A DNA stretch of 64,000 bases from Burkholderiales bacterium (lineage in GTDB: Bacteria; Pseudomonadota; Gammaproteobacteria; Burkholderiales; Burkholderiaceae_C). Shown here piece by piece: positions 1 to 64,000 of the stretch (positions are counted from its first letter, which is position 1; each line of letters opens with the position of its first letter). The translations under genes were made by a program, and so were the position numbers. The stretch lies in the NCBI GenBank assembly GCA_947453625.1, contig CANGHK010000008.1, positions 1-64,000 of the forward strand, in the 5' to 3' direction. Under the pieces are notes generated by a model. The model was not told the origin of the DNA, ran no database searches, and worked only from the letters and a program-made list of their open reading frames with translations.

Positions 1-2675
1 CCGGCGGCGATCGAGCCCTGGCCCTTGCTGCTCTGCTCCTGCGCGCCGGCGATGCGGATGTCGTAGTCCGGCGGCAGGGTCTTCTTCAGCGCGCTGATCC
101 GGCCCCACAGTTCCTGGGTCACGGTCTGGCCCTGCACGCCTTCGATCACGTCGCCCTGCACGGTGACGGCGTACTTGCGTCCCTCGCGCCACAGCACGCC
201 CGGCTCCCAGCCGAAGCCGATGTGCGCGATCTGCGTCAGCGGGATGGCGCGACCGCTGCTGGTGGGCACATAGGCGTTGCCGATGTCGGTCAGCACATTG
301 CGCTCTTGCAGCGGCTGGCGCAGCACGATGTCGACCAGCTTGTCGCCCTCGCGGTATTGGCCCACCGTGACGCCGCTCAAGCCGGTGCGCGAGGCCTGTG
401 CGATGGCCTGGCTGGTCACCCCCAGCGCGCGCGCCTTGTCCTGGTCGATGTCGAGCTGCAGCACCTTGACCTGCTCGTTCCAGTTGTCGTTGACGCCGCG
501 CATGCTGGGGTGGACGCGCAACACCTCCTTGACCTGGTCGGCGGCCTGGCGCACCAGTTTCAGGTCCGGGCCCACGACTCGGAACTGCACCGGAAAGTCC
601 ACTGGCGGCCCATTAGGCAGCACCTTGACCCGCGTTCGCGCTTCGCCGAACTCGGCCGCCAGCAGGCCGGGCAGACGGGCGCGCAGGCGTTCGCGCGCGG
701 CCAGGCCCCTGGGCAACAGGATCACTTGGCTGACGTTGGTCTGCGGGAAGATCTGGTTGAGCGGCAGGTAGAAGCGCGGCACGCCGCTGCCTATCCAGCT
801 GGTGACGCTTTCCAATTCGGGCTCGGCCATCATCCTGACCTCGAAGCGGCGCGCCAGCGCCTCGCTCTCGCGCTGGGTTGAGCCCTCGGGCAGCCACAGG
901 TCGACCAGAATCTCGGGCCGGCTCGAATCGGGAAAGAACTGTTGCTGCACCCGGCCCAGCGCAAACACCCCGGCGCCGAACAGCGCGAGTGTCAGCGCCA
1001 GCGTGATCCAGCGGTGGCGCACACAGGCGTTGACCAGGGCGCGGAAGCGGTTGTAGAACGGCGTGTCGAACAGCTCATGCGCCTCGCTGCCCTCGACCTG
1101 GGGTCGGGTATGCAGCAGCCAGGCCCCCAGGTAGGGCACGAAATACACCGACACCAGCCATGAGATCACCAGCGCGGCCGAGGTGACGGCAAAGATCGCG
1201 AAGGTGTACTCGCCGGTCACCGACTTGGCCAGGCCGATGGGCAGGAAGCCGGCGGCGGTGATCAGCGTGCCGGTCAACATCGGCATCGAGGTCACCTCGT
1301 AGGCAAAGGTGGCCGCGCGCATCTTGTCGTAGCCTTCCTCCAGCTTGCGCACCATCATCTCGACCGCGATGATCGCGTCGTCGACCAGCAGGCCCAGCGC
1401 GATGATCAGCGAGCCAAGCGAGATCTTGTGCAGCCCGACGCCCCAGTAGAACATCGTGATGAAGGTGATCGCCAGCACCAGCGGGATCGTGATGCCCACC
1501 ACCATGCCGGGCCAGATGTCGATGCGGAACGGCCTTGTGTGCAGGCCCAGCGCGATGAAGCTGACCAGCAGCACCACCACCACCGCCTCGATCAGCACGC
1601 CGACGAACTCGCCCACCGATTTCGACACCGCCGCGGGTTGGTCCTGCACCCGGGACAGCGTGATGCCGGCCGGCAGGTCGGCGCGGATCGCCGCGATGCG
1701 GTCGCGCAGCGCATGGCCGAGCACGACGATGTCACCGCCCTTGGCCATCGCCACGCCGAGCGCGATCACCGCCTGGCCCTGGTGCCGCACCTTGACTGCC
1801 GGCGGGTCGATCACGCCGCGTCGGATCTCGGCGATATCGGACAGTTGCAGCGCACTGGCCAGGCCGGTGGCCGGGTTGGTGGCGCGGATAGGGAAACGCT
1901 TGATCGCGTCGACTGAGCCGAACGCGCCCGCCACCCGCACCTGCAGGTTCTGGCTGCCGGCGTCGAGCAGGCCTGCGCCCTCGATGGCGTTCTGCGCCGC
2001 CAGCTGGCCGAGCACCTGGTTCATGTCCAGCCCGAGCTGGGCAAGACGTTTTTGCGAGATCTCGACGAAAACCTTCTCGGCCTGCGCGCCGAAGATCTCC
2101 ACCTTGGCCACATCGGGCACGCGCAACAGCTGGGAGCGCAGGTTTTCGGCAAAGACGCGCAACTCCTCGTCGCTGAAGCCGTCGGCCGACAGCGCGAAGA
2201 TCGAACCGTAGACATCGCCGAAGTCGTCGTTGAACACCGGCCCGATCACGCCGGCCGGCAGCGTGGCGCGCATGTCGCCGACCTTCTTGCGCGCCTGGTA
2301 CCAGCTGTTGGCCACGTCCTTGGGCGGCGCGCTGTCCTTCAACTCCAGGATCGTCAGCGACTCACCCGGCTTGGTGTAGCTGCGGATGGTGTCGGCTTGC
2401 GGCACCTCCTGCAGCGTGCGCTCGATCTTGTCGGTGACTTGCTCGGCGATCTGCTGCGCGGTGGCGCCCGGCCAGAAGGCCTGCACCACCATGGCACGGA
2501 AGGTGAACGGCGGGTCCTCGTCCTGGCCGAGTTGGAAGTAGGCGGCGGCACCCAGCATCAGCATCACCACCATAAGGTAGCGGGTCAGGGCCGGATGCTC
2601 GAGCGCCCAGCGCGAGATGTTGAAGCGCGAAGCGGGATTGGGCCGGGGCTGGCCCGGCGTCGGGGAAGGGTTCAT
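1..2675 (-). CDS. RND efflux pump inner-membrane subunit, C-terminus cut by window edge
   Basis: Proton-driven inner-membrane pump subunit of a tripartite RND system. Reading down from ATG at 2675 gives 891 codons of a protein that usually has about 1030, so the last part of the second membrane bundle lies beyond position 1. A first membrane segment is followed by a porter domain opening with LGQDEDPPFTFRAMVV, which resembles the MexK/TriC branch of HAE1 pumps. The proton-relay helix is seen as GLLVDDAIIAVE. The start follows the adaptor gene by 22 bases, so the two are one operon; an outer-membrane factor may follow outside the window. The substrate cannot be read from sequence. The frame is open without interruption, so truncation is only by the window. 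Confidence 0.9.
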   Translation of the reverse strand, partial: MNPSPTPGQPRPNPASRFNISRWALEHPALTRYLMVVMLMLGAAAYFQLGQDEDPPFTFRAMVVQAFWPGATAQQIAEQVTDKIERTLQEVPQADTIRSYTKPGESLTILELKDSAPPKDVANSWYQARKKVGDMRATLPAGVIGPVFNDDFGDVYGSIFALSADGFSDEELRVFAENLRSQLLRVPDVAKVEIFGAQAEKVFVEISQKRLAQLGLDMNQVLGQLAAQNAIEGAGLLDAGSQNLQVRVAGAFGSVDAIKRFPIRATNPATGLASALQLSDIAEIRRGVIDPPAVKVRHQGQAVIALGVAMAKGGDIVVLGHALRDRIAAIRADLPAGITLSRVQDQPAAVSKSVGEFVGVLIEAVVVVLLVSFIALGLHTRPFRIDIWPGMVVGITIPLVLAITFITMFYWGVGLHKISLGSLIIALGLLVDDAIIAVEMMVRKLEEGYDKMRAATFAYEVTSMPMLTGTLITAAGFLPIGLAKSVTGEYTFAIFAVTSAALVISWLVSVYFVPYLGAWLLHTRPQVEGSEAHELFDTPFYNRFRALVNACVRHRWITLALTLALFGAGVFALGRVQQQFFPDSSRPEILVDLWLPEGSTQRESEALARRFEVRMMAEPELESVTSWIGSGVPRFYLPLNQIFPQTNVSQVILLPRGLAARERLRARLPGLLAAEFGEARTRVKVLPNGPPVDFPVQFRVVGPDLKLVRQAADQVKEVLRVHPSMRGVNDNWNEQVKVLQLDIDQDKARALGVTSQAIAQASRTGLSGVTVGQYREGDKLVDIVLRQPLQERNVLTDIGNAYVPTSSGRAIPLTQIAHIGFGWEPGVLWREGRKYAVTVQGDVIEGVQGQTVTQELWGRISALKKTLPPDYDIRIAGAQEQSSKGQGSIAA

Positions 2676-2697
2676 GGGGTGCAGGCTCCGGGGCCGG

Positions 2698-3861
2698 TCA
2701 GCGGGCGGCCGCAGAGGCGGCCTGGGCTGCTGACGGGGCGGCTGTCGGCGGGACGGCCACGGCGGCCCCCGGCGGCGCTGCGGCCACCCCCGGCTCGGCG
2801 TACCAGCGCACCGTCTGGCCCTCGGTCAGCGCATGCACCCCGGCAGTCACCACCACCTGGCCAGGCGCCAGCCCGCTGGCGACCAGCACCAGGTTGCCGT
2901 CGGCGCCGGCCACGCCCACAGGCTGGGCCCGCACCGTCATCTTGCTGGCGTCGACCAGCCAGACTCGGGACTGGCCGCCCTGCTGGAACACCGCCGCCAG
3001 CGGCAGCTTGATCACGCCCGCGATCGCCGGGGCATCGATCAGCACGCTGGCGGTCTGGCCCAGGCGCAGCGCCGTGGCACCGATGTCGGCCTTGACCAGG
3101 AAGGTGCGGGTCATCGGGTCGGCGGCAGCCGCCACCTCGCGCACGGTGGCCGGCAACAAAGTGTACGCCGCGCCCCAGGCGCGCAGCTTGAGCGCACCGG
3201 GCCGGCCCAGCAGCGCCCGCATCGCACTTGCCCGGTCTTCGGGCACGCTGAAGACCGCGTCGCGCGGGCCGTCGTGGGCCAACCGCAGCACCGGCGTGCC
3301 GGCGGCCAGCACGGCGCCGGGTTCAGCGTCGACCCCCGTCACCACCCCCGGCACATCGGCCACCAGCAGCGCGTAGCCGGCCTGGTTGCTCTGCACCCCG
3401 GCCTGGGCCTGGGCCTGCTCGGCCTGGGCCCGGCTGACCTTCAGCGCGGCGTCGCGGCGCTCGAGCTCCAGCCCGCTGATGAAGCCCTGGTCGCGCAAGG
3501 CTTTGTAGCGCTTGAACTCGGCCTCGCTCAGCTCGAGCTGGGCCTTGGCGGTGCTGACCGCAGCCCGCGCCGCGTCCTGCCCCAGCAACAGGTCACTGGC
3601 GTCGATCTGGGCCAGCGGCTGGCCGGCCTTGACCAGATCGCCGGCATTGACCATGCGCCGCACCAGCTTGCCACCGACCCGGAATGACAGCCGGGATTCG
3701 GTGCGGGCCCGGACCTCGGCAGCGTATTCATGCTGCATGCCGCTGCTGCCCACCTGCAGCGTCAGGGTGCGCACCGCGCGCACCGGCTCCTCGGCGGGCG
3801 GGGGCTTGGAACAGGCCAGCAGCAGGGGCAGGGCCAGCAAGGGGACGAGGACATGACGCAT
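2698..3861 (-). CDS. RND efflux periplasmic adaptor (membrane fusion protein), lipoprotein
   Basis: Periplasmic adaptor that links the RND pump to an outer-membrane channel, 387 residues. The chosen ATG at 3861 gives MRHVLVPLLALPLLLACSKP, a lipoprotein signal with lipobox LLAC. An in-frame ATG further upstream (3987) would start inside the promoter and operator and is rejected. After the lipidated Cys come the first barrel-sandwich strand, a long alpha-hairpin rich in Ala, Gln and Glu (about residues 100-170), the second lipoyl half and the beta-barrel of HlyD-type adaptors. The C-terminal tail is Ala/Pro rich. It is the first gene of the operon and lies directly behind a promoter with a TetR-type palindrome, which suggests repression relieved by a ligand. 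Confidence 0.9.
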   Translation of the reverse strand: MRHVLVPLLALPLLLACSKPPPAEEPVRAVRTLTLQVGSSGMQHEYAAEVRARTESRLSFRVGGKLVRRMVNAGDLVKAGQPLAQIDASDLLLGQDAARAAVSTAKAQLELSEAEFKRYKALRDQGFISGLELERRDAALKVSRAQAEQAQAQAGVQSNQAGYALLVADVPGVVTGVDAEPGAVLAAGTPVLRLAHDGPRDAVFSVPEDRASAMRALLGRPGALKLRAWGAAYTLLPATVREVAAAADPMTRTFLVKADIGATALRLGQTASVLIDAPAIAGVIKLPLAAVFQQGGQSRVWLVDASKMTVRAQPVGVAGADGNLVLVASGLAPGQVVVTAGVHALTEGQTVRWYAEPGVAAAPPGAAVAVPPTAAPSAAQAASAAAR

Positions 3862-3910
3862 GGGGAGAGAACCTTGAAGGTCTGCCGGCAACAGGCTCGG
3901 CAGATTAATG

Positions 3911-3924
3911 ACTGACTGGTCAGT
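3911..3924. promoter_or_regulatory. TetR-type operator palindrome over the efflux start site
   Basis: ACTGAC-TG-GTCAGT is a perfect 6-bp inverted repeat with a 2-bp spacer. It begins directly after the -10 box, so a bound protein would cover the transcription start. Palindromes of this ACTGAC/GTCAGT kind are typical of TetR-family repressors of RND pumps. No TetR gene is in the window, so the regulator is either on the far side of the pump or elsewhere. Site seen; regulator inferred. Confidence 0.6.
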
Positions 3925-3954
3925 AATATAGGCGCCCGGCCTGACCGGTGTCAA
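3925..3954 (-). promoter_or_regulatory. Sigma-70-type promoter of the RND efflux operon
   Basis: On the minus strand a perfect -35 TTGACA (3954 to 3949) is followed after 18 bases by TATATT (3930 to 3925, five of six matches to TATAAT). The adaptor ATG is 63 bases below the -10 box. This is one of the clearest promoter matches in the window. Confidence 0.7.
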
Positions 3955-4033
3955 TGGACTGGACATGGCCTCGGGCCTGGCTGGCACGGGCGTCGCGCCA
4001 GCGCCATGGCGCGCAGCAGGGACAATCCGGTCG

Positions 4034-4888
4034 GTGAGCGTCGACCATTACGAAAACTTTCCCGTCGCATCGATCCTGTGCCCGCCCGCCTTGCGCGGCC
4101 CGGTGCAAGCGATCTACCACTTTGCCCGCACGGCGGACGACCTGGCCGACGAAGGCCCAGGCTGCGCCGCCGAACGCCTGGCCAGCCTGGCCGCGTACCG
4201 GGCCGCGCTGGACGCCGCCGCCGCCGGCCGGGTGGCCGACGGGCCCTGGGCGGGGGTGTTCCTGCCGCTGGCGCGCACGCTGCGTGAGCAGCACCTGCCC
4301 CTGCCCCTGCTGCACGACCTGCTCGATGCCTTCGTACAGGACACCGGCAACCCGGTCTACGCCGACCGCACTCAATTGCTGAGCTATTGCCGCCGCTCGG
4401 CCAACCCGATCGGCCGGCTGATGCTGCACCTGGCCGGCGTGCAAGACGACGTGTCGCTGAAGCAGTCCGACGCGGTCTGCAGCGCGCTGCAACTGATCAA
4501 CTTCTGGCAAGACCCGAGCGTCGACCTGCCGCGCGGCCGCCATTACATCCCCGAAGCTGACCTGGCCCGCCACGGCCTGACCCGGTCCGACTTGCGCGCG
4601 GGCGTCGACAGCCCGGCCACCCAGGCCTTGCTGCGCGAGCTCTGCCATTGGGCTGCCACGCTGATGCAGCAGGGCGCGCCACTGGCCTGCCGCGTGCCGG
4701 GCCGCCTGGGCTGGGAGCTGCGCGGCGTGGTGCAGGGTGGCTTGCGCATCCTTGAGAGAATCGGCCAGATGCACTACCGCACCTTGAACCAGCGCCCCGC
4801 CCTGCGCCCGCTGGACCTGCCCGTGATGGCCTGGCGCGCCTTGCGCATGCGGCCGGGCCGAGCCACACCCGGCTTGACCCTGCCATGA
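4034..4888 (+). CDS. hpnC: Hydroxysqualene synthase HpnC
   Basis: Second step of the bacterial three-enzyme squalene route: converts presqualene diphosphate to hydroxysqualene. The 284-residue all-alpha prenyl-synthase fold shows the first acidic motif TADDLADEG near residue 35 and the second acidic region around FWQDPSVDLPRGRHYIP. The start is taken as GTG at 4034 because HpnC proteins begin at (M)SVDHYENFPVAS; an in-frame ATG at 3965 would add 23 unconserved residues. It overlaps hpnD by ATGA, and hpnD overlaps hpnE, so the three are translationally coupled. The squalene-hopene cyclase gene is not in the window. Family assignment is strong because of the HpnC-type N-terminus and the neighbours. 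Confidence 0.92.
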   Translation: MSVDHYENFPVASILCPPALRGPVQAIYHFARTADDLADEGPGCAAERLASLAAYRAALDAAAAGRVADGPWAGVFLPLARTLREQHLPLPLLHDLLDAFVQDTGNPVYADRTQLLSYCRRSANPIGRLMLHLAGVQDDVSLKQSDAVCSALQLINFWQDPSVDLPRGRHYIPEADLARHGLTRSDLRAGVDSPATQALLRELCHWAATLMQQGAPLACRVPGRLGWELRGVVQGGLRILERIGQMHYRTLNQRPALRPLDLPVMAWRALRMRPGRATPGLTLP

Positions 4889-5745
4889 GCGCCGCGATGA
4901 CACCCCAGCAATACGCTCAGGACAAGGCCGCCGGTAGCGGCTCGTCGTTCTACTACGCCTTCCTGTTCCTGCCGCCACCCCAGCGCGCCGCGATCACGGC
5001 CTTCTACGCCTTCTGCCGCGAGGTCGACGATGTCGTCGACGAGTTGCGCGACGCCGGTGTCGCTGCCACCAAGCTGGCCTGGTGGCGCCAGGAGGTGGCG
5101 CAAGCCTTTGCCGGCAAGCCCTCGCACCCGGTGATGCAGGCGCTGCTGCCGCACGCCCCCGCCCATGGCATCACCGCCGACCACCTGCAGGCGGTGATCA
5201 GCGGCTGCCAGATGGACCTGGACCAGACCCGCTACCTCGACTACGCGGCACTGCAGCGCTACTGCGACCTGGTGGCCGGCGTCGTCGGCGAGGTGGCGGC
5301 GCGCATCTTCGGCCACAGCCAGCCCGCCACGCTGGACTACGCCCACCACCTGGGCCTGGCGCTGCAGTTGACCAACATCATCCGCGACGTCGGCGACGAC
5401 GCGCGCATGGGCCGCATCTACCTGCCGCTGGCCGACTTGCAGCGCTTCGACGTCAAGGCACATGAACTGCTCAAGCGCGAATCCCCCTGGGGCTACAGCG
5501 AGCGCTTCAGCGCGCTGATGCGCTTCCAGGCCGAGCGCGCGCAGCGCTGCTATGACGACGCGCTGGCGCTGTTGCCCGAGGCCGACCGGGCGGCGCAGAA
5601 GTCGGGTCTGATGATGGCCAACATCTACCGCAGCCTGCTGGGCGAGATCGAGGCCGACGGTTTCCAGGTGCTGCACCAGCGCACCTCGCTGACGCCGATG
5701 CGCAAACTGTGGATCGCGCTGCGAACGCACTGGCGCGGCCGGTGA
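4885..5745 (+). CDS. hpnD: Presqualene diphosphate synthase HpnD
   Basis: Condenses two farnesyl diphosphates to presqualene diphosphate, the first committed step to squalene and hopanoids. The product has 286 residues. The first Asp-rich motif is YAFCREVDDVVDE (about residues 46-58) and the second is NIIRDVGDDARMGRIYLP (about residues 165-182), both in the spacing of squalene/phytoene synthases. A phytoene synthase would look similar, but position between hpnC and hpnE, with 4-base overlaps on both sides, fixes the call as HpnD. Cytoplasmic, probably membrane-associated. Confidence 0.93.
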   Translation: MSAAMTPQQYAQDKAAGSGSSFYYAFLFLPPPQRAAITAFYAFCREVDDVVDELRDAGVAATKLAWWRQEVAQAFAGKPSHPVMQALLPHAPAHGITADHLQAVISGCQMDLDQTRYLDYAALQRYCDLVAGVVGEVAARIFGHSQPATLDYAHHLGLALQLTNIIRDVGDDARMGRIYLPLADLQRFDVKAHELLKRESPWGYSERFSALMRFQAERAQRCYDDALALLPEADRAAQKSGLMMANIYRSLLGEIEADGFQVLHQRTSLTPMRKLWIALRTHWRGR

Positions 5746-7043
5746 GCCCCAGGCCAGGGCCGGAACGGCGAATCGCCGTGATCGGCGCCGGCTGGGCCGG
5801 ACTGGCGGCCGCGGTTCGGTCGGTGCAGCGCGGCGCTGCCGTCACGCTGTTCGAGATGGCGCCCCAGCCCGGCGGCCGGGCCAGGCGCGTCAGCACCAGC
5901 TCGGGTGATTTCGACAACGGCCAGCACATCCTGATCGGCGCCTACACCGCCACGCTGGCGCTGATGCGCAGCGTGGGCGCCGACCCCGAGACCCTGCTGC
6001 TGCGGTGCCCGCTGACGCTGGTCGACCTGGCGGGCCGCGGCCTGGTGTTGCCCCCGGGCGCCGCGCTGCCGGCCTTCGTGCGCGCCGTGCTGCAGGCCCG
6101 CGGTTGGCGCTGGGCCCACCGCGTGGCACTGCTGGGCGTGGCCAGCGGCTGGCTGCTGCGGGGATTTCGCTGCGCACCGGGCCTGACGGTGGCGCAACTC
6201 TGCGCCGGCCTGCCCGAGGCCGTGCGGCAAGACCTTATCGAGCCGCTGTGCGTGGCCGCCCTCAACACCCCGATAGACCAGGCCAGTGCGCAGGTCTTCC
6301 TGCGCGTGCTGCGGGACGCGCTGTTCTCCGGCCCCGGCAGCGCCGACCTGCTGCTGCCACGCGTGCCGCTGTCGGCGCTGCTGCCCGACCCGGCCTGGCG
6401 CTGGCTGGAGGCCGCAGGCGCGCGCTGCGTCACCGGGCACCGGGTGCAGACCGTGGCGCGCCAGGGCGCCGGTTGGTCGGTTGACGGCCAGGCCTTCGAC
6501 GGCGTCGTGCTGGCCGCCAGCGCGGGCGAGGCGGCACGACTGGCCGACGCCATCAACCCGGCCTGGGCGCGCACCGCGTCCGCGCTGCGCTACGAGCCCA
6601 TCGTCACCGCCTACCTGACCGACACCCGCCTGCGCCTGCCGCAGCCCATGCTCGCGCTGCCGGCGGGCCCTCGGTCACCGGCCCAGTTCGTCTTCGACCT
6701 GGGCGCCCTCGGCGCGCAAGTCGCCAGCCCCGGCAGCTTCGCCTTCGTGGTCAGCGGCGCTGCGGCTTGGCTGGTCGACGGTCGGGCTGCCTGCGGGCAA
6801 GCCATACTGCAACAGGCACGCGCCGCCTTCCCTGGCGCGTTTCAGGGGCCGGACGAAGGCGTGCTGCGCCATGTCGCGGCCGAGCGCCGCGCCACCTTTG
6901 CCTGCACACCCGGCCTGGCCCGCCCCGCGCTCGAGGTCGCCCCGCAGTGGGTGGCCGCCGGCGACTACATCGCCGGCCCCTACCCCGCCACGCTGGAGGG
7001 CGCGGTGCGCTCGGGCGAGGCAGCGGCAGCGGCGCTGGGATGA
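5742..7043 (+). CDS. hpnE: Hydroxysqualene dehydroxylase HpnE, FAD-dependent
   Basis: Reduces hydroxysqualene to squalene, the last step of the HpnCDE pathway. 433 residues from GTG at 5742, which overlaps the hpnD stop (GTGA). The N-terminal dinucleotide fold is RRIAVIGAGWAGLAAAVR, followed by the flavin-containing amine oxidase/phytoene-desaturase-like domain. The C-terminal FAD-contacting segment is AAGDYIAGPYPATLEGAVRSG. An in-frame ATG at 5709 lies inside hpnD and is less likely because the GTG gives the coupled overlap and a Rossmann motif close to the N-terminus. Confidence 0.92.
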   Translation: MSPRPGPERRIAVIGAGWAGLAAAVRSVQRGAAVTLFEMAPQPGGRARRVSTSSGDFDNGQHILIGAYTATLALMRSVGADPETLLLRCPLTLVDLAGRGLVLPPGAALPAFVRAVLQARGWRWAHRVALLGVASGWLLRGFRCAPGLTVAQLCAGLPEAVRQDLIEPLCVAALNTPIDQASAQVFLRVLRDALFSGPGSADLLLPRVPLSALLPDPAWRWLEAAGARCVTGHRVQTVARQGAGWSVDGQAFDGVVLAASAGEAARLADAINPAWARTASALRYEPIVTAYLTDTRLRLPQPMLALPAGPRSPAQFVFDLGALGAQVASPGSFAFVVSGAAAWLVDGRAACGQAILQQARAAFPGAFQGPDEGVLRHVAAERRATFACTPGLARPALEVAPQWVAAGDYIAGPYPATLEGAVRSGEAAAAALG

Positions 7044-7114
7044 CCCCGCGGCGCCCGACAGAACCGGGCCAGGCCGGCAGCAAGAAAAGCAAGAGTCCAC
7101 GATGCCGATCGCCG

Positions 7115-7129
7115 TTTCGCCATGCAAAA
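7115..7129. promoter_or_regulatory. Possible operator of the downstream IclR-family regulator
   Basis: TTTCGC-CAT-GCAAAA is an imperfect inverted repeat (five of six matched positions) just upstream of the iclR-type gene, in an AT-richer patch that could hold its -10 box. Family members often repress themselves through such palindromes. Weak, single-site evidence. Confidence 0.3.
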
Positions 7130-7153
7130 TAGGGGCTTCCCCAGGACACCCCG

Positions 7154-7927
7154 ATGACGACCAAGAAAGCAGGACAGGTGCCCGTGATCCAGGTAATCGA
7201 GCGCATGCTGTCGCTGCTCGACGCCCTGGCCGCGCAGCAGGACCCGGTCTCGCTCAAGCTGCTGAGCGAGACCACCGGCCTCCACCCCTCGACCGCGCAC
7301 CGCATCCTCAACGACCTGGCGATCGGCCGCCTGGTGGACCGGCCCGAGGCCGGCAGCTACCGGCTGGGCATGCGGCTGCTGGAGCTCGGCAACCTGGTCA
7401 AGGCCAGGCTGGACGTGCGCGACGCCGCGCTCGGCCCGATGCGCGAGTTGCACAAGCTGACCCACCAGCCGGTCAACCTGTCGGTGCGGCAAGGTGACGA
7501 GATCGTCTACATCGAGCGCACCTACAGCGAGCGGTCGGGCATGCAGGTGGTGCGTGCCGTCGGCGGACGCGCGCCCTTGCACCTGACCTCGGTGGGCAAG
7601 CTGTTCCTGGCCCACGAGGATCCCCAGCGCGTCAGGGCCTACGCCAGCCGCACCGGCTTGGCCGGGCATACCCGGAACAGCATCACCGAGCTCTCGGCGC
7701 TGGAGCGCGAACTGGCGCAAGTCCGCCAGAGCGGGATGGCACGCGACAACGAAGAACTGGAGCTCGGCGTGCGCTGCATGGCCGCCGGCATCTTCGATGA
7801 CCAGGGCAAGCTGATCGCCGGCCTGTCGGTCTCGGCGCCGGCGGACCGGCTGGAGGAATCCTGGGCCGAGCGCGTCAAGTCGACGGCCCAGGCCATCTCC
7901 AACTCGCTGGGCCACCACCACCCCTGA
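7154..7927 (+). CDS. IclR-family transcriptional regulator
   Basis: One-component regulator of 257 residues. The N-terminal winged helix-turn-helix covers about residues 12-75 (SLKLLSETTGLHPSTAHRIL), and the C-terminal IclR effector domain follows, with the usual GRRAPLH-like segment seen as GGRAPLHLTSVGKLFLA. It stands alone after hpnE with a 110-base gap, so it is probably not part of the hopanoid operon. Its targets are unknown; IclR proteins commonly control catabolic genes. Downstream it converges on the endopeptidase gene. Confidence 0.9.
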   Translation: MTTKKAGQVPVIQVIERMLSLLDALAAQQDPVSLKLLSETTGLHPSTAHRILNDLAIGRLVDRPEAGSYRLGMRLLELGNLVKARLDVRDAALGPMRELHKLTHQPVNLSVRQGDEIVYIERTYSERSGMQVVRAVGGRAPLHLTSVGKLFLAHEDPQRVRAYASRTGLAGHTRNSITELSALERELAQVRQSGMARDNEELELGVRCMAAGIFDDQGKLIAGLSVSAPADRLEESWAERVKSTAQAISNSLGHHHP

Positions 7928-7949
7928 CGGGGCAGGCCGGCCCAGTGGC

Positions 7950-8945
7950 TCAGGACAGGCTGCGCACCGACCCGGCCGGAGTCTGGCCCAGCCACTTGCG
8001 GATTCGCTCGGCGTCACCAATACGCGAGTACTTGCCGGTCGAATCCAGCAACACCATGATCAGCTTGCGACCGGCCATCTGGGCTTGCATCACCATGCAC
8101 CGACCGGCCTCGGAGATATAGCCGGTCTTCTGCAGGCCGATGTCCCACTGCGGGTTGCGCACCAGGCCGTTGGTGGTGCGGAACTGCATCATGCGCTTGC
8201 CCACCGCCACCTGAGCCTCCTGGGAGGTGGTCAGCTCGCGCAGCAGCGGCACGCGGTGGGCCTCCCTGACCAGCACCGCCAAGTCCTGTGCGCTCGACTG
8301 GTTCTTGCTGGACAGCCCCGTCGGCTCGACGTAATGGGTGTCGCGCATGCCCAGCGACACGGCCCGCTGGTTCATCGCCGCCACGAAGACGTCGAAGCCG
8401 CCCGGGTAATGCCGGCCCAGCGCATTGGCGGCCCGGTTCTCTGACGACATCAGTGCCAGGTGCAACATGTCGCCGCGGGTCAACTGCGTGCCCACGGCCA
8501 GCCGCGAGCGGCTGCCCTTCTCGGTATCGACATCGTCCTGGCTGATCGTCAGCACCTCGTCCATGGCCTGGTGGGCCTCGGACACCACCAGACCGGTCAT
8601 CAGTTTGGTGATGGAAGCGATCGGCAGCACGGCGCCCGGGTTCTTCGAGAACAGCACCTCGTTGGTGTCCTGGTCGATCACCAGCGCCACGCTGGACTTG
8701 AGCGCCAGCGCGTCAGCCCCGCCGTGCAGGCCCTGCAACTGGCCGAAGCTGGCCTGGCCCGGTGCTTGGGCCACCGAGGCCACCCGGCGCAGGCGGCTTG
8801 TCCGCGGTGCTGCCGCCTTGACCTTGCCAACCGCCGCTGACTTGTGGACCGAAACCTTGCGCGCCTCGTTACCCGCCTGGGCAGGCCCGCAGAGTGCCAT
8901 TGCGGCGCACAGGCCCAGCAGAAGCGATGGCAATGACAGTTTCAT
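7950..8945 (-). CDS. pbpG: D-alanyl-D-alanine endopeptidase, PBP7/8 type
   Basis: Periplasmic serine peptidase of family S11 that cuts peptide cross-links in peptidoglycan. From ATG at 8945 the 331-residue product opens with a signal peptide (MKLSLPSLLLGLCAAMALCG, cleavage after AQA). Active-site motifs are in order: SITK (nucleophile Ser), SEN in SSENRAANALG, and KTG in LQKTGYISEAG. The length and the lack of the extra C-terminal domain of DacA/DacC fit PBP7. A longer in-frame start at 9011 would bury the signal peptide and is rejected. Converges with the IclR gene. Confidence 0.88.
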   Translation of the reverse strand: MKLSLPSLLLGLCAAMALCGPAQAGNEARKVSVHKSAAVGKVKAAAPRTSRLRRVASVAQAPGQASFGQLQGLHGGADALALKSSVALVIDQDTNEVLFSKNPGAVLPIASITKLMTGLVVSEAHQAMDEVLTISQDDVDTEKGSRSRLAVGTQLTRGDMLHLALMSSENRAANALGRHYPGGFDVFVAAMNQRAVSLGMRDTHYVEPTGLSSKNQSSAQDLAVLVREAHRVPLLRELTTSQEAQVAVGKRMMQFRTTNGLVRNPQWDIGLQKTGYISEAGRCMVMQAQMAGRKLIMVLLDSTGKYSRIGDAERIRKWLGQTPAGSVRSLS

Positions 8946-9049
8946 GGGGATCCGGGCAAGTGAGAGAGGGCAGCGCCCGCGCAGTGTAGGGGACAGCAAA
9001 AACACAGGCAAGATCAGAAACTTGCGTGTATTCGTTCAAGTGCTGTGGA

Positions 9050-10591
9050 TCACCCTTGCGCGGCCACCCGCTCGAGGTTGGCATGCAACTTGTTCAGGGC
9101 CGCCAGGTAGGCCTTGGCCGACGCGACCACGATGTCGGGGTCGGCGCCGACGCCGTTGACCACCCGGCCACCCAATTGCAGCCGAACCGTCACCTCGCCC
9201 TGCGATTCCGTGCTGCCGCTGGTGATGGCGTTGACCGAATACAGCACCAATTCAGCGCCACTTTGCACCTGGGACTCGATCGCCTTCAGGCTGGCGTCGA
9301 CCGGTCCGTTGCCATCGCTCTCGGTGCTGTGCTCGACCTCACCGGCAGCAAACACCACCGCGGCCTGTGGCCGTTCGCCGGTCTCGGAGTGCTGGTTCAG
9401 CGACACCAGGCGGTAGAACTCGTGCTCGCGCGTCACGCTCTCGTCGCCAGCCAACGCGATGATGTCCTCGTCAAATATTTCGCTCTTGCGGTCGGCCAGA
9501 TCCTTGAAGCGGGCGAAGGCGGCGTTGATCTCGCCCTCGCTCTCCAACTCGATGCCGAGTTCGAGCAGGCGCTGCTTGAAGGCGTTGCGTCCCGACAGCT
9601 TGCCCAGCACGATCTTGTTGGCAGCCCAGCCCACGTCCTCCGCGCGCATGATCTCGTAGGTGTCGCGTGCCTTGAGCACGCCGTCCTGGTGAATGCCGCT
9701 GGCATGGGCAAAGGCGTTCGCGCCGACCACCGCCTTGTTGGGCTGCACGACGAAACCGGTGGTCTGGCTGACCATGCGGGATGCCGCGACGATCTGGCTG
9801 GCGTCGATCCCAACCTCCAACTGGAAATAGTCGCGCCGGGTCTTGAGCGCCATCACCACTTCTTCGAGCGAGCAGTTGCCGGCGCGCTCACCCAGGCCGT
9901 TGATCGTGCATTCGATCTGGCGCGCGCCGCCTATCATCACCCCGGCCAGCGAGTTGGCCACCGCCAGCCCCAGGTCGTTGTGGCAGTGCACGCTCCAGAC
10001 CGCCTTGTCGGAGTTGGGCACGCGTTCGCGAAGGTTGCGGATGAACTCGCCGTAGAGCTCGGGGATCGCATAGCCCACGGTGTCGGGAATGTTGAGGGTG
10101 GTCGCGCCCTCATTGATCACCGCCTCGAGCACCCGGCACAGGAAATCCGGGTCCGAGCGGTAGCCGTCCTCGGGGCTGAACTCGATGTCGCCGCACAGGT
10201 TGCGAGCAAATCGCACCGACAGCTTGGCCTGCTCGAACACCTGGTCGGGTGTCATGCGAAGCTTCTTGTCCATGTGCAGCGCACTGGTGGCGATGAAGGT
10301 GTGGATGCGCGAGCGCTGCGCACCGGCCAGCGCCTCGGCGGCGCGCGCGATGTCGCGGTCGTTGGCGCGCGCCAGCGAGCAGACGGTCGAGTCCTTGATG
10401 TGGTTGGCGATCGCCTTGACGGCCTCGAAGTCGCCGTTGCTCGACGCCGCGAAGCCGGCCTCGATGACGTCGACGCGCAGGCGCTCGAGCTGGCGGGCGA
10501 TGCGCAGCTTCTCGTCGCGCGTCATCGAGGCGCCGGGCGACTGCTCACCGTCGCGCAAGGTGGTGTCGAGAATGATCAGTTTGTCGGCCAT
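9050..10591 (-). CDS. leuA: 2-isopropylmalate synthase, classical LeuA (type 1)
   Basis: Condenses acetyl-CoA and 2-oxoisovalerate to 2-isopropylmalate, the first step specific to leucine. The 513-residue protein begins [18 protein letters not shown], the HMGL-like TIM barrel with the metal-binding Asp. The His pair region is [17 protein letters not shown]. The C-terminal allosteric LeuA dimer domain follows (about residues 390-505) and carries [18 protein letters not shown]. It starts 21 bases after the other leuA gene and is probably co-transcribed with it under the leucine attenuator upstream. Confidence 0.95.
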
Positions 10592-10612
10592 GGTGGGTTC
10601 TCCTCTTGGGGG

Positions 10613-12310
10613 TCAGCCGGGGATTGCGACGACGGCAGCGGCGAGCGGGATAGCGCAGCGCAGCAGACCAGACAGCACGGCCTTCATCGACGCGGTGACG
10701 ATGTTGGCGTCTATGCCGACGCCGAACAGGGTGCGAGTGTCGCCGATGCGCAGTTCCAGGTAGGCCGCGGCACGCGCCTGGGCACCGCTGCCGATGGCAT
10801 GCTCATGGTAGTCCAGCACCTCGATCCGGCACCCGATGGCGCGCTGCAGGCCATCGACGAAAGCCTCGACCGGGCCACGCCCCTCGCCGTCAAGCGCGAT
10901 CACGTCGCCACCCGCGTCCAGTTGCACCGCCACCCGCACCGCGCCGTCGGCCGACTCCTCGATACGCTGGTGGGCGATGGCGGGCGCCCCCTCGCCCAGG
11001 CGGTAGGTGTCGGCAAAGATGGTCCAGATGTCGGCCGCCTGGAGTTCCTTGCCCTGCGCATCCATCACCGCCTGCACCGAGGACGAGAACTCGATCTGCA
11101 GCCGGCGCGGCAACTCCAGGCCATATTCGGATTCCAGCAGGTAGGTGATGCCACCCTTGCCCGACTGGCTATTGACGCGGATCACCGCGTCGTAGCTGCG
11201 GCCCAGGTCTTTCGGATCGATGGGCAGGTAGGGCATGTCCCAGATCTCTTCCTCGCGCCTTGCCGCAAAGGCTTTCTTGATCGCATCCTGGTGCGAGCCC
11301 GAGAACGAGGTGTAGACCAGGTCGCCGACATAGGGGTGGCGCGGGTGCACCGGCAACTGGTTGCAATGCTCGACGGTGCGGCGAATGCCGTCGATGTCGC
11401 TGAAATCCAGCCCAGGGTGCACGCCCTGGGTGTAGAGGTTGAGCGCCAGGTTGACCACGTCGACATTGCCGGTGCGCTCGCCATTGCCGAACAGGCAGCC
11501 CTCGATGCGGTCGCCGCCGGCCATCAGCGCCAGTTCGGCCGCCGCGGTGCCGGTGCCGCGGTCGTTGTGCGGGTGGATGGATAGCACGATCGCGTCGCGG
11601 CGATCGAGATGGCGGTGCATCCACTCGACCTGGTCGGCGAAGATGTTGGGCGTGCTGTGCTCCACCGTCGAAGGCAGGTTGATGATGCAGGGATGGGACG
11701 GCGTGGGCTGCCAGACCGCCGTCACCGCGTCGACCACCCGCTTGGCAAACGCCAGTTCGGTGCCCGAGAACATTTCGGGCGAATACTGAAACGTCCATTC
11801 GCAGCCGGGTTGGCGCAAGGCCTGGTCGCGCACCATCCTGGCATGGGTGGTGGCCAGGTCGACGATGCCGTCCTGGTCCAGCCCCAGCACCACCCGCCGC
11901 ATCACCGGCGCGGTGGCGTTGTACAGGTGGACGATGGCGCGTGGCGCCCCGACCAAGGCCTCGAAGGTGCGTTCGATCAGCGCCTGCCGCGCCTGGGTCA
12001 GCACCTGGATCGTCACATCGGCAGGGATCAGGCTGCGCTCGATCAGCAACCTGACGAAATCGAAGTCTGCCTGCGACGCCGACGGGAAACCCACTTCGAT
12101 TTCCTTGAAGCCGATGCGCACCAGCGCCTCGAACAACTTGAGCTTGCGCGCCGGGTCCATCGGCTCGATCAGCGCCTGGTTGCCGTCACGCAGGTCGACG
12201 CTGCACCACAGGGGCGGGCGGGTCAGCACCGCATCGGGCCAGCGGCGGTCGATCAGGCCGACCGGCGCGACGGGGCGGTACTTGGTGGCGGGTTGGTCGA
12301 GCATGGGCAT
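10613..12310 (-). CDS. leuA2: 2-isopropylmalate synthase, long (type 2, LeuA2-like)
   Basis: A second, distinct isopropylmalate synthase of 565 residues. It belongs to the long form seen in actinobacteria and some proteobacteria: N-terminal extension [17 protein letters not shown], then the barrel with [18 protein letters not shown] and the metal-site [15 protein letters not shown]. The C-terminal LeuA dimer/regulatory domain includes [20 protein letters not shown]. It is the first structural gene behind the leucine leader and attenuator. The pair with the classical LeuA suggests isozymes with different leucine feedback. Start ATG at 12310; a second ATG two codons later is equally possible. 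Confidence 0.92.
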
Positions 12311-12376
12311 GAAACTCTCCGGGGGTTGGTCTGCACCGCATCGGATGGGTGTCCGGATTGAGACCCGGAAATGGAA

Positions 12377-12407
12377 ACGGCCCGCTGCGTTGCGCTGGGC
12401 GGGCCGT
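12377..12407 (-). terminator. Leucine-operon attenuator hairpin
   Basis: A perfect 9-bp inverted repeat, ACGGCCCGC (12377-12385) and GCGGGCCGT (12399-12407), with a 13-base loop. On the minus strand it is followed by TTTCCATTTCC, a T-rich stretch. It lies 27 bases past the stop codon of the leader peptide and 66 bases before leuA2, the place expected of the terminator arm of an attenuator. Confidence 0.75.
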
Positions 12408-12434
12408 CGATCCGAAACAGTGAGACGTGGATGG

Positions 12435-12491
12435 TCAGCGCGCCAGATGCACCTGTCCTAGTAGCGTGAGCGGGGCTGAACGAAACGTCAT
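12435..12491 (-). CDS. leuL: Leucine leader peptide, 18 aa
   Basis: Short frame reading [18 protein letters not shown], from ATG at 12491 to TGA at 12435. Four of 18 codons are leucine: CTC, CTA, CTA and CTG. The tandem CTA pair is striking because CTA is avoided in the high-GC genes around it. Stalling of a ribosome at these codons when leucyl-tRNA is short would let the downstream mRNA refold and prevent the attenuator hairpin from forming. This is the classical design of leu operon control. No Shine-Dalgarno sequence precedes the ATG, in keeping with a leaderless start (see the promoter). Confidence 0.8.
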
Positions 12492-12499
12492 GGGCTGCG

Positions 12500-12526
12500 A
12501 ATGTAACACGCGATGACAAGCGTCAA
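12500..12526 (-). promoter_or_regulatory. Promoter of the leu leader and leuA genes
   Basis: On the minus strand TTGACG (12526 to 12521), a 15-base spacer and TACATT (12505 to 12500), the latter preceded by TGT, which makes an extended -10 (TGnTACATT). The pssA stop codon TGA sits inside the -35 box. Transcription would start within a few bases of the leader ATG at 12491. The 15-base spacing is short, so the extended -10 would have to compensate. Confidence 0.55.
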
Positions 12527-13365
12527 TGCAGGCCGCGCTCGTCGGGATCGTCGGTGGACGTGGCAATCACGCTGACCGGCGTGCCCTTCATGCGGCGGTA
12601 GATGTACATGCCATAGCCCGACAGGCCATAGAGGATGAACAGCCCGAACAGCATGCCGGGCACATGCAGGTTGATCAAGGCCAGGCCCAGCGCGATGGCC
12701 ACGATGACGACGAAGGGCACCGAGCGCTTGGCGCCGAAGTCCTTGAAACTGTAGAAGGGCACGTTGGTGACCATCGTCAGGCCCGCGAACAAGGTCAGCG
12801 CGAACGTGGTCCAGACCAGCCAGGGGATGTCGCGTATGCCTTCGCGAAAACCCGCGTCGTCCATGATCCAGATGAAGCCCGCCACCAGCGCCGCCCCGGC
12901 CGGGCTGGGCAGGCCCTGGAAGAAGCGCTTGTCGACCACGCCGATGTTGGTGTTGAAGCGCGCCAGGCGCAGCGCGGCACAGGCGCAGTAGATGAAGGCT
13001 GCCGCCCAGCCCAGCTTGCCAAGCCCTTTCAACGCCCATTCATAGACGATCAGCGCCGGCGCGGCGCCGAAACTCACCATGTCTGACAGGCTGTCCATCT
13101 GCTCGCCGAACGCGCTCTGGGTGTTGGTCATGCGGGCCACCCTGCCGTCCAGGCTGTCGAGCACCATCGCGCAGAAGACGCCAATTGCCGCCTGGTCGAA
13201 GCGGCCGTTCATCGCCATCACCACGGCGTAGAAACCACCGAACAAGGCGGCCAGCGTGAACAGGTTGGGCAGGACGTAAATGCCCTTGCGGCGCCGCCGC
13301 TGCGGCAACTCGGGTGCGTCGACGTCATCGACAGGGTCCAGGGGTTCGATCATGGGCCCGAGCAT
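12523..13365 (-). CDS. pssA: CDP-diacylglycerol--serine O-phosphatidyltransferase
   Basis: Integral membrane enzyme that makes phosphatidylserine, the precursor of phosphatidylethanolamine. 280 residues with several hydrophobic helices. The CDP-alcohol phosphatidyltransferase signature is complete in DSLDGRVARMTN followed by FGEQMDSLSD. ATG at 13365 is chosen because AAGGGGAG stands nine bases before it; the next ATG at 13353 has no such site. Position between ilvC and leuA is a conserved betaproteobacterial arrangement. An intrinsic terminator just upstream (13384-13405) suggests it has its own promoter. Confidence 0.92.
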   Translation of the reverse strand: MLGPMIEPLDPVDDVDAPELPQRRRRKGIYVLPNLFTLAALFGGFYAVVMAMNGRFDQAAIGVFCAMVLDSLDGRVARMTNTQSAFGEQMDSLSDMVSFGAAPALIVYEWALKGLGKLGWAAAFIYCACAALRLARFNTNIGVVDKRFFQGLPSPAGAALVAGFIWIMDDAGFREGIRDIPWLVWTTFALTLFAGLTMVTNVPFYSFKDFGAKRSVPFVVIVAIALGLALINLHVPGMLFGLFILYGLSGYGMYIYRRMKGTPVSVIATSTDDPDERGLH

Positions 13366-13383
13366 AACGCAGCGCTCCCCTTG

Positions 13384-13405
13384 AAAAAGGCCGCACGCGG
13401 CGGCC
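13384..13405 (-). terminator. Intrinsic terminator of the ilv operon
   Basis: On the minus strand GGCCGC, a 5-base loop and GCGGCC (13405 to 13389) run directly into TTTTT (13388 to 13384). A short but textbook hairpin plus T-run, located between the second copy of the ilvC 3' end and pssA. Confidence 0.7.
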
Positions 13406-13424
13406 CTTGCTGGCGGGAGAAGAC

Positions 13425-13473
13425 GCTCAGTTGCGGCTCTTGTCGACCAGCTTGTTGGCCTTGATCCACGGCA
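13425..13473 (-). repeat. Second copy of the last 49 bases of ilvC (direct repeat B)
   Basis: This 49-base stretch repeats 13565-13613 with one mismatch (c at 13460 against t at 13600). On the minus strand it could encode the ilvC C-terminus [13 protein letters not shown] followed by TGA, but it has no start and no upstream gene body, so it is a non-coding remnant. Confidence 0.9.
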
Positions 13474-13564
13474 GTTCACAACGAATGAGCCGCCTGCCAC
13501 TGCTGGCAGGCGGCCGTCTTGAACGGGTCCGCGCCTGCCAGCGCGGGGCTGCCGTTCAAGGCTT
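13474..13564. repeat. Palindrome-rich 91-bp insert between the two ilvC ends
   Basis: The stretch between the direct repeats holds two strong inverted repeats. One is GCCGCCTGCCA (13489-13499) with TGGCAGGCGGC (13504-13514), a perfect 11-bp stem with a 4-base loop. The other is CTTGAACGG (13518-13526) with CCGTTCAAG (13552-13560), enclosing CCGCG/CGCGG. It may be a small mobile palindromic element or a product of an error-prone duplication; no transposase is present. Confidence 0.75.
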
Positions 13565-15119
<1,555 letters not shown>

Positions 15120-15286
15120 GTCTTGTCCTTGTTCAGCCGGGTTCTTCGGCGGCGGCGGCGGTAAGCGCCTGGCCTTGACCCCGCGAATCAGAATTCTTGG
15201 ATCGGAAGGTCCGGCGCTATGCCGCCAGTCGGTGGTCCGCTGCGCCGACCGCGGTAACGGCAGGCGCCCGGACCGCCTTCAAACGG

Positions 15287-17080
15287 TCACAGGTCCTCGG
15301 ACCCCAGCAGCATCTCGCTGATGCCCTTGCCCGCCTGCACCATCGGCCAGACGTTCTCGGTCGGGTCGGTGCGCACGTCGAGGAACACGGTGCGGTCCTT
15401 CAGGCGGAGCATCTCGCGCAGCGCCGGCTCGACCTCGGACGGCTTCTCGATCTTCAGGCCGATGTGGCCGTAGGCTTCGGCAAGCTTGACGAAATCGGGC
15501 AGCGCTTCCATGTAGCTGTGCGAGTAGCGGCCGCCGTAGTCGATCTGCTGCCACTGCCTGACCATGCCCAGGTAGAGGTTGTTCAGCGCGATGATCTTGA
15601 CCGGCGTCCGGTACTGCTGGCAGGTCGACAGTTCCTGGATGTTCATCTGGATCGAGCCGTCGCCGGTGATGCAGAACACCTCGGACTCGGGCTTGGCCAG
15701 CTTGATGCCCATCGCGTAAGGCAGGCCCACGCCCATCGTGCCCAGGCCGCCGGAATTGATCCAGCGCCGCGGCTCTTCGAAGCGGTAGTACTGCGCCGCC
15801 CACATCTGGTGCTGGCCCACATCGCTGGTGATGTAGGTGTCGACGTCACGCGTCAACTCGCACAGCGTCTGCACCACGAACTGCGGCTTGATCAACTCGT
15901 CGCTGGTCTTGAAGGCCAGGCAGTCGCGCTTGCGCCACTCGTTGATCTGGCCCCACCAGGACGACAGCGCCGAGACCTCGGGCCGCGATTGCGACTCCTT
16001 GACGTAGGCGATCATCTCCAGCAACACGTCCTTGGTGTCGCCAACGATGGGGATGTCGACCTTGACCCGCTTGGAGATCGACGACGGGTCGATGTCGACA
16101 TGGATGATCTTGCGCTCGACCGAGGCGAAGTGCTTGGGATTGCCGATCACCCGGTCGTCGAAACGCGCACCGACGGCCAGCAGCACGTCGCAGTGCTGCA
16201 TCGTCATGTTGGCTTCGTAGGTGCCGTGCATGCCCAGCATGCCCAGGAACTTCGGGTCGGACGAGGGCATCGCCCCCAGGCCCATCAGCGTGTTGGTGCA
16301 GGGAAACCCCAGCAGCGCGGCCAGTTCACGCAGCTCGGCCGAGGCGTTGCCCAGGATCACGCCGCCGCCGGTGTAGATGTAGGGCCGCTTGGCCGCCAGC
16401 AGCAACTGCATGGCCTTGCGGATCTGCCCGCCATGGCCCTTCTTGACCGGGTTGTACGAGCGCATCTCGACCTTGTCCGGGTAGACGAAGGCGCAGGTCT
16501 TGAGTGAAACATCCTTGGGGATGTCGACCACCACCGGGCCGGGGCGGCCGGTGCGAGCGATGTGGAAAGCTTTCTTCAGCGTCAGCGCCAGGTCGCGCAC
16601 ATCCTTGACCAGAAAGTTGTGCTTGACGATGGGGCGGGTGATGCCCACGGTGTCGCATTCCTGGAACGCGTCGAGGCCTATCGCCGGCGTCGGCACCTGC
16701 CCGGTGATGATCACCATCGGGATCGAATCCATGTAGGCGGTGGCGATGCCGGTGATCGCATTCGTCACGCCCGGACCGCTGGTCACCAGCGCCACGCCGA
16801 CCTCGCCAGTGGCACGTGCGTAGCCATCCGCGGCATGCACGGCGGCCTGTTCATGGCGCACCAGCACATGCTCGATCGTCTGCTGCTTGTACAGCGCGTC
16901 GTAGATGTAGAGCACAGCCCCGCCGGGGTAGCCCCACATGAACTTGACGTTCTCGGACTGCAGGCAGCGAACCAGGATCTCGGAACCATTGGGCTCCGAA
17001 GCGGGTGATGCGGGGGAGGCGGTTGGGACGTTAGCCTGTGCCGGCACGGCACGCTTGACATCCGCGGGAGACATGTCCAT
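15287..17080 (-). CDS. ilvB: Acetolactate synthase large (catalytic) subunit
   Basis: Thiamine-diphosphate enzyme that joins two pyruvates, or pyruvate and 2-oxobutyrate. 597 residues. The N-terminal ThDP PYR domain has the catalytic Glu in VLVRHEQAAVHAADGYARA, the central FAD/TPP domain follows, and the C-terminal PP domain has the ThDP-metal motif ITGDGSIQMN ending at LNN. A 25-residue Ala/Pro-rich stretch precedes the fold. The start at 17080 has AGAGG six bases upstream. The upstream region contains a possible leader (see 17174-17202). Confidence 0.96.
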   Translation of the reverse strand: MDMSPADVKRAVPAQANVPTASPASPASEPNGSEILVRCLQSENVKFMWGYPGGAVLYIYDALYKQQTIEHVLVRHEQAAVHAADGYARATGEVGVALVTSGPGVTNAITGIATAYMDSIPMVIITGQVPTPAIGLDAFQECDTVGITRPIVKHNFLVKDVRDLALTLKKAFHIARTGRPGPVVVDIPKDVSLKTCAFVYPDKVEMRSYNPVKKGHGGQIRKAMQLLLAAKRPYIYTGGGVILGNASAELRELAALLGFPCTNTLMGLGAMPSSDPKFLGMLGMHGTYEANMTMQHCDVLLAVGARFDDRVIGNPKHFASVERKIIHVDIDPSSISKRVKVDIPIVGDTKDVLLEMIAYVKESQSRPEVSALSSWWGQINEWRKRDCLAFKTSDELIKPQFVVQTLCELTRDVDTYITSDVGQHQMWAAQYYRFEEPRRWINSGGLGTMGVGLPYAMGIKLAKPESEVFCITGDGSIQMNIQELSTCQQYRTPVKIIALNNLYLGMVRQWQQIDYGGRYSHSYMEALPDFVKLAEAYGHIGLKIEKPSEVEPALREMLRLKDRTVFLDVRTDPTENVWPMVQAGKGISEMLLGSEDL

Positions 17081-17173
17081 TCAAAACCTCTGTGAATTTC
17101 TCTGACGAAAATCCATCGGTGCGCCTTCTCGCGCCCTTGTGAGGCGGATGCGGGGCCAGGGAGATCGAAAACG

Positions 17174-17202
17174 CGAAGCCCCCTCGGGTGGGCGGGCTCG
17201 CT
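17174..17202 (-). promoter_or_regulatory. Possible attenuator-like hairpin upstream of ilvB
   Basis: On the minus strand GCGAGCCC and GGGGCTTCGC can pair with a one-base bulge and are followed by GTTTTCG. A short open frame starting ATGCTGCTTCGC at 17234 covers the region. It has only two leading leucines and no run of Ile/Val/Leu codons, so amino-acid attenuation is not clear. The AATAAT at about 17233-17238 could be a -10 box. Confidence 0.35.
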
Positions 17203-17346
17203 TCAGACCGGTGACGCTTTGTGCGAAGCAGCATTATTGCACCAGTTCAGGACCGTCCCGGGCGCCGGAGCGGTGCATGCGCAACGGGATGCCATAATCA
17301 ATAGCTGATTCGGACCGCCGCGCCAAACCGTGCAGCGGCGCAAGTC

Positions 17347-17913
17347 TTGGCGAGCGACAAAGAACTATCGGATTTCCTCAAGAGCGTCGAGAAGCGGGCC
17401 TTCAAGCGCACTGTGTACGCAGTGCGTGACGACGACGCTGCTCTCGACGTCGTGCAGGACTCGATGATCCGCTTGGCCGACAAGTACGCTGACCGGCCTG
17501 CTGCTGAACTGCCGCTGCTGTTCCAGCGCATCCTGTCCAACGCCACGATGGACTGGTTCCGGCGCCAGAAAGTACGCAAAGCGGTGCTGCAGAACATGTC
17601 GGACTTCGACGTGGATGGCGGTGACGGTGAATTCGACCTGCTCGAGAGCCTGGAATCGGCCGAAGGCATGCTGGGCGCCGAAAGCGCTGCCGACACGGTA
17701 TCCCGGTCACAGATCTTGCTTGTGATCGAAGCGCAGGTGGCTGAATTGCCTGCGCGTCAACGGGAAGCCTTCTTGCTGCGTTATTGGGAGGAGCTTGACG
17801 TTGCCGAAACGGCCACGGTCATGGGTTGCTCGGAGGGCAGTGTGAAGACACATTGCTCCCGCGCCGTTCACGCCTTGGCCAAGGCACTTCGAACCAAGGG
17901 AATCGCGCCGTGA
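17347..17913 (+). CDS. ECF-type RNA polymerase sigma factor
   Basis: Directs RNA polymerase to its own promoter set. 188 residues with region 2 near FKRTVYAVRDDDAALDVVQD (about residues 19-38, DNA melting part SNATMDWFRRQK) and region 4 with ELPARQREAFLLRYWEELDV and a helix-turn-helix VAETATVMGCSEGSVKTHCS. The start is TTG at 17347; an in-frame TAG at 17302 limits any extension and no ATG lies between. Its stop overlaps the next start (GTGA), and four more genes follow in an overlapping chain. Such neighbours often include the anti-sigma factor, here most likely the DUF3619 protein. Confidence 0.88.
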   Translation: MASDKELSDFLKSVEKRAFKRTVYAVRDDDAALDVVQDSMIRLADKYADRPAAELPLLFQRILSNATMDWFRRQKVRKAVLQNMSDFDVDGGDGEFDLLESLESAEGMLGAESAADTVSRSQILLVIEAQVAELPARQREAFLLRYWEELDVAETATVMGCSEGSVKTHCSRAVHALAKALRTKGIAP

Positions 17914-18371
17914 ACACAAACAATCCATCGCTTCTGGCGCTGCAGGTGCCTCGCCATACCGATTCAATCGAGGGTCAGGTGGCATTGCGCATCGCCGCGC
18001 ACCTGAACCGGGGTTCCGAGTCCCTGCCGCACGACATCAGCGAGCGCCTGCGCTTCGGTCGAGAGCGCGCGCTGGCGCTGGCCTTGCAGCAGCGTCGGAA
18101 AGCAAGCACCGTGGTGGTGGCTCATGCGGTGGGCCTGTCCGGTCGCGCCGCCGTACTGGGCGGGCCACCTTCAGTCTGGCTGCGACTGGCATCAGCCCTG
18201 CCACTGGTGGTGCTGGTGGCCGGTTTGGTGCTGATCCAGCATCACCATGATTTCGAGCAGATCACCGCGGCAGCCGAGATCGACAGCGCCTTGCTGGCCG
18301 ATGAGTTGCCGCCGGCCGCCTATGGCGACCCGGGTTTCTCGGAGTTCCTGCGCAGCGCCGAAGCGCCCTGA
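17910..18371 (+). CDS. DUF3619 family membrane protein, candidate anti-sigma factor
   Basis: 153 residues from GTG at 17910, overlapping the sigma-factor stop. The N-terminal about 85 residues are soluble and charged (HDISERLRFGRERALALALQQRRK). One transmembrane helix follows (WLRLASALPLVVLVAGLVLI, about residues 89-108), then a short, acidic C-terminal tail on the far side. Size, topology and position right after an ECF sigma gene are those of single-pass anti-sigma factors. No zinc motif of the ZAS type is present, so the sigma-binding mode would be different. Family known only as a domain of unknown function; the role is inference. Confidence 0.8.
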   Translation: MNTNNPSLLALQVPRHTDSIEGQVALRIAAHLNRGSESLPHDISERLRFGRERALALALQQRRKASTVVVAHAVGLSGRAAVLGGPPSVWLRLASALPLVVLVAGLVLIQHHHDFEQITAAAEIDSALLADELPPAAYGDPGFSEFLRSAEAP

Positions 18372-18385
18372 GGGCGGAAACCGCA

Positions 18386-19150
18386 GTGACTTTGCGTTCC
18401 CGGTTCGGATCATTTCTGGCAACTTCCTGGGCAGTGCTCGCCTGCTTGGTCAGTGACGGGGTAATGGCGCAGGTCTCATCGACTGCCGACCGCGCCTACA
18501 GCCCGGCTGCGCGAGCCGCTGCCGGCGGCACGGCTTGGGCTAAATTGACGTCGCAACAACGTCAGATACTGAGCCCGCTGGAACGGGACTGGGCCAGCCT
18601 CGACGCTTCGCGCAAGTCCAAATGGCTGGAGGTGGCGACCCGCTTCCCGACCCTGCCGGTGGCCGACCAGCAACGGGTGCAGCAGCGCATGGCCGAATGG
18701 GCCCGAATGACTCCGGCCGAGCGGGGACGTGCAAGGCTGTCGTTCCAGGAGTCCAAGCAGTTCTCGAACGAGCAGAAGCAGGCCCGCTGGGAGGCCTACC
18801 AGGCGCTGCCAGACGACCAACGTCGGGCCTTGGCCAACCGCAGCCTGCCGCCTGACAACCTGCCGCGTGCGTCCAGCGCCATCACTAGGGCGCCGACCGC
18901 TGTACCGCCTCGATCGAGCGCCACCTCGCGTTCCAGTGCATCGGCTCCTGCAGCCAAGCCGGTCGCACCCACCTTGGTGCAGGCTGAACCGGGCGCCACG
19001 ACGACCCTGATGACCGTCACCGCCGAGCCGCCGGCCCACCACCGGCCGGGTCAGCCCAAGATCGCGGCTCAACCGGGTCAGGTGAACAGCAGCACATTGC
19101 TGCCGCAGAGCGGGCCCCAGGCCGCCGCGTCGTCGACGCAATCGCCATGA
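18386..19150 (+). CDS. DUF3106 family exported protein
   Basis: 254 residues from GTG at 18386 with an N-terminal signal peptide (FLATSWAVLACLVSDGVMAQ). The DUF3106 core, about residues 48-150, is helical and rich in Trp, Arg and Gln, with repeated patterns like LSPLERDWASLDASRKSKW and WARMTPAERGRARLSF. The C-terminal 100 residues are low-complexity Ala/Pro/Thr, likely unstructured. The repeated LTPxER/xxxRxxW pattern recalls periplasmic Spy/CpxP-like sensors in style, but I see no direct homology. Its stop overlaps the RDD gene start (ATGA). Confidence 0.82.
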   Translation: MTLRSRFGSFLATSWAVLACLVSDGVMAQVSSTADRAYSPAARAAAGGTAWAKLTSQQRQILSPLERDWASLDASRKSKWLEVATRFPTLPVADQQRVQQRMAEWARMTPAERGRARLSFQESKQFSNEQKQARWEAYQALPDDQRRALANRSLPPDNLPRASSAITRAPTAVPPRSSATSRSSASAPAAKPVAPTLVQAEPGATTTLMTVTAEPPAHHRPGQPKIAAQPGQVNSSTLLPQSGPQAAASSTQSP

Positions 19151-19710
19151 GCCGCCACGCCCCTGCGGCAGGCGACGACACGATCGCCGAGCCGACCCTG
19201 ACCGCGCCTGGGTTGCTGCGCCGCCTGGCTGCCTTCGTCTACGAGGGCGTGCTGTTGTTCGGCGTGCTGATGCTGGCCGGCTACCTCTACGCCAGCCTGA
19301 CTCAGCAGCGCCATGCCCTGCAGGGCAAGACAGGCCTGCAAGCCTTTCTGTTCGTGGTACTAGGGTTCTATTTCACTTGGTTCTGGTCGCGCGGTGGGCA
19401 GACCCTGGCGATGAAGGCCTGGCACATCCGGCTGGTTGACCGCCACGGCGCGTCGCTGAGCCAAGGGCGGGCCTGCTGGCGCTACCTGCTGGCCTGGCTG
19501 TGGTTCGTACCGGCCTGGGCCACTGCGCATTTCGCCGGCGTGCAGGGCAGCGGGTCGATGCTGGGCATCATGGGCTGCGGTGTGCTGGCCTACGCGGCGC
19601 TGGTTCAGTTGCGGCCCGACCGCCAGTTCTGGCACGACGTGGTCTGCGGTACCCGCCTGGTGGATTGGCGGGGGGCGCAGGCTGATTCCAAGATCCCCAC
19701 CCCACCATGA
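19147..19710 (+). CDS. RDD family integral membrane protein
   Basis: 187 residues. The N-terminus holds the Arg-containing first helix LLRRLAAFVYEGVLLFGVLML, and at least three more hydrophobic segments follow. The RDD-type pattern is present: R near helix 1 (GLLRRLAAF), TLAMKAWHIRLVD before a loop, and the final FWHDVVCGTRLVDW. RDD proteins are small inner-membrane proteins, some of them linked to ion or solute transport. The gene overlaps both neighbours by ATGA (start at 19147, stop at 19710), so it is translationally coupled within the sigma-factor operon. Function in this operon is unknown. Confidence 0.85.
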   Translation: MSRHAPAAGDDTIAEPTLTAPGLLRRLAAFVYEGVLLFGVLMLAGYLYASLTQQRHALQGKTGLQAFLFVVLGFYFTWFWSRGGQTLAMKAWHIRLVDRHGASLSQGRACWRYLLAWLWFVPAWATAHFAGVQGSGSMLGIMGCGVLAYAALVQLRPDRQFWHDVVCGTRLVDWRGAQADSKIPTPP

Positions 19711-20318
19711 TGACCGCCCCAGTCCGCTCTTTGCCGGCAGCGCCGTTTTCGGTCTGCGTCTACTGCGGCTCCCGCACGGGCCTGCGCCCGGCCTACCAGG
19801 TGTTGGCGCAAGCCCTGGGCACGGCCATAGGCCGGCGCGGTTGGCAACTGGTCTACGGCGGCGGGCGAGCCGGTCTGATGGGCGTGGTGGCCGAAGCCGC
19901 ACTGGCCGCTGGGGCCCGGGTCGTGGGCGTGATCCCGGACTCGCTGATGAAACTCGAGGTCGGCCACGCGGGCTTGAGCGAGTTGCATGTGGTGCATACC
20001 ATGCACCAGCGCAAGCAGATGATGGCCGAGCGCTCCGACGCCTTCATCGCGATGCCGGGCGGTATCGGCACCTTCGAGGAGTTGTTCGAGGTCTGGACCT
20101 GGCGCCACCTGGGCTACCACGACCGCCCGCTGGGCCTGCTCGATGCCGAGGGTTACTGGGCGCCGATGGTGGCCTTCCTGAAGCACGCCGTTGCTGAAGG
20201 CTTCATGGGCAGCGACCAACTGGCGATGCTGCAGGTCGCAGATGACGCCGAGCGCCTGCTCGATGCGCTGCTGGCGGCCCGAAGCGACCTCTCGGACGAC
20301 GATTTCGGCCGGATCTGA
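19707..20318 (+). CDS. LOG family protein (TIGR00730, cytokinin riboside monophosphate phosphoribohydrolase type)
   Basis: 203 residues with the LOG signature PGGIGTFEELFEVWTW (about residues 117-132) and the nucleotide-binding YGGGRAGLMGVVAEAAL. Family members hydrolyse nucleoside 5'-monophosphates, including cytokinin ribotides, to free base and ribose phosphate. Bacterial forms often use AMP or other nucleotides. Cytoplasmic. It is the last gene of the five-gene overlapping operon and overlaps the RDD gene by ATGA. Its stop is 41 bases from the PII gene, which runs the other way. Substrate cannot be set from sequence. Confidence 0.88.
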   Translation: MMTAPVRSLPAAPFSVCVYCGSRTGLRPAYQVLAQALGTAIGRRGWQLVYGGGRAGLMGVVAEAALAAGARVVGVIPDSLMKLEVGHAGLSELHVVHTMHQRKQMMAERSDAFIAMPGGIGTFEELFEVWTWRHLGYHDRPLGLLDAEGYWAPMVAFLKHAVAEGFMGSDQLAMLQVADDAERLLDALLAARSDLSDDDFGRI

Positions 20319-20323
20319 AGGCT

Positions 20324-20348
20324 GTTGCCGGCCACCCGGCACGGCAAC
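20324..20348. terminator. Possible bidirectional terminator between LOG gene and glnB
   Basis: GTTGCCG (20324-20330) and CGGCAAC (20342-20348) are a perfect 7-bp inverted repeat in the 41-base gap between two convergent genes. No clear T-run follows on either strand, so the call is weak. Confidence 0.35.
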
Positions 20349-20359
20349 CCAGACCCGAT

Positions 20360-20734
<375 letters not shown>

Positions 20735-22450
20735 TTAAGCACGGAACTTGGAGGTGATGGGGTAGCGCCAGTCACGCCCGAAGGCCCGGTGCGTGATGCG
20801 GATGCCCACTGGCGACTGCCTGCGCTTGTATTCGTTGATCTTGATCAGACGCGTGACACGCTCGACATCGGCCGGCGCGAAGCCGGCGGCCACGATCTGG
20901 TCTATGCCCTCGTCCTCTTCCATGTAACGCGCCAGGATGGCGTCGAGCACCTCGTAGGGCGGCAGGCTGTCCTGGTCGGTCTGGTCGGGCCGCAGTTCGG
21001 CCGAAGGCGGGCGGGTGATGATGCGCTCGGGGATCACCGGGCCAGTGCTGCCGTCGGCGCGCAGCGAGGGCTGGCGGTTCTTCCACTCGCACAGCCGGTA
21101 GACCAGGGTCTTCGCAACGTCCTTGATCACCGCGAAGCCGCCGGCCATGTCGCCGTAGAGCGTGCAGTAGCCGGTGGCCATCTCGCTCTTGTTGCCGGTG
21201 GTCAGCACGATGGAGCCGAACTTGTTGGACAAGGCCATCAGCAGCGTGCCGCGGATGCGGGCCTGGATGTTCTCTTCGGTCGCGTCCTCGGCCAGGCCGG
21301 CGAATTCGCTCGCCAGGCTGGCGCGGAAGGCCTCGAACATCGGCAGGATCGCGATCTCGTCATAGCGCACGCCCAGGCGCTCGGCCATCTCGCGGGCGTC
21401 TATCCACGAGATGTCGGCGGTATAGGGCGAGGGCATCATCACGGTGCGCACCCGGTCGGCGCCCAGCGCATCGACCGCGATCGCCAGCACCAGCGCCGAA
21501 TCCACCCCGCCGCTCAGGCCGAGGAGGATGCCGGGAAAGCCGTTCTTGTCGACATAGTCGCGCACGCCGGTCACCAGCGCGGCCCAGGCCTGGGCCTCGA
21601 GCAAGGGCACGGGCACGACCTCGCCGCTGATCGCCCCGTCGGCGTGCCAGTCCAGCCACACCAGGCCTTCCTCGAAACTGGCGCCGCGCGCGGCCACCCG
21701 GCCCTGCGCATCGAGCGCGAACGAGGCGCCGTCGAACACCACCTCGTCCTGGCCGCCCACCAGGTGGGCGTAGAGCAGCGGCAAGCCGCAGGCCTGCACC
21801 CGCTGCACCATGCGGGCTTCACGTTCACCGCCCTTGTCGAGGTGGAAAGGCGAGGCGTTGATCACGCACAGCATCTCGGCACCGGCCAGGCGGGCGGCCT
21901 CGGCCGGCTCATCGAACCAAGCGTCCTCGCAGATCAGCAGGCCGAAACGTCGCCCTCCAACCGAAAATACCACGGCGCCATGACCGGCATCGCGTCCTGA
22001 GGCAAAGTAGCGTCGCTCGTCGAAGACCTGGTAATTGGGCAACTCCCGCTTGCAGTAGGTGGCCTCGACCTGACCACCGGCCAGCACCGAAGCGGCGTTG
22101 AAGCGCTGCTGCACTGCGTGCGAGCGCGTGCGTCTGTCCCCCCGATCGCCCCACTGATGCGGATGACCTACCACCACCGACAGACCCTCGAAGGGCTGCA
22201 GCGCCAGCGCCAGACCGGCCAGGGCCTGGGCGCAGGCCTGCATGAAGACCGGGCGCAGCAGCAGGTCTTCGGGCGGGTAGCCGGTGAGCGCGAGTTCGGG
22301 CGTCACCAGCAGGCTGGCTCCCGCCGCATGGGCTTGACGCGCGCACTCGACAATGCGGCGCGCATTGCCGTCCAGATCACCGACGGTGGCGTTGAACTGG
22401 GCCAGCGCGATGCGAACCGAACCCGGCGCGGATGGCTGCGCAGGGGACAT
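20735..22450 (-). CDS. nadE: NAD+ synthase, glutamine-hydrolysing
   Basis: Amidates nicotinic acid adenine dinucleotide to NAD+, using ammonia from glutamine. 571 residues. The N-terminal nitrilase-type glutaminase domain runs to about residue 260 (catalytic Glu in VTPELALTGYPPEDL, Lys in CKRELPNYQVFDE, Cys in LLICEDAWFDE). The C-terminal synthetase has the PP-loop LGLSGGVDSALVL and TTGNKSEMATGYCTLYGD. ATG at 22450 is preferred; ATG at 22465 would overlap the upstream region of the divergent gene. Neither has a good ribosome site. A frame open up to 23629 upstream is antisense to the next gene. Confidence 0.92.
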   Translation of the reverse strand: MSPAQPSAPGSVRIALAQFNATVGDLDGNARRIVECARQAHAAGASLLVTPELALTGYPPEDLLLRPVFMQACAQALAGLALALQPFEGLSVVVGHPHQWGDRGDRRTRSHAVQQRFNAASVLAGGQVEATYCKRELPNYQVFDERRYFASGRDAGHGAVVFSVGGRRFGLLICEDAWFDEPAEAARLAGAEMLCVINASPFHLDKGGEREARMVQRVQACGLPLLYAHLVGGQDEVVFDGASFALDAQGRVAARGASFEEGLVWLDWHADGAISGEVVPVPLLEAQAWAALVTGVRDYVDKNGFPGILLGLSGGVDSALVLAIAVDALGADRVRTVMMPSPYTADISWIDAREMAERLGVRYDEIAILPMFEAFRASLASEFAGLAEDATEENIQARIRGTLLMALSNKFGSIVLTTGNKSEMATGYCTLYGDMAGGFAVIKDVAKTLVYRLCEWKNRQPSLRADGSTGPVIPERIITRPPSAELRPDQTDQDSLPPYEVLDAILARYMEEDEGIDQIVAAGFAPADVERVTRLIKINEYKRRQSPVGIRITHRAFGRDWRYPITSKFRA

Positions 22451-22468
22451 GACAGGAGTTGACATATT

Positions 22469-23653
22469 TTGATCGATCAGCCGCAGCACAAGAACGTTGG
22501 CGAGGATGTTATCCGGGTCCACGACGACCCCACGGCCCTCGATGGGACGGCCTGGAACAGCTTGCTGGCGCGCCAGGCCCAGCCCACGCCCTTCATGCGC
22601 TGGGAGTACCTGGCGGCGCTGCACCGCTCGGGCAGCGCGGTGGCCGGCACCGGTTGGACACCGCGCTTCATCACCGTGCAGCGCGGTGTCCAGTTGGTGG
22701 CCGCCGCGCCGGCCTATCTGAAAAGCCATTCCTACGGCGAATATGTCTTCGACTGGGCCTGGGCCGACGCCTACGAGCGCCACGGCCTGCGCTACTACCC
22801 CAAGCTGCTGGTGGCCGTGCCTTTCACCCCCGTGCCAGGCAGCCGGCTGCTGGCCGCCGACGAAACTGCCCGGCAAACCCTGCTGGCGGCACTGGCGCAG
22901 CTCGCGCGCCAGGAGCAGGCCTCTTCCATCCACTTGCTGTTCCACGACGCGTCGGAGACACCGGTCAGCACGGGCCAGCCTTGGCTGGCGCGGCAGGGCG
23001 TGCAGTTCCACTGGACCCAGGACGACGCCGCGCCCTGGCCCGATTTCGGCGCATTCCTGGCCAGCCTGCAGCGCGAAAAGCGCAAGAAGATCCTGCAGGA
23101 GCGGCGCAAGGTGAACGAGGTGGGTGTGACTTTCACGGTGCACCTGGGCCGCGAGATCGGCCCCGAACTGTGGGACTTCTTCTACCACTGCTACACCCTG
23201 ACCTACCGCGCCCACCGCTCCACGCCCTACCTGACACCGGCCTTCTTCGGGGCAATGGCGGAGACACTGCCCGGGCATTGGTTGATGTTCGTCGCCCGCC
23301 GCGATGGCCAGCCGATAGGCGTCTCGCTGGTGGCGATAGACCCGGACCAGCGCCAGGCCTACGGCCGCTACTGGGGCTGCACGGAGTTCGTGCCCTGCCT
23401 GCACTTCGAGGCCTGCTACTACCAGCCGCTGGCGTGGTGCATCGCCAACGGCTACCGGCGCTTCGAGGGCGGGGCCCAGGGTGAGCACAAGATGGCCCGC
23501 GGCCTGTTGCCGGTGGGCACGCGCTCGGCGCACTGGCTCGCGCATCCGGAGTTCTCGCGCGCAGTCCAGGATTTCCTGCTGCGCGAGGGCCAGGGGGTGG
23601 CCGCCTATGTGGACGAACTGCACGAACACAGCCCGTTCAAGGCCTCGAATTGA
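22469..23653 (+). CDS. DUF482/COG3146 GNAT-fold protein
   Basis: 394 residues; a paired acetyltransferase-fold protein like those sometimes annotated as peptidoglycan or FemAB-related acyltransferases. Conserved segments of the family are seen: LKSHSYGEYVFDWAWADAYER, the basic REKRKKILQERRKV and the C-terminal YRRFEGGAQGEHKMARGLLP. The start is TTG at 22469, supported by AGGAG ten bases before it; no ATG precedes the conserved N-terminus. Start codons of this gene and nadE are only 18 bases apart. The substrate is unknown. Confidence 0.85.
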   Translation: MIDQPQHKNVGEDVIRVHDDPTALDGTAWNSLLARQAQPTPFMRWEYLAALHRSGSAVAGTGWTPRFITVQRGVQLVAAAPAYLKSHSYGEYVFDWAWADAYERHGLRYYPKLLVAVPFTPVPGSRLLAADETARQTLLAALAQLARQEQASSIHLLFHDASETPVSTGQPWLARQGVQFHWTQDDAAPWPDFGAFLASLQREKRKKILQERRKVNEVGVTFTVHLGREIGPELWDFFYHCYTLTYRAHRSTPYLTPAFFGAMAETLPGHWLMFVARRDGQPIGVSLVAIDPDQRQAYGRYWGCTEFVPCLHFEACYYQPLAWCIANGYRRFEGGAQGEHKMARGLLPVGTRSAHWLAHPEFSRAVQDFLLREGQGVAAYVDELHEHSPFKASN

Positions 23654-23751
23654 CCCGAAGCAAGCATGACCCTCGCTATATCAAGGGTTTACCCGGCGTC
23701 AAGCCCTATGCTGGGCGAGATCGAACCCAGTTCTGATCACCGGCCCCGCCC

Positions 23752-26448
23752 ATGGACAAACACTACCTGACCCCGCTCTTCTCGCCCGCGTCCATCGTCG
23801 TCTTCGCCGGCGATCCAGCCCAGCCTGAAACGCAGACGGCGCTGGCGCGCGCGGTGCTGGACGGTCTGCGCGGCGAGGGCAGTTCGCCGGGCAAGGCCTT
23901 CGCGGGCGCGATCAGCTATTTCGACATCCAGATGACTGGCACGCTGGCCGACCTGGCGCAGTCGCGCGCCGACCTGGCCATCATCGCGCTGCCGCATGAG
24001 CAGATCGCCGCCGCGCTGGAGGTGGCCGGCCGCATCCGTTGCCGCGCCGCGCTGGTGCTGTCGACCGGGCTGCCAGCTGCGGAATGCGCCGAGCTGCTGG
24101 CCATCGCCAAGCGCCACGGATTGCACCTGCTGGGGCCCAACAGCCTGGGCTTCCAGCGGCCACAACTCGGCCTGAACGCCAGCGGCGCCGGCATGTTGGC
24201 CGCCGCTGGGCCGCTGGCGCTGGTCTCGCAGTCGGGAGCGCTGACCTCGTCGATACTGGATTGGGCCCAGCGCAACGGCGTGGGTTTCTCGACCGTGATC
24301 TCGCTCGGCGCCAACACCTCGGTCGACCTGCCGCAGGCGCTCGACTTCCTGGCCAATGACGGCGCGACCCAGAGCATCCTGGTCTACATGGAGGGCATAC
24401 GGCATGCCAGGCGCTTCATGAGCGCGCTGCGCGCGGCGGCCCACGCCAAGCCGGTGGTGGTGATGAAGTCCGGCCGCAAACCGGCGGGGTCCAAAGTGGC
24501 GTTGACCCATTCGGCCTCGATCGTCGGCAGCGACGATGTCTTCGAAGCCGCGTTGCGCCGCGCCGGCGCGGTGCGGGTGCGGCTGTTCACCCAGATGTTT
24601 TCGGCCGCCAAATGCCTGGCCTCGCGCTACCGGCCGGTGGGCAAGCGCCTGGCCATCGTCACCAACGGCGGCGGCCCGGGCGTGCTGGCCGCCGACTGGG
24701 CCAGTGAGATCGGGCTGGAGGTGGTCACCCTGAGCGCCGCCAGCCGGAACGGGTTGACTGCCCAGTTGCCGGCGATCGCCAATGTGAATTCGGTGATCGA
24801 CCTCGGCGAGGAAGCCCTGCCCGAACACTACAGCGCCGCGCTGCTGGCCTGCGGCCGCGACACCGGTTGCGACGGCATGCTGGCGATCTACTCACCCAAG
24901 CCCGACTGCGACCCGGCGGCGGTGGCACGCGGCGTGACCGAGGTCTTCCGCCTCACCGGCAAGCCGGTGCTGGCCTGCTGGATGGGCGAGGCGCGGGTCA
25001 AGGAAGCGCGCGAAGTGCTCAACGCGGTGGCGATCCCCAACTTCCGCACCCCCGAGGCGGCGGTCGATGCCTTCGGCAACATCGCCAGTTTCTACCAGAA
25101 CCAGCAACTGCTGCAGCAGACGCCGCCACCGAACTCCAACCTGGCCAAGCCCGACATCGAGGGGGCCAGGCTGCTGATCGAGAGCGTGCTGGCCGAGCGC
25201 CGCAAGGTGCTGACCGAGATGGAGTCAAAGGCGCTGCTGGCGGCCTTCCACATCCCGGTCACGCGCACCATGCTGGCGCGCAGCGCCAACGAAGCGATGC
25301 TGATCGCCGCCCAACTGGGCTACCCGGTGGCGCTGAAGATCGACTCGCCCGACATCAGCCACAAGAGTGACGTGCAGGGCGTGGCACTCAACGTGCTGTC
25401 GGCCGCGCAGGTGCGCGACGTCTACAACGACATGCTGGCCGCGGTCAAGCGGGCCCAGCCGGCGGCGCACATCAATGGCGTGACGATCCAGCCGATGTCG
25501 GGCCAGCGCCATGGCCGCGAGATCTTCATCGGCCTGACCACCGACGAGCCCTTTGGTCCGGTGATCACCTTCGGCGCCGGGGGCACGATGATCGAGCTGA
25601 TCGCCGACCGGGCGATGGAGTTGCCGCCGCTCAACCAGTTCCTGGCGCGCCGGCTGATCGAGCGCGCGCGTGTGTCCGAGATGCTGGGCGAGTGGCGCGG
25701 TCATCCGGCGGCCGACCTGATCGCCGTGGAGCATGTCCTGCTGCGCGTGTCGGAGATGGTCTGCGAACTGCCGCAACTGCGCGAGATGGACATCAATCCC
25801 ATCATCGTCGACGAGAGCGGCGCGGTGGCGGTGGACGCCCGGGTGGTGATAGCCCATGCACCGCCGGCGGCGCGCGACTACAACCACCTGGCGATCCTGC
25901 CCTACCCCAGCGCCTACGAGCGCGAATGGCCGATGAAGGGCGGGGGCCTGTACACCATCCGGCCGATACAGCCCGACGACGCCGACATGCTGCAGGCCTT
26001 CGTACGCGGGATGTCGCAGGAGAGCCGCTACTTCCGCTTTGCCAGCACCATGCCCGAGTTGCCGGCGCGCATGCTGGCGCGCTACACCCTGATCGACTAC
26101 GACCGCGAGATGGCGCTGGTGGCGGTGCACCGCAACCGCGAGGCGGCCGCCGACGGCGAGTTCACTGAGCGAGAACAGATCATCGGCGTCTCGCGCTACA
26201 TCACCAACCCCGACCAGACGAGCTGCGAGTTCTCACTGGCGGTGTCGGATCAGTTCAAGGGCCAGGGCCTGGGCTCGCGCCTGATGCTGTCGATCATGGA
26301 GTTCGCCCGCGCCAAGGGCCTGAGCGAGATCGACGGCCTGGTGCTGGCCAACAACCCCAACATGCTGAGGTTGATGACCGGCCTGGGCTACAGCGTGCAC
26401 CCCTTCCCGGAGGACCCGGATTTCAAGCTCGTCAGCAAGGCGCTTTGA
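23752..26448 (+). CDS. Pat-like protein acetyltransferase: ADP-forming acyl-CoA synthetase fused to GNAT
   Basis: 898 residues. Domain order: CoA-binding (about 1-140), succinyl-CoA-ligase-like (140-450), ATP-grasp (480-700), and a C-terminal GNAT acetyltransferase (about 730-898, with QFKGQGLGSRLML as the acetyl-CoA loop). The architecture is that of Salmonella Pat, which acetylates lysines of acetyl-CoA synthetase and other enzymes. The synthetase part keeps a His at residue 253 (VALTHSASIVGSD), the place of the phosphorylated His of active ADP-forming synthetases. So synthetase activity may not be lost, which differs from the usual description of Pat. It ends two bases before a strong hairpin. 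Confidence 0.9.
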   Translation: MDKHYLTPLFSPASIVVFAGDPAQPETQTALARAVLDGLRGEGSSPGKAFAGAISYFDIQMTGTLADLAQSRADLAIIALPHEQIAAALEVAGRIRCRAALVLSTGLPAAECAELLAIAKRHGLHLLGPNSLGFQRPQLGLNASGAGMLAAAGPLALVSQSGALTSSILDWAQRNGVGFSTVISLGANTSVDLPQALDFLANDGATQSILVYMEGIRHARRFMSALRAAAHAKPVVVMKSGRKPAGSKVALTHSASIVGSDDVFEAALRRAGAVRVRLFTQMFSAAKCLASRYRPVGKRLAIVTNGGGPGVLAADWASEIGLEVVTLSAASRNGLTAQLPAIANVNSVIDLGEEALPEHYSAALLACGRDTGCDGMLAIYSPKPDCDPAAVARGVTEVFRLTGKPVLACWMGEARVKEAREVLNAVAIPNFRTPEAAVDAFGNIASFYQNQQLLQQTPPPNSNLAKPDIEGARLLIESVLAERRKVLTEMESKALLAAFHIPVTRTMLARSANEAMLIAAQLGYPVALKIDSPDISHKSDVQGVALNVLSAAQVRDVYNDMLAAVKRAQPAAHINGVTIQPMSGQRHGREIFIGLTTDEPFGPVITFGAGGTMIELIADRAMELPPLNQFLARRLIERARVSEMLGEWRGHPAADLIAVEHVLLRVSEMVCELPQLREMDINPIIVDESGAVAVDARVVIAHAPPAARDYNHLAILPYPSAYEREWPMKGGGLYTIRPIQPDDADMLQAFVRGMSQESRYFRFASTMPELPARMLARYTLIDYDREMALVAVHRNREAAADGEFTEREQIIGVSRYITNPDQTSCEFSLAVSDQFKGQGLGSRLMLSIMEFARAKGLSEIDGLVLANNPNMLRLMTGLGYSVHPFPEDPDFKLVSKAL

Positions 26449-26449
26449 A

Positions 26450-26473
26450 GCCGCCCCGGTTGCCCGGGGCGGC
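26450..26473. terminator. Bidirectional terminator between pat-like gene and ppa
   Basis: GCCGCCCCGG (26450-26459) and CCGGGGCGGC (26464-26473) make a perfect 10-bp stem with a TTGC tetraloop, placed between two convergent stop codons. There is no long T-run, but the stem is very stable. Confidence 0.6.
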
Positions 26474-26479
26474 CCGCCA

Positions 26480-27022
26480 TCAGGCCTTCTTCTCGATCCG
26501 CTCCCAGGCGGCCATGCCAGTGACGATCTCTTCGTGGGCGCCTTCGACTCCGGTCCAACCGGTCACCTTGACCCACTTGCCCTCTTCCAGATCCTTGTAG
26601 TGCTCGAAGAAGTGCTGGATGGTCTTGATCCGCAGCGGGTTCAGGTCTTCCGGCTTCTTCCACTGGCTGTAGATCGACAACACCTTGTCGATAGGCACCG
26701 CCAGCAGCTTGTTGTCACCGCCGGCCTCGTCTTCCATCTTCATCATGCCGATCGCGCGGCAGGTGACCACCACGCCCGGGATCAGCGGCACCGGCGTGAT
26801 CACCAGCACGTCGACCGGATCGCCGTCGTCGGACAAGGTGTTGGGGATGTAGCCGTAGTTGCACGGGTAGTGCATCGCGGTGCTCATGAAGCGGTCGACG
26901 AACAGCGCGCCGGTCTCATGATCCACCTCGTACTTGATCGGGTCGGCATTCATCGGGATCTCGATGATGACGTTGAATTCCTCGGGCGCTTTGGCGCCGG
27001 GCGTCACGTTGTGCAGGCTCAT
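26480..27022 (-). CDS. ppa: Soluble inorganic pyrophosphatase
   Basis: Hydrolyses cytoplasmic pyrophosphate to two phosphates, pulling biosynthetic reactions forward. 180 residues, family I length. The signature with the catalytic metal-binding Asp residues is [11 protein letters not shown]. Other family elements are [15 protein letters not shown] and the YGYIPNT segment. Convergent with the Pat-like gene on one side. On the other it is divergent from hppA, the membrane pyrophosphatase, with a 243-base shared upstream region. Both routes of pyrophosphate use are therefore adjacent. Confidence 0.96.
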
Positions 27023-27265
27023 GGGGACTCGCTGAAGAATGGGATGAACAAAGGGATTTCCCGCATTCTACGAAGCGGGCTTGCCCTGCCCTGACGCGGC
27101 CTCTTCATTTGCGCTACCGCAGGAAAACACCGTGCCGGCGCCGGCGCCCTTCCCTTAAAGTCCTTCGGCGACCGCCAGGCCCGGCTGCCGATCAGGCACG
27201 CGGGCACCACAACACCGATGGCGGCGCATCCATCACTGGGCTTGTACCGAGAGGAAGGAGATACC

Positions 27266-29449
<2,184 letters not shown>

Positions 29450-29811
29450 ACGCGGGCCACACCGCCTCCGCACTCGCCCGACAGGCTGTCGCTTGCCGGG
29501 CGGCCAGTCGGGGGCGGCGGTGGCATGGCGGGAGAGCCCGCAGTGAGCTAGCCCGAAAAAATCGCCCGATCGAACCCGGCCAGCCGCAACGCTGGCCTCT
29601 TTTTGCCTTGGCGACGTCCGCCGGGGCTGGCACGTCAACGCGGCCCGGCGCCGGTTTGCGGCAGCCACGGGCGCGACTGTGCGTTGCTCGAACGCAATCG
29701 CCGGGTGGCGGCGCTGGTCAGAATTCCGCGATGAATCCGCCACGGCTGGCGGGTCCGTCCTGCCGACCTGAATCCGCCTCGCGCCATGAGTGACCTGCGT
29801 GTGAACGCCCC
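29450..29811. other. Intergenic region between hppA and the FAAL fusion
   Basis: A 362-base gap. It holds the hppA terminator at 29578-29604 and, near its end, a nine-codon frame at 29787-29816 (MSDLRVNAP) whose TGA overlaps the GTG start of the next gene. I see no clear promoter or RNA gene. Confidence 0.7.
29578..29604 (+). terminator. Intrinsic terminator downstream of hppA
   Basis: GGCCAGC (29578-29584), a 6-base loop and GCTGGCC (29591-29597) followed by TCTTTTT. A classic plus-strand hairpin and T-run, 130 bases after the hppA stop. Confidence 0.8.
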
Positions 29812-32658
29812 GTGATCGACGCCGCTGCCCTGCAGAGCGTCATCGAGGCCATGTTGCGCGACCTGCAACCGGGCGCGCCGGGGCTGCCGGCAGTGACGCC
29901 GTCCAGCGTGCTCGACCGCGACCTCGGGCTCGACAGCCTGGCGCGTCTGGAACTGCTGATGCGCACCGAGCGCACTTTCGGCGTGCAACTGCCCGAAGAC
30001 ACGCTGCAGCAGGCCGAAACCGTGGCCGACCTGTTGCAGGCCTTGCAACGCGGCGCCGCCGCCGCACCCGTGGCCCCAGCCGTGGCCCCACCCGCCCGAG
30101 CCCCGCGCGCGGCGCCGGTCGCCAGCCCTGCGGCGGATTCCACCGTCCCGGCGGCCCCGGACGACGCCACCACCCTGCTCGAGGTGCTGGACTGGCACCT
30201 GCGGGCCCACCCCGACCAGACCCAGGTGATCTGCCTGGTCGACGAGGTCGAGCACCAGCTGAGCTACGCCGCACTGGTCGAATCGGCCGCCGCGATCGCT
30301 GCCGGCTTGCAGCGCGCCGGCGTGACCGCGCGCCAGAGCGTGGCACTGATGCTGCCGACCTCGCCCGACTATTTCGGCGTCTACCTCGGCATTCTCCGGG
30401 CCGGGGCGGTGCCGGTGCCGATCTACCCGCCGGCGCGGGCCTCGCAACTCGAGGACCATGTGCTGCGCCATGCCGGCCTGTTGGCCAACGCCCAGGCCAA
30501 GCTGCTGGTGACGGTGCCGGAGGCGATGGGGGTGGCCCGGCTGCTGCAAGCCCGCGTGCCGGGCCTGCGGCAACTGCGCACGCCCGCTCAGCTGGTTTCA
30601 CGCGCGGACGCGGCACCGGCCGGGCCCGGTCTTGCGCCCGCAATGGTGGCGCCGCGCGGCGACGACATCGCCTTTCTGCAGTACACCTCGGGCAGCACCG
30701 GCAAGCCCAAGGGCGTGGTGCTGACCCATGCCAACCTGCTGGCCAACATCCGCGCGATGGCGCTGGCCGAGCAGGTCACGCCGCGCGACGTGTTCGTCAG
30801 CTGGCTGCCGCTCTACCACGACATGGGTTTGATCGGCGCCTGGCTGACCGGCCTGTACATCGGATTTCCGCTGGTGGTGATGGCGCCGCTGGCCTTTCTG
30901 GCCCAGCCGCTGCGCTGGTTGCAGGCTATAACCCATTACCGCGGCACGCTGTCGGCGGCACCCAACTTCGCCTACGCGCTGTGCCTCAAGCACATCAGCG
31001 ACACCGACCTGGCCGGGCTGGACCTGAGCAGCTGGCGCTTGGCCTGCAATGGCGCCGAGGCAGTCAGCCCCGACACGCTGCAGCGCTTCGGTCAGCGCTT
31101 CGCCGCCTGCGGCCTGCGGCCCGAGGCGATCGCGCCGGTCTACGGCCTGGCCGAGGCCTGCGTCGGCCTGCTGTTCCCGCCACTCGGGCGCGCGCCGGTG
31201 ATCGACCACATCCAGCGCGAGCCCTTCACGCGACAGCGCAGGGCCGTGCCAGCGCCCGGCGACGATACCGGCTCGCTGAGCTTTGTCGCCTGCGGTCGGC
31301 CCCTGCCTGGCCATGCGGTGCGCCTGCTCGACGACGCGGGCCGCGAGGTAGGCGAGCGCGTCGAAGGCCGGCTCGAGTTCAGCGGGCCATCGGCCACCGC
31401 GGGCTATTTCCGCAACCCGGCGATGACCGAGCGGCTGATCCACGACGGCTGGCTCGACACCGGCGACCGTGCCTACCGAGCGGACGGCGACTATTTCATC
31501 ACCGGCCGGGTCAAGGACATCATCATCCGGGGCGGCCGCAACCTCTACCCGCAGGAGATCGAGGAAGCAGTGGGTGCCGTCGCCGGTGTGCGCCAGGGCT
31601 GCGTCGCGGCCTTCGGCAGCCCCGATGCCGCCACCGGCACCGAACGCCTGGTGGTGATGGCCGAGGTGCGCGCCCCGGCTGCCACGCTCCGGGAGCCGCT
31701 GCGCGAAGCCGTGCTGCACGCGGTGACCGCGGCGATAGGCGAGCCACCCGACCAGGTGCTGCTGGTGGCACCGCACACTGTGCTCAAGACCTCGAGCGGC
31801 AAGGTGCGGCGCTCGGCCTGCCGCGATCTGGCCGAGTCTGGTCAACTCGACGCGCCCGCCGCGTCGGCGCGTCGGCAATGGCTGCGGCTGGCCTGGAGCA
31901 GCGCGGCAGCGCGCCTGCGCCAGACTGGTGGCGCGCTGGCCGAGCTGGCTTTCGGGCTGCGCGCCTGGGCGGTGTTCAGCCTGCTGGCGCTGCCCGTCTG
32001 GGTTCTTGCCGTCGTCCAGCCCAGCCCGGCGCGCGCCTGGGCCGTGGGCGGCGAGGCCATCCGACTGCTGCTGCGGCTGTGCGGCCTGAGCCTGGAGGTG
32101 CGCGGCCTGGACCAGTTGCCGGCCGGGCCTTGCGTGCTGGTGGTCAACCATGCCAGCTATGTCGACGGCCTGCTGCTGGTGGCGGCCCTGCCACGGCCTT
32201 TCGCCTTCGTCGCCAAGCGCGAGTTGCGCGGCAGCGGGCTGCTGCGCTTGCCGCTGCAGCGCCTGGGCACCGAATTCGTCGAACGCTTCGACGTCGAGCG
32301 CAGCGTGGCCGACGCCACCCGGCTGGCCGACGCCGTGGCGAGCGGACGCTCGCTGGCCTACTTCCCGGAGGGCACGTTCGCGGCCCAGCCCGACCTGCTG
32401 CCCTTCCACCTCGGCGCCTTCCTGGCGGCCGCCCAGGCCGGTGTGCCGGTGCTGCCGGTGGCGCTGCGGGGCAGCCGCACGCTGCTGCCCGGCGGCTGCT
32501 GGTGGCCGCGTCCGGCCCGGCTGGAGATCGAGGTCTGCACCCCCGTGCCGCCCAGGATCGAGGGTGCCGATCTGTTCGCTGCCGCGGTGCGGCTGCGCGA
32601 GGCTGCACGCCAGGCCATGCGGCGCGTGCTCGACCGCAACCCGCCGGACGCTGGCTGA
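29812..32658 (+). CDS. ACP-FAAL-acyltransferase three-domain fusion
   Basis: 948 residues with an unusual order. (1) An N-terminal acyl-carrier domain, about 1-75, with the phosphopantetheine Ser42 in LGLDSLARLE. (2) An AMP-forming acyl-activating domain of the fatty-acyl-AMP ligase (FAAL) kind, about 125-680, with YTSGSTGKPKG (291-301) and FVSWLPLYHDMGLIGAWL. (3) A PlsC-type lysophospholipid acyltransferase domain, about 720-940, with NHASYVD (His780 and Asp785) and FPEGT (851-855). In principle one chain could activate a fatty acid, load it on its own carrier and pass it to a lipid acceptor. E. coli Aas has acyltransferase and synthetase in the opposite order and no carrier. Start is GTG at 29812. 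A lipid hydrolase follows 120 bases on. Substrate unknown. Confidence 0.88.
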   Translation: MIDAAALQSVIEAMLRDLQPGAPGLPAVTPSSVLDRDLGLDSLARLELLMRTERTFGVQLPEDTLQQAETVADLLQALQRGAAAAPVAPAVAPPARAPRAAPVASPAADSTVPAAPDDATTLLEVLDWHLRAHPDQTQVICLVDEVEHQLSYAALVESAAAIAAGLQRAGVTARQSVALMLPTSPDYFGVYLGILRAGAVPVPIYPPARASQLEDHVLRHAGLLANAQAKLLVTVPEAMGVARLLQARVPGLRQLRTPAQLVSRADAAPAGPGLAPAMVAPRGDDIAFLQYTSGSTGKPKGVVLTHANLLANIRAMALAEQVTPRDVFVSWLPLYHDMGLIGAWLTGLYIGFPLVVMAPLAFLAQPLRWLQAITHYRGTLSAAPNFAYALCLKHISDTDLAGLDLSSWRLACNGAEAVSPDTLQRFGQRFAACGLRPEAIAPVYGLAEACVGLLFPPLGRAPVIDHIQREPFTRQRRAVPAPGDDTGSLSFVACGRPLPGHAVRLLDDAGREVGERVEGRLEFSGPSATAGYFRNPAMTERLIHDGWLDTGDRAYRADGDYFITGRVKDIIIRGGRNLYPQEIEEAVGAVAGVRQGCVAAFGSPDAATGTERLVVMAEVRAPAATLREPLREAVLHAVTAAIGEPPDQVLLVAPHTVLKTSSGKVRRSACRDLAESGQLDAPAASARRQWLRLAWSSAAARLRQTGGALAELAFGLRAWAVFSLLALPVWVLAVVQPSPARAWAVGGEAIRLLLRLCGLSLEVRGLDQLPAGPCVLVVNHASYVDGLLLVAALPRPFAFVAKRELRGSGLLRLPLQRLGTEFVERFDVERSVADATRLADAVASGRSLAYFPEGTFAAQPDLLPFHLGAFLAAAQAGVPVLPVALRGSRTLLPGGCWWPRPARLEIEVCTPVPPRIEGADLFAAAVRLREAARQAMRRVLDRNPPDAG

Positions 32659-32778
32659 GCCTGGCCGAGCTTGGCGCAGGCGCGTGCCGGCCGGAATCGG
32701 GATTGCCGTTGCGCAATGGCGCGCAGGCCGCAGCGCTACAGACTGAGCCATGTCAAGCCAGCAAACCGGGGGTCGCCC

Positions 32779-33771
32779 ATGGCGCCGCATGTGCGCGTGA
32801 TCGAAGGACGCGCCAGCTGGCGCAGCCGCGCTTTTCAGGCCCTGCTGCGGGCGCTGTCGCGCAAACCCCTGCTGCCAGACGCCGACCTGTCCGCGCTGCG
32901 CCAGCGCTACGCGGCCTGGGACGCCAGGCATGGGCCGGTCGAACGCAGCGCGCTGCGCGAGCCGGTCGACTGCCATGGCGTCGCCGCCGATTGGGTCACT
33001 GTGCCGGAGACGCAAGCGGGGCGTACGCTGTTCTGCCTGCACGGCGGCTCGTTCGCCTTCCGCTTTCCCAACACCCATGCGGCATTTGCGGCCAGGCTGT
33101 GCCGACGGCTAGGCGCGCGGGCTCTGATCCCGGACTATCGGTTGGCGCCCGAGCACCCGTTTCCGGCCGCGCCCGATGATTGCCACACCGCCTACCGCTG
33201 GCTGTTGGCCAGCGGCATCGCCGCGCGCGAGGTGGTGTTCGTCGGCGACTCGGCCGGCGGCAACCTGGCGCTGGTCACGCTGCACCGTGCGCTCGGCGCC
33301 GGCCAGCCGCTGCCGGCCTGCGCGGTGCTGCTGTCACCGGCGGTCGATTGCACCCTCAACAGCAACAGCATGATCGATAACGGGAACCGCGACCCGATGT
33401 TGCGCCTGAGCGACCTGCTCGTGCTACGCCGCAACTATGTGCCGTCGCCGCAGCTCTACACCCACCCCGAGGTCTCGCCGCTGTTCGCCGACTTCAGCGG
33501 CTTTCCGCCACTCTTGCTGCAGGCCGGCAGCTCGGAGATGCTGCGCGACGAAGCGATACGAACGGCGCAAAAGGCGCATGACGCGGGCGTCGACGTCGAA
33601 GTCGAACTTTGGCCTGAAACCCCGCATGTGTTCCAGGTTGCGCCCTTCCTGCCCGAATCGGCAATGGCGATCGAGCACATCGCGGCCTTCGTGGCCCAGC
33701 GCGCGGGCTGGGTCTGTCTGCCGGCAGCGATGCCGCGCAGCATCCTGCGGGTCGACGGTGCGCCGGCCTGA
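32779..33771 (+). CDS. Alpha/beta hydrolase, hormone-sensitive-lipase family
   Basis: 330 residues from ATG at 32779 (GGGGGT upstream). The HSL-family oxyanion motif is LHGGSFAFR and the nucleophile is Ser158 in GDSAGG. The catalytic acid is probably Asp257 (MLRDEAI) and the base His283 (PHVF), giving a full triad. YRLAPEHPFPAAPDD is the typical HSL segment. Such enzymes hydrolyse short- to medium-chain esters in the cytoplasm. It follows the ACP-FAAL-acyltransferase gene on the same strand, so it may act on the same lipid. An upstream in-frame ATG at 32671 has no support. Confidence 0.88.
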   Translation: MAPHVRVIEGRASWRSRAFQALLRALSRKPLLPDADLSALRQRYAAWDARHGPVERSALREPVDCHGVAADWVTVPETQAGRTLFCLHGGSFAFRFPNTHAAFAARLCRRLGARALIPDYRLAPEHPFPAAPDDCHTAYRWLLASGIAAREVVFVGDSAGGNLALVTLHRALGAGQPLPACAVLLSPAVDCTLNSNSMIDNGNRDPMLRLSDLLVLRRNYVPSPQLYTHPEVSPLFADFSGFPPLLLQAGSSEMLRDEAIRTAQKAHDAGVDVEVELWPETPHVFQVAPFLPESAMAIEHIAAFVAQRAGWVCLPAAMPRSILRVDGAPA

Positions 33772-33779
33772 CCCTCTGC

Positions 33780-33947
33780 TCAGCGCGCATCGCGGTGCCG
33801 CAAGGCCAGGCCCACCCACTCGAGCATCACACCGAGCATGAAGAGCGCGATTCCGGACTCGACCGACGGCGACATCAGCATCGTCAGGATGCCGGCAACG
33901 ACCAGCACCAGTGACACCACGCGCCGGGTACGCCACTGCTTGACCAT
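33780..33947 (-). CDS. Small two-helix membrane protein
   Basis: 55 residues from ATG at 33947, with AAAGGA seven bases upstream. The basic N-terminus MVKQWRTRR is followed by two hydrophobic helices (about residues 10-25 and 32-48) and a charged end (LRHRDAR). A frame extension to 34016 has no site. I do not recognise a family. It converges with the hydrolase gene with an eight-base gap and is transcribed away from glgC. Small size keeps confidence moderate, but the site and helix pattern are convincing. Confidence 0.65.
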   Translation of the reverse strand: MVKQWRTRRVVSLVLVVAGILTMLMSPSVESGIALFMLGVMLEWVGLALRHRDAR

Positions 33948-34295
33948 GGTGGATTCCTTTGCCCTGTCACCTGAACCTTCTCCGCCGCGCTCGGTCGCCG
34001 CATCCCCCTGACCCATTGCCCGCGGCCTCTTCCCAAAGCCAATCTAGAACATCCAAGGCGGGGCCGATTGAGCCTGCGCAATCGGGTCAGAGGACGGGTC
34101 CGCGGCAGCGCCCGCGACCGCGCGCCGGCCCGGCGCGGCAGCGGTCGACTCGCTTGACAGAACGCAACGCTGAGCAAGCTTGCTGTGCCAAGCTGCTGGC
34201 CATGCAGAGCTCACCATGACCGCAATATCGCGACCCAATCCAGCCCGGCGCGGGTTCGGCACCGTCGAATCGGCCCAGCCGACGGGTCGTCCGGG
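33948..34295. other. Intergenic region upstream of glgC
   Basis: A 348-base gap between divergent starts. A perfect TTGACA at 34154-34159 could be a -35 box for glgC, but I find no good -10 at 16-18 bases. Nothing else recognisable. Confidence 0.6.
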
Positions 34296-35540
34296 ATGAT
34301 CACCGACGCACGGCGGAGCCTGGCCAGTCGGACCTATGCCCTGGTTCTGGCCGGCGGACGCGGCAGCCGGCTCAGGCGGCTGACCGACCACCGCGCCAAA
34401 CCCGCGATGCCGTTTTCCGGGACCCAACGCATCATCGACTTCGCGCTCAGCAACTGCGTCAACTCGGGGCTGCGCCGCATCGGTGTGCTGACGCAGTACA
34501 AGGCGCAGAGCCTGATCCGCCATGTCGAACGCAGCTGGGGCTTTCTGGAGGCCAGCCTGGGTGAATACGTCGACGTCGTGCCGGCCCAGCAACAGACCGG
34601 CGAAGGCTGGTACAGCGGCACCGCGAACGCGGTCTACCAGAACCTGAGCATCCTGCGCGAGGCCAGTCCGGCCTATGTCATCGTGCTCGGTGGCGACCAT
34701 GTCTACAAGATGGACTACGCCATCCTGCTGGCCGAGCATGTGGCGCGCGCGGCCGACCTGACGGTGTGCTGCCTGGAGGTGGGGCTGGAGCAAGCCCGTG
34801 AATTCGGCGTCGTGACGGTCGACGACGCACAGCGCATCGTCGGCTTCGAGGAAAAACCTGATCGGCCGACAGCGCTGCCGGACAAGCCAGGTCGGGTGCT
34901 CGCCAGCATGGGGATCTACGCCTTCAACGCCGACTTCCTGATCGCCCAACTCGAGCGCGACGCAGCCGACGCCGGGTCCAGCCACGACTTCGGTCGCGAC
35001 CTGATCCCGGCGGCGATCGCCGCGGCCCGGGTCTATGCCCACCACTTCGAGACCAGCTGCGTCAACATGGTCGGCGACCGGCCCTATTGGCGCGACGTCG
35101 GCACGGTGGACGCCTACTGGGAGGCCAACCTGGACCTCACGCATGTGGTGCCCGAGCTCAACCTCTACGACCCGGCCTGGCCGATGCCTGGCCGCCAGCC
35201 CAACCGTCCGCCGGCCAAGTTCGTCTTCAACGAGGTGCAGCGGCGGGGCATGGCCATCGACTCGCTGGTGTCGGGCGGCTGCATCGTCAGCGGAGCCACG
35301 GTGCGCAGTTCGATCCTGTTCTACAACGTGCGGGTCGGCGAGCGCAGCGTGGTCGAGGAATCGGTCGTGCTGCCCAACGTGACGATTGGCCGCGGCGTGC
35401 AGTTGCGGCGTGCCATCATCGACAAGCGCTGCGTGCTGCCGGACGGCTTCCAGGCCGGGCTCGACCCGGAACACGACGGCGCCCGCTTCGACGTCAGCGA
35501 GCGCGGCATAACGCTGGTGACGCGCGAGATGCTGGACTGA
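34296..35540 (+). CDS. glgC: Glucose-1-phosphate adenylyltransferase
   Basis: Makes ADP-glucose from ATP and glucose-1-phosphate, the committed step of glycogen synthesis. 414 residues from ATG at 34296. The N-terminal nucleotidyltransferase fold has [20 protein letters not shown] and the catalytic region [32 protein letters not shown] is the sugar-phosphate site. The C-terminal left-handed beta-helix covers about residues 300-400 ([17 protein letters not shown]). An in-frame ATG 37 codons earlier adds unconserved residues. glgX follows closely; glgA and glgB are not in the window. Confidence 0.94.
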
Positions 35541-35590
35541 CCGTGCGGCAGCCGTCCCGGTCCGCGGCAACAGCGACTCGCGCGCCCACC

Positions 35591-37741
35591 ATGCCTGTCC
35601 CGCCCCCGCTTGGCGCCGCACCGCTGCCGGGCCGGCCGCATCCGCTGGGCGCGCAAGTGACTCCGACCGGCGTCAACTTCAGCGTCTACTCGCGCCACGC
35701 CGAACGCGTCGAACTGCTGCTCTACGACCCTTGCGACACCGCCCAGCCCGCGCGAACGATCGTGCTCGACAAGCACCCCCACCGCACCTGGCACTACTGG
35801 CATGTGTTCGTGCCCGGGCTGGCGGCCGGGCAGGTCTATGCCTGGCGCGCGCACGGCGTGTTCGACCCGGCCCGAGGGCACCGCTTCGACGGCGACAAGT
35901 TGCTGCTTGACCCCTATGGCCGCGCGGTGGCGCTGCCCGCCGAGTACCGGCGCAGCGCGGCAATGTCCAGGGGGCGCAACGACCCCTGGGCGTTCAAGAG
36001 CGTGGTCGCCGACGACCAGGCCTACGACTGGAACGGCGACGCGCCGCTGCGCCGGCCGTTTGCCCAGACCGTGATCTACGAGGCCCATGTCGGCGGCTTC
36101 ACCCGCCACCCCAGTTCGGGCGTGGCCGACGGGCAGCGCGGCACCTACGCCGGCCTGGTCGAGAAGATTCCCTACCTGGTCGACCTGGGTGTCACGGCCG
36201 TCGAGTTGATGCCGGTATTCCAGTTCGACCCGCAGGACGCACCGCCGGGCAAGACCAACTACTGGGGCTATGCGCCGGTGTCTTTCTTCGCGCCGCATGC
36301 CGGCTACGCCGTCACCCGCGATCCGCTGGCCGTGCTCGACGAGTTCCGCGACATGGTCAAGGCGCTGCACCGCGCCGGGCTCGAGCTGATCCTCGACGTG
36401 GTCTACAACCACAGCGCCGAGGGCGGCGAACAGGGGCCCTGCCTGGGCCTGCGCGGGCTGGACAACGCCACCTACTACATGCTGGATGAGGACGGCCGCT
36501 ATGCCAACTTCTCGGGCTGCGGCAACACCCTCAACGCCAACCAGGCGGTAGTGCGCCGATTGATCCTCGACAGCCTGCACTACTGGGGGCAGGTGATGCA
36601 TGTCGACGGCTTTCGTTTCGACTTGGCGTCCATCCTGTCGCGCGATGAGGGCGGCCGGCCGCTGGCCAAGCCACCGGTGCTGTGGGACATAGCCTCCGAC
36701 CCGGTGCTGGCCGGCACCAAGCTGATTGCCGAGGCCTGGGACGCCGCCGGCCTGTACCAGGTGGGCGGCTTTGCCGGCGACCACTGGAAGGAGTGGAACG
36801 GGCGTTTCCGCGACGACGTGCGGTCCTTCGTGCGTGGCGACGCGGGCACGGTGGCGGCCCTGGCCGACCGGCTGCTGGGCAGCCCGGCGCTCTATGCCGC
36901 CAGCCAGCGCGAGCCGGCGCAGAGCATCAACTTCGTCACCAGCCACGACGGCTTCACGCTAGACGACCTGGTGTCGTACAACCTCAAGCACAACCTGTCC
37001 AACGGCGAGGACGGACGCGACGGCAGCGACGACAACCGCAGCTGGAACTGCGGCGTCGAGGGCCCCACCGATGACCCGCAGGTGCTGGCGCTGCGCACGC
37101 GACAGATCAAGAACTTGCTGGCGATCAACGTGCTGTCGCTAGGCACGCCGATGCTGCTGATGGGCGACGAGATGCGCCGCAGCCAGCAGGGCAACAACAA
37201 CGCCTACTGCCACGACGCAGGCCAGGACAACCCGACCCAGTGGCTGGACTGGACGCTGCTGCAGCGCCACGCCGACATCCACCGCTTCGTGCGTGGCCTC
37301 ATACAGATCCGCAACCTGCGCGAATCGGTGCGCATCGACCACCACCTGACCCTGGACGAGCTCACCGCGCGGGTCAAGGTGCACTTGCACGGCGTGCGGC
37401 TGGACGCGCCCGACGTCGGCGTCGAATCGCACACCCTGGCCGTCACCGCCAGCAGCCTGTCGGGCGACCTGCTGATGCACTTCGCGCTCAACGCCTACTG
37501 GGAGGCGATGGACTTCGAGCTGCCGGCGCTGCCGCCCTGGGCTGCCACCGGCTGGCGGCGCGTGATCGACTCGGCGCGTCCGTCACCCCAGGACCTGGTC
37601 GATTTCACCCAGGCAGCCAGGGTGCCCGGCACGACGCACCGGGTGGCGGCGCGCTCGGTGGTGGTGCTGTTCGCGGCGGGGCATGGCACCGCAGGCTCGG
37701 TCCGGCTGGCGTCCGGGGTGGCGCCGCTGGCACCGGCCTGA
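35591..37741 (+). CDS. glgX: Glycogen debranching enzyme GlgX
   Basis: Isoamylase-type glycoside hydrolase 13 that removes limit-dextrin branches from glycogen. 716 residues. An N-terminal carbohydrate-binding CBM48 domain comes first (HPLGAQVTPTGVNFSVYSRH), then the catalytic barrel. Conserved regions are DVVYNH, the nucleophile Asp in HVDGFRFDLAS, the acid Glu in LIAEAWDAAG and the transition-state Asp in FVTSHDGFT. A C-terminal beta domain ends the protein. ATG at 35591 is chosen; GTG at 35543 is a possible alternative three bases after glgC. In an operon with glgC. Confidence 0.92.
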   Translation: MPVPPPLGAAPLPGRPHPLGAQVTPTGVNFSVYSRHAERVELLLYDPCDTAQPARTIVLDKHPHRTWHYWHVFVPGLAAGQVYAWRAHGVFDPARGHRFDGDKLLLDPYGRAVALPAEYRRSAAMSRGRNDPWAFKSVVADDQAYDWNGDAPLRRPFAQTVIYEAHVGGFTRHPSSGVADGQRGTYAGLVEKIPYLVDLGVTAVELMPVFQFDPQDAPPGKTNYWGYAPVSFFAPHAGYAVTRDPLAVLDEFRDMVKALHRAGLELILDVVYNHSAEGGEQGPCLGLRGLDNATYYMLDEDGRYANFSGCGNTLNANQAVVRRLILDSLHYWGQVMHVDGFRFDLASILSRDEGGRPLAKPPVLWDIASDPVLAGTKLIAEAWDAAGLYQVGGFAGDHWKEWNGRFRDDVRSFVRGDAGTVAALADRLLGSPALYAASQREPAQSINFVTSHDGFTLDDLVSYNLKHNLSNGEDGRDGSDDNRSWNCGVEGPTDDPQVLALRTRQIKNLLAINVLSLGTPMLLMGDEMRRSQQGNNNAYCHDAGQDNPTQWLDWTLLQRHADIHRFVRGLIQIRNLRESVRIDHHLTLDELTARVKVHLHGVRLDAPDVGVESHTLAVTASSLSGDLLMHFALNAYWEAMDFELPALPPWAATGWRRVIDSARPSPQDLVDFTQAARVPGTTHRVAARSVVVLFAAGHGTAGSVRLASGVAPLAPA

Positions 37742-37748
37742 ACCGGCT

Positions 37749-39593
<1,845 letters not shown>

Positions 39594-39619
39594 CGGCCGC
39601 CTGTTGGCTGAGAACCGGC

Positions 39620-39946
39620 TCAAGCGCGCAGGCCGGCGCGCTGCAGCAGGCCGCGCAGCCGGTCGATCTCGTCGAGCAGGTCGAGCATCAGCGCCGCGCT
39701 GTCCAGACTGGCCTGGAAGTCGCACTGCAAGCGCTGGATGCGGCGCACGCGCGCCAGTTCGTCACCGCCGAAGCGCCAGCCCGGCTCGCTGACCACGGGC
39801 TCGAGCAGGCCTTCGACGACCAGGGTCTGGATGTAGCCGGGTTCGGCCCCGCAGGCCTGGGCCAGATCGACCAGTTCGAGCCAGCCGTCAACGCCGAGCC
39901 AGACCTCATCGGGCGGCCGGGCGGGGGAGTCTGGCATCGTCGCCAT
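39620..39946 (-). CDS. cbpM: Chaperone modulator CbpM
   Basis: 108 residues, a specific inhibitor and modulator of the J-domain protein CbpA. It shows a MerR-like N-terminal helix-turn-helix ([28 protein letters not shown]) followed by an arm [27 protein letters not shown], the typical CbpM pattern. The start at 39946 is two bases after the cbpA stop, so they are coupled. The FtsH-like gene begins 26 bases after its stop. The pair cbpA-cbpM is well known; the added protease in the same operon is notable. Confidence 0.88.
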
Positions 39947-39948
39947 CG

Positions 39949-40926
39949 TCAGCTCGCCAGTCCCTGGCGCGGATCGAAGGCCAGGTCACTGGCCATGCGC
40001 CGGTAGGCCGCGTGGGCGGCCTCGGTGCGTGCAGGGGGCAGCACCAGTTCCAGCACCAGGTAGAGGTCGCCGGGCACGCTCGCAGCGTCACCGGCCGGGA
40101 TGCCGCGGCCCTTGAGCCGCAGCCGGCGGCCGGACTGCGAATTCGCCGGTACGCTGATCTCCACCGCACCGCCGGGGGTTGCCACCCGCACCTCGGCGCC
40201 CAGCGCGGCCTCCCAGGGTGCGACCGGCAGCGTGACATAGAGGTCGCGGCCCTCGACACGGTAGCGCGGATGGGGCTCGAACTGGACTTCCAGGTAGAGA
40301 TCGCCAGCCGTTGCGCCAACACCCGGCGCGCCCTGCCCGGCCAGGCGGATCTGCTGGCCGGCGCGCAAGCCCTTGGGAATCTTGACGCTGAACTGGCGCT
40401 CGCGCAGCGCGGTACGGCCCTGCGCATCGGTGGCGGGGCTCTGCAGCGTCAGGGTGCGGGTCGCACCGACGAAGGCGTCTTCGAGCGGCACGACGATACG
40501 GGCGTGGTGGTCCTGGCCACGGCCGGCAAAGCCCGCCTCGGCCGGCCGGCGGCGCGACCCGCTGCCCCGCCCGACGGCACCGAACAGGGTCTCGAAGAAA
40601 GCACTGTGGCCGCCGGACTGATCGCTCCAGCCATCAGGCGCGCCGCTGAATTCGAAGCCCGCTCCCCAGTCGGGTGGCGGCTGGAAATCGGGGCCGGCCT
40701 GCTGCCAGCGCTGGCCCAGCTGGTCGTAGGCGGCGCGCTTTTCTGGGTCTTGCAGCACCTCCCAGGCCTCGTTGATCTCCTGCATGCGCAGCTGCGCGTC
40801 GGCAGCCTTGCTGACATCGGGGTGGTGCTTGCGCACCAGACGGCGGTAGGCCTTCTTGATGTCGGCCGCAGCCGCGCCGCGCTCGACGCCTAGCACCTGG
40901 TAATAGTCCTTGAACTCCATCGCCAT
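39949..40926 (-). CDS. cbpA: Curved-DNA-binding J-domain co-chaperone CbpA
   Basis: DnaJ-class co-chaperone of DnaK, 325 residues from ATG at 40926 (GGGGAA upstream). The J domain is at the N-terminus (FKDYYQVLGV, with KHHPDVSK carrying the HPD motif). A Gly/Phe-rich linker follows (GAGFEFSGAPDGWSDQSGG), then two C-terminal beta domains. There is no Cys-rich zinc domain, which separates CbpA from DnaJ. Extension to 40989 has no site. It begins the cbpA-cbpM-ftsH operon. A weak heat-shock-like sequence (CTGTCAAA, 14 bases, CCCTGTCA) lies upstream, not convincing alone. Confidence 0.9.
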   Translation of the reverse strand: MAMEFKDYYQVLGVERGAAAADIKKAYRRLVRKHHPDVSKAADAQLRMQEINEAWEVLQDPEKRAAYDQLGQRWQQAGPDFQPPPDWGAGFEFSGAPDGWSDQSGGHSAFFETLFGAVGRGSGSRRRPAEAGFAGRGQDHHARIVVPLEDAFVGATRTLTLQSPATDAQGRTALRERQFSVKIPKGLRAGQQIRLAGQGAPGVGATAGDLYLEVQFEPHPRYRVEGRDLYVTLPVAPWEAALGAEVRVATPGGAVEISVPANSQSGRRLRLKGRGIPAGDAASVPGDLYLVLELVLPPARTEAAHAAYRRMASDLAFDPRQGLAS

Positions 40927-41038
40927 GGATTCCCCGCTCTGTTGCGGCATCCTGACAGGGCACAGCGTTTGCCATTTGACAGCCGTCAATCGGAGGCGGC
41001 GACCCCGATCGGTGGCAGGCCTCCACTAGACTCTCGCC

Positions 41039-41542
41039 ATGACGGATGCGAGCCCCGACGAACGCGATAGCGACAGCGCCCCCGAGGCCCTCCACCTGCC
41101 TCGCCAGTGGCGCGACAACGGCTGGACCGCCCAGGTCATCAAGAACGACAACGACGAAGGCTGGGCGGTGGCGATGTACCGGGACGGCGAAGCCGAGCCC
41201 GCCTTGGTCGGGCCCTGGACCATGGGACGCAACAAGAAAGACCCCAAACCGCTCGACACCAGCGCCTTCAACACCCTGGTCAAGACCGCGGCCGAGGTGA
41301 TACGGCGCCACGAGCAGCACCTGCAGGCCACGCTGCACCCGACCGTCACGGTGGACTGGGCGGACCAGCGCATCCGGGTCGCGCTCGACATCGTGCCCGA
41401 CGACGACGCGCCGCAGGCCACGCTGAGCGCCTTCGATGCCGCAGGCGAACTGCTGGCCAGCGTGCCGGCCTCGCCCGGCTTCAGGCTGAACCGGGCCAGC
41501 GCCAGCGCCTGGGCCGAGGGCGGATTTCAGCGGCCGAAGTGA
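41039..41542 (+). CDS. Conserved hypothetical protein, cytoplasmic
   Basis: 167 residues, no signal peptide or membrane helix. The middle part IKNDNDEGWAVAMYRDGEAEPALVGPWTMGRNKKDPKPLD looks ordered and charged. A second part is like a small beta-rich domain (VTVDWADQRIRVALDIVPDD). I do not recognise a family. It is divergent from cbpA with a 112-base gap, and a shared stress link is possible but unproven. Codon use is like that of neighbours, so I take it as a real gene. Confidence 0.7.
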   Translation: MTDASPDERDSDSAPEALHLPRQWRDNGWTAQVIKNDNDEGWAVAMYRDGEAEPALVGPWTMGRNKKDPKPLDTSAFNTLVKTAAEVIRRHEQHLQATLHPTVTVDWADQRIRVALDIVPDDDAPQATLSAFDAAGELLASVPASPGFRLNRASASAWAEGGFQRPK

Positions 41543-41665
41543 GGCGCGCCAGTCGGCAGCGGGCCAAGGCATCGATGCGCGCGCAGTCGGCCATGCAGCC
41601 CTGTCGAACAAGCGCCAGAGGCCTAACCCCTGCATCGATTCGAGTTCAGCGAGGCCGGCGCAAGC

Positions 41666-42586
41666 TCAGACAGGATCCCAGGTGAACACGTCGCCCGAGC
41701 GGTCCAGCGGGTAGAAACTGGCCTTGAGCGCCGGCATCGCGTGCGAGGCCACGGTCTCGGCCGTCCAGCCCTCGCTGCGGTGAACGCTGCGCTCGGGACG
41801 CGGCTGGCTCATCAGGAAGATCTCGTTGTGGCGCACCGCGAAGATCTGGCCGGTGACGTCCCTGGCCGCATCGCTGGCCAGAAACACCGCCACCGGCGCG
41901 ATCTTGGCCGGCGTCATCTGCTGGATCCGGGCGACTCTGGCCTTTTCTTCCGGCGTGTCGGTCGGGATCGAACCGATCATGCGGCTCCAGGCAAAGGGCG
42001 CGATCGCGTTGCTGCGCACGTTGAAGCGCTGCATGTCGAGCGCGATGCTCTTGGACAGCGCGGCCAGCCCCAGCTTGGCCGCGGCGTAGTTGGCCTGGCC
42101 GAAGTTGCCGATCAGCCCCGAGGTGCTGGTCATGTGGACATAGGCGCCGCTGCCCTGCTCCTTGAAGTGGTTGGCCGCTGCCCGGCTGACGTAAAAACCG
42201 CCGTACAGGTGGACCTTGATCACCGCGTCGAACTCGTCCACGCTCATCTTGTGGAAGAAGCGGTCGCGCAGGATGCCGGCGTTGTTGACCACCGCGTCGA
42301 TGCGGCCGAACACGTCGAGCGCGGTCTGCACGATGCGGTTGGCGCCGGCCACCTCCGAGACACTGTCGGTGTTGACTGTGGCCTCGCCACCCGCCGCCCG
42401 GATCTCCTCGACCACGCGCTGCGCCGGGCCGGCATCGCCGCCCTCGCCCGACACCGACGCGCCGAGGTCGTTGACCACCACGCGCGCGCCCTGCGCCGCG
42501 CATTGCAGCGCGATGTCGCGGCCGATACCACCACCGGCACCGGTGATCACCACCACCTTGCCTTCCAACATATTGCCCTGGGCCAT
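41666..42586 (-). CDS. SDR-family oxidoreductase, 3-hydroxyacyl-CoA dehydrogenase-like
   Basis: 306 residues from ATG at 42586 with AAGGAG nine bases upstream. The NAD(P) site is VITGAGGGIGRDIAL, the NAG motif is NNAGILRDR, and the catalytic Ser/Tyr/Lys are in SGLIGNFGQANYAAAK. The NDLGASVSGEGG loop and FFHKMS segment match the SDR part of multifunctional beta-oxidation enzyme type 2. It is the last gene of the acyl-CoA cluster and is likely to oxidise a 3-hydroxyacyl-CoA. A C-terminal extension of about 50 residues (PERSVHRSEGWTAETVASH) is family-typical. Confidence 0.88.
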   Translation of the reverse strand: MAQGNMLEGKVVVITGAGGGIGRDIALQCAAQGARVVVNDLGASVSGEGGDAGPAQRVVEEIRAAGGEATVNTDSVSEVAGANRIVQTALDVFGRIDAVVNNAGILRDRFFHKMSVDEFDAVIKVHLYGGFYVSRAAANHFKEQGSGAYVHMTSTSGLIGNFGQANYAAAKLGLAALSKSIALDMQRFNVRSNAIAPFAWSRMIGSIPTDTPEEKARVARIQQMTPAKIAPVAVFLASDAARDVTGQIFAVRHNEIFLMSQPRPERSVHRSEGWTAETVASHAMPALKASFYPLDRSGDVFTWDPV

Positions 42587-42617
42587 CTGGATTGACTCCT
42601 TGTTTTGATCGGTTGTT

Positions 42618-42638
42618 GCCGGCCCGCTGCGGGCCGGC
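42618..42638. repeat. Intercistronic palindrome between acyl-CoA dehydrogenase and SDR genes
   Basis: GCCGGCCCGC, one base, GCGGGCCGGC: a perfect 10-bp inverted repeat. No T-run follows on the minus strand, so it is more likely an mRNA-processing or stabilising hairpin than a terminator. Confidence 0.6.
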
Positions 42639-42660
42639 GAAAGACGCTGGGTCCAGCGCT

Positions 42661-43827
42661 TTATCGCTTGCCACCGTCCATCGTGCGGGCGATCAATTCC
42701 TTCATCACCTCGTTGCTGCCGCCGTAGATGCGGCCGACGCGGGTATCGGCGTAGAGCCGGGCGATCGGGTAGTCGTTCATGTAGCCGTAGCCGCCATGCA
42801 GTTGCACGCACTCGTCGACCACCTGGCCCACCATCTCGCTGACCCACCATTTGCTCATCGAAGCCGTGGCCATGTCCAGCGTCTTGTTCAGGCTGCGCTG
42901 TATGCAGTCGTCGATGAAGCTGCGTGCGATCGTCAGCTTGGTCTGGCACTCGGCCAGCTTGAAGCGGGTGTTCTGCATCGCCATCAGCGGCTTGCCGAAG
43001 ATGTGGCGCTGCTGCACATAGGCCAGGGTCTCGTCGATGGCGCGCTGCATCGTGGCCACGCCGCCGACGCCGATGATCAGCCGCTCGCTGGGCAGTTGCT
43101 CCATCAGTTGGACGAAGCCGCGACCTTCCTCGGTGCCCAGCAGGTTGCTCACAGGCACCCGCATCTCGTCGAAGAACAACTCGGCGGTGTCGATGGTGTG
43201 CTGGCCCACCTTGTCGAGCAGCTTGCCACGGCGGTAGCCGACCAGGCCATCGGTCTCGGCCATGATCAGGCTGATGCCCTTGCCACCCTTCTCAGTGCCG
43301 GTGCGCGCCACGATGCACACCAGGTTGGCGTGGTAGCCGTTGGTGATGAAGGTCTTGGCGCCGTTGATGACGTAGTCGTCACCGTCTTTCCTGGCGCTGG
43401 TGCGGATGGCCTGCAGGTCGGTACCGGCGCCGGGCTCGGTCATCGCGATCGCCGCCACCATCTCGCCGCTGGCCATCCTGGGCAGCCACTTCTTCTTCTG
43501 CCACTCGGTGGCGTAGCGCAGGATGTAGTGCGCGACGATGGCCGAGTGCACGCTGTTGGAAAAGCCGCCGGCCATCTTGTAGGCATGGCTCTGGGTCAGC
43601 ACCACCTCATGGCGGAAGTCGCCACCGCCGCCGCCGTATTCCTCTGGGATGCTGGCGCACAGCAGGCCGGCTTCGCCGGCCTTGGTCCACAGCTCGCGGT
43701 CGGCACGGCGCTGCTGACGCCAGCGCGCGTCGTTGGGCAGGCATTCGCGGTCGAAGAACTTGTTGGCGGTGTCGGCGAACTGCTGCAGGTCGCTGTCCAT
43801 CCAGGCGGGTTGAGGTTGCGCAATCAT
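42661..43827 (-). CDS. Acyl-CoA dehydrogenase
   Basis: FAD enzyme that introduces the alpha,beta double bond in an acyl-CoA. 388 residues. Middle-domain FAD segment MTEPGAGTDLQAIRTSARKDGDDYVINGAKTFITNG and the C-terminal HGGYGYMNDYPIARLYADTRVGRIYGG are canonical. The start overlaps the stop of the MaoC gene upstream by ATGA. The catalytic base is probably in the YGGSNEV region (Glu), as in short/long-chain enzymes. It belongs to the acyl-CoA degradation cluster. Confidence 0.93.
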   Translation of the reverse strand: MIAQPQPAWMDSDLQQFADTANKFFDRECLPNDARWRQQRRADRELWTKAGEAGLLCASIPEEYGGGGGDFRHEVVLTQSHAYKMAGGFSNSVHSAIVAHYILRYATEWQKKKWLPRMASGEMVAAIAMTEPGAGTDLQAIRTSARKDGDDYVINGAKTFITNGYHANLVCIVARTGTEKGGKGISLIMAETDGLVGYRRGKLLDKVGQHTIDTAELFFDEMRVPVSNLLGTEEGRGFVQLMEQLPSERLIIGVGGVATMQRAIDETLAYVQQRHIFGKPLMAMQNTRFKLAECQTKLTIARSFIDDCIQRSLNKTLDMATASMSKWWVSEMVGQVVDECVQLHGGYGYMNDYPIARLYADTRVGRIYGGSNEVMKELIARTMDGGKR

Positions 43828-44249
43828 GCGGGGGCTCCTGAGAGGGCGATCACGGCGTCACCGGTCAGCTTGACCTGCCCGTGCTGGTTGACGGTCTGCA
43901 AGCTCAGCCTGGCGCGGCGTTCACCGTTCACCTCGAACAACTCGGTCACGCTGCCGCTGCAGGTGATGGCCTCGCCCACCTGGGTGATGGCGACGAAGCG
44001 CACGCCGTAATCGCGCAGTTGTCGCTGCGGCACCCAATTCGTCAGCAGCCGGCCCAGGTAGCCCATCGACAGCATGCCGTGGGCGAAGACATCGGGCGAG
44101 CCACCCGCCTTGGCGTAGTCGCTGTCGACATGCATCGGGTTGTGGTCGCCCGAGGCGCCGCAGTACAACGCCAGCGTGAAGCGGCTGACGGGCGGCGTGG
44201 TGAAGCTGGGCAGGGCGTCACCGACCTGGAGTTGTGAGATGTCAACCAT
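43824..44249 (-). CDS. MaoC-family dehydratase/hydratase subunit
   Basis: 141 residues from ATG at 44249. The hydratase-2 motif is seen: YCGASGDHNPMHVDSDYAKAGGSPDVFAHGM, with catalytic Asp and His. A second, MaoC-like gene without a clear motif of this kind precedes it, so the two may form a heteromeric enoyl-CoA hydratase like ChsH1/ChsH2. The start overlaps the upstream MaoC by eight bases, and the stop overlaps the acyl-CoA dehydrogenase start. Confidence 0.87.
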   Translation of the reverse strand: MVDISQLQVGDALPSFTTPPVSRFTLALYCGASGDHNPMHVDSDYAKAGGSPDVFAHGMLSMGYLGRLLTNWVPQRQLRDYGVRFVAITQVGEAITCSGSVTELFEVNGERRARLSLQTVNQHGQVKLTGDAVIALSGAPA

Positions 44250-44685
44250 GGCGTACCACCGTGATTCCGTGAAGATCGGCCACATGCGTGCCGTGCTGGT
44301 TGGTCACGCGGGTTTCGCGCACCACGAATTCGAGCAAGCCGCCCTTCTTGGCGTAGATGTCGGCGATGCGCTGCTCGAAGGTCAGCGTATCGCCGGCAAA
44401 AGCCATCGCGTGGTAGCTGAACCGCTGCTCGCCGTGCAGCACCTTGGGCACGGGGATGTCGAGCAGGTCGCGCAGCGCGCCCGGGTTGGGGCTCTCCATC
44501 TCCAGGCAGAACAGGAAGGTGGGCGGCACCGGCAACGCCGGATGGCCCGCGGCCAGGGCGGCGGACTCGTCGGTGTAGACCGGGTCGGTCTGACCGATCG
44601 CCTTGGCGAAGAACTTCAGCCGGCCGGCCTCGACCAGGGCGCTGAAGACCGGCAGCCTGTGCCCGATGTGACTTGTGTCGATCAT
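44242..44685 (-). CDS. MaoC-like N-terminal (FAS1_DH) hydratase partner subunit
   Basis: 147 residues. It has the hot-dog fold of the MaoC N-terminal/FAS1-dehydratase group: KFFAKAIGQTDPVYTDESAALAAG, PVPPTFLFCLEME and LHGEQRFSYHAMAFAGDTLTFEQRI. It lacks the catalytic D-x4-H pattern of the next gene, so it is probably the non-catalytic partner of it. Its start overlaps the thiolase stop (ATGA) and its end overlaps the catalytic MaoC gene. Confidence 0.85.
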   Translation of the reverse strand: MIDTSHIGHRLPVFSALVEAGRLKFFAKAIGQTDPVYTDESAALAAGHPALPVPPTFLFCLEMESPNPGALRDLLDIPVPKVLHGEQRFSYHAMAFAGDTLTFEQRIADIYAKKGGLLEFVVRETRVTNQHGTHVADLHGITVVRHG

Positions 44686-45872
44686 GCATCCACCTTTTCA
44701 TAGAGTGTGACCACGCAGGCGCCGCCCAGCCCCAGGTTGTGTTGAAGCGCCAGCCGCGCGCCCTCGACCTGGCGCTGCTCGGCCTGGCCGCGAAGTTGCC
44801 AGGTCAGCTCGGCGCATTGCGCCAGGCCGGTGGCGCCCAGCGGATGGCCCTTGGACAGCAGGCCGCCCGACGGGTTGGTGACGACCCGCCCGCCGTAGGT
44901 GTTGTCGCCGTCGAGGATGAAGCGCTCGGCCGTGCCCTCCGGCGTCAGGCCCAGCGACTCGTAGGTGATCAACTCGTTGGCGGTGAAGCAGTCGTGCAAC
45001 TCGACCACGTCGATGTCCTCCGGGCCGATGCCGGCCGCGGCATAGACCTTGGCCGAGGCAGCACGCGCCATGTCGGCGCCCACCAATTGGCGCATGTCGT
45101 GGGCGTCGAAGGTCGACGCGCCGTCGGTGGTCATCGCTTGCGCGGCGATGCGCACCGTGGCGTCCAGGCCATGCCGGCGGGCGAAGTCAGCGCTGCAGAC
45201 GATGGCCGCTGCCGCGCCGCAGGTCGGCGGGCAGCATTGCAGGCGGGTGAGCGGGTCGAACACCGTCGGCGAGGCCAGCACCTCGTCCAGCGTGACAGGC
45301 TGGCGGAACACCGCGTAGGGGTTGCGCGCCGCATGCTGGCGCGCCTTGACCGAGATGCGGGCGAAGGTGGACGCGGCGATACCGAACTCGGCGATGTAAG
45401 CACGCGCCGCACCGCCGAAGAACTGCGCAGCGCGCGGCAGCGCCGGATCAAAGCCCTGGTCGTCGGCCATGGTGTCGAGAAAGCGGTTCAGCGGCGACGG
45501 CCGGTCCGTCCAGCTGCCCTTCAGCGGACCCGGCACCATCTGGTCGAAGCCCAGCGCCAGCACGCAGTCGGCCGCGCCCGAGGCCACCGCCTGGCGCGCC
45601 AGGAACAGCGCGGTCGACCCGGTGGCGCAGTTGTTGTTGACGTTGACGATGGGGATGCCGGTCAGGCCGACGCGGTAGACCGCCGCCTGGCCGGCCGTGG
45701 AGTCGCCGAAGACATAGCCGACATAGGCCTGCTCGACCAGCGCATAGGCGATGCCGGCGTCGTCCAGCGCGCGCTGCGCCGCCTGGGCGCCCATCACGTC
45801 GTAGGCCTCGCTGGCCCCGGGTTTGGTGAACGGGATCATGCCCACGCCCACCACATGAACGGCTTGTGTCAT
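44682..45872 (-). CDS. SCP-x-type thiolase / lipid-transfer protein
   Basis: 396 residues from ATG at 45872 (AGAGGAGATCCG directly upstream). Thiolase-fold protein of the sterol-carrier-protein-x group: NNNCATGSTALFLARQAV carries the nucleophilic Cys, VELHDCFTANELITYESLGL and NPSGGLLSKGHPLGATGL the His-containing parts. Members cleave 3-ketoacyl-CoA with branched or sterol-derived chains, or lack thiolysis and do retro-aldol cleavage with a DUF35 partner. No DUF35 gene is seen here. It is the first gene of the tightly overlapping cluster. Confidence 0.88.
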   Translation of the reverse strand: MTQAVHVVGVGMIPFTKPGASEAYDVMGAQAAQRALDDAGIAYALVEQAYVGYVFGDSTAGQAAVYRVGLTGIPIVNVNNNCATGSTALFLARQAVASGAADCVLALGFDQMVPGPLKGSWTDRPSPLNRFLDTMADDQGFDPALPRAAQFFGGAARAYIAEFGIAASTFARISVKARQHAARNPYAVFRQPVTLDEVLASPTVFDPLTRLQCCPPTCGAAAAIVCSADFARRHGLDATVRIAAQAMTTDGASTFDAHDMRQLVGADMARAASAKVYAAAGIGPEDIDVVELHDCFTANELITYESLGLTPEGTAERFILDGDNTYGGRVVTNPSGGLLSKGHPLGATGLAQCAELTWQLRGQAEQRQVEGARLALQHNLGLGGACVVTLYEKVDA

Positions 45873-45926
45873 CGGATCTCCTCTGAATTGCAAAAGGTTT
45901 GATCGGGCTGGCTGGCCAAGCCGCGG

Positions 45927-46394
45927 CTATTCGCCAGCCTGCGACGGGCCCTGCGCCCGGTAGCGGAAGGTACCCATGGCCTTGGCCGTCACCCGGCCAG
46001 AGGCGTCGGCGATCTCGGCCTCGCAGAAGCACACCGACCGGCCGCCGCCGGTGGCCCGGCCGGTGGCCACCAGTCGCCCGGCGGCCGGATGCATGAAGGC
46101 GATGTGCATGTCTATCGTGACGACCTCGCGGCTGTAGTCGATCCGGCTCAGCGCGGCGTTGGCCATCGCGCTGTCGAGCAAGCTCATCACCAGCCCGCCG
46201 TGGCCGCCACCGTGGTTGTTCAGCAGGTCGGGCCGCAGGTCGAGCACGACCACCGCCACGCCGTCGGCCTCGCTGTCCAGCCGGGCACCGATCATCGCCA
46301 GGAAGGGGATGTGGCGGTCCCGGCCGGTGACGGGCCGATCCGAAGGCGGGGTGGGGTGCGGCAAGTCGGCGAGGGTCATGGGCGGCGGTGTCAT
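45927..46394 (-). CDS. PaaI-type hot-dog thioesterase
   Basis: 155 residues from ATG at 46394; ATG at 46379 is an alternative. Acyl-CoA thioesterase of the PaaI/YbgC-like hot-dog family: the helix-start motif LLNNHGGGHGGLVMSLLDSAM and the strand VVTIDMHIAFMHPAAGRL are present. It lies 54 bases upstream of the thiolase gene on the same strand, so it heads or joins the acyl-CoA cluster and may release CoA from dead-end intermediates. Cytoplasmic. Confidence 0.82.
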   Translation of the reverse strand: MTPPPMTLADLPHPTPPSDRPVTGRDRHIPFLAMIGARLDSEADGVAVVVLDLRPDLLNNHGGGHGGLVMSLLDSAMANAALSRIDYSREVVTIDMHIAFMHPAAGRLVATGRATGGGRSVCFCEAEIADASGRVTAKAMGTFRYRAQGPSQAGE

Positions 46395-46614
46395 TCGCGC
46401 TGGTTCAGCACAAGTTGCAGCATGCCCACGCGGCGCCGCACCGCCAATGGCCAGGCCGCGCAAACCAGGTGGCCGATCCGCTCAAACCGGTACGTCCAGG
46501 GTTTGTCCTGAGCGCCGACCGGGGGATTGGCGCTGTGGCGTCAAGCGGGAGACATCCGGCATGTCTCGGCAGACCTTAGAGTTGATGCCAATCAAACCGA
46601 TGAGGAGTCTGAAG

Positions 46615-48243
46615 ATGCGCCGCTGGATCGCCCCCTGTCTTGCTGCCGCCACGCTGCTGTTGTCAGCCTGCGCCGGCCTCAGCCCCACCCGCCCCGCCGG
46701 CTGGTCTGCACCGGAAGCCCTGGTCGCCCCGTCCAGTTTCACAGGCGTGCACGGCCTGGCGATAGACAAGCAGGGCCGGTTGCTGGCTGGCAGCGTGGTC
46801 GGCAACGCGATCTGGCAGGTCGACCGCCAGACCGGCGCAGCCAGCATCCTGGTCGGTGGCCCCGAAGGCCAGGCCGACGACATCGCGATCGGCCCGAACG
46901 GCGAGATGGCCTGGACCAACTACCTGCAAGGCGTGATCCGCTACCGCGAGAACGACCAGGCGCCGATGCGGGTGCTGGCCAAAGACTTGCCAGGCATCAA
47001 CTCGCTCGACTTCGACCGCCGCAACGGCAAGCTCTATGCCTCGCAGGTCTTCCTGGGCGATGCGCTGTGGGAGATCGACGTGGCCGGCGTCAAGCCGCCG
47101 CGGCTGATCGCCAAGGACCTGGGCGGATTCAACGGCTTCGAAGTCGGCCCCGATGGCATGCTGTACGGGCCGCTGTGGTTCCAGCGCAGCGTCGTGCGCA
47201 TCAACCCGGCCGACGGCGGCATGACGGTGATCAACGCCAGCTTCGAAACCCCGGCCGCCGCCAACCTCGATGGTCGCGGCAACCTCTGGGTCGTCGACAC
47301 CGCGAGCGGTGAACTGGCCAAGGTCGAACTGGCCAGCGGCCGCAAGACCACGGTGGCCCAGTTGTCGACCGCGCTCGACAACCTGGCGATCGCGCCCGAC
47401 GGCACGGTCTATGTCTCCAACATGGCCGACAACAGCATCCAGGCCATCAACCCCGACACCGGCGCGGTGCGCACGCTGACCAGCGGCAAGCTGGCCGTGC
47501 CGGGCGGCATCAAGCTCGACGGCAACACGCTGTGGGTGCCCGACGTGTTCGCATTCCGCCAGGTCGACACCGCCACCGGCGCGGTGCAGGACGTCAAGCG
47601 CATGCAGGCCTCCGACCTGGAATACCCGTTCGCGATCGGCTTGTCGAGCAAGAAGATGGCGCTGGCTTCGTGGTTCACCGGCACGGTGCAGGTGATAGAC
47701 CGGGCCACGATGGCCACCGACACGATGCTGCACGGCTTCAAGGCGCCCTACGACGCGCTGCCGCTGGAAGATGGCAGCCTGCTGGTGGCCGAGATCGCCA
47801 CCGGCAGCATCGTCTCGGCCAGCGGCGCCGGCTTCGAGACCCGCAAGGTGCTGGCCTCGGGCCTGGCCGGCCCGGTGCAGATGGTGCTGGGCCAGGACGG
47901 CGCGCTCTACGTCACCGAAGCCGCCGGCAACGTGCAGCGCATCAAGCTGAGCGACGGCAGCAAGACCCTGGCCGCCGACAAACTGGCCCTGCCCGAAGGC
48001 CTGGCCTTCACGCCCTGGGGCACGCTGATCGTGGCCGAGTCCGCCGCCGGCCGGTTGACCGAGATCGACCTGGCCACCCAGCAGCGCCGCAGCGTGGCCG
48101 AGAACCTGCCGATCGGGCTGGCAGGCGGCCCGGGCATGCCGCCGCCCTATGTCGTCACCGGCGTGGCAGTGGCCGCCGATGGCACGGTGTACTTCAGCGC
48201 CGACCGCAACAACGCGGTCTACCGCATCAAGCCTCAGCGCTGA
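46615..48243 (+). CDS. Lipoprotein with NHL/SMP-30-like beta-propeller
   Basis: 542 residues from ATG at 46615, with AGGAG seven bases upstream. The signal peptide has lipobox LSAC (LLLSACAGLSP). The rest is a repeated propeller: many copies of a pattern such as GLAIDKQGRLLAG, DIAIGPNGEMAWTN, NLAIAPDGTVYVSN and GVAVAADGTVYFSADRN, typical of NHL or SMP-30/gluconolactonase-like blades. I count roughly ten repeats. It may bind a ligand in the periplasm or outer membrane; no catalytic metal site is clear. It is divergent from the thioesterase. Confidence 0.83.
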   Translation: MRRWIAPCLAAATLLLSACAGLSPTRPAGWSAPEALVAPSSFTGVHGLAIDKQGRLLAGSVVGNAIWQVDRQTGAASILVGGPEGQADDIAIGPNGEMAWTNYLQGVIRYRENDQAPMRVLAKDLPGINSLDFDRRNGKLYASQVFLGDALWEIDVAGVKPPRLIAKDLGGFNGFEVGPDGMLYGPLWFQRSVVRINPADGGMTVINASFETPAAANLDGRGNLWVVDTASGELAKVELASGRKTTVAQLSTALDNLAIAPDGTVYVSNMADNSIQAINPDTGAVRTLTSGKLAVPGGIKLDGNTLWVPDVFAFRQVDTATGAVQDVKRMQASDLEYPFAIGLSSKKMALASWFTGTVQVIDRATMATDTMLHGFKAPYDALPLEDGSLLVAEIATGSIVSASGAGFETRKVLASGLAGPVQMVLGQDGALYVTEAAGNVQRIKLSDGSKTLAADKLALPEGLAFTPWGTLIVAESAAGRLTEIDLATQQRRSVAENLPIGLAGGPGMPPPYVVTGVAVAADGTVYFSADRNNAVYRIKPQR

Positions 48244-48249
48244 GCGCCC

Positions 48250-48519
48250 TCAACGGCCGTGCTGACCAGCCCTGGCCAGCGCGGCCCGGATGCGGGCCAC
48301 CGTGAGCTCGACCGGCGCCTTGCGCGAGACGTCCAGACCCAGACCGTGGGCGATCTGGTTGACCCTGGCGGGATTCAGCGGCAGCCCACCGCGGTCGATC
48401 GAGGCGATCAGCGCCCGCGCCTGACACCATTCGTCGGGCGGGCCTCGGCGCCTGCCCCGCAGGATGGCCAGGCGGGACTTCAGCCAGGCCCAGAGGCCGG
48501 GGATGGGCAATCGGGTCAC
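48250..48519 (-). CDS. Small hypothetical protein
   Basis: 89 residues, basic, no signal peptide. IASIDRGGLPLNPARVNQIAHGLGLDVSRKAPVELTVARIRAALARAG is helix-rich and could be a small DNA- or RNA-binding unit. I do not recognise a family. It converges on the propeller lipoprotein (stop to stop, six bases). No strong start site is seen, and a longer frame on the same strand is also open, so confidence is moderate. Confidence 0.5.
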   Translation of the reverse strand: MTRLPIPGLWAWLKSRLAILRGRRRGPPDEWCQARALIASIDRGGLPLNPARVNQIAHGLGLDVSRKAPVELTVARIRAALARAGQHGR

Positions 48520-48646
48520 GGTCGGTTCTCGGCAGCAGGCGGTGGGAAAACAAGCGGCTGGGGCGGATGGTCAACCGGTTACGCGACCGGTTCGCCCAAC
48601 AGCCCGAACGCCGGCCTGAACGCCGGTCAATGCAAGCCGCGCCCGC

Positions 48647-50002
48647 TCAATCGACCCGGTCGCCGCCTATCCATTGCCGCACCTGGGCCACCGTGTCGTC
48701 GCTCAGCACCATCTGCTCGCGCTCGCAGAGAAACAGCACCTGGTTGACCAGGCGCTGGGCCAGCGTGCGGGCGTCGTCCTGGCCGCGGCCGAAGACATGG
48801 CCGTTGAGCTGCATGCCGCGCAGGATGAAGACCACGTCGCGCATTGCCACCTCCAGCCCGCGACTGGCCAGGCATTGCTCGCAGATTCGGCGCGCCGTCA
48901 GCGTGGGCTCGTAGGGCTGCTGGGCCAGGTCCTCGCACAGCAAATCCAGCACCGCCCGCACCACCTGCGGCGCCAGCAGCGGGGCGCCCGTCAGGTTGTG
49001 CACCTCGCGCGCCACCGGCAGCAAGGCCTCGTGGCCCAGCCACCGGCTCTCACGCTCTAGAGCGGCCTCGGGCTCGGCGCTGGCAGGGTCTATGGCGTGG
49101 CGCGCCGGGTCGGCAATGCGCCCGCCCGAGCCGGTGATCCAGACCAGGTGCGACAGCCCCAGCGAGCGGAAGAAGGGCTTGAAGGTGCCGTGACCGTTCC
49201 AGTTGTCCAGCGCCTGCGGAAACTCCTGGCGCAGCCGCGAGGCCAGTTGGCCGGCGGCCACCGGCTGCGGCGCCTGCTCGACGGCGAGTTCGATGCGGCG
49301 CGCGATCTGGAGCAGTTCGTCCTCGCTGGCCGGCCGTCCGGCCGGCTGCGGCGCCAGCGAAAAAACCGGACCCGCCGAGACAGGCAGGGTAACCAAGGGC
49401 TGCGCAATTGCCGGGATGCCGGGGTTGTCCGGGTTGTACGGTCCCGACGGCGCGGCCTGCAAGGACAGCTCGGCCGTGTCAGCGACCAGCCCCAGCGCCT
49501 GCTCGATGAACAGACGCTCGTCGATCAACAGGTCGGCCGAGGCCTGGTAGGCGGCCGACGGGAAACCTATCGCCAGCACCGAGGTGCGGCGGTCGTAGCG
49601 GCGCAGCTTGCGCAGCACCGGGGTGAAGTCGGCGTCGGCCGACAGCACGATGAACTCGTCGTAGCGGGTCTCGTGCGCCAGCAGTTCGACGATGTCGAGC
49701 ACCATGTGGATGTCGGTGCTGGTCTTGCCCTGGCTGGTCACCGGCGGGCAGTCGACGATCTCGAAACCGGCGCGCAGAAAGGCGTGGCGGTAGGTTTGGT
49801 ACCAGTTCGGATTGAGATAGCAGCGGCGCACCAGCAGCCGACGCCTGGCCTGCGGGTCGTGACCGCCGGGAATCTCCAGCGACTCGGTCAGCCAGCGTAT
49901 CCACTCGATGGGCTGGCGGGCGAAACGTTCGGCCGCGGCAGGCTGGAGTTGCCGCAACTGGGTGTAGACATTGTCGAAATCGACAAAAAGTGCGCTTTTC
50001 AT
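48647..50002 (-). CDS. NYN (PIN-like) domain protein with OST-HTH/LOTUS-like region
   Basis: 451 residues from ATG at 50002. The N-terminal NYN domain (LabA/DUF88, about 1-175) has the acidic residues of PIN-type nucleases: Asp8 in LFVDFDNVY, DIHMVLDIVELL and LSADADFTPVLRKL. A linker rich in Pro follows, then a helix-turn-helix region of LOTUS type (about 245-320, ELLQIARRIELAVEQ to GTFKPFFRSLGLSHLVW). A further helical domain closes it. NYN-LOTUS proteins are thought to be RNA-processing nucleases. The start overlaps the stop of an AraC-family gene (ATGA), so they are one operon. Confidence 0.85.
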   Translation of the reverse strand: MKSALFVDFDNVYTQLRQLQPAAAERFARQPIEWIRWLTESLEIPGGHDPQARRRLLVRRCYLNPNWYQTYRHAFLRAGFEIVDCPPVTSQGKTSTDIHMVLDIVELLAHETRYDEFIVLSADADFTPVLRKLRRYDRRTSVLAIGFPSAAYQASADLLIDERLFIEQALGLVADTAELSLQAAPSGPYNPDNPGIPAIAQPLVTLPVSAGPVFSLAPQPAGRPASEDELLQIARRIELAVEQAPQPVAAGQLASRLRQEFPQALDNWNGHGTFKPFFRSLGLSHLVWITGSGGRIADPARHAIDPASAEPEAALERESRWLGHEALLPVAREVHNLTGAPLLAPQVVRAVLDLLCEDLAQQPYEPTLTARRICEQCLASRGLEVAMRDVVFILRGMQLNGHVFGRGQDDARTLAQRLVNQVLFLCEREQMVLSDDTVAQVRQWIGGDRVD

Positions 50003-51069
50003 GAATCCCTGGACAGCTTTGGAAACCCTGCAGTATGGACCGGGTCGGCCAGCGGGTCGAAAGTGGCCGTGCCCAGGCGCGTCAGGCGGTACTCGCCGGG
50101 TGCCACGCCGGTCCATTTCTTGAACGCCCGCTGGAAGGTGCTGGGCTCCGAAAAGCCGAGCCGATTGGCGATCGCCATCAGCGTCAGCTCGGGCCGCGCC
50201 AGGTCCGCGATCGCGGCATCGCGGCGCAAGGCGTCCTTGAGCGCCTGGAAGCCATGGCCCTCCTCATGCAGGCGGCGACGCAGGGTCTGCGGAGTCATCG
50301 CCAGGGCCTGGCCGATGTCCTCCAGCGCCGGCAGTTCGGCGCCCAGGCGGCGCTGCAGCAGGCGGCGGATGCGCTCGGACACGCTGCTGGCGTCACGGTA
50401 GCGGATCAGCAAGTCGGTCGGGGCGCGGGCCAGGAACTCGCCCAGGCTCTGGGCGCTCTGCACCACCGGCAGCGCCAGCCAGCGGGCATCGAAGCTCAGG
50501 CCGATATGTGGCTCGCCATCGCGCACCGGCGCCTGGTAGACCCGCGAGCTGTCGCTGCGCGGGACTGCCTCGGTGTAGTCCACACTGAGCAAGGGCACGC
50601 GGCGCGCCACCCACCAGCAGGCCAGGCCGAAGGCGAACAGCAGGAAGGCCTTCTGGGCGTAGTCCAGACCGGCGTCGGGCGGGCCGCGCCGCACCAGTTG
50701 CACCCGGGCCACCTCGCCCTGCAGCAGCAGCCGGGGCACGAAATCGGCCTGCAGGCCATGGATATGCCGAAACCCCAGCCGCAGCGCCTGCGCCAGATCG
50801 GTGCAGCGCAGGCCCAGCGCGGCGCACTGGGCAAAGCTGCCCAGCGGCAGCGGGCGCGGGCACAGACCCCACAGCTCGTCACGAGTGGCCCGGCGCAGCA
50901 CCCGGATCAGCAGCGCGTACTGGGCCAGCGAGACGCGCGCCAGCGGCGCATCCAGCAGCGTCGGCGAGATGCCGGCACGCTGCAGCAGCGGCAAGACGTC
51001 GCGCCCCTGGCGGCGCACCCCCTGCAGGATCTGCTGCACCTGCTGGATCGCGACGGTATGCTGGGTCAC
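49999..51069 (-). CDS. AraC-family transcriptional regulator (Arabinose_bd N-domain type)
   Basis: 356 residues from GTG at 51069. The N-terminal about 200 residues match the helical/OruR-like sensor domain of this AraC subgroup (LLQRAGISPTLLDAPLARVSLAQYALL). The C-terminal pair of helix-turn-helix motifs is at about 250-345 (LAMTPQTLRRRLHEEGHGFQALKDALRR, then IANRLGFSEPSTFQRAFKKWTGVAPGEYR). Its stop overlaps the NYN gene start. The effector is unknown. Divergent from the TIGR03790 gene. Confidence 0.9.
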   Translation of the reverse strand: MTQHTVAIQQVQQILQGVRRQGRDVLPLLQRAGISPTLLDAPLARVSLAQYALLIRVLRRATRDELWGLCPRPLPLGSFAQCAALGLRCTDLAQALRLGFRHIHGLQADFVPRLLLQGEVARVQLVRRGPPDAGLDYAQKAFLLFAFGLACWWVARRVPLLSVDYTEAVPRSDSSRVYQAPVRDGEPHIGLSFDARWLALPVVQSAQSLGEFLARAPTDLLIRYRDASSVSERIRRLLQRRLGAELPALEDIGQALAMTPQTLRRRLHEEGHGFQALKDALRRDAAIADLARPELTLMAIANRLGFSEPSTFQRAFKKWTGVAPGEYRLTRLGTATFDPLADPVHTAGFPKLSRDS

Positions 51070-51236
51070 GGACCTGTCCGGAAAGTAAAGCCACTGATGG
51101 TGCCATGCCTGCGAACCTTACGATGCGCGGGCCGATGGCGAGTCCGGTCAGCGGCGGTTCCGGGCCGCTTCTCAGCGCCCTGAACGGCCGAAATCGGCCT
51201 GACCAACGGCCTTCCAACAGCGCTTCGCCCCAGACC

Positions 51237-52733
51237 ATGCCCGCCGCCGTTCGCTGCCTGATCCTGCTCCTGACCCTGGCGGCGGGGCTGGGCCTGGGCG
51301 CCTGCGGCGGTGGCACTGGCGGTAGCGCGGCGGCGGTGATCGGCACGGCCGGCAGCGACAGCGGCGCCGCACTGTCGCCCGGCCCTGCGCTGGAAAGCCC
51401 GTCCGCAGCGGTGACCGCGTCCGCACCCACAACCGCACCCACGCCAGTGCCCAGTCTGCTGCCGGCGCTGCAGGCCCCGCCGCTGCCGCGCGCCAGCCTC
51501 ACCGCCGACGATCTGGCGGTGCTGATCGCCGAAGGCGACCCGCTCAGCGAGGCCATCGGCCTGGCCTACCAGCGCGCCCGCGCCATCCCCGAAGCCAACC
51601 TGCTGCGGCTGCGGGTGCCGGCCGGCAGCGACGTGATCAGCGCCGAGGCCTTCGCGGTGCTCAAGGCCACGATCGACGCCAGGCTGCCGGCCAGCGCCCA
51701 GGCCACGCTGGTGACCTGGACCCAGCCCTCGCGCGTCCAGGGCAGTTGCAGCATGGGCATCACCAGCGCGTTGGCGCTGGGCTACAGTGCCAGCCGTTGC
51801 GGCAGTTGCAGCCGCACCGAAGCGTCGGCCTACTATGACAGCGACAGCACCCGGCCCGCCACCGAGTTGCAGATCCGCCCCTCGATGATGCTGGGCGCGG
51901 CCACGCTGGAGGCGGCGCAGGCCTTGATAGCGCGCGGCTTGGCGGCCGACGGCAGCCAGCCCGCGGGCACCGGCTACCTGATGCGCACCAGCGACGCCGC
52001 GCGCAGCGTGCGCTACACGGACTACCTCGCGCTGCCCGCGGCCTGGACCACCGCGCCCGCGCTGGCGCTGCGCTATGTGGACGCCAGCGCCAGCAGCAGC
52101 GCCGGACTCGACAGCCAGTACCTCAGCAACCAGAGCGACGTGCTGTTCTACTTCACCGGCCAGTCCCGGGTGCCGCAGTTGGCGAGCAACCGCTTCCTGC
52201 CCGGTGCGGCGGCCGACCACCTGACCTCCTTCGGCGGCCTGCTGCCGGGCGGCAATGGCCAGATGCCAGCCACCGACTGGCTGGCCGCCGGCGCCACCGC
52301 CAGCTACGGCACGGTCGAAGAGCCCTGCAATTTCCCGGAGAAGTTCTCCCGCGCCTCGGTGCTGGTCGAGCATTACCTGCGTGGCGCGACGCTGATCGAG
52401 GCCTACTGGAAATCGGTGGCCCGGCCAGGCCAGGGCCTGTTCGTCGGCGATCCGCTTGCCCGGCCCTGGAACCAGGCGCCGAGCGCGGCGATCGAAGGCC
52501 GCGAGCTGGTGATGCGAACCCGGTCGCTGCGGCGCGGCGGCGCCTACCGGGTCGAGTGGCGGGCCGCCGGCAGCAGCACCTGGATGATTCTGGCCAGCCT
52601 GAGCGCCGGCCAGCCGCGGCCAGTCACCTGGCGCGTGCCGCTGCCGGCCAACACCGCCGGCAGCCTGCTGCGCTGGATCGGCCCCTGCCCGACACAGACA
52701 GGCCAAAGCTGCGTGCTCAGCGTGTCGTCGTGA
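51237..52733 (+). CDS. TIGR03790 family lipoprotein
   Basis: 498 residues from ATG at 51237. A lipobox (LGAC in LGLGACGGG) follows a hydrophobic signal sequence, then an about 90-residue Ala/Ser/Thr/Pro linker. The TIGR03790 core starts near LTADDLAVLIAEGDPLSEAIGLAYQRARAIPEANLLRLRVP. VEEPCNFPEKFSRASVLVEHYLRGATLIEAYWKSV is the family's conserved peptide region. A C-terminal fibronectin-like segment ends it. The family has no proven function. Extension to 51105 has no support. Confidence 0.82.
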   Translation: MPAAVRCLILLLTLAAGLGLGACGGGTGGSAAAVIGTAGSDSGAALSPGPALESPSAAVTASAPTTAPTPVPSLLPALQAPPLPRASLTADDLAVLIAEGDPLSEAIGLAYQRARAIPEANLLRLRVPAGSDVISAEAFAVLKATIDARLPASAQATLVTWTQPSRVQGSCSMGITSALALGYSASRCGSCSRTEASAYYDSDSTRPATELQIRPSMMLGAATLEAAQALIARGLAADGSQPAGTGYLMRTSDAARSVRYTDYLALPAAWTTAPALALRYVDASASSSAGLDSQYLSNQSDVLFYFTGQSRVPQLASNRFLPGAAADHLTSFGGLLPGGNGQMPATDWLAAGATASYGTVEEPCNFPEKFSRASVLVEHYLRGATLIEAYWKSVARPGQGLFVGDPLARPWNQAPSAAIEGRELVMRTRSLRRGGAYRVEWRAAGSSTWMILASLSAGQPRPVTWRVPLPANTAGSLLRWIGPCPTQTGQSCVLSVSS

Positions 52734-53864
52734 TCAGGCCACCATCCGGTAGCGCCGCACACCGTCAGGTCCGGTCTCGAAACTGGCCTCACCGCGTGCC
52801 AGCAGGTGGTTGATGTGGGCCAGGCTCTCGCCGGTGGCCATGCCCAGCAACTCACCCTTGCTGTCGATGGGCCGGGCGAACAGCGCGCCAAAGACATCGA
52901 TCGCGCGCTTCGGGCTGTCGGCCAGACTGCGGCGCAGGCGGATCAAGCCTTTTTCGTGGCCGCCGGCCAGCCGGTCGAGACGCGCGTGCAGACCGCGGAA
53001 GGGATCGCCATGGGCGGGCAGCACCAGCAACCCATCGCCCAGCGTGGCGCGCAGGTGCTCGATCGAGGCAATCCAGTCGGCCAGCGGATCGGCGTCGGGT
53101 TCGGTCGGAAACACGCTGACGTTGGACGAGATGCGCGGCAACACCTGGTCGCCCGAGATCATCACGCCCAGATCGTCGCAGACCAGGCAGGCATGCTCGG
53201 GCGAATGGCCACGGCCGACGATCACGCGCCAGCCATGGGCGCCGATCGCGAAGCGCTCGCCGTCGACCAGCCTGCGAAAGCTGTCGGGCAGCGCGTGCAG
53301 GTACTTGCCGAAGCCACCGAAGCGCGCCCGATAGATGTCGATCGCCTCCTCGGGCCAGCCAGCCTGCTGGTAGAAGCGGATCGCGTCGTCGGGCGCCTCG
53401 CGGCCGGTGTCGGCAGTCAGCGTCCGGCAGGTCAGGTACTCGAGCCGGGTCATCCACAGCCGGCACTGGAACTTGCGTGTCAGCCAGCCCGCCATGCCGA
53501 CATGGTCGGGGTGCATGTGGGTGCACAGGATGCGGGTGATGCGCGCGCCCTGGGGCGTGGCTGCCAACGGGCCGTCGGCGGCGATCAGCTGGCGCCAGGC
53601 GGCCAGCACCTCGGCCGTCTTGGTGCCGGTGTCGACGATGGCCCAGCCCGGCCCCTGCGCGTCCTCGTCGGCCACTGCCCAGAGGTTGATGTGGTTGAGC
53701 GCGAACGGCAGCGGCATGCGCAGCCACAGCACGCCGGGCGCCACTTCCTGCACCATGCCGGGCGCGGGAGGCGCGCCGCAAGGGTATTGCAGCGCGTAAG
53801 GCACATCGGGCTGGGCATCTGCCGCCGTGTCGGGGCGGCCGTCGGAGGTGGGGGTTTCGGACAT
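52734..53864 (-). CDS. MBL-fold metallo-hydrolase
   Basis: 376 residues from ATG at 53864. The metal motif is THMHPDHVGMAGWL, with further ligands in GRGHSPEHACLV and ISGDQVLPRISS. The C-terminal helical part (ARLDRLAGGHEKGLIRLRR) is like that of the lactonase/flavoprotein-type MBL proteins near fatty-acid genes. It converges with the TIGR03790 gene with no gap. Reaction unknown; a thioester or lactone is possible. Confidence 0.85.
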   Translation of the reverse strand: MSETPTSDGRPDTAADAQPDVPYALQYPCGAPPAPGMVQEVAPGVLWLRMPLPFALNHINLWAVADEDAQGPGWAIVDTGTKTAEVLAAWRQLIAADGPLAATPQGARITRILCTHMHPDHVGMAGWLTRKFQCRLWMTRLEYLTCRTLTADTGREAPDDAIRFYQQAGWPEEAIDIYRARFGGFGKYLHALPDSFRRLVDGERFAIGAHGWRVIVGRGHSPEHACLVCDDLGVMISGDQVLPRISSNVSVFPTEPDADPLADWIASIEHLRATLGDGLLVLPAHGDPFRGLHARLDRLAGGHEKGLIRLRRSLADSPKRAIDVFGALFARPIDSKGELLGMATGESLAHINHLLARGEASFETGPDGVRRYRMVA

Positions 53865-53957
53865 GCGTCGATTGTGCCCGCGCGGCCCGGTGCCGGCTGT
53901 CACCTGCGCGGGGCGGCGGCCCGCAGCGCCGCAGGACAACCCCGAGCACTCAGCCTC

Positions 53958-55241
53958 TCAGGGCCCGAGCCAGCCCAGCAGGCGCCGGTAGACCGCGGGG
54001 TCGCTGAGCAGGTCGAGGTGGTGGATGCCGTGGCCCACCCAGGTGTGGTCCTGGGCCAGGCCCAGGTCCAGCGCCGTGCGCCGGTGGTGGCCCAGTGCGC
54101 TGTCGACCGTCACCAGGCCGTCGCCCAGCATGGAGCCCGCACTGCCGGGCTCGCCCGCGGTGCTGGCGATGGCGTAGCAATCCACGCCCGCCGGCAAGGG
54201 AGTTGGCACGCGCCGGTCGCGGTGGTCGAAGCGGCTGGCCCCCTGCCAGTCGGCGTCGAGCAGGTTGCCGTGGCGCAAGTCGGTGATGCCCTCGCTGCGC
54301 AGCCGCGACAGCCGGGTGAACGGCGCCACGTAAGGGCTCAGGTCCATCACCCGGTGCAGCCAGTTGCCTGCGCGCTCGAGCGGCGCGCCGTGGTGCGGCG
54401 TGCCCAGGAACACCAGCTTGCGCAGGCGTTCTGGCCAGGTCTGGCCGCTGTCCTTGGCCTGCTGGATCGCGCTGCGCGCCACCAGACCGCCCATGCTGTG
54501 GCCGATGATGATCAACTCGTCCAGCGGCACCGGCCAGTCGCGCACCAGTTGCTCCAGCAGGTCGGCCAGCGCCCGGCCGTTGACCGAGACATGCAAGCCG
54601 GAGTTGTACCAGGCGTAGACCGGCGCCGCCTCCAGCGACTTGGCCAGCAACTCGCCGTGGTCGTGGCCGTTGCGGCGCCAGCCGAGGTCGCTCAAGCAAA
54701 GGCCGTGCACCAGCAGCAGCACGCGCCGCGGCGCCGTCGTCCCCAGCGCGGCAGGGTCCAGCAGCTGGCCGCCCCGGCGCAACTGCATGGTGATCGCCAG
54801 CGGGTTGGCGCTGCGCAGCAGGTGGTCGCCCAGCACGCCGTTCAACGCGGCGACCAGCGCATCGCGCCGCGGCGTGGCCTGGCCCGCCGCCGAACCCGCG
54901 CCCAGCACGCCGTCGAAGGGCGCCAGCAAGCCGTCCAGCCCGTCGCCGATCAGCCGGGTGCTGCCCTGGATGCTCCGGTAGACCAGGCCGGTGATGCCTC
55001 GGCTGCGCGGCAGGCCGTCGGTGTCGTGGGCGCTGGCCGCCTGCAGCGGATCGGACGGCGGGCCACGCCAGCGCAGCGGCGGCGCCAGGCGCTGGATCTG
55101 GCCATGCAGCGCTTCGACCAGGCCGGTGATATGCCGCGTACCGTCGACGACCAGACGCAGGCCGGCACGGGCGTCGGCCATAGGCCCGCCCGCCGGCTGG
55201 CCGCCCTTGCCCGTTCCGGGCCGATCGTGGGGCTTGCTCAT
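53958..55241 (-). CDS. Alpha/beta hydrolase, lipase-like
   Basis: 427 residues from ATG at 55241 with AAGGAG nine bases upstream. The nucleophile elbow is IIIGHSMGGLVARSA. LLLVHGLCLSDLGWR is the oxyanion region and FLGTPHHGAPLERAGNW a typical PGAP1/lipase-like segment. The catalytic His is probably in HHLDLLSD near the end. No signal peptide is seen, so cytoplasmic or membrane-bound. The long N-terminal 150 residues are helical and unlike standard esterases; family and substrate are not clear. Confidence 0.82.
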   Translation of the reverse strand: MSKPHDRPGTGKGGQPAGGPMADARAGLRLVVDGTRHITGLVEALHGQIQRLAPPLRWRGPPSDPLQAASAHDTDGLPRSRGITGLVYRSIQGSTRLIGDGLDGLLAPFDGVLGAGSAAGQATPRRDALVAALNGVLGDHLLRSANPLAITMQLRRGGQLLDPAALGTTAPRRVLLLVHGLCLSDLGWRRNGHDHGELLAKSLEAAPVYAWYNSGLHVSVNGRALADLLEQLVRDWPVPLDELIIIGHSMGGLVARSAIQQAKDSGQTWPERLRKLVFLGTPHHGAPLERAGNWLHRVMDLSPYVAPFTRLSRLRSEGITDLRHGNLLDADWQGASRFDHRDRRVPTPLPAGVDCYAIASTAGEPGSAGSMLGDGLVTVDSALGHHRRTALDLGLAQDHTWVGHGIHHLDLLSDPAVYRRLLGWLGP

Positions 55242-55474
55242 GTTGCTGCGCTCCTTGGCGTCGCTTGGCACCCGGGCCACCGGAGGGCGCCCCGTACGGA
55301 CCAGCGAACCGCCATTGGAGACACAGTGGTCAGGCGTCGGTTCTGCGTCAGATCAAGCCCTGACCCGGCGTCAGCGTTCTGTTGCGGCCTGGCTGCGCCG
55401 CATCAAGCCGGACAGTGCCTAACGCACAAAGTCATGCGTCAACCGTCGGCCTCAAGGGCTCTGCCCTGCCTGAC

Positions 55475-56392
55475 CTAGCGCCAGCGCTCGGCCCGCTCGG
55501 CAGCCCGCGCAGCCGGACTGTCGCCCAGCACGGTGAGCGCGCGCGAGCCGGCAAACAGGTCGCGCGGCTTGAGCCCGTAGACATGCCGGATCGAGTGGCT
55601 GAAATGGGTCGAATCAGGGTAGCCGGCGTCCAGTGCCACATGCACCAGGGTGGTCTCCCGAGTGACATGGTGCAGCAGGCTGCGCGCCCGTTTCCAGGTC
55701 CGCAGGCTGCGGAACGGCGTGCCCACTTCATCCTTGAACAAGTGCAAAAAGCGCGAAAACGACAAACCCACGGCATCGGCACAGTCCTGCGCGGTGGTCA
55801 CGCGCGAGGGCTCGTTGCGCATCTCCTCGAGCACCCGGGCGATTCGGCTGTCGAGCTGGCGCGAGGCCAGGCGCTCGCCAAAAAAGCATTCGTCGAAGCT
55901 GCTGGTCTGCAGCGTTATCTCGCGGCCGTGGGTGCGCAACCAGGCGTGGGCACGGCGCACCCGCCGCAGCATCTGACCGGCCTCGGGCAGGTCGGCTGGC
56001 ACGGCGCCGACGAAATCGCGCATGAACGCCGGCAAGGCGGCCGCGTCGACGGTTTCAGGCTCGACCGTGATGCTGCAGATCAGCCGCCCATGGCAGGCCA
56101 CCCGGTGCGGCGTGTAGGGCGGCACCACCGCCAGATCGGTGCTTTGCCAGGCGGCGTCCTCGGCCGTAGCACCCGACGCGGCGTCGCCCACGACGATGCG
56201 CACAGGTTCGCCCAGCGACACATAGACCAGCCAGCCGCCCATCGTGCGCACGCTCACTTCGCCCAGCAGGCCGGCGTAGAAGACCCGGTCGTTGTTCAGC
56301 CACATCACCCGGTTGCGCTTGTCGGTCAAGGGCAGGTGGATGCCGTCGGTCTGGGCAAAGGGCTGGGGTGAAGCTAGGGTGGTGCTGGCCAT
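55475..56392 (-). CDS. AraC-family regulator, probably of the tcu operon
   Basis: 305 residues. The N-terminal cupin-like sensor domain covers about residues 1-170. The C-terminal AraC DNA-binding domain has two helix-turn-helix motifs (CADAVGLSFSRFLHLFKDEVGTPFRSLRTWKRAR and VALDAGYPDSTHFSHSIRHVYGLKPR). It is divergent from tcuA with a 188-base shared region, so it is the natural candidate regulator of tcuAB and the Bug receptor. The known Salmonella regulator TcuR is of the LysR family, so this would be a replacement. Confidence 0.9.
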   Translation of the reverse strand: MASTTLASPQPFAQTDGIHLPLTDKRNRVMWLNNDRVFYAGLLGEVSVRTMGGWLVYVSLGEPVRIVVGDAASGATAEDAAWQSTDLAVVPPYTPHRVACHGRLICSITVEPETVDAAALPAFMRDFVGAVPADLPEAGQMLRRVRRAHAWLRTHGREITLQTSSFDECFFGERLASRQLDSRIARVLEEMRNEPSRVTTAQDCADAVGLSFSRFLHLFKDEVGTPFRSLRTWKRARSLLHHVTRETTLVHVALDAGYPDSTHFSHSIRHVYGLKPRDLFAGSRALTVLGDSPAARAAERAERWR

Positions 56393-56580
56393 GCGGCGGG
56401 TCTCCTGCGCCCGCCCATGCGGGCCGGCATGGACGCCACGCTATCGCAACTGCGGCGCGCTCGCCAGCGGGTAAGCGGCAATGCGACCTGTCGCCTGCGC
56501 GACCCTGCGCCAGCACCAGCCAGCGATTGCAAGCCGGCCGACTGCCTACACTCACGCTCCGGGATCAAGGAGTCGGGCTT

Positions 56581-57996
56581 GTGGTGGATGTGCTGGTGAT
56601 CGGCGGCGGCAACGCCGCCTTGTGTGCGGCGCTGATGGCGCGCGAGGCAGGCGCCAGCGTGCTGATGCTGGAGGCCGCGCCGCTGGCCTGGCGCGGCGGC
56701 AACTCGCAGCACACCCGCAACCTGCGCTGCATGCACGACGCGCCGCAGGACGTGCTGGCCGAGGCCTACCCGGAGGAGGAGTTCTGGCAAGACCTGCTCA
56801 AGGTCACCGGCGGCAAGACCGACGAGGCGCTGGCCCGGCTGACGGTACGCGCGTCGGCCACCTGCCGGCCCTGGATGCGCCGCCACGGCGTGCATTTCCA
56901 GCCGCCGCTGTCGGGCGCGCTGCATGTGGCGCGCACCAACGCCTTCTTCATGGGCGGCGGCAAGGCGCTGGTCAATGCCTACTACCGCAGCGCCCAAGCG
57001 CTGGGGGTGCGGGTGCGCTACGACACCCCGGTCGACCGCATCGAGCTCGACGGCGACCGCTTCGTCGCCGCGCATGCCGGCGGCGAACGCTTCACGGCCC
57101 GGGCCTGCGTGCTGGCCGCGGGCGGCTTCGAGTCGAACCGCGAATGGCTGCGCGAGGCCTGGGGCCAGAACGCGCGCGGCGAATGGCCGGCCGACAATTT
57201 CCTGATCCGCGGCACGCGCTTCAACACCGGGGTGCTGCTCAAGCAGATGATCGCTGCCGGGGCCGATGCCATCGGCGACGCCACCCAGGCCCACATGGTG
57301 GCGATAGACGCCCGCGCCCCGCTCTACGACGGCGGCATCTGCACGAGGCTCGACTCGGTCTCGCTGGGCGTGATGGTCAACCGCGAGGCCGAACGCTTCT
57401 ACGACGAGGGCGAGGACTTCTGGCCTAAACGCTACGCGATCTGGGGCCGGTTGGTGGCGCAGCAGCCGGGCCAGATCGGCTACTCCATCATCGACGCCAA
57501 GGCGATAGGCCGCTTCATGCCGCCGGTGTTCGAGGGCACGCAGGCCGACAGCCTGGCCGAACTGGCGCAGCGGCTGGGTCTCGATGTCGAACGCTTCGTG
57601 CAGACACTGGCGGCCTACAACGCGGCCTGCCGGGTCGGCAGCTTCGACCACACCCGGCTCGACGACTGCCACACCGCGGGCCTGCTGCCGGCCAAGACGC
57701 ATTGGGCGCTGCCGATAGACACCCCGCCCTTCCACGGCTACGCGCTGCGGCCCGGCGTCACCTTCACCTACCTGGGGCTGAAAGTGGACGCCAGCGCGGC
57801 GGTGCACTTCGGCGGCCGGCCCAGCGCCAACCTGTTCGTCGCCGGCGAGATGATGGCCGGCAACGTGCTGGGCCAGGGCTATACCGCCGGCGTGGGCATG
57901 TCGATAGGCACGGCCTTCGGGCGCATCGCCGGCACAGTCGCGGCACGGGCCGCCCAATCCCAGACCAGCAAAGGAGGTCAGCATGCGGCGGCTTGA
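56581..57996 (+). CDS. tcuA: FAD-dependent tricarballylate dehydrogenase
   Basis: Oxidises tricarballylate to cis-aconitate. 471 residues from GTG at 56581 with AAGGAG eight bases upstream. The FAD-binding [20 protein letters not shown] is at the N-terminus and [15 protein letters not shown] follows. The C-terminal flavin segment is [27 protein letters not shown], as in fumarate-reductase-type flavoproteins. tcuB starts inside its last 14 bases. The call as TcuA instead of another FRD-like flavoprotein rests on length, motif order and linked tcuB. Confidence 0.88.
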
Positions 57997-59233
57997 GGAA
58001 CTGGCCCGCGAGGCAGTGGCGCTGGCGGAGCCCTCGGCCGGCGGCGCGGCCGCATCCGCAGTCCGGCGCGTGATCCCGATACGCGATGGCCGCCCCACCG
58101 GCAACACCGGCAACACCGGCAAGCCCCGTGCCGCCAGCGCCGACGAAGCCGAGGTGGCCCGGGTGCTGCAGATCTGCAACGCCTGCCGCTACTGCGAGGG
58201 CTTTTGCGCGGTGTTTCCGGCGATGACAAGGCGCCTGGTGTTCAGCCCCGCGGACAGCCATTTCCTGGCCAACCTGTGCCACAACTGCGGTGCCTGCCTG
58301 CATGCCTGCCAGTACGCCAGCCCACATGAATTCGCCGTCAACGTGCCGCAGGCGATGGCCAGGGTGCGCGGCCAGACCTATGTCGACCATGCCTGGCCGC
58401 CGGCGCTGGGCAGGCTCTACCAACGCAACGGCCTGACGCTGGCGCTGGCGCTGGCCGCCGGGCTGGCGCTGTTCCTGGCGCTGGCAGCGGTGCGCCAAGG
58501 CACGCTGTGGCAGGCGCCGGGGCCCGCCGGCTTCTATGCCGTCTTCCCGCATGGGCTGATGGTGGCGCTGTTCGCGCCGGTGTTCGGCTGGGCCGTGCTG
58601 GCACTCGGCCTGGGCCTGCGCGGCTTCTGGAGCGACTCCCCACCCGGCGCGGCCACGCCCGCCGCAGTGGCCGAAGCCGGCCACAGGGCGCTGGCGCTGA
58701 CCTACCTGGGCGGCGGCCATGGCGAGGGCTGCAACAACGCCGACGACGCCTTCACGCTGTGGCGGCGGCGCTTTCACCACCTCACCTTTTACGGCTTCGG
58801 GCTGTGCTTTGCCGCCACCAGTGTGGCCACGCTCTACCACTACGCGCTGGGCTGGGACGCGCCCTACCCGGCCACCAGCCTGCCCAAGCTGCTGGGGGTG
58901 GCGGGCGGCCTGAGCCTGGTGCTGGGCGCGGTCGGCCTGGGCTGGCTGAACCTGGCGCGCGACCCGCGCCAGGGCGAGCCCGCGCAGCGGCCCATGGACC
59001 GGGGCTTCATCGCCCTGCTGCTGCTCAGCGCGGCCAGCGGCCTGGGCCTGTGGCTGGCCCACGCCACGCCGGCGATGGCCTCGCTGCTGTGCCTGCACCT
59101 GGGCGCGGTGATGGCCTTGTTCGCCACCGCGCCCTACGGCAAGTTCGCCCATGGCGGTTACCGCGTTGCCGCGCTGCTCAAATGGTCTATCGAAAAACGC
59201 CAACCCAGCCGACTCAAGCTGGCCGACGACTGA
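57983..59233 (+). CDS. tcuB: Tricarballylate utilisation iron-sulfur membrane protein TcuB
   Basis: Reoxidises the FAD of TcuA and passes electrons to the quinone pool. 416 residues. Two 4Fe-4S-type motifs lie near the N-terminus: [15 protein letters not shown] and [19 protein letters not shown]. Several membrane helices follow (for example [18 protein letters not shown]), with His residues that could bind haem. An ideal AAAGGAGGT (57970-57978) inside the 3' end of tcuA precedes the ATG. Translation is coupled to tcuA. Confidence 0.9.
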
Positions 59234-59274
59234 AAGCGCCCGGAACCGCCCGACGCGAGCCGAAGGAGACCCCG

Positions 59275-60249
59275 ATGAAGAAACGTCAATGGCTGCGCCG
59301 CTTGCTGGCTGCCGGCCTGGCCACCGCGCTGGCCGGCCCAACCCCAGCCCAGGACATCCCGCGCAAGACGCTGACGCTGGTGGTGGGTTTTGCCGCAGGC
59401 GGCGCGGCCGACACCGCCGCCCGCATCGTGGCCAAGAAGCTGGGCGAGAACCTGGGCCAGACGGTAGTGATCGACAACCGGGCCGGCGCCGGCGGCAACA
59501 TCGCGCACCAGTTCGTCGCCAGCGCGCCGCCCGACGGCAGCGTCATCCTGCTCGGCTCGATCGGCCCGCTGGCGATCGCGCCGCACCTGATGAAGCTGGG
59601 CTACGACCCGCAGCGCGACCTGGCGCCGCTGACGCTGGGCATGGGCTTCCCCAACCTGCTGGTGGTGCATGCCGGCGTCGGCGTCAAGACGCTGGCCGAG
59701 TACATCGCGCTGGCCAGGAAGAAGCCCGGCAGCCTGGACTTCGCGTCCACCGGCGCCGGCTCGGCCTCGCACCTGGCGGGCGAACTGCTCAACGTTCGCG
59801 CCGGCATCGAGACCGTGCACATCCCCTACAAGGGCGGCGCCCCGGCGCTGCAAGACCTGCTGGGCGGGCGGGTGGCGTCGTACTACTCGACGCCCTCGAC
59901 CTCGCAGCCCTTCATCGACACCGGCAAGCTGATCGCGCTGGCCAGCACCGGGCCGACCCGGTCGGACGCGCACCCCAACCTGCCGACCATCGCCGAGTCG
60001 GGCTACCCGGGCTTCTCGGCGACCAACTGGTATGCCTTCGTCGCGCCGGGCAAGACGCCGGCGCCGCTGCTCGAGCGCTGGAACGCAGAGTTGGTCAAGG
60101 TGCTGAACGCGCCCGAGGTCCGGGCCGAGCTGAACAAGCATGGCCTGACGCCCCAACCCGGCAGCCGCGACGAACTGGCGCGCTTCATCGCCGCCGAATC
60201 AGCCACCTGGGGCAAGGTGATACGCGAGCGCAAGATCAGCGCGGAATGA
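59275..60249 (+). CDS. Bug-family (TctC) periplasmic solute-binding protein
   Basis: 324 residues from ATG at 59275 with GAAGGAGA upstream. The signal peptide is MKKRQWLRRLLAAGLATALA, with cleavage near PAQ. The Bug fold shows the loop VGFAAGGAADTAARI and DNRAGAGGNIAHQFVAS, both ligand-contacting regions, and VHIPYKGGAPALQDLLGGRV. It follows tcuB by 41 bases, so it probably binds tricarballylate or a similar tricarboxylate. No TctA/TctB membrane parts are in the window. Confidence 0.92.
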   Translation: MKKRQWLRRLLAAGLATALAGPTPAQDIPRKTLTLVVGFAAGGAADTAARIVAKKLGENLGQTVVIDNRAGAGGNIAHQFVASAPPDGSVILLGSIGPLAIAPHLMKLGYDPQRDLAPLTLGMGFPNLLVVHAGVGVKTLAEYIALARKKPGSLDFASTGAGSASHLAGELLNVRAGIETVHIPYKGGAPALQDLLGGRVASYYSTPSTSQPFIDTGKLIALASTGPTRSDAHPNLPTIAESGYPGFSATNWYAFVAPGKTPAPLLERWNAELVKVLNAPEVRAELNKHGLTPQPGSRDELARFIAAESATWGKVIRERKISAE

Positions 60250-60270
60250 GCGCGGAATAAGCGCCGAATG
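60238..60270 (+). repeat. Three 11-bp tandem repeats at the end of the Bug gene
   Basis: AGCGCGGAATG (60238-60248), AGCGCGGAATA (60249-60259) and AGCGCCGAATG (60260-60270), with a partial fourth. The first unit covers the stop codon region of the Bug gene (TGA at 60247-60249). Confidence 0.8.
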
Positions 60271-60273
60271 AGC

Positions 60274-60293
60274 GCCGGGCGCCGCGGCCCGGC
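60274..60293. terminator. Possible bidirectional terminator, Bug gene / acyl-CoA synthetase
   Basis: GCCGGGC (60274-60280) and GCCCGGC (60287-60293) form a 7-bp stem between two convergent genes. No long T-run. The stem is the reason for the call. Confidence 0.45.
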
Positions 60294-60295
60294 CT

Positions 60296-61876
60296 TCAGA
60301 GCACCCGGCCCGCGCCCGCCCAATAGGGTTCGCGCAGCAGGCGCTTGAGCACCTTGCCCAGCGCGTTGCGCGGAAACCCGTCGCGGAACTCTACCCGCGC
60401 CACCCGCTGGTGGCGTGCCAGCCGCTGGTTCGCCCAGTCCTGCAGCGCGGCGGCGTCGCCCGCCGCACCCGGCCGCGCGATCACCAGCGCCAGCGCGGTC
60501 TCGCCCCATTTGTCGTGCGGGATGCCGATCACCGTGACGTCCAGCACCTCGGGGTGCTGGCCGACCACGGCCTCGATGTCGGCCGGAAAGACGTTGAAGC
60601 CGCCCGAGATGATCATGTCCTTCTTGCGGTCGAGCAGCGTCAGAAAGCCTCGCGCGTCCATGCAGCCGACGTCGCCCGAGCGGATGAAGCTGCGGCCGCG
60701 CGCGTCGCGCCAGATCAGCGCCGCCGTGGCCTCGGGCCGGCGGTGGTAGCCGCTCATCATGCCCGCGCCATGGCCGGCGATCTCGCCCACCTCGCCGGGC
60801 GGCAGGACCCGGCCGGCATCGTCCAGGATGCAGGCCTCGAAACCCAGCACCGGCCGGCCCACGCTGTCGAAACGCTCGGCGTGCTGGTGCGGCTTGAGCA
60901 TGCTGCCAAAGCCCTCCGAGAAGCCGTAGAGCTCGGTCAGGATGTTGCCGAAGCGGCTCAGCAGTTCGCGCTTGGTGTCGCGCCGCAGCGGCGACCCGGC
61001 GCACAGCAGGGACTGCAGCGACGATCGGTCGAAGGCGTCGAGATCGGGCACGCCCAGCACCATCAGGCACTGCGCCGGCACCATGAACGTGTGCGTGATG
61101 CGCTCGCGCTGCAGCGTGGCCAGGAACTCGCGCGGCTCGAAGGCCGGCATCACCACGCAGGTGCCGCCGACGAACAGCACCGGCAGCATCATCAGCCAGG
61201 TGCCGTTGGAGTAGAGCGCGGTGGTCGTCAGCGCCCGGCTGGTCTCCGAGAAGCCCAGCTCGATCGCATTCGAGAAAGCCCAGTGGGTGCGCGCACGGTG
61301 GCTTTGCACGATGCCCTTGGGCAGGCCGGTGGTGCCCGAGCTGTAGATGATGTTGAACGGCAGGCCGGGATGGCAGACCGCCAGGCAGGCCGCGCCACCC
61401 TGGGCGTCGGCCGTGGCGAGAAACAGGTCGAACGGGGTCCAGCCCGCCTCCTCGTCGCCGCCCACCGCGATGCAGCCGTCGGCCTGCAACTGCGGGCAAC
61501 TGTCCCGCCCGGCACCCAGCCGGGCCCGGAAATCCGGGCTGGCGAACAGCATCACGCTGTCGCTGTCGGCGATCAGCCCGGCGAGCTGTTCGCCGGTCAG
61601 CAGACCCGACAGCGGCACCACGCAGGCGCCGGCGCGCACGATGCCGAAGACGATCTCGAGCATCTCCACCGCGTTGCCCATCAGCACCGCCACCTGCTGG
61701 CCGGGGCCGATTGCGCGCGCCGCCAGCGCGTCGGCGACGCGCTGGATGTTGCGGTTGAAGTCGCCCCAGTTGCGCCGCACCGGGCCGCACACCACCGCCT
61801 CGCGGTCGGGATGGCTGCGGGCATGGACCGCGAACACATCGGGAATCAGCACGGCGGCATCGTCAATCCTGTCCAT
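60296..61876 (-). CDS. AMP-forming acyl-CoA synthetase
   Basis: 526 residues from ATG at 61876 with AGGAGA upstream. ATP/adenylate motif IIYSSGTTGLPKGIVQSHRA, motif LTELYGFSEG and C-terminal GGFNVFPADIEAVVGQHP are intact. The catalytic Lys is in GKVLKRLLRE near the end. It activates a carboxylic acid to its CoA thioester; the acid is unknown. It is divergent from the P450 gene, so both may serve one catabolic route. A longer frame to 62056 runs into the P450 gene start and is rejected. Confidence 0.9.
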   Translation of the reverse strand: MDRIDDAAVLIPDVFAVHARSHPDREAVVCGPVRRNWGDFNRNIQRVADALAARAIGPGQQVAVLMGNAVEMLEIVFGIVRAGACVVPLSGLLTGEQLAGLIADSDSVMLFASPDFRARLGAGRDSCPQLQADGCIAVGGDEEAGWTPFDLFLATADAQGGAACLAVCHPGLPFNIIYSSGTTGLPKGIVQSHRARTHWAFSNAIELGFSETSRALTTTALYSNGTWLMMLPVLFVGGTCVVMPAFEPREFLATLQRERITHTFMVPAQCLMVLGVPDLDAFDRSSLQSLLCAGSPLRRDTKRELLSRFGNILTELYGFSEGFGSMLKPHQHAERFDSVGRPVLGFEACILDDAGRVLPPGEVGEIAGHGAGMMSGYHRRPEATAALIWRDARGRSFIRSGDVGCMDARGFLTLLDRKKDMIISGGFNVFPADIEAVVGQHPEVLDVTVIGIPHDKWGETALALVIARPGAAGDAAALQDWANQRLARHQRVARVEFRDGFPRNALGKVLKRLLREPYWAGAGRVL

Positions 61877-62054
61877 CGGGTCTCCTGCATTGGGGGTCAG
61901 GAGGCTATCAGCCGGGCCAGGCTTGGCTATCCGGGCATGTCGGGATGGGCTGACGCGCAAAACCCTGTGCGGACGGGCCAGGTAGCGCGGCCGCGCCGCG
62001 CCCTGTCCCGGCCGCGACGGGCCGCCAGCCCGTCGCGGCATTAGCCTGCCCGCC

Positions 62055-63272
62055 ATGACGCTGAGCTGCCTGACCTACGACCCCGCCGACCCCGAGGTCC
62101 GACGCAACCCCTTCCCGCTCTACACCCGGCTACAGGACGAGGACCCGGTGCACTGGAGCCCGGCGCTGCGCGCCTGGGTGCTGACGCGCTACGACGATGT
62201 GCGCCAGGTGGCGATGTCGGAATCGATGTCGCCCGATCGGCTGCGGCCGTTCTACGCCCAGCTCAAGGGCGAGCGGCGCGAGCTGCTGGCCGAGGTGATG
62301 CGCTACCTGTCGCTGTGGATGGTGTTCCGCGACCCGCCCGAACACACAAGGCTGCGCCGGCTGGTCGGCACGGTGTTCAACCTCAAGGCGCTGGAAGCGT
62401 TGGCCGACCCGGTGACCCGGGTCGTCGACCAACTTCTCGACGCCCTGCCCACCGGCCAGCCCGTGGACTGGGCACGCCAGGTGGCGATGCCGCTGCCGGC
62501 CTATGTGATCCTCGACCTGCTGGCCATTCCCCACAGCGACTTCCCCGACCTGAAGGCCTGGTCGGACGATTTGCGCGCCTTCATCGGTTCGGCCCGGGCC
62601 GACGGCGACCGCTATGCCCGCGCCCGCAGCGGCGCGGCCGGCCTGGCGGGCTACTTCAGGACGCTGATAGCCGCGCGCCGCGCAAAGCCCGGCGAGGATT
62701 TCGTCAGCCGGATGATCGCCGCCCGCGACGAGCAGGGCACGCTGAGCGAAGACGAACTGGTCGCCACCTGCATGCTGGTGCTGTTTGCCGGCCACGAGAC
62801 CACCACCCATTTGCTGGGCAATGCGGTGCACGCGCTGCTGACCCACCCGGACCAGTTGCAGCGCCTGCGCGACGATCCGTCGCTGATCGATTCGGCGGTC
62901 GAGGAGTTCCTGCGCTACGACGGCCCGAGCAACGCGATCGCCCGGGTGGTGGCGGCGGACCACGCGATCGAGGGCCGGCAGCTGAAGGCCGGCGACCGGG
63001 TGTTCGGCATGGTCAACGCCGCCAACCGCGATCCGCGCCGCTTCGACGCGCCGCAGGCGCTCGACCTAGCCCGCAATCCGAACCGGCACCTGACCTTCGG
63101 CTTCGGCCTGCATTTCTGCATGGGCGCGCCGCTGGCGCGGCTGGAGGCCAAGCTGTGCATTTCCAGGCTGTTGCAGCGCTTCGGGCGCATCGAACGCGGC
63201 GTCGGCGAGCCCGAGTGGATAGACGCGCTGGCGATGCGCGGCGTCTGCAGCCTGCCCATCCAACTGAACTGA
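62055..63272 (+). CDS. Cytochrome P450
   Basis: Haem-thiolate monooxygenase, 405 residues, soluble bacterial class. The I-helix motif is LFAGHETTTHLLG, the K-helix ExxR is EEFLR, and the haem-binding loop is FGFGLHFCMGAPLAR with Cys355. The hydroxylated substrate is unknown; neighbouring CoA synthetase and thiolase suggest an acyl or terpenoid chain. No ferredoxin gene is adjacent in the window. Start ATG at 62055. It is followed by the thiolase-like gene after 14 bases. Confidence 0.94.
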   Translation: MTLSCLTYDPADPEVRRNPFPLYTRLQDEDPVHWSPALRAWVLTRYDDVRQVAMSESMSPDRLRPFYAQLKGERRELLAEVMRYLSLWMVFRDPPEHTRLRRLVGTVFNLKALEALADPVTRVVDQLLDALPTGQPVDWARQVAMPLPAYVILDLLAIPHSDFPDLKAWSDDLRAFIGSARADGDRYARARSGAAGLAGYFRTLIAARRAKPGEDFVSRMIAARDEQGTLSEDELVATCMLVLFAGHETTTHLLGNAVHALLTHPDQLQRLRDDPSLIDSAVEEFLRYDGPSNAIARVVAADHAIEGRQLKAGDRVFGMVNAANRDPRRFDAPQALDLARNPNRHLTFGFGLHFCMGAPLARLEAKLCISRLLQRFGRIERGVGEPEWIDALAMRGVCSLPIQLN

Positions 63273-63286
63273 ACGCAGGACCCACC

Positions 63287-64000
63287 ATGCCAGACGCCTA
63301 CCTGATCGCCACCGCCTGCACCCGCTTCGGCAGGCAGCCTGGAGCCAGCTTCAAGGACCTGACCCGCGAGGCCTACCTGGGCGTGTTGCGCGACGCCGGG
63401 CTGGACGACGGCGGGCAGATAGCCAACGCCTGGTTCGGCAACTGCGGCATGGGCAGCTGGGGCCAGCGCAACATCCGCGGCCAGGTCTGCTTCACGCCAC
63501 TGGTGCGCGAGGGCCTGTTTCCCGAGCGCGTGCCGATGATCAATGTCGAGGGCGGCTGCGCCACCGCCAGCATGGCGCTGCATGGCGCTTGGAAGGACGT
63601 GCTGTCGGGCAGCGCCGAGCTGTCGCTGGCGATCGGGGTCGAGAAGACCTTTTTTCCCGAGACGGTCGAAGGCGCGGCGGCGCGCACCCAGGAGATCTTC
63701 GACGGCGGCATAGACCAGCTCGATCCGGCCGATTGGCAGGCCTATTACGCCGCCGCGGGCGAGGCCGCGGGCAAGCCCTTCAACCCCAAGGACGCGGGCG
63801 GCACGCTGTTCATGGACACCTACGCGATGCAGGCCGCCTGGCACATGCGGCGCTTCGGCACGACCGCCGCGCAGATCGCCGCGGGTGCGTCGAAGAACCA
63901 CGCGATGGGCGCCTTGAACCCGCTGGCCCAATACCGTTTCGAGGTCTCGCCCGAGCAGGTGCTGGCCGACCGGCCGGTGAGCTGGCCGCTGACGCGGGCG
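63287..64000 (+). CDS. Thiolase-family protein, N-terminal part, cut by window edge
   Basis: 238 codons are visible. NVEGGCATASMALHGAWKDV carries the nucleophilic Cys of the thiolase fold. GNCGMGSWGQRNIRGQV and ASKNHAMGALNPLAQYRFEVS match the SCP-x-type/lipid-transfer thiolases. The C-terminal His-containing parts are beyond 64000. It follows the P450 by 14 bases, so the two are probably co-transcribed, and a fatty-acid or sterol-chain degradation operon may continue to the right. Confidence 0.88.
   Translation, partial: MPDAYLIATACTRFGRQPGASFKDLTREAYLGVLRDAGLDDGGQIANAWFGNCGMGSWGQRNIRGQVCFTPLVREGLFPERVPMINVEGGCATASMALHGAWKDVLSGSAELSLAIGVEKTFFPETVEGAAARTQEIFDGGIDQLDPADWQAYYAAAGEAAGKPFNPKDAGGTLFMDTYAMQAAWHMRRFGTTAAQIAAGASKNHAMGALNPLAQYRFEVSPEQVLADRPVSWPLTRA

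Follow-up and report, generated by a model that had tools for sequence, protein, structure and literature searches.

All five genes described for this part of the window (the whole 64,000-nucleotide stretch of Burkholderiales DNA analysed here) are present on the + strand at 17347-20318, with their start codons rechecked (Table 1). As the earlier note had it, each start overlaps or nearly abuts the preceding stop: the DUF3619 gene overlaps the end of the sigma gene by 4 bases, the DUF3106 gene begins 14 bases past the DUF3619 stop, and the RDD and LOG genes each overlap the gene before them by 4 bases, making three overlaps and one gap. The first three genes constitute a conserved ECF sigma module, with RDD and LOG outside its core; these last two look like later, local additions to the sigma trio.

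Table 1. Coordinates and supporting evidence for the genes and features of the sigma locus.
Feature	Position	Strand	Evidence or remark
Extended -10 promoter-like element TGCCATAAT	17290..17298	+	First base lies 57 bases upstream of the sigma start codon
ECF-type sigma factor, 188 aa	17347..17913	+	TTG start; NF006550 above cut-off; Sigma70_r4_2 1.1e-16; conserved in 40-sequence alignment
DUF3619, single-pass membrane protein, very probably anti-sigma	17910..18371	+	GTG start; PF12279 3.9e-37; AlphaFold model; conserved sigma neighbour; zinc anti-sigma counterparts in sister loci
DUF3619 cytoplasmic head, helices 20-36 and 41-72, presumed sigma-binding	17967..18125	+	AlphaFold model; covariation with sigma
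DUF3619 transmembrane segment, residues 91-109	18180..18236	+	Hydropathy 2.42
DUF3619 exported tail, residues 125-148, DSALLADELPPAAYGDPGFSEFLR, presumed DUF3106 docking site	18282..18353	+	Low column entropy; covariation with DUF3106
DUF3106	18386..19150	+	GTG start; PF11304 1.2e-28; model
DUF3106 helical domain, residues 51-153	18536..18844	+	Block pLDDT 92-97 for residues 51-150
RDD family membrane protein, added to the module at order level	19147..19710	+	PF06271 6.8e-18; 35/41 order loci, 0/17 distant class loci
LOG / TIGR00730 protein, local neighbour outside the core	19707..20318	+	TIGR00730 213.2 bits, cut-off 96.35; PF03641 1.2e-45

The first gene encodes a sigma factor, as previously proposed, and its type is ECF: the product scores above the cut-offs of both NF006550/PRK09047 (256.7 bits, cut-off 173) and the sigma70-ECF model TIGR02937 (62.2 bits, cut-off 42.9), and Pfam recognizes region 4 only (PF08281). 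Most aligned relatives from the order carry TTG or ATG followed by GC at the same start site, and a sigma of the window type was found at E<=1e-20 in 0 of 14 named control genomes. A putative housekeeping-type promoter-like element, an extended -10, appears to be common to about half of 105 upstream regions, which comprise 26 order loci whose start codon was clear (order loci with unclear starts were omitted) and 79 of the 80 named loci. Within the 120 bases leading up to sigma, 51 of these 105 mutually related and thus non-independent regions contain the pattern TGN[TC]ANNAT, versus 3.4 expected from shuffles of 2-base blocks. Autoregulation through a promoter with a GGAAC-like -35 is common among ECF sigma factors, without being a strict part of their definition; GGAAC upstream of sigma showed no enrichment (10 of 105 regions, 11 expected), and no promoter of this kind was found.

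The order sigma-DUF3619-DUF3106 is conserved well beyond the window. Wide occurrence of DUF3619 without a sigma neighbour had been named at the outset as the pattern that would speak against a link; instead, 58 of the 59 DUF3619-anchored loci fetched, drawn from 235 genomes with a match, have sigma upstream and DUF3106 downstream, and the odd one, L066, is a doubtful match inside a 660-residue frame. Among 80 named loci anchored on sigma, 79 show the same order and the last (L256) ends at a contig edge. A DUF3619 match is present in all 80; in nine rows its position is that of a minor domain within a longer frame, and adjacency was read directly in the other rows. These recurrences indicate that the trio is not a chance arrangement. 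DUF3619 was found in 217 of 300 genomes of the order. The number of order genomes without a Pfam match, 83, follows from genome numbering (20 of them are listed directly); 80 were tested and three carry the sigma, each with a gene that resembles DUF3619 according to a profile built here (L139, 1e-11; L140, 2e-11; L335, 3.5e-8). In a sample of 229 genomes of the class, sigma occurs in 63 and DUF3106 in 65, together in 58, with sigma alone in five and DUF3106 alone in seven (Fisher p 3e-40, kinship ignored). Sigma lacked a recognised partner in three of the 63 (G097, G110 and G141), and the matches in G097 and G141 score under the cut-off of the sigma model. Unique loci numbered 118, of which 83, 69 and 40 were taken into alignments; L100, without a middle frame by the rule used, is absent from the set of 117, and L010, whose sigma frame is broken, was omitted from a reference list of 116.

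RDD may be a membrane partner, as proposed. It is found in 35 of the 41 order loci and in 76 of the 80 named ones, but was seen in 0 of the 17 distant class loci, and we rejected it as a member of the core. The LOG enzyme had been suggested as an output of the pathway, with all five genes forming one signalling unit, and the 4-base RDD/LOG overlap in the window agrees with this, as do the 14 of 55 named loci with both genes (80 named loci in all) in which the two matches lie <100 bases apart. However, the other 41 are spaced by 162-609 bases, with a dgkA-like frame between RDD and LOG in all six spaced loci examined (two confirmed as DAGK_prokar), and LOG lies near RDD within the fetched stretch in only 8 of 41 order loci, all from the window's own family, and in 0 of 17 distant loci. 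The window LOG protein meets the broader TIGR00730 model but not the LOG equivalog NF058542 (171.3, cut-off 300). We abandoned LOG as the output, and a five-gene unit now seems highly improbable.

The second gene very probably encodes the anti-sigma factor of the adjoining sigma, a role that the earlier note had assigned to it and that gains, by inference, from the conserved neighbourhood, the predicted layout and the zinc-motif counterparts described below. The AlphaFold model of DUF3619 has two head helices (block pLDDT 86-92 for residues 21-60 and 71 for residues 61-70), a transmembrane helix and a tail helix, which predicts a soluble head in the cytoplasm, a membrane anchor and an exported tail; in 116 of 117 relatives, positive charge is greater on the N side of the transmembrane segment than on the C side. 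CnrY is an anti-sigma factor with two cytoplasmic helices, and CnrX is the periplasmic metal sensor of the same system, according to two reports (PMC7406223, PMC4598750). Foldseek returned no solved structure resembling the DUF3619 model at E<=0.001, so the comparison with CnrY, an anti-sigma factor of class II, is one of helix layout; likewise, an HMM search up to E 10 returned no CnrY chain.

In four sister loci (L169, L172, L174 and L176), the protein in the middle position carries HxxxCxxC, which the window DUF3619 lacks. L174 exceeds the Pfam zf-HC2 cut-off (22.8 vs 22.2); the other three fall below it, one without any zf-HC2 match. In the sigma tree, whose bootstrap had not settled and in which L169 sits on a long branch, these four share a branch (99/94) with five other loci that have short heads without the motif. 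This pattern points to a possible exchange of zinc for non-zinc heads, or the reverse, within a single sigma lineage that keeps the same exported tail; if true, sensing and inhibition would lie in separable ends of the protein. Furthermore, one family (three genomes) probably carries a fusion of a sigma remnant with DUF3619: profile comparison gives E 2.9e-4 for sigma (probability 40.6) and 6.8e-6 for DUF3619 (probability 84.6), Sigma70_r4_2 matches one fusion-like gene at 1.7e-5, under its cut-off, and a plain sigma profile scores 5.0, 4.2 and -1.5 bits, against at most 2.9 for shuffled sequences.

These observations bear on two other explanations. Many causes are known to hold overlapping genes together, and sigma and DUF3619 could be translationally coupled yet functionally unrelated. 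Against this, order and co-occurrence reach distant class families in which sigma is only 30-44% identical to that of the window, and the zinc-motif counterparts and the fusion-like gene also speak for a functional link; mere conservation of gene order is very unlikely. Alternatively, DUF3619 might activate or tether the sigma factor, on whose sign of effect linkage and covariation are silent; we regard this as very unlikely given the zinc anti-sigma motif in same-position proteins of the four sister loci and a two-helix layout matching that of CnrY, a known inhibitor.

Covariation modestly links sigma to the DUF3619 head and DUF3106 to its tail. In clade-restricted permutation tests (three and two clade cuts; p values uncorrected and dependent on how clades are cut), sigma covaried with the head at the tightest clades (p 0.007; transmembrane segment 0.60, tail 0.19), and DUF3106 with the tail at the tighter of two cuts (p 0.0066; head 0.11, transmembrane segment 0.15). 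When clades are cut more loosely, the coupling of sigma extends to the tail (p 0.003 and 0.0066 in two tests), and the tighter cut of the two-cut test gave 0.04 for sigma with the head, 0.06 with the tail and 0.09 with the transmembrane segment. Together with the fusion-like gene, these patterns are indirect pointers to the putative binding and inhibition of sigma by DUF3619. In a first coupling run, the top pairs lay in the DNA common to the overlapping sigma and DUF3619 genes, and the run was discarded for this reason. A mean-field analysis of trimmed columns was also set aside, as its top pairs looked like noise and many of them fell in gappy columns.

The secreted, helical DUF3106 protein probably controls release of sigma. 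Its layout comprises an N-terminus that resembles a signal peptide by eye, the helical domain and a low-confidence C-terminal stretch rich in Pro, Ala and Ser. Of the periplasmic sensor role first suggested for it, export as a partner protein holds by inference. No fold or family match to sensors of the CnrX type was obtained: Foldseek found nothing at E<=0.001 among solved structures (best E 2.6), and an HMM search yielded no CpxP, CnrX or ZraP chain among 11 matches up to E 10, which led us to reject DUF3106 as a recognisable CnrX/CpxP relative. One relative matched PF13801 (Metal_resist) at 0.012, below the cut-off.

This lack of a fold match to known sensors is consistent with a somewhat unlikely alternative, in which the anti-sigma role of DUF3619 stands while DUF3106 (and RDD) would be co-transcribed targets or effectors, for example an envelope chaperone and a transporter, and not sensors. 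In two genomes, G221 and G232, sigma and DUF3619 are present but no DUF3106 was recognised (G232 retains RDD), so DUF3106 is not indispensable. Conversely, 16 of 79 DUF3106-anchored stretches (several showing one locus twice) have no sigma match upstream. These consist of the three fusion loci, two stretches close to the end of a contig (L129 and L162), ten in which the DUF3106 match is weak, and L157 in G091, where a strong DUF3106 is preceded by 2.6 kb in which sigma was not matched. However, 58 of the 63 class-sample genomes with sigma also have DUF3106, and it covaries more with the DUF3619 tail than with the head. The tail, which carries an FxxFL motif, is also the best conserved of five DUF3619 segments compared (mean column entropy 2.39 bits, the lowest; head 2.61), which is difficult to explain without a periplasmic partner.

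Our preferred reading, to which we give a probability of roughly 0.78, is a transmembrane ECF sigma switch with DUF3619 as anti-sigma factor, DUF3106 holding its tail, RDD as an accessory and LOG as a mere neighbour. It draws on computed gene order, co-occurrence, zinc-motif counterparts and the shared -10-like element, and on predicted topology, head and domain structures and fusion. Housekeeping RNA polymerase would make sigma and its inhibitor together from the overlapping genes, and the two-helix cytoplasmic head of DUF3619 would clamp sigma as CnrY does CnrH. With the transmembrane helix spanning the inner membrane, the short conserved tail would be held outside by DUF3106; a change felt by this exported helical protein would alter or free the tail, whereupon the head would free sigma through conformational change or proteolysis. 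RDD would be a lineage-specific inner-membrane accessory, and LOG a neighbour and not an output. Binding, the direction of control, the release step, the signal and the regulon are the parts of this switch that we infer.

A more tentative and rather doubtful extension joins these elements with a small exported protein of distant class families, encoded between the anti-sigma factor and DUF3106 and bearing a motif like LELLEFLGSFETxDGxWxDP. The constant tail and its DUF3106 clamp would form the conserved sensory unit, and the exchangeable head would be a zinc domain, a CnrY-like two-helix clamp or a fused sigma remnant; the small protein would mimic the tail and compete for DUF3106, creating a periplasmic displacement switch. 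A tail matrix applied to these small proteins, which were preselected by an LEF-like pattern that favours them, gave a mean z of 1.1 (8 of 27 at p<=0.05), and applied to DUF3106 of the same loci gave -0.34 (0 of 27); the case for tail mimicry is thus suggestive only.

The trio is a variant of an already known type of switch composed of a sigma factor, a membrane inhibitor and an exported partner. RpoE, RseA and RseB combine a sigma factor, a single-pass anti-sigma factor and a periplasmic partner in one operon, the same three-part arrangement as sigma-DUF3619-DUF3106. SbrI-SbrR of Pseudomonas aeruginosa likewise pairs an ECF sigma factor with a membrane anti-sigma factor, a likeness in general arrangement. 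The class I domain of RseA, however, has four helices according to PMC7406223, whereas the DUF3619 head is modelled with two. By analogy, the trio may work like CnrYXH of Cupriavidus metallidurans: both would combine an ECF sigma factor, a short single-pass anti-sigma factor with two head helices (modelled for DUF3619) and an exported helical partner. The differences are that DUF3106 has no detectable sequence or fold kinship to a solved sensor, that its nearly invariant columns contain no His, Cys or Met, and that the sigma gene comes first here, while the C. metallidurans determinant is written cnrYXHCBAT in PMC9045368. HxxxCxxC is the zinc anti-sigma motif according to PMC4598750. The middle proteins of the four sister loci resemble such factors (zf-HC2; ChrR/RsrA type) in carrying it, and they have a transmembrane segment and an F-Y/x-x-W-type tail. 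The window DUF3619 has no zinc motif and aligns without that part of the head.

Our analysis provides a testable joint function for DUF3619, DUF3106 and a PRK-level sigma group across a large part of the order and beyond. The open-access literature searched contained no paper naming DUF3619, DUF3106 or PRK09047 and none joining sigma factor, RDD family, acetolactate synthase and Burkholderia. A 2021 ECF reclassification may already list this sigma group. In C. metallidurans, rpoR may be the orthologue of the window sigma, since ilvB presumably lies beside it, a suggestion from gene neighbourhood and not from sequence. The rpoR gene is Rmet_0910, with NPKM values of 378 sense and 664 antisense in a table of PMC11647585.

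The five genes that the earlier note described, an ECF sigma factor, DUF3619 (PF12279), DUF3106 (PF11304), RDD (PF06271) and LOG (PF03641), are present at 17347-20318 in the families it named, overlapping or nearly abutting. Start and stop overlap by 4 bases at every junction except DUF3619/DUF3106, where DUF3106 starts 14 bases past the DUF3619 stop. The sigma gene begins with TTG, and in sequence comparison most order relatives have TTG or ATG at the equivalent start, then GC. For the first three genes, the proposal that DUF3619 is an anti-sigma factor and DUF3106 a periplasmic sensor reads well: with a probability a little under 0.8, the sigma-DUF3619-DUF3106 module works like CnrYXH of Cupriavidus metallidurans, with new parts.

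The three genes travel together. PF12279 matched 217 of 300 sampled order genomes and 20 of 229 class genomes (counting the window's own and G224), the 18 distant class matches being weak and mostly over the N-terminal part of the model. From the 235 genomes with a match, 59 DUF3619-anchored loci were taken for the neighborhood survey suggested earlier, and 58 of these have a sigma gene upstream and DUF3106 downstream. The odd locus (L066) is a doubtful match inside a 660-residue frame, in a genome with the sigma module at other sites (L126, L182). Among the best 80 of 542 confirmed sigma-anchored loci from named organisms, including Ideonella, Rhizobacter, Rubrivivax, Roseateles, Polaromonas, Variovorax, Ramlibacter and Paraburkholderia, DUF3619 matched in all 80 (for nine of them, the position listed is that of a minor domain within a longer frame) and DUF3106 in 79, the contig ending first in the remaining one. 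Some genomes, e.g., G080, G009 and G075, hold two modules of different types.

Across the class (n = 229; sigma by NF006550 at E<=1e-20, DUF3106 at E<=0.001), sigma occurred in 63 genomes and DUF3106 in 65: 58 had both, five sigma alone, seven DUF3106 alone and 159 neither. Of the sigma-alone genomes, G008 has a locus running past the contig end, G221 (locus L334) has a DUF3619-like gene with DUF3106 not recognized, and in G097, G110 and G141 a partner was looked for and none recognized. Of the DUF3106-alone genomes, five have weak matches, G070 has its match near a contig start, and G091 (locus L157) has a strong one whose preceding 2.6 kb gave neither a sigma nor an anti-sigma match. Eighty of the 83 order genomes lacking a Pfam DUF3619 match were tested: DUF3106 appeared in eight (three weak) and sigma in three, all three with a DUF3619-like gene by a purpose-built profile (L139, L140, L335). 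One of them, G232 (L335), has sigma, the DUF3619-like gene and RDD, with DUF3106 not recognized. The FxxWL-type motif in the DUF3619-like tail is seemingly lost in L335 and partly retained in L334. Among 79 DUF3106-anchored stretches, which show some loci twice, a sigma match lay upstream in 63 and in none of the other 16.

The strongest evidence for DUF3619 as an anti-sigma factor comes from sister loci. At four such loci (L169, L172, L174 and L176), the protein encoded between sigma and DUF3106 contains HxxxCxxC, given as a zinc anti-sigma motif in a passage of PMC4598750, together with a TM segment and a tail such as DLDFYLWLA. The L174 protein exceeds the Pfam zf-HC2 cut-off, those of L169 and L172 match below it, and that of L176 has no zf-HC2 match in Pfam. 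In the sigma tree, whose bootstrap had not settled and in which L169 is a long branch, these four and five short-head loci without the zinc motif form one nine-locus branch (99/94). A same-position protein bearing either head on one sigma lineage is how exchangeable anti-sigma heads would be expected to look.

CnrY is described, in passages of PMC7406223 and PMC4598750, as two helices round CnrH, the first on sigma4 and the second on sigma2. The AlphaFold model of DUF3619 (83 aligned relatives; mean pLDDT 77.7, pTM 0.32) has helices at 20-36 and 41-72, then a long, hydrophobic one at 97-130 and a tail helix at 141-150. In 116 of 117 relatives the N-side flank of the TM is more positive than the C-side flank, so the head should be cytoplasmic. 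With a mean entropy of 2.39 bits, the tail shows the highest conservation among the five segments compared (head 2.61, TM 2.70, linker 2.96, stretch directly past the TM 3.42).

Covariation was assessed over the top 20 column pairs in 245 unique sigma-DUF3619 pairs, with partners shuffled inside sigma clades. At a distance of 0.3, the tightest clade cut, the head alone exceeded shuffles (p 0.007; TM 0.60, tail 0.19); at cuts of 0.4 and 0.5, head and tail did (p 0.003 each) and the TM did not (p 0.71, 0.12). In 242 sigma-DUF3619-DUF3106 triples (cuts 0.4 and 0.5), DUF3106 coupled to the tail (p 0.0066 at both), more weakly to the head (p 0.11, 0.04) and not to the TM (p 0.15, 0.26); for sigma, values were 0.04 and 0.0066 (head), 0.06 and 0.0066 (tail), and 0.09 and 0.22 (TM, no coupling). 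These p values, uncorrected and with kinship removed in part, lean toward contacts of head with sigma and tail with DUF3106.

A single gene replaces sigma and DUF3619 in family f217 (G360, G491, G461), preceded by an apparent reverse-strand ilvB and followed by DUF3106 and RDD; these genomes gave no match to sigma itself. Profile comparison aligned its C-terminal part with the TM segment and tail of DUF3619 (E 6.8e-6, probability 84.6). Confidence in the CnrYXH-like module is slightly lower because the N-terminal part aligned to the sigma profile (120 columns, E 2.9e-4) with a probability of only 40.6. One copy matched Sigma70_r4_2 at 1.7e-5, just below cut-off (24.8 versus 25.7), and a plain sigma profile scored the three copies at 5.0, 4.2 and -1.5 bits (best of 900 shuffled controls, 2.9). 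The gene is a probable natural sigma-DUF3619 fusion whose degenerate sigma part has probably lost its function as a sigma factor.

Features of the upstream region and the fusion-like gene
Feature	Position	Strand	Remark
Acetolactate synthase large-subunit gene	15287-17080	-	divergent from sigma gene
Region between acetolactate synthase and sigma genes	17081-17346		shared upstream region
Extended -10-like element, window copy	17290-17298		motif match
Fusion-like gene	L141:680-1423; also L142, L143	+ (L141)	probably degenerate sigma-like stretch joined to DUF3619 TM and tail

DUF3106 has, by eye, a signal-peptide-like N-terminus, then a helical domain (residues 51-153) modeled with high confidence (block pLDDT 92-97) and a Pro/Ala/Ser-rich C-terminal part of low model confidence. 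Although it would hold the same circuit position as CnrX, CpxP and ZraP, it was not assigned to them, since its model resembled no PDB chain at E<=0.001 and a profile search up to E 10 returned no periplasmic sensor. Separately, a small exported-looking protein of 65-106 aa lies between anti-sigma and DUF3106 in L005, L123, L125 and 24 other distant class loci (27 of the 35 with room, by pattern search), and one also precedes DUF3106 in L157. Its motif, like LELLEFLGSFETxDGxWxDP, resembles the anti-sigma tail; Pfam matched none of three tested copies up to E 1.

Of 105 mutually related order regions, 51 have an extended -10-like element that starts 41-115 bases upstream of sigma (3.4 in block-shuffled controls). 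Among the window's kin its sequence is mostly TGNCATAAT, among Burkholderia kin TG[CT]TAG[CG]AT. GGAAC was not enriched in these regions (10 versus 11). The operon thus looks transcribed by the housekeeping polymerase, which suits a switch with protein-level control; another ECF motif may control it. The acetolactate synthase gene stays divergent from sigma in 32 of 41 order loci and in 79 of the best 80 of 542 named loci, the remaining one starting where its contig does, so ilv control may also reside in the shared upstream region.

RDD, proposed as a membrane partner, was found in 35 of 41 order loci (>1 kb past DUF3106 in L084 and L087), in 76 of the best 80 of 542 named loci, and in none of 17 distant loci. 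LOG, suggested as an output, seems to be part of a neighboring stretch, not of the sigma module: it occurs in 55 of the best 80 of 542 named loci and in eight of 41 order loci, all from the window's family. In the 55 named loci its match lies <100 bases from that of RDD in 14 and 162-609 bases away in 41; in all six inspected of these 41 (L188, L189, L207, L213, L219, L253) a diacylglycerol-kinase (dgkA-type) frame intervenes, confirmed as DAGK_prokar by Pfam in L207 and L253.
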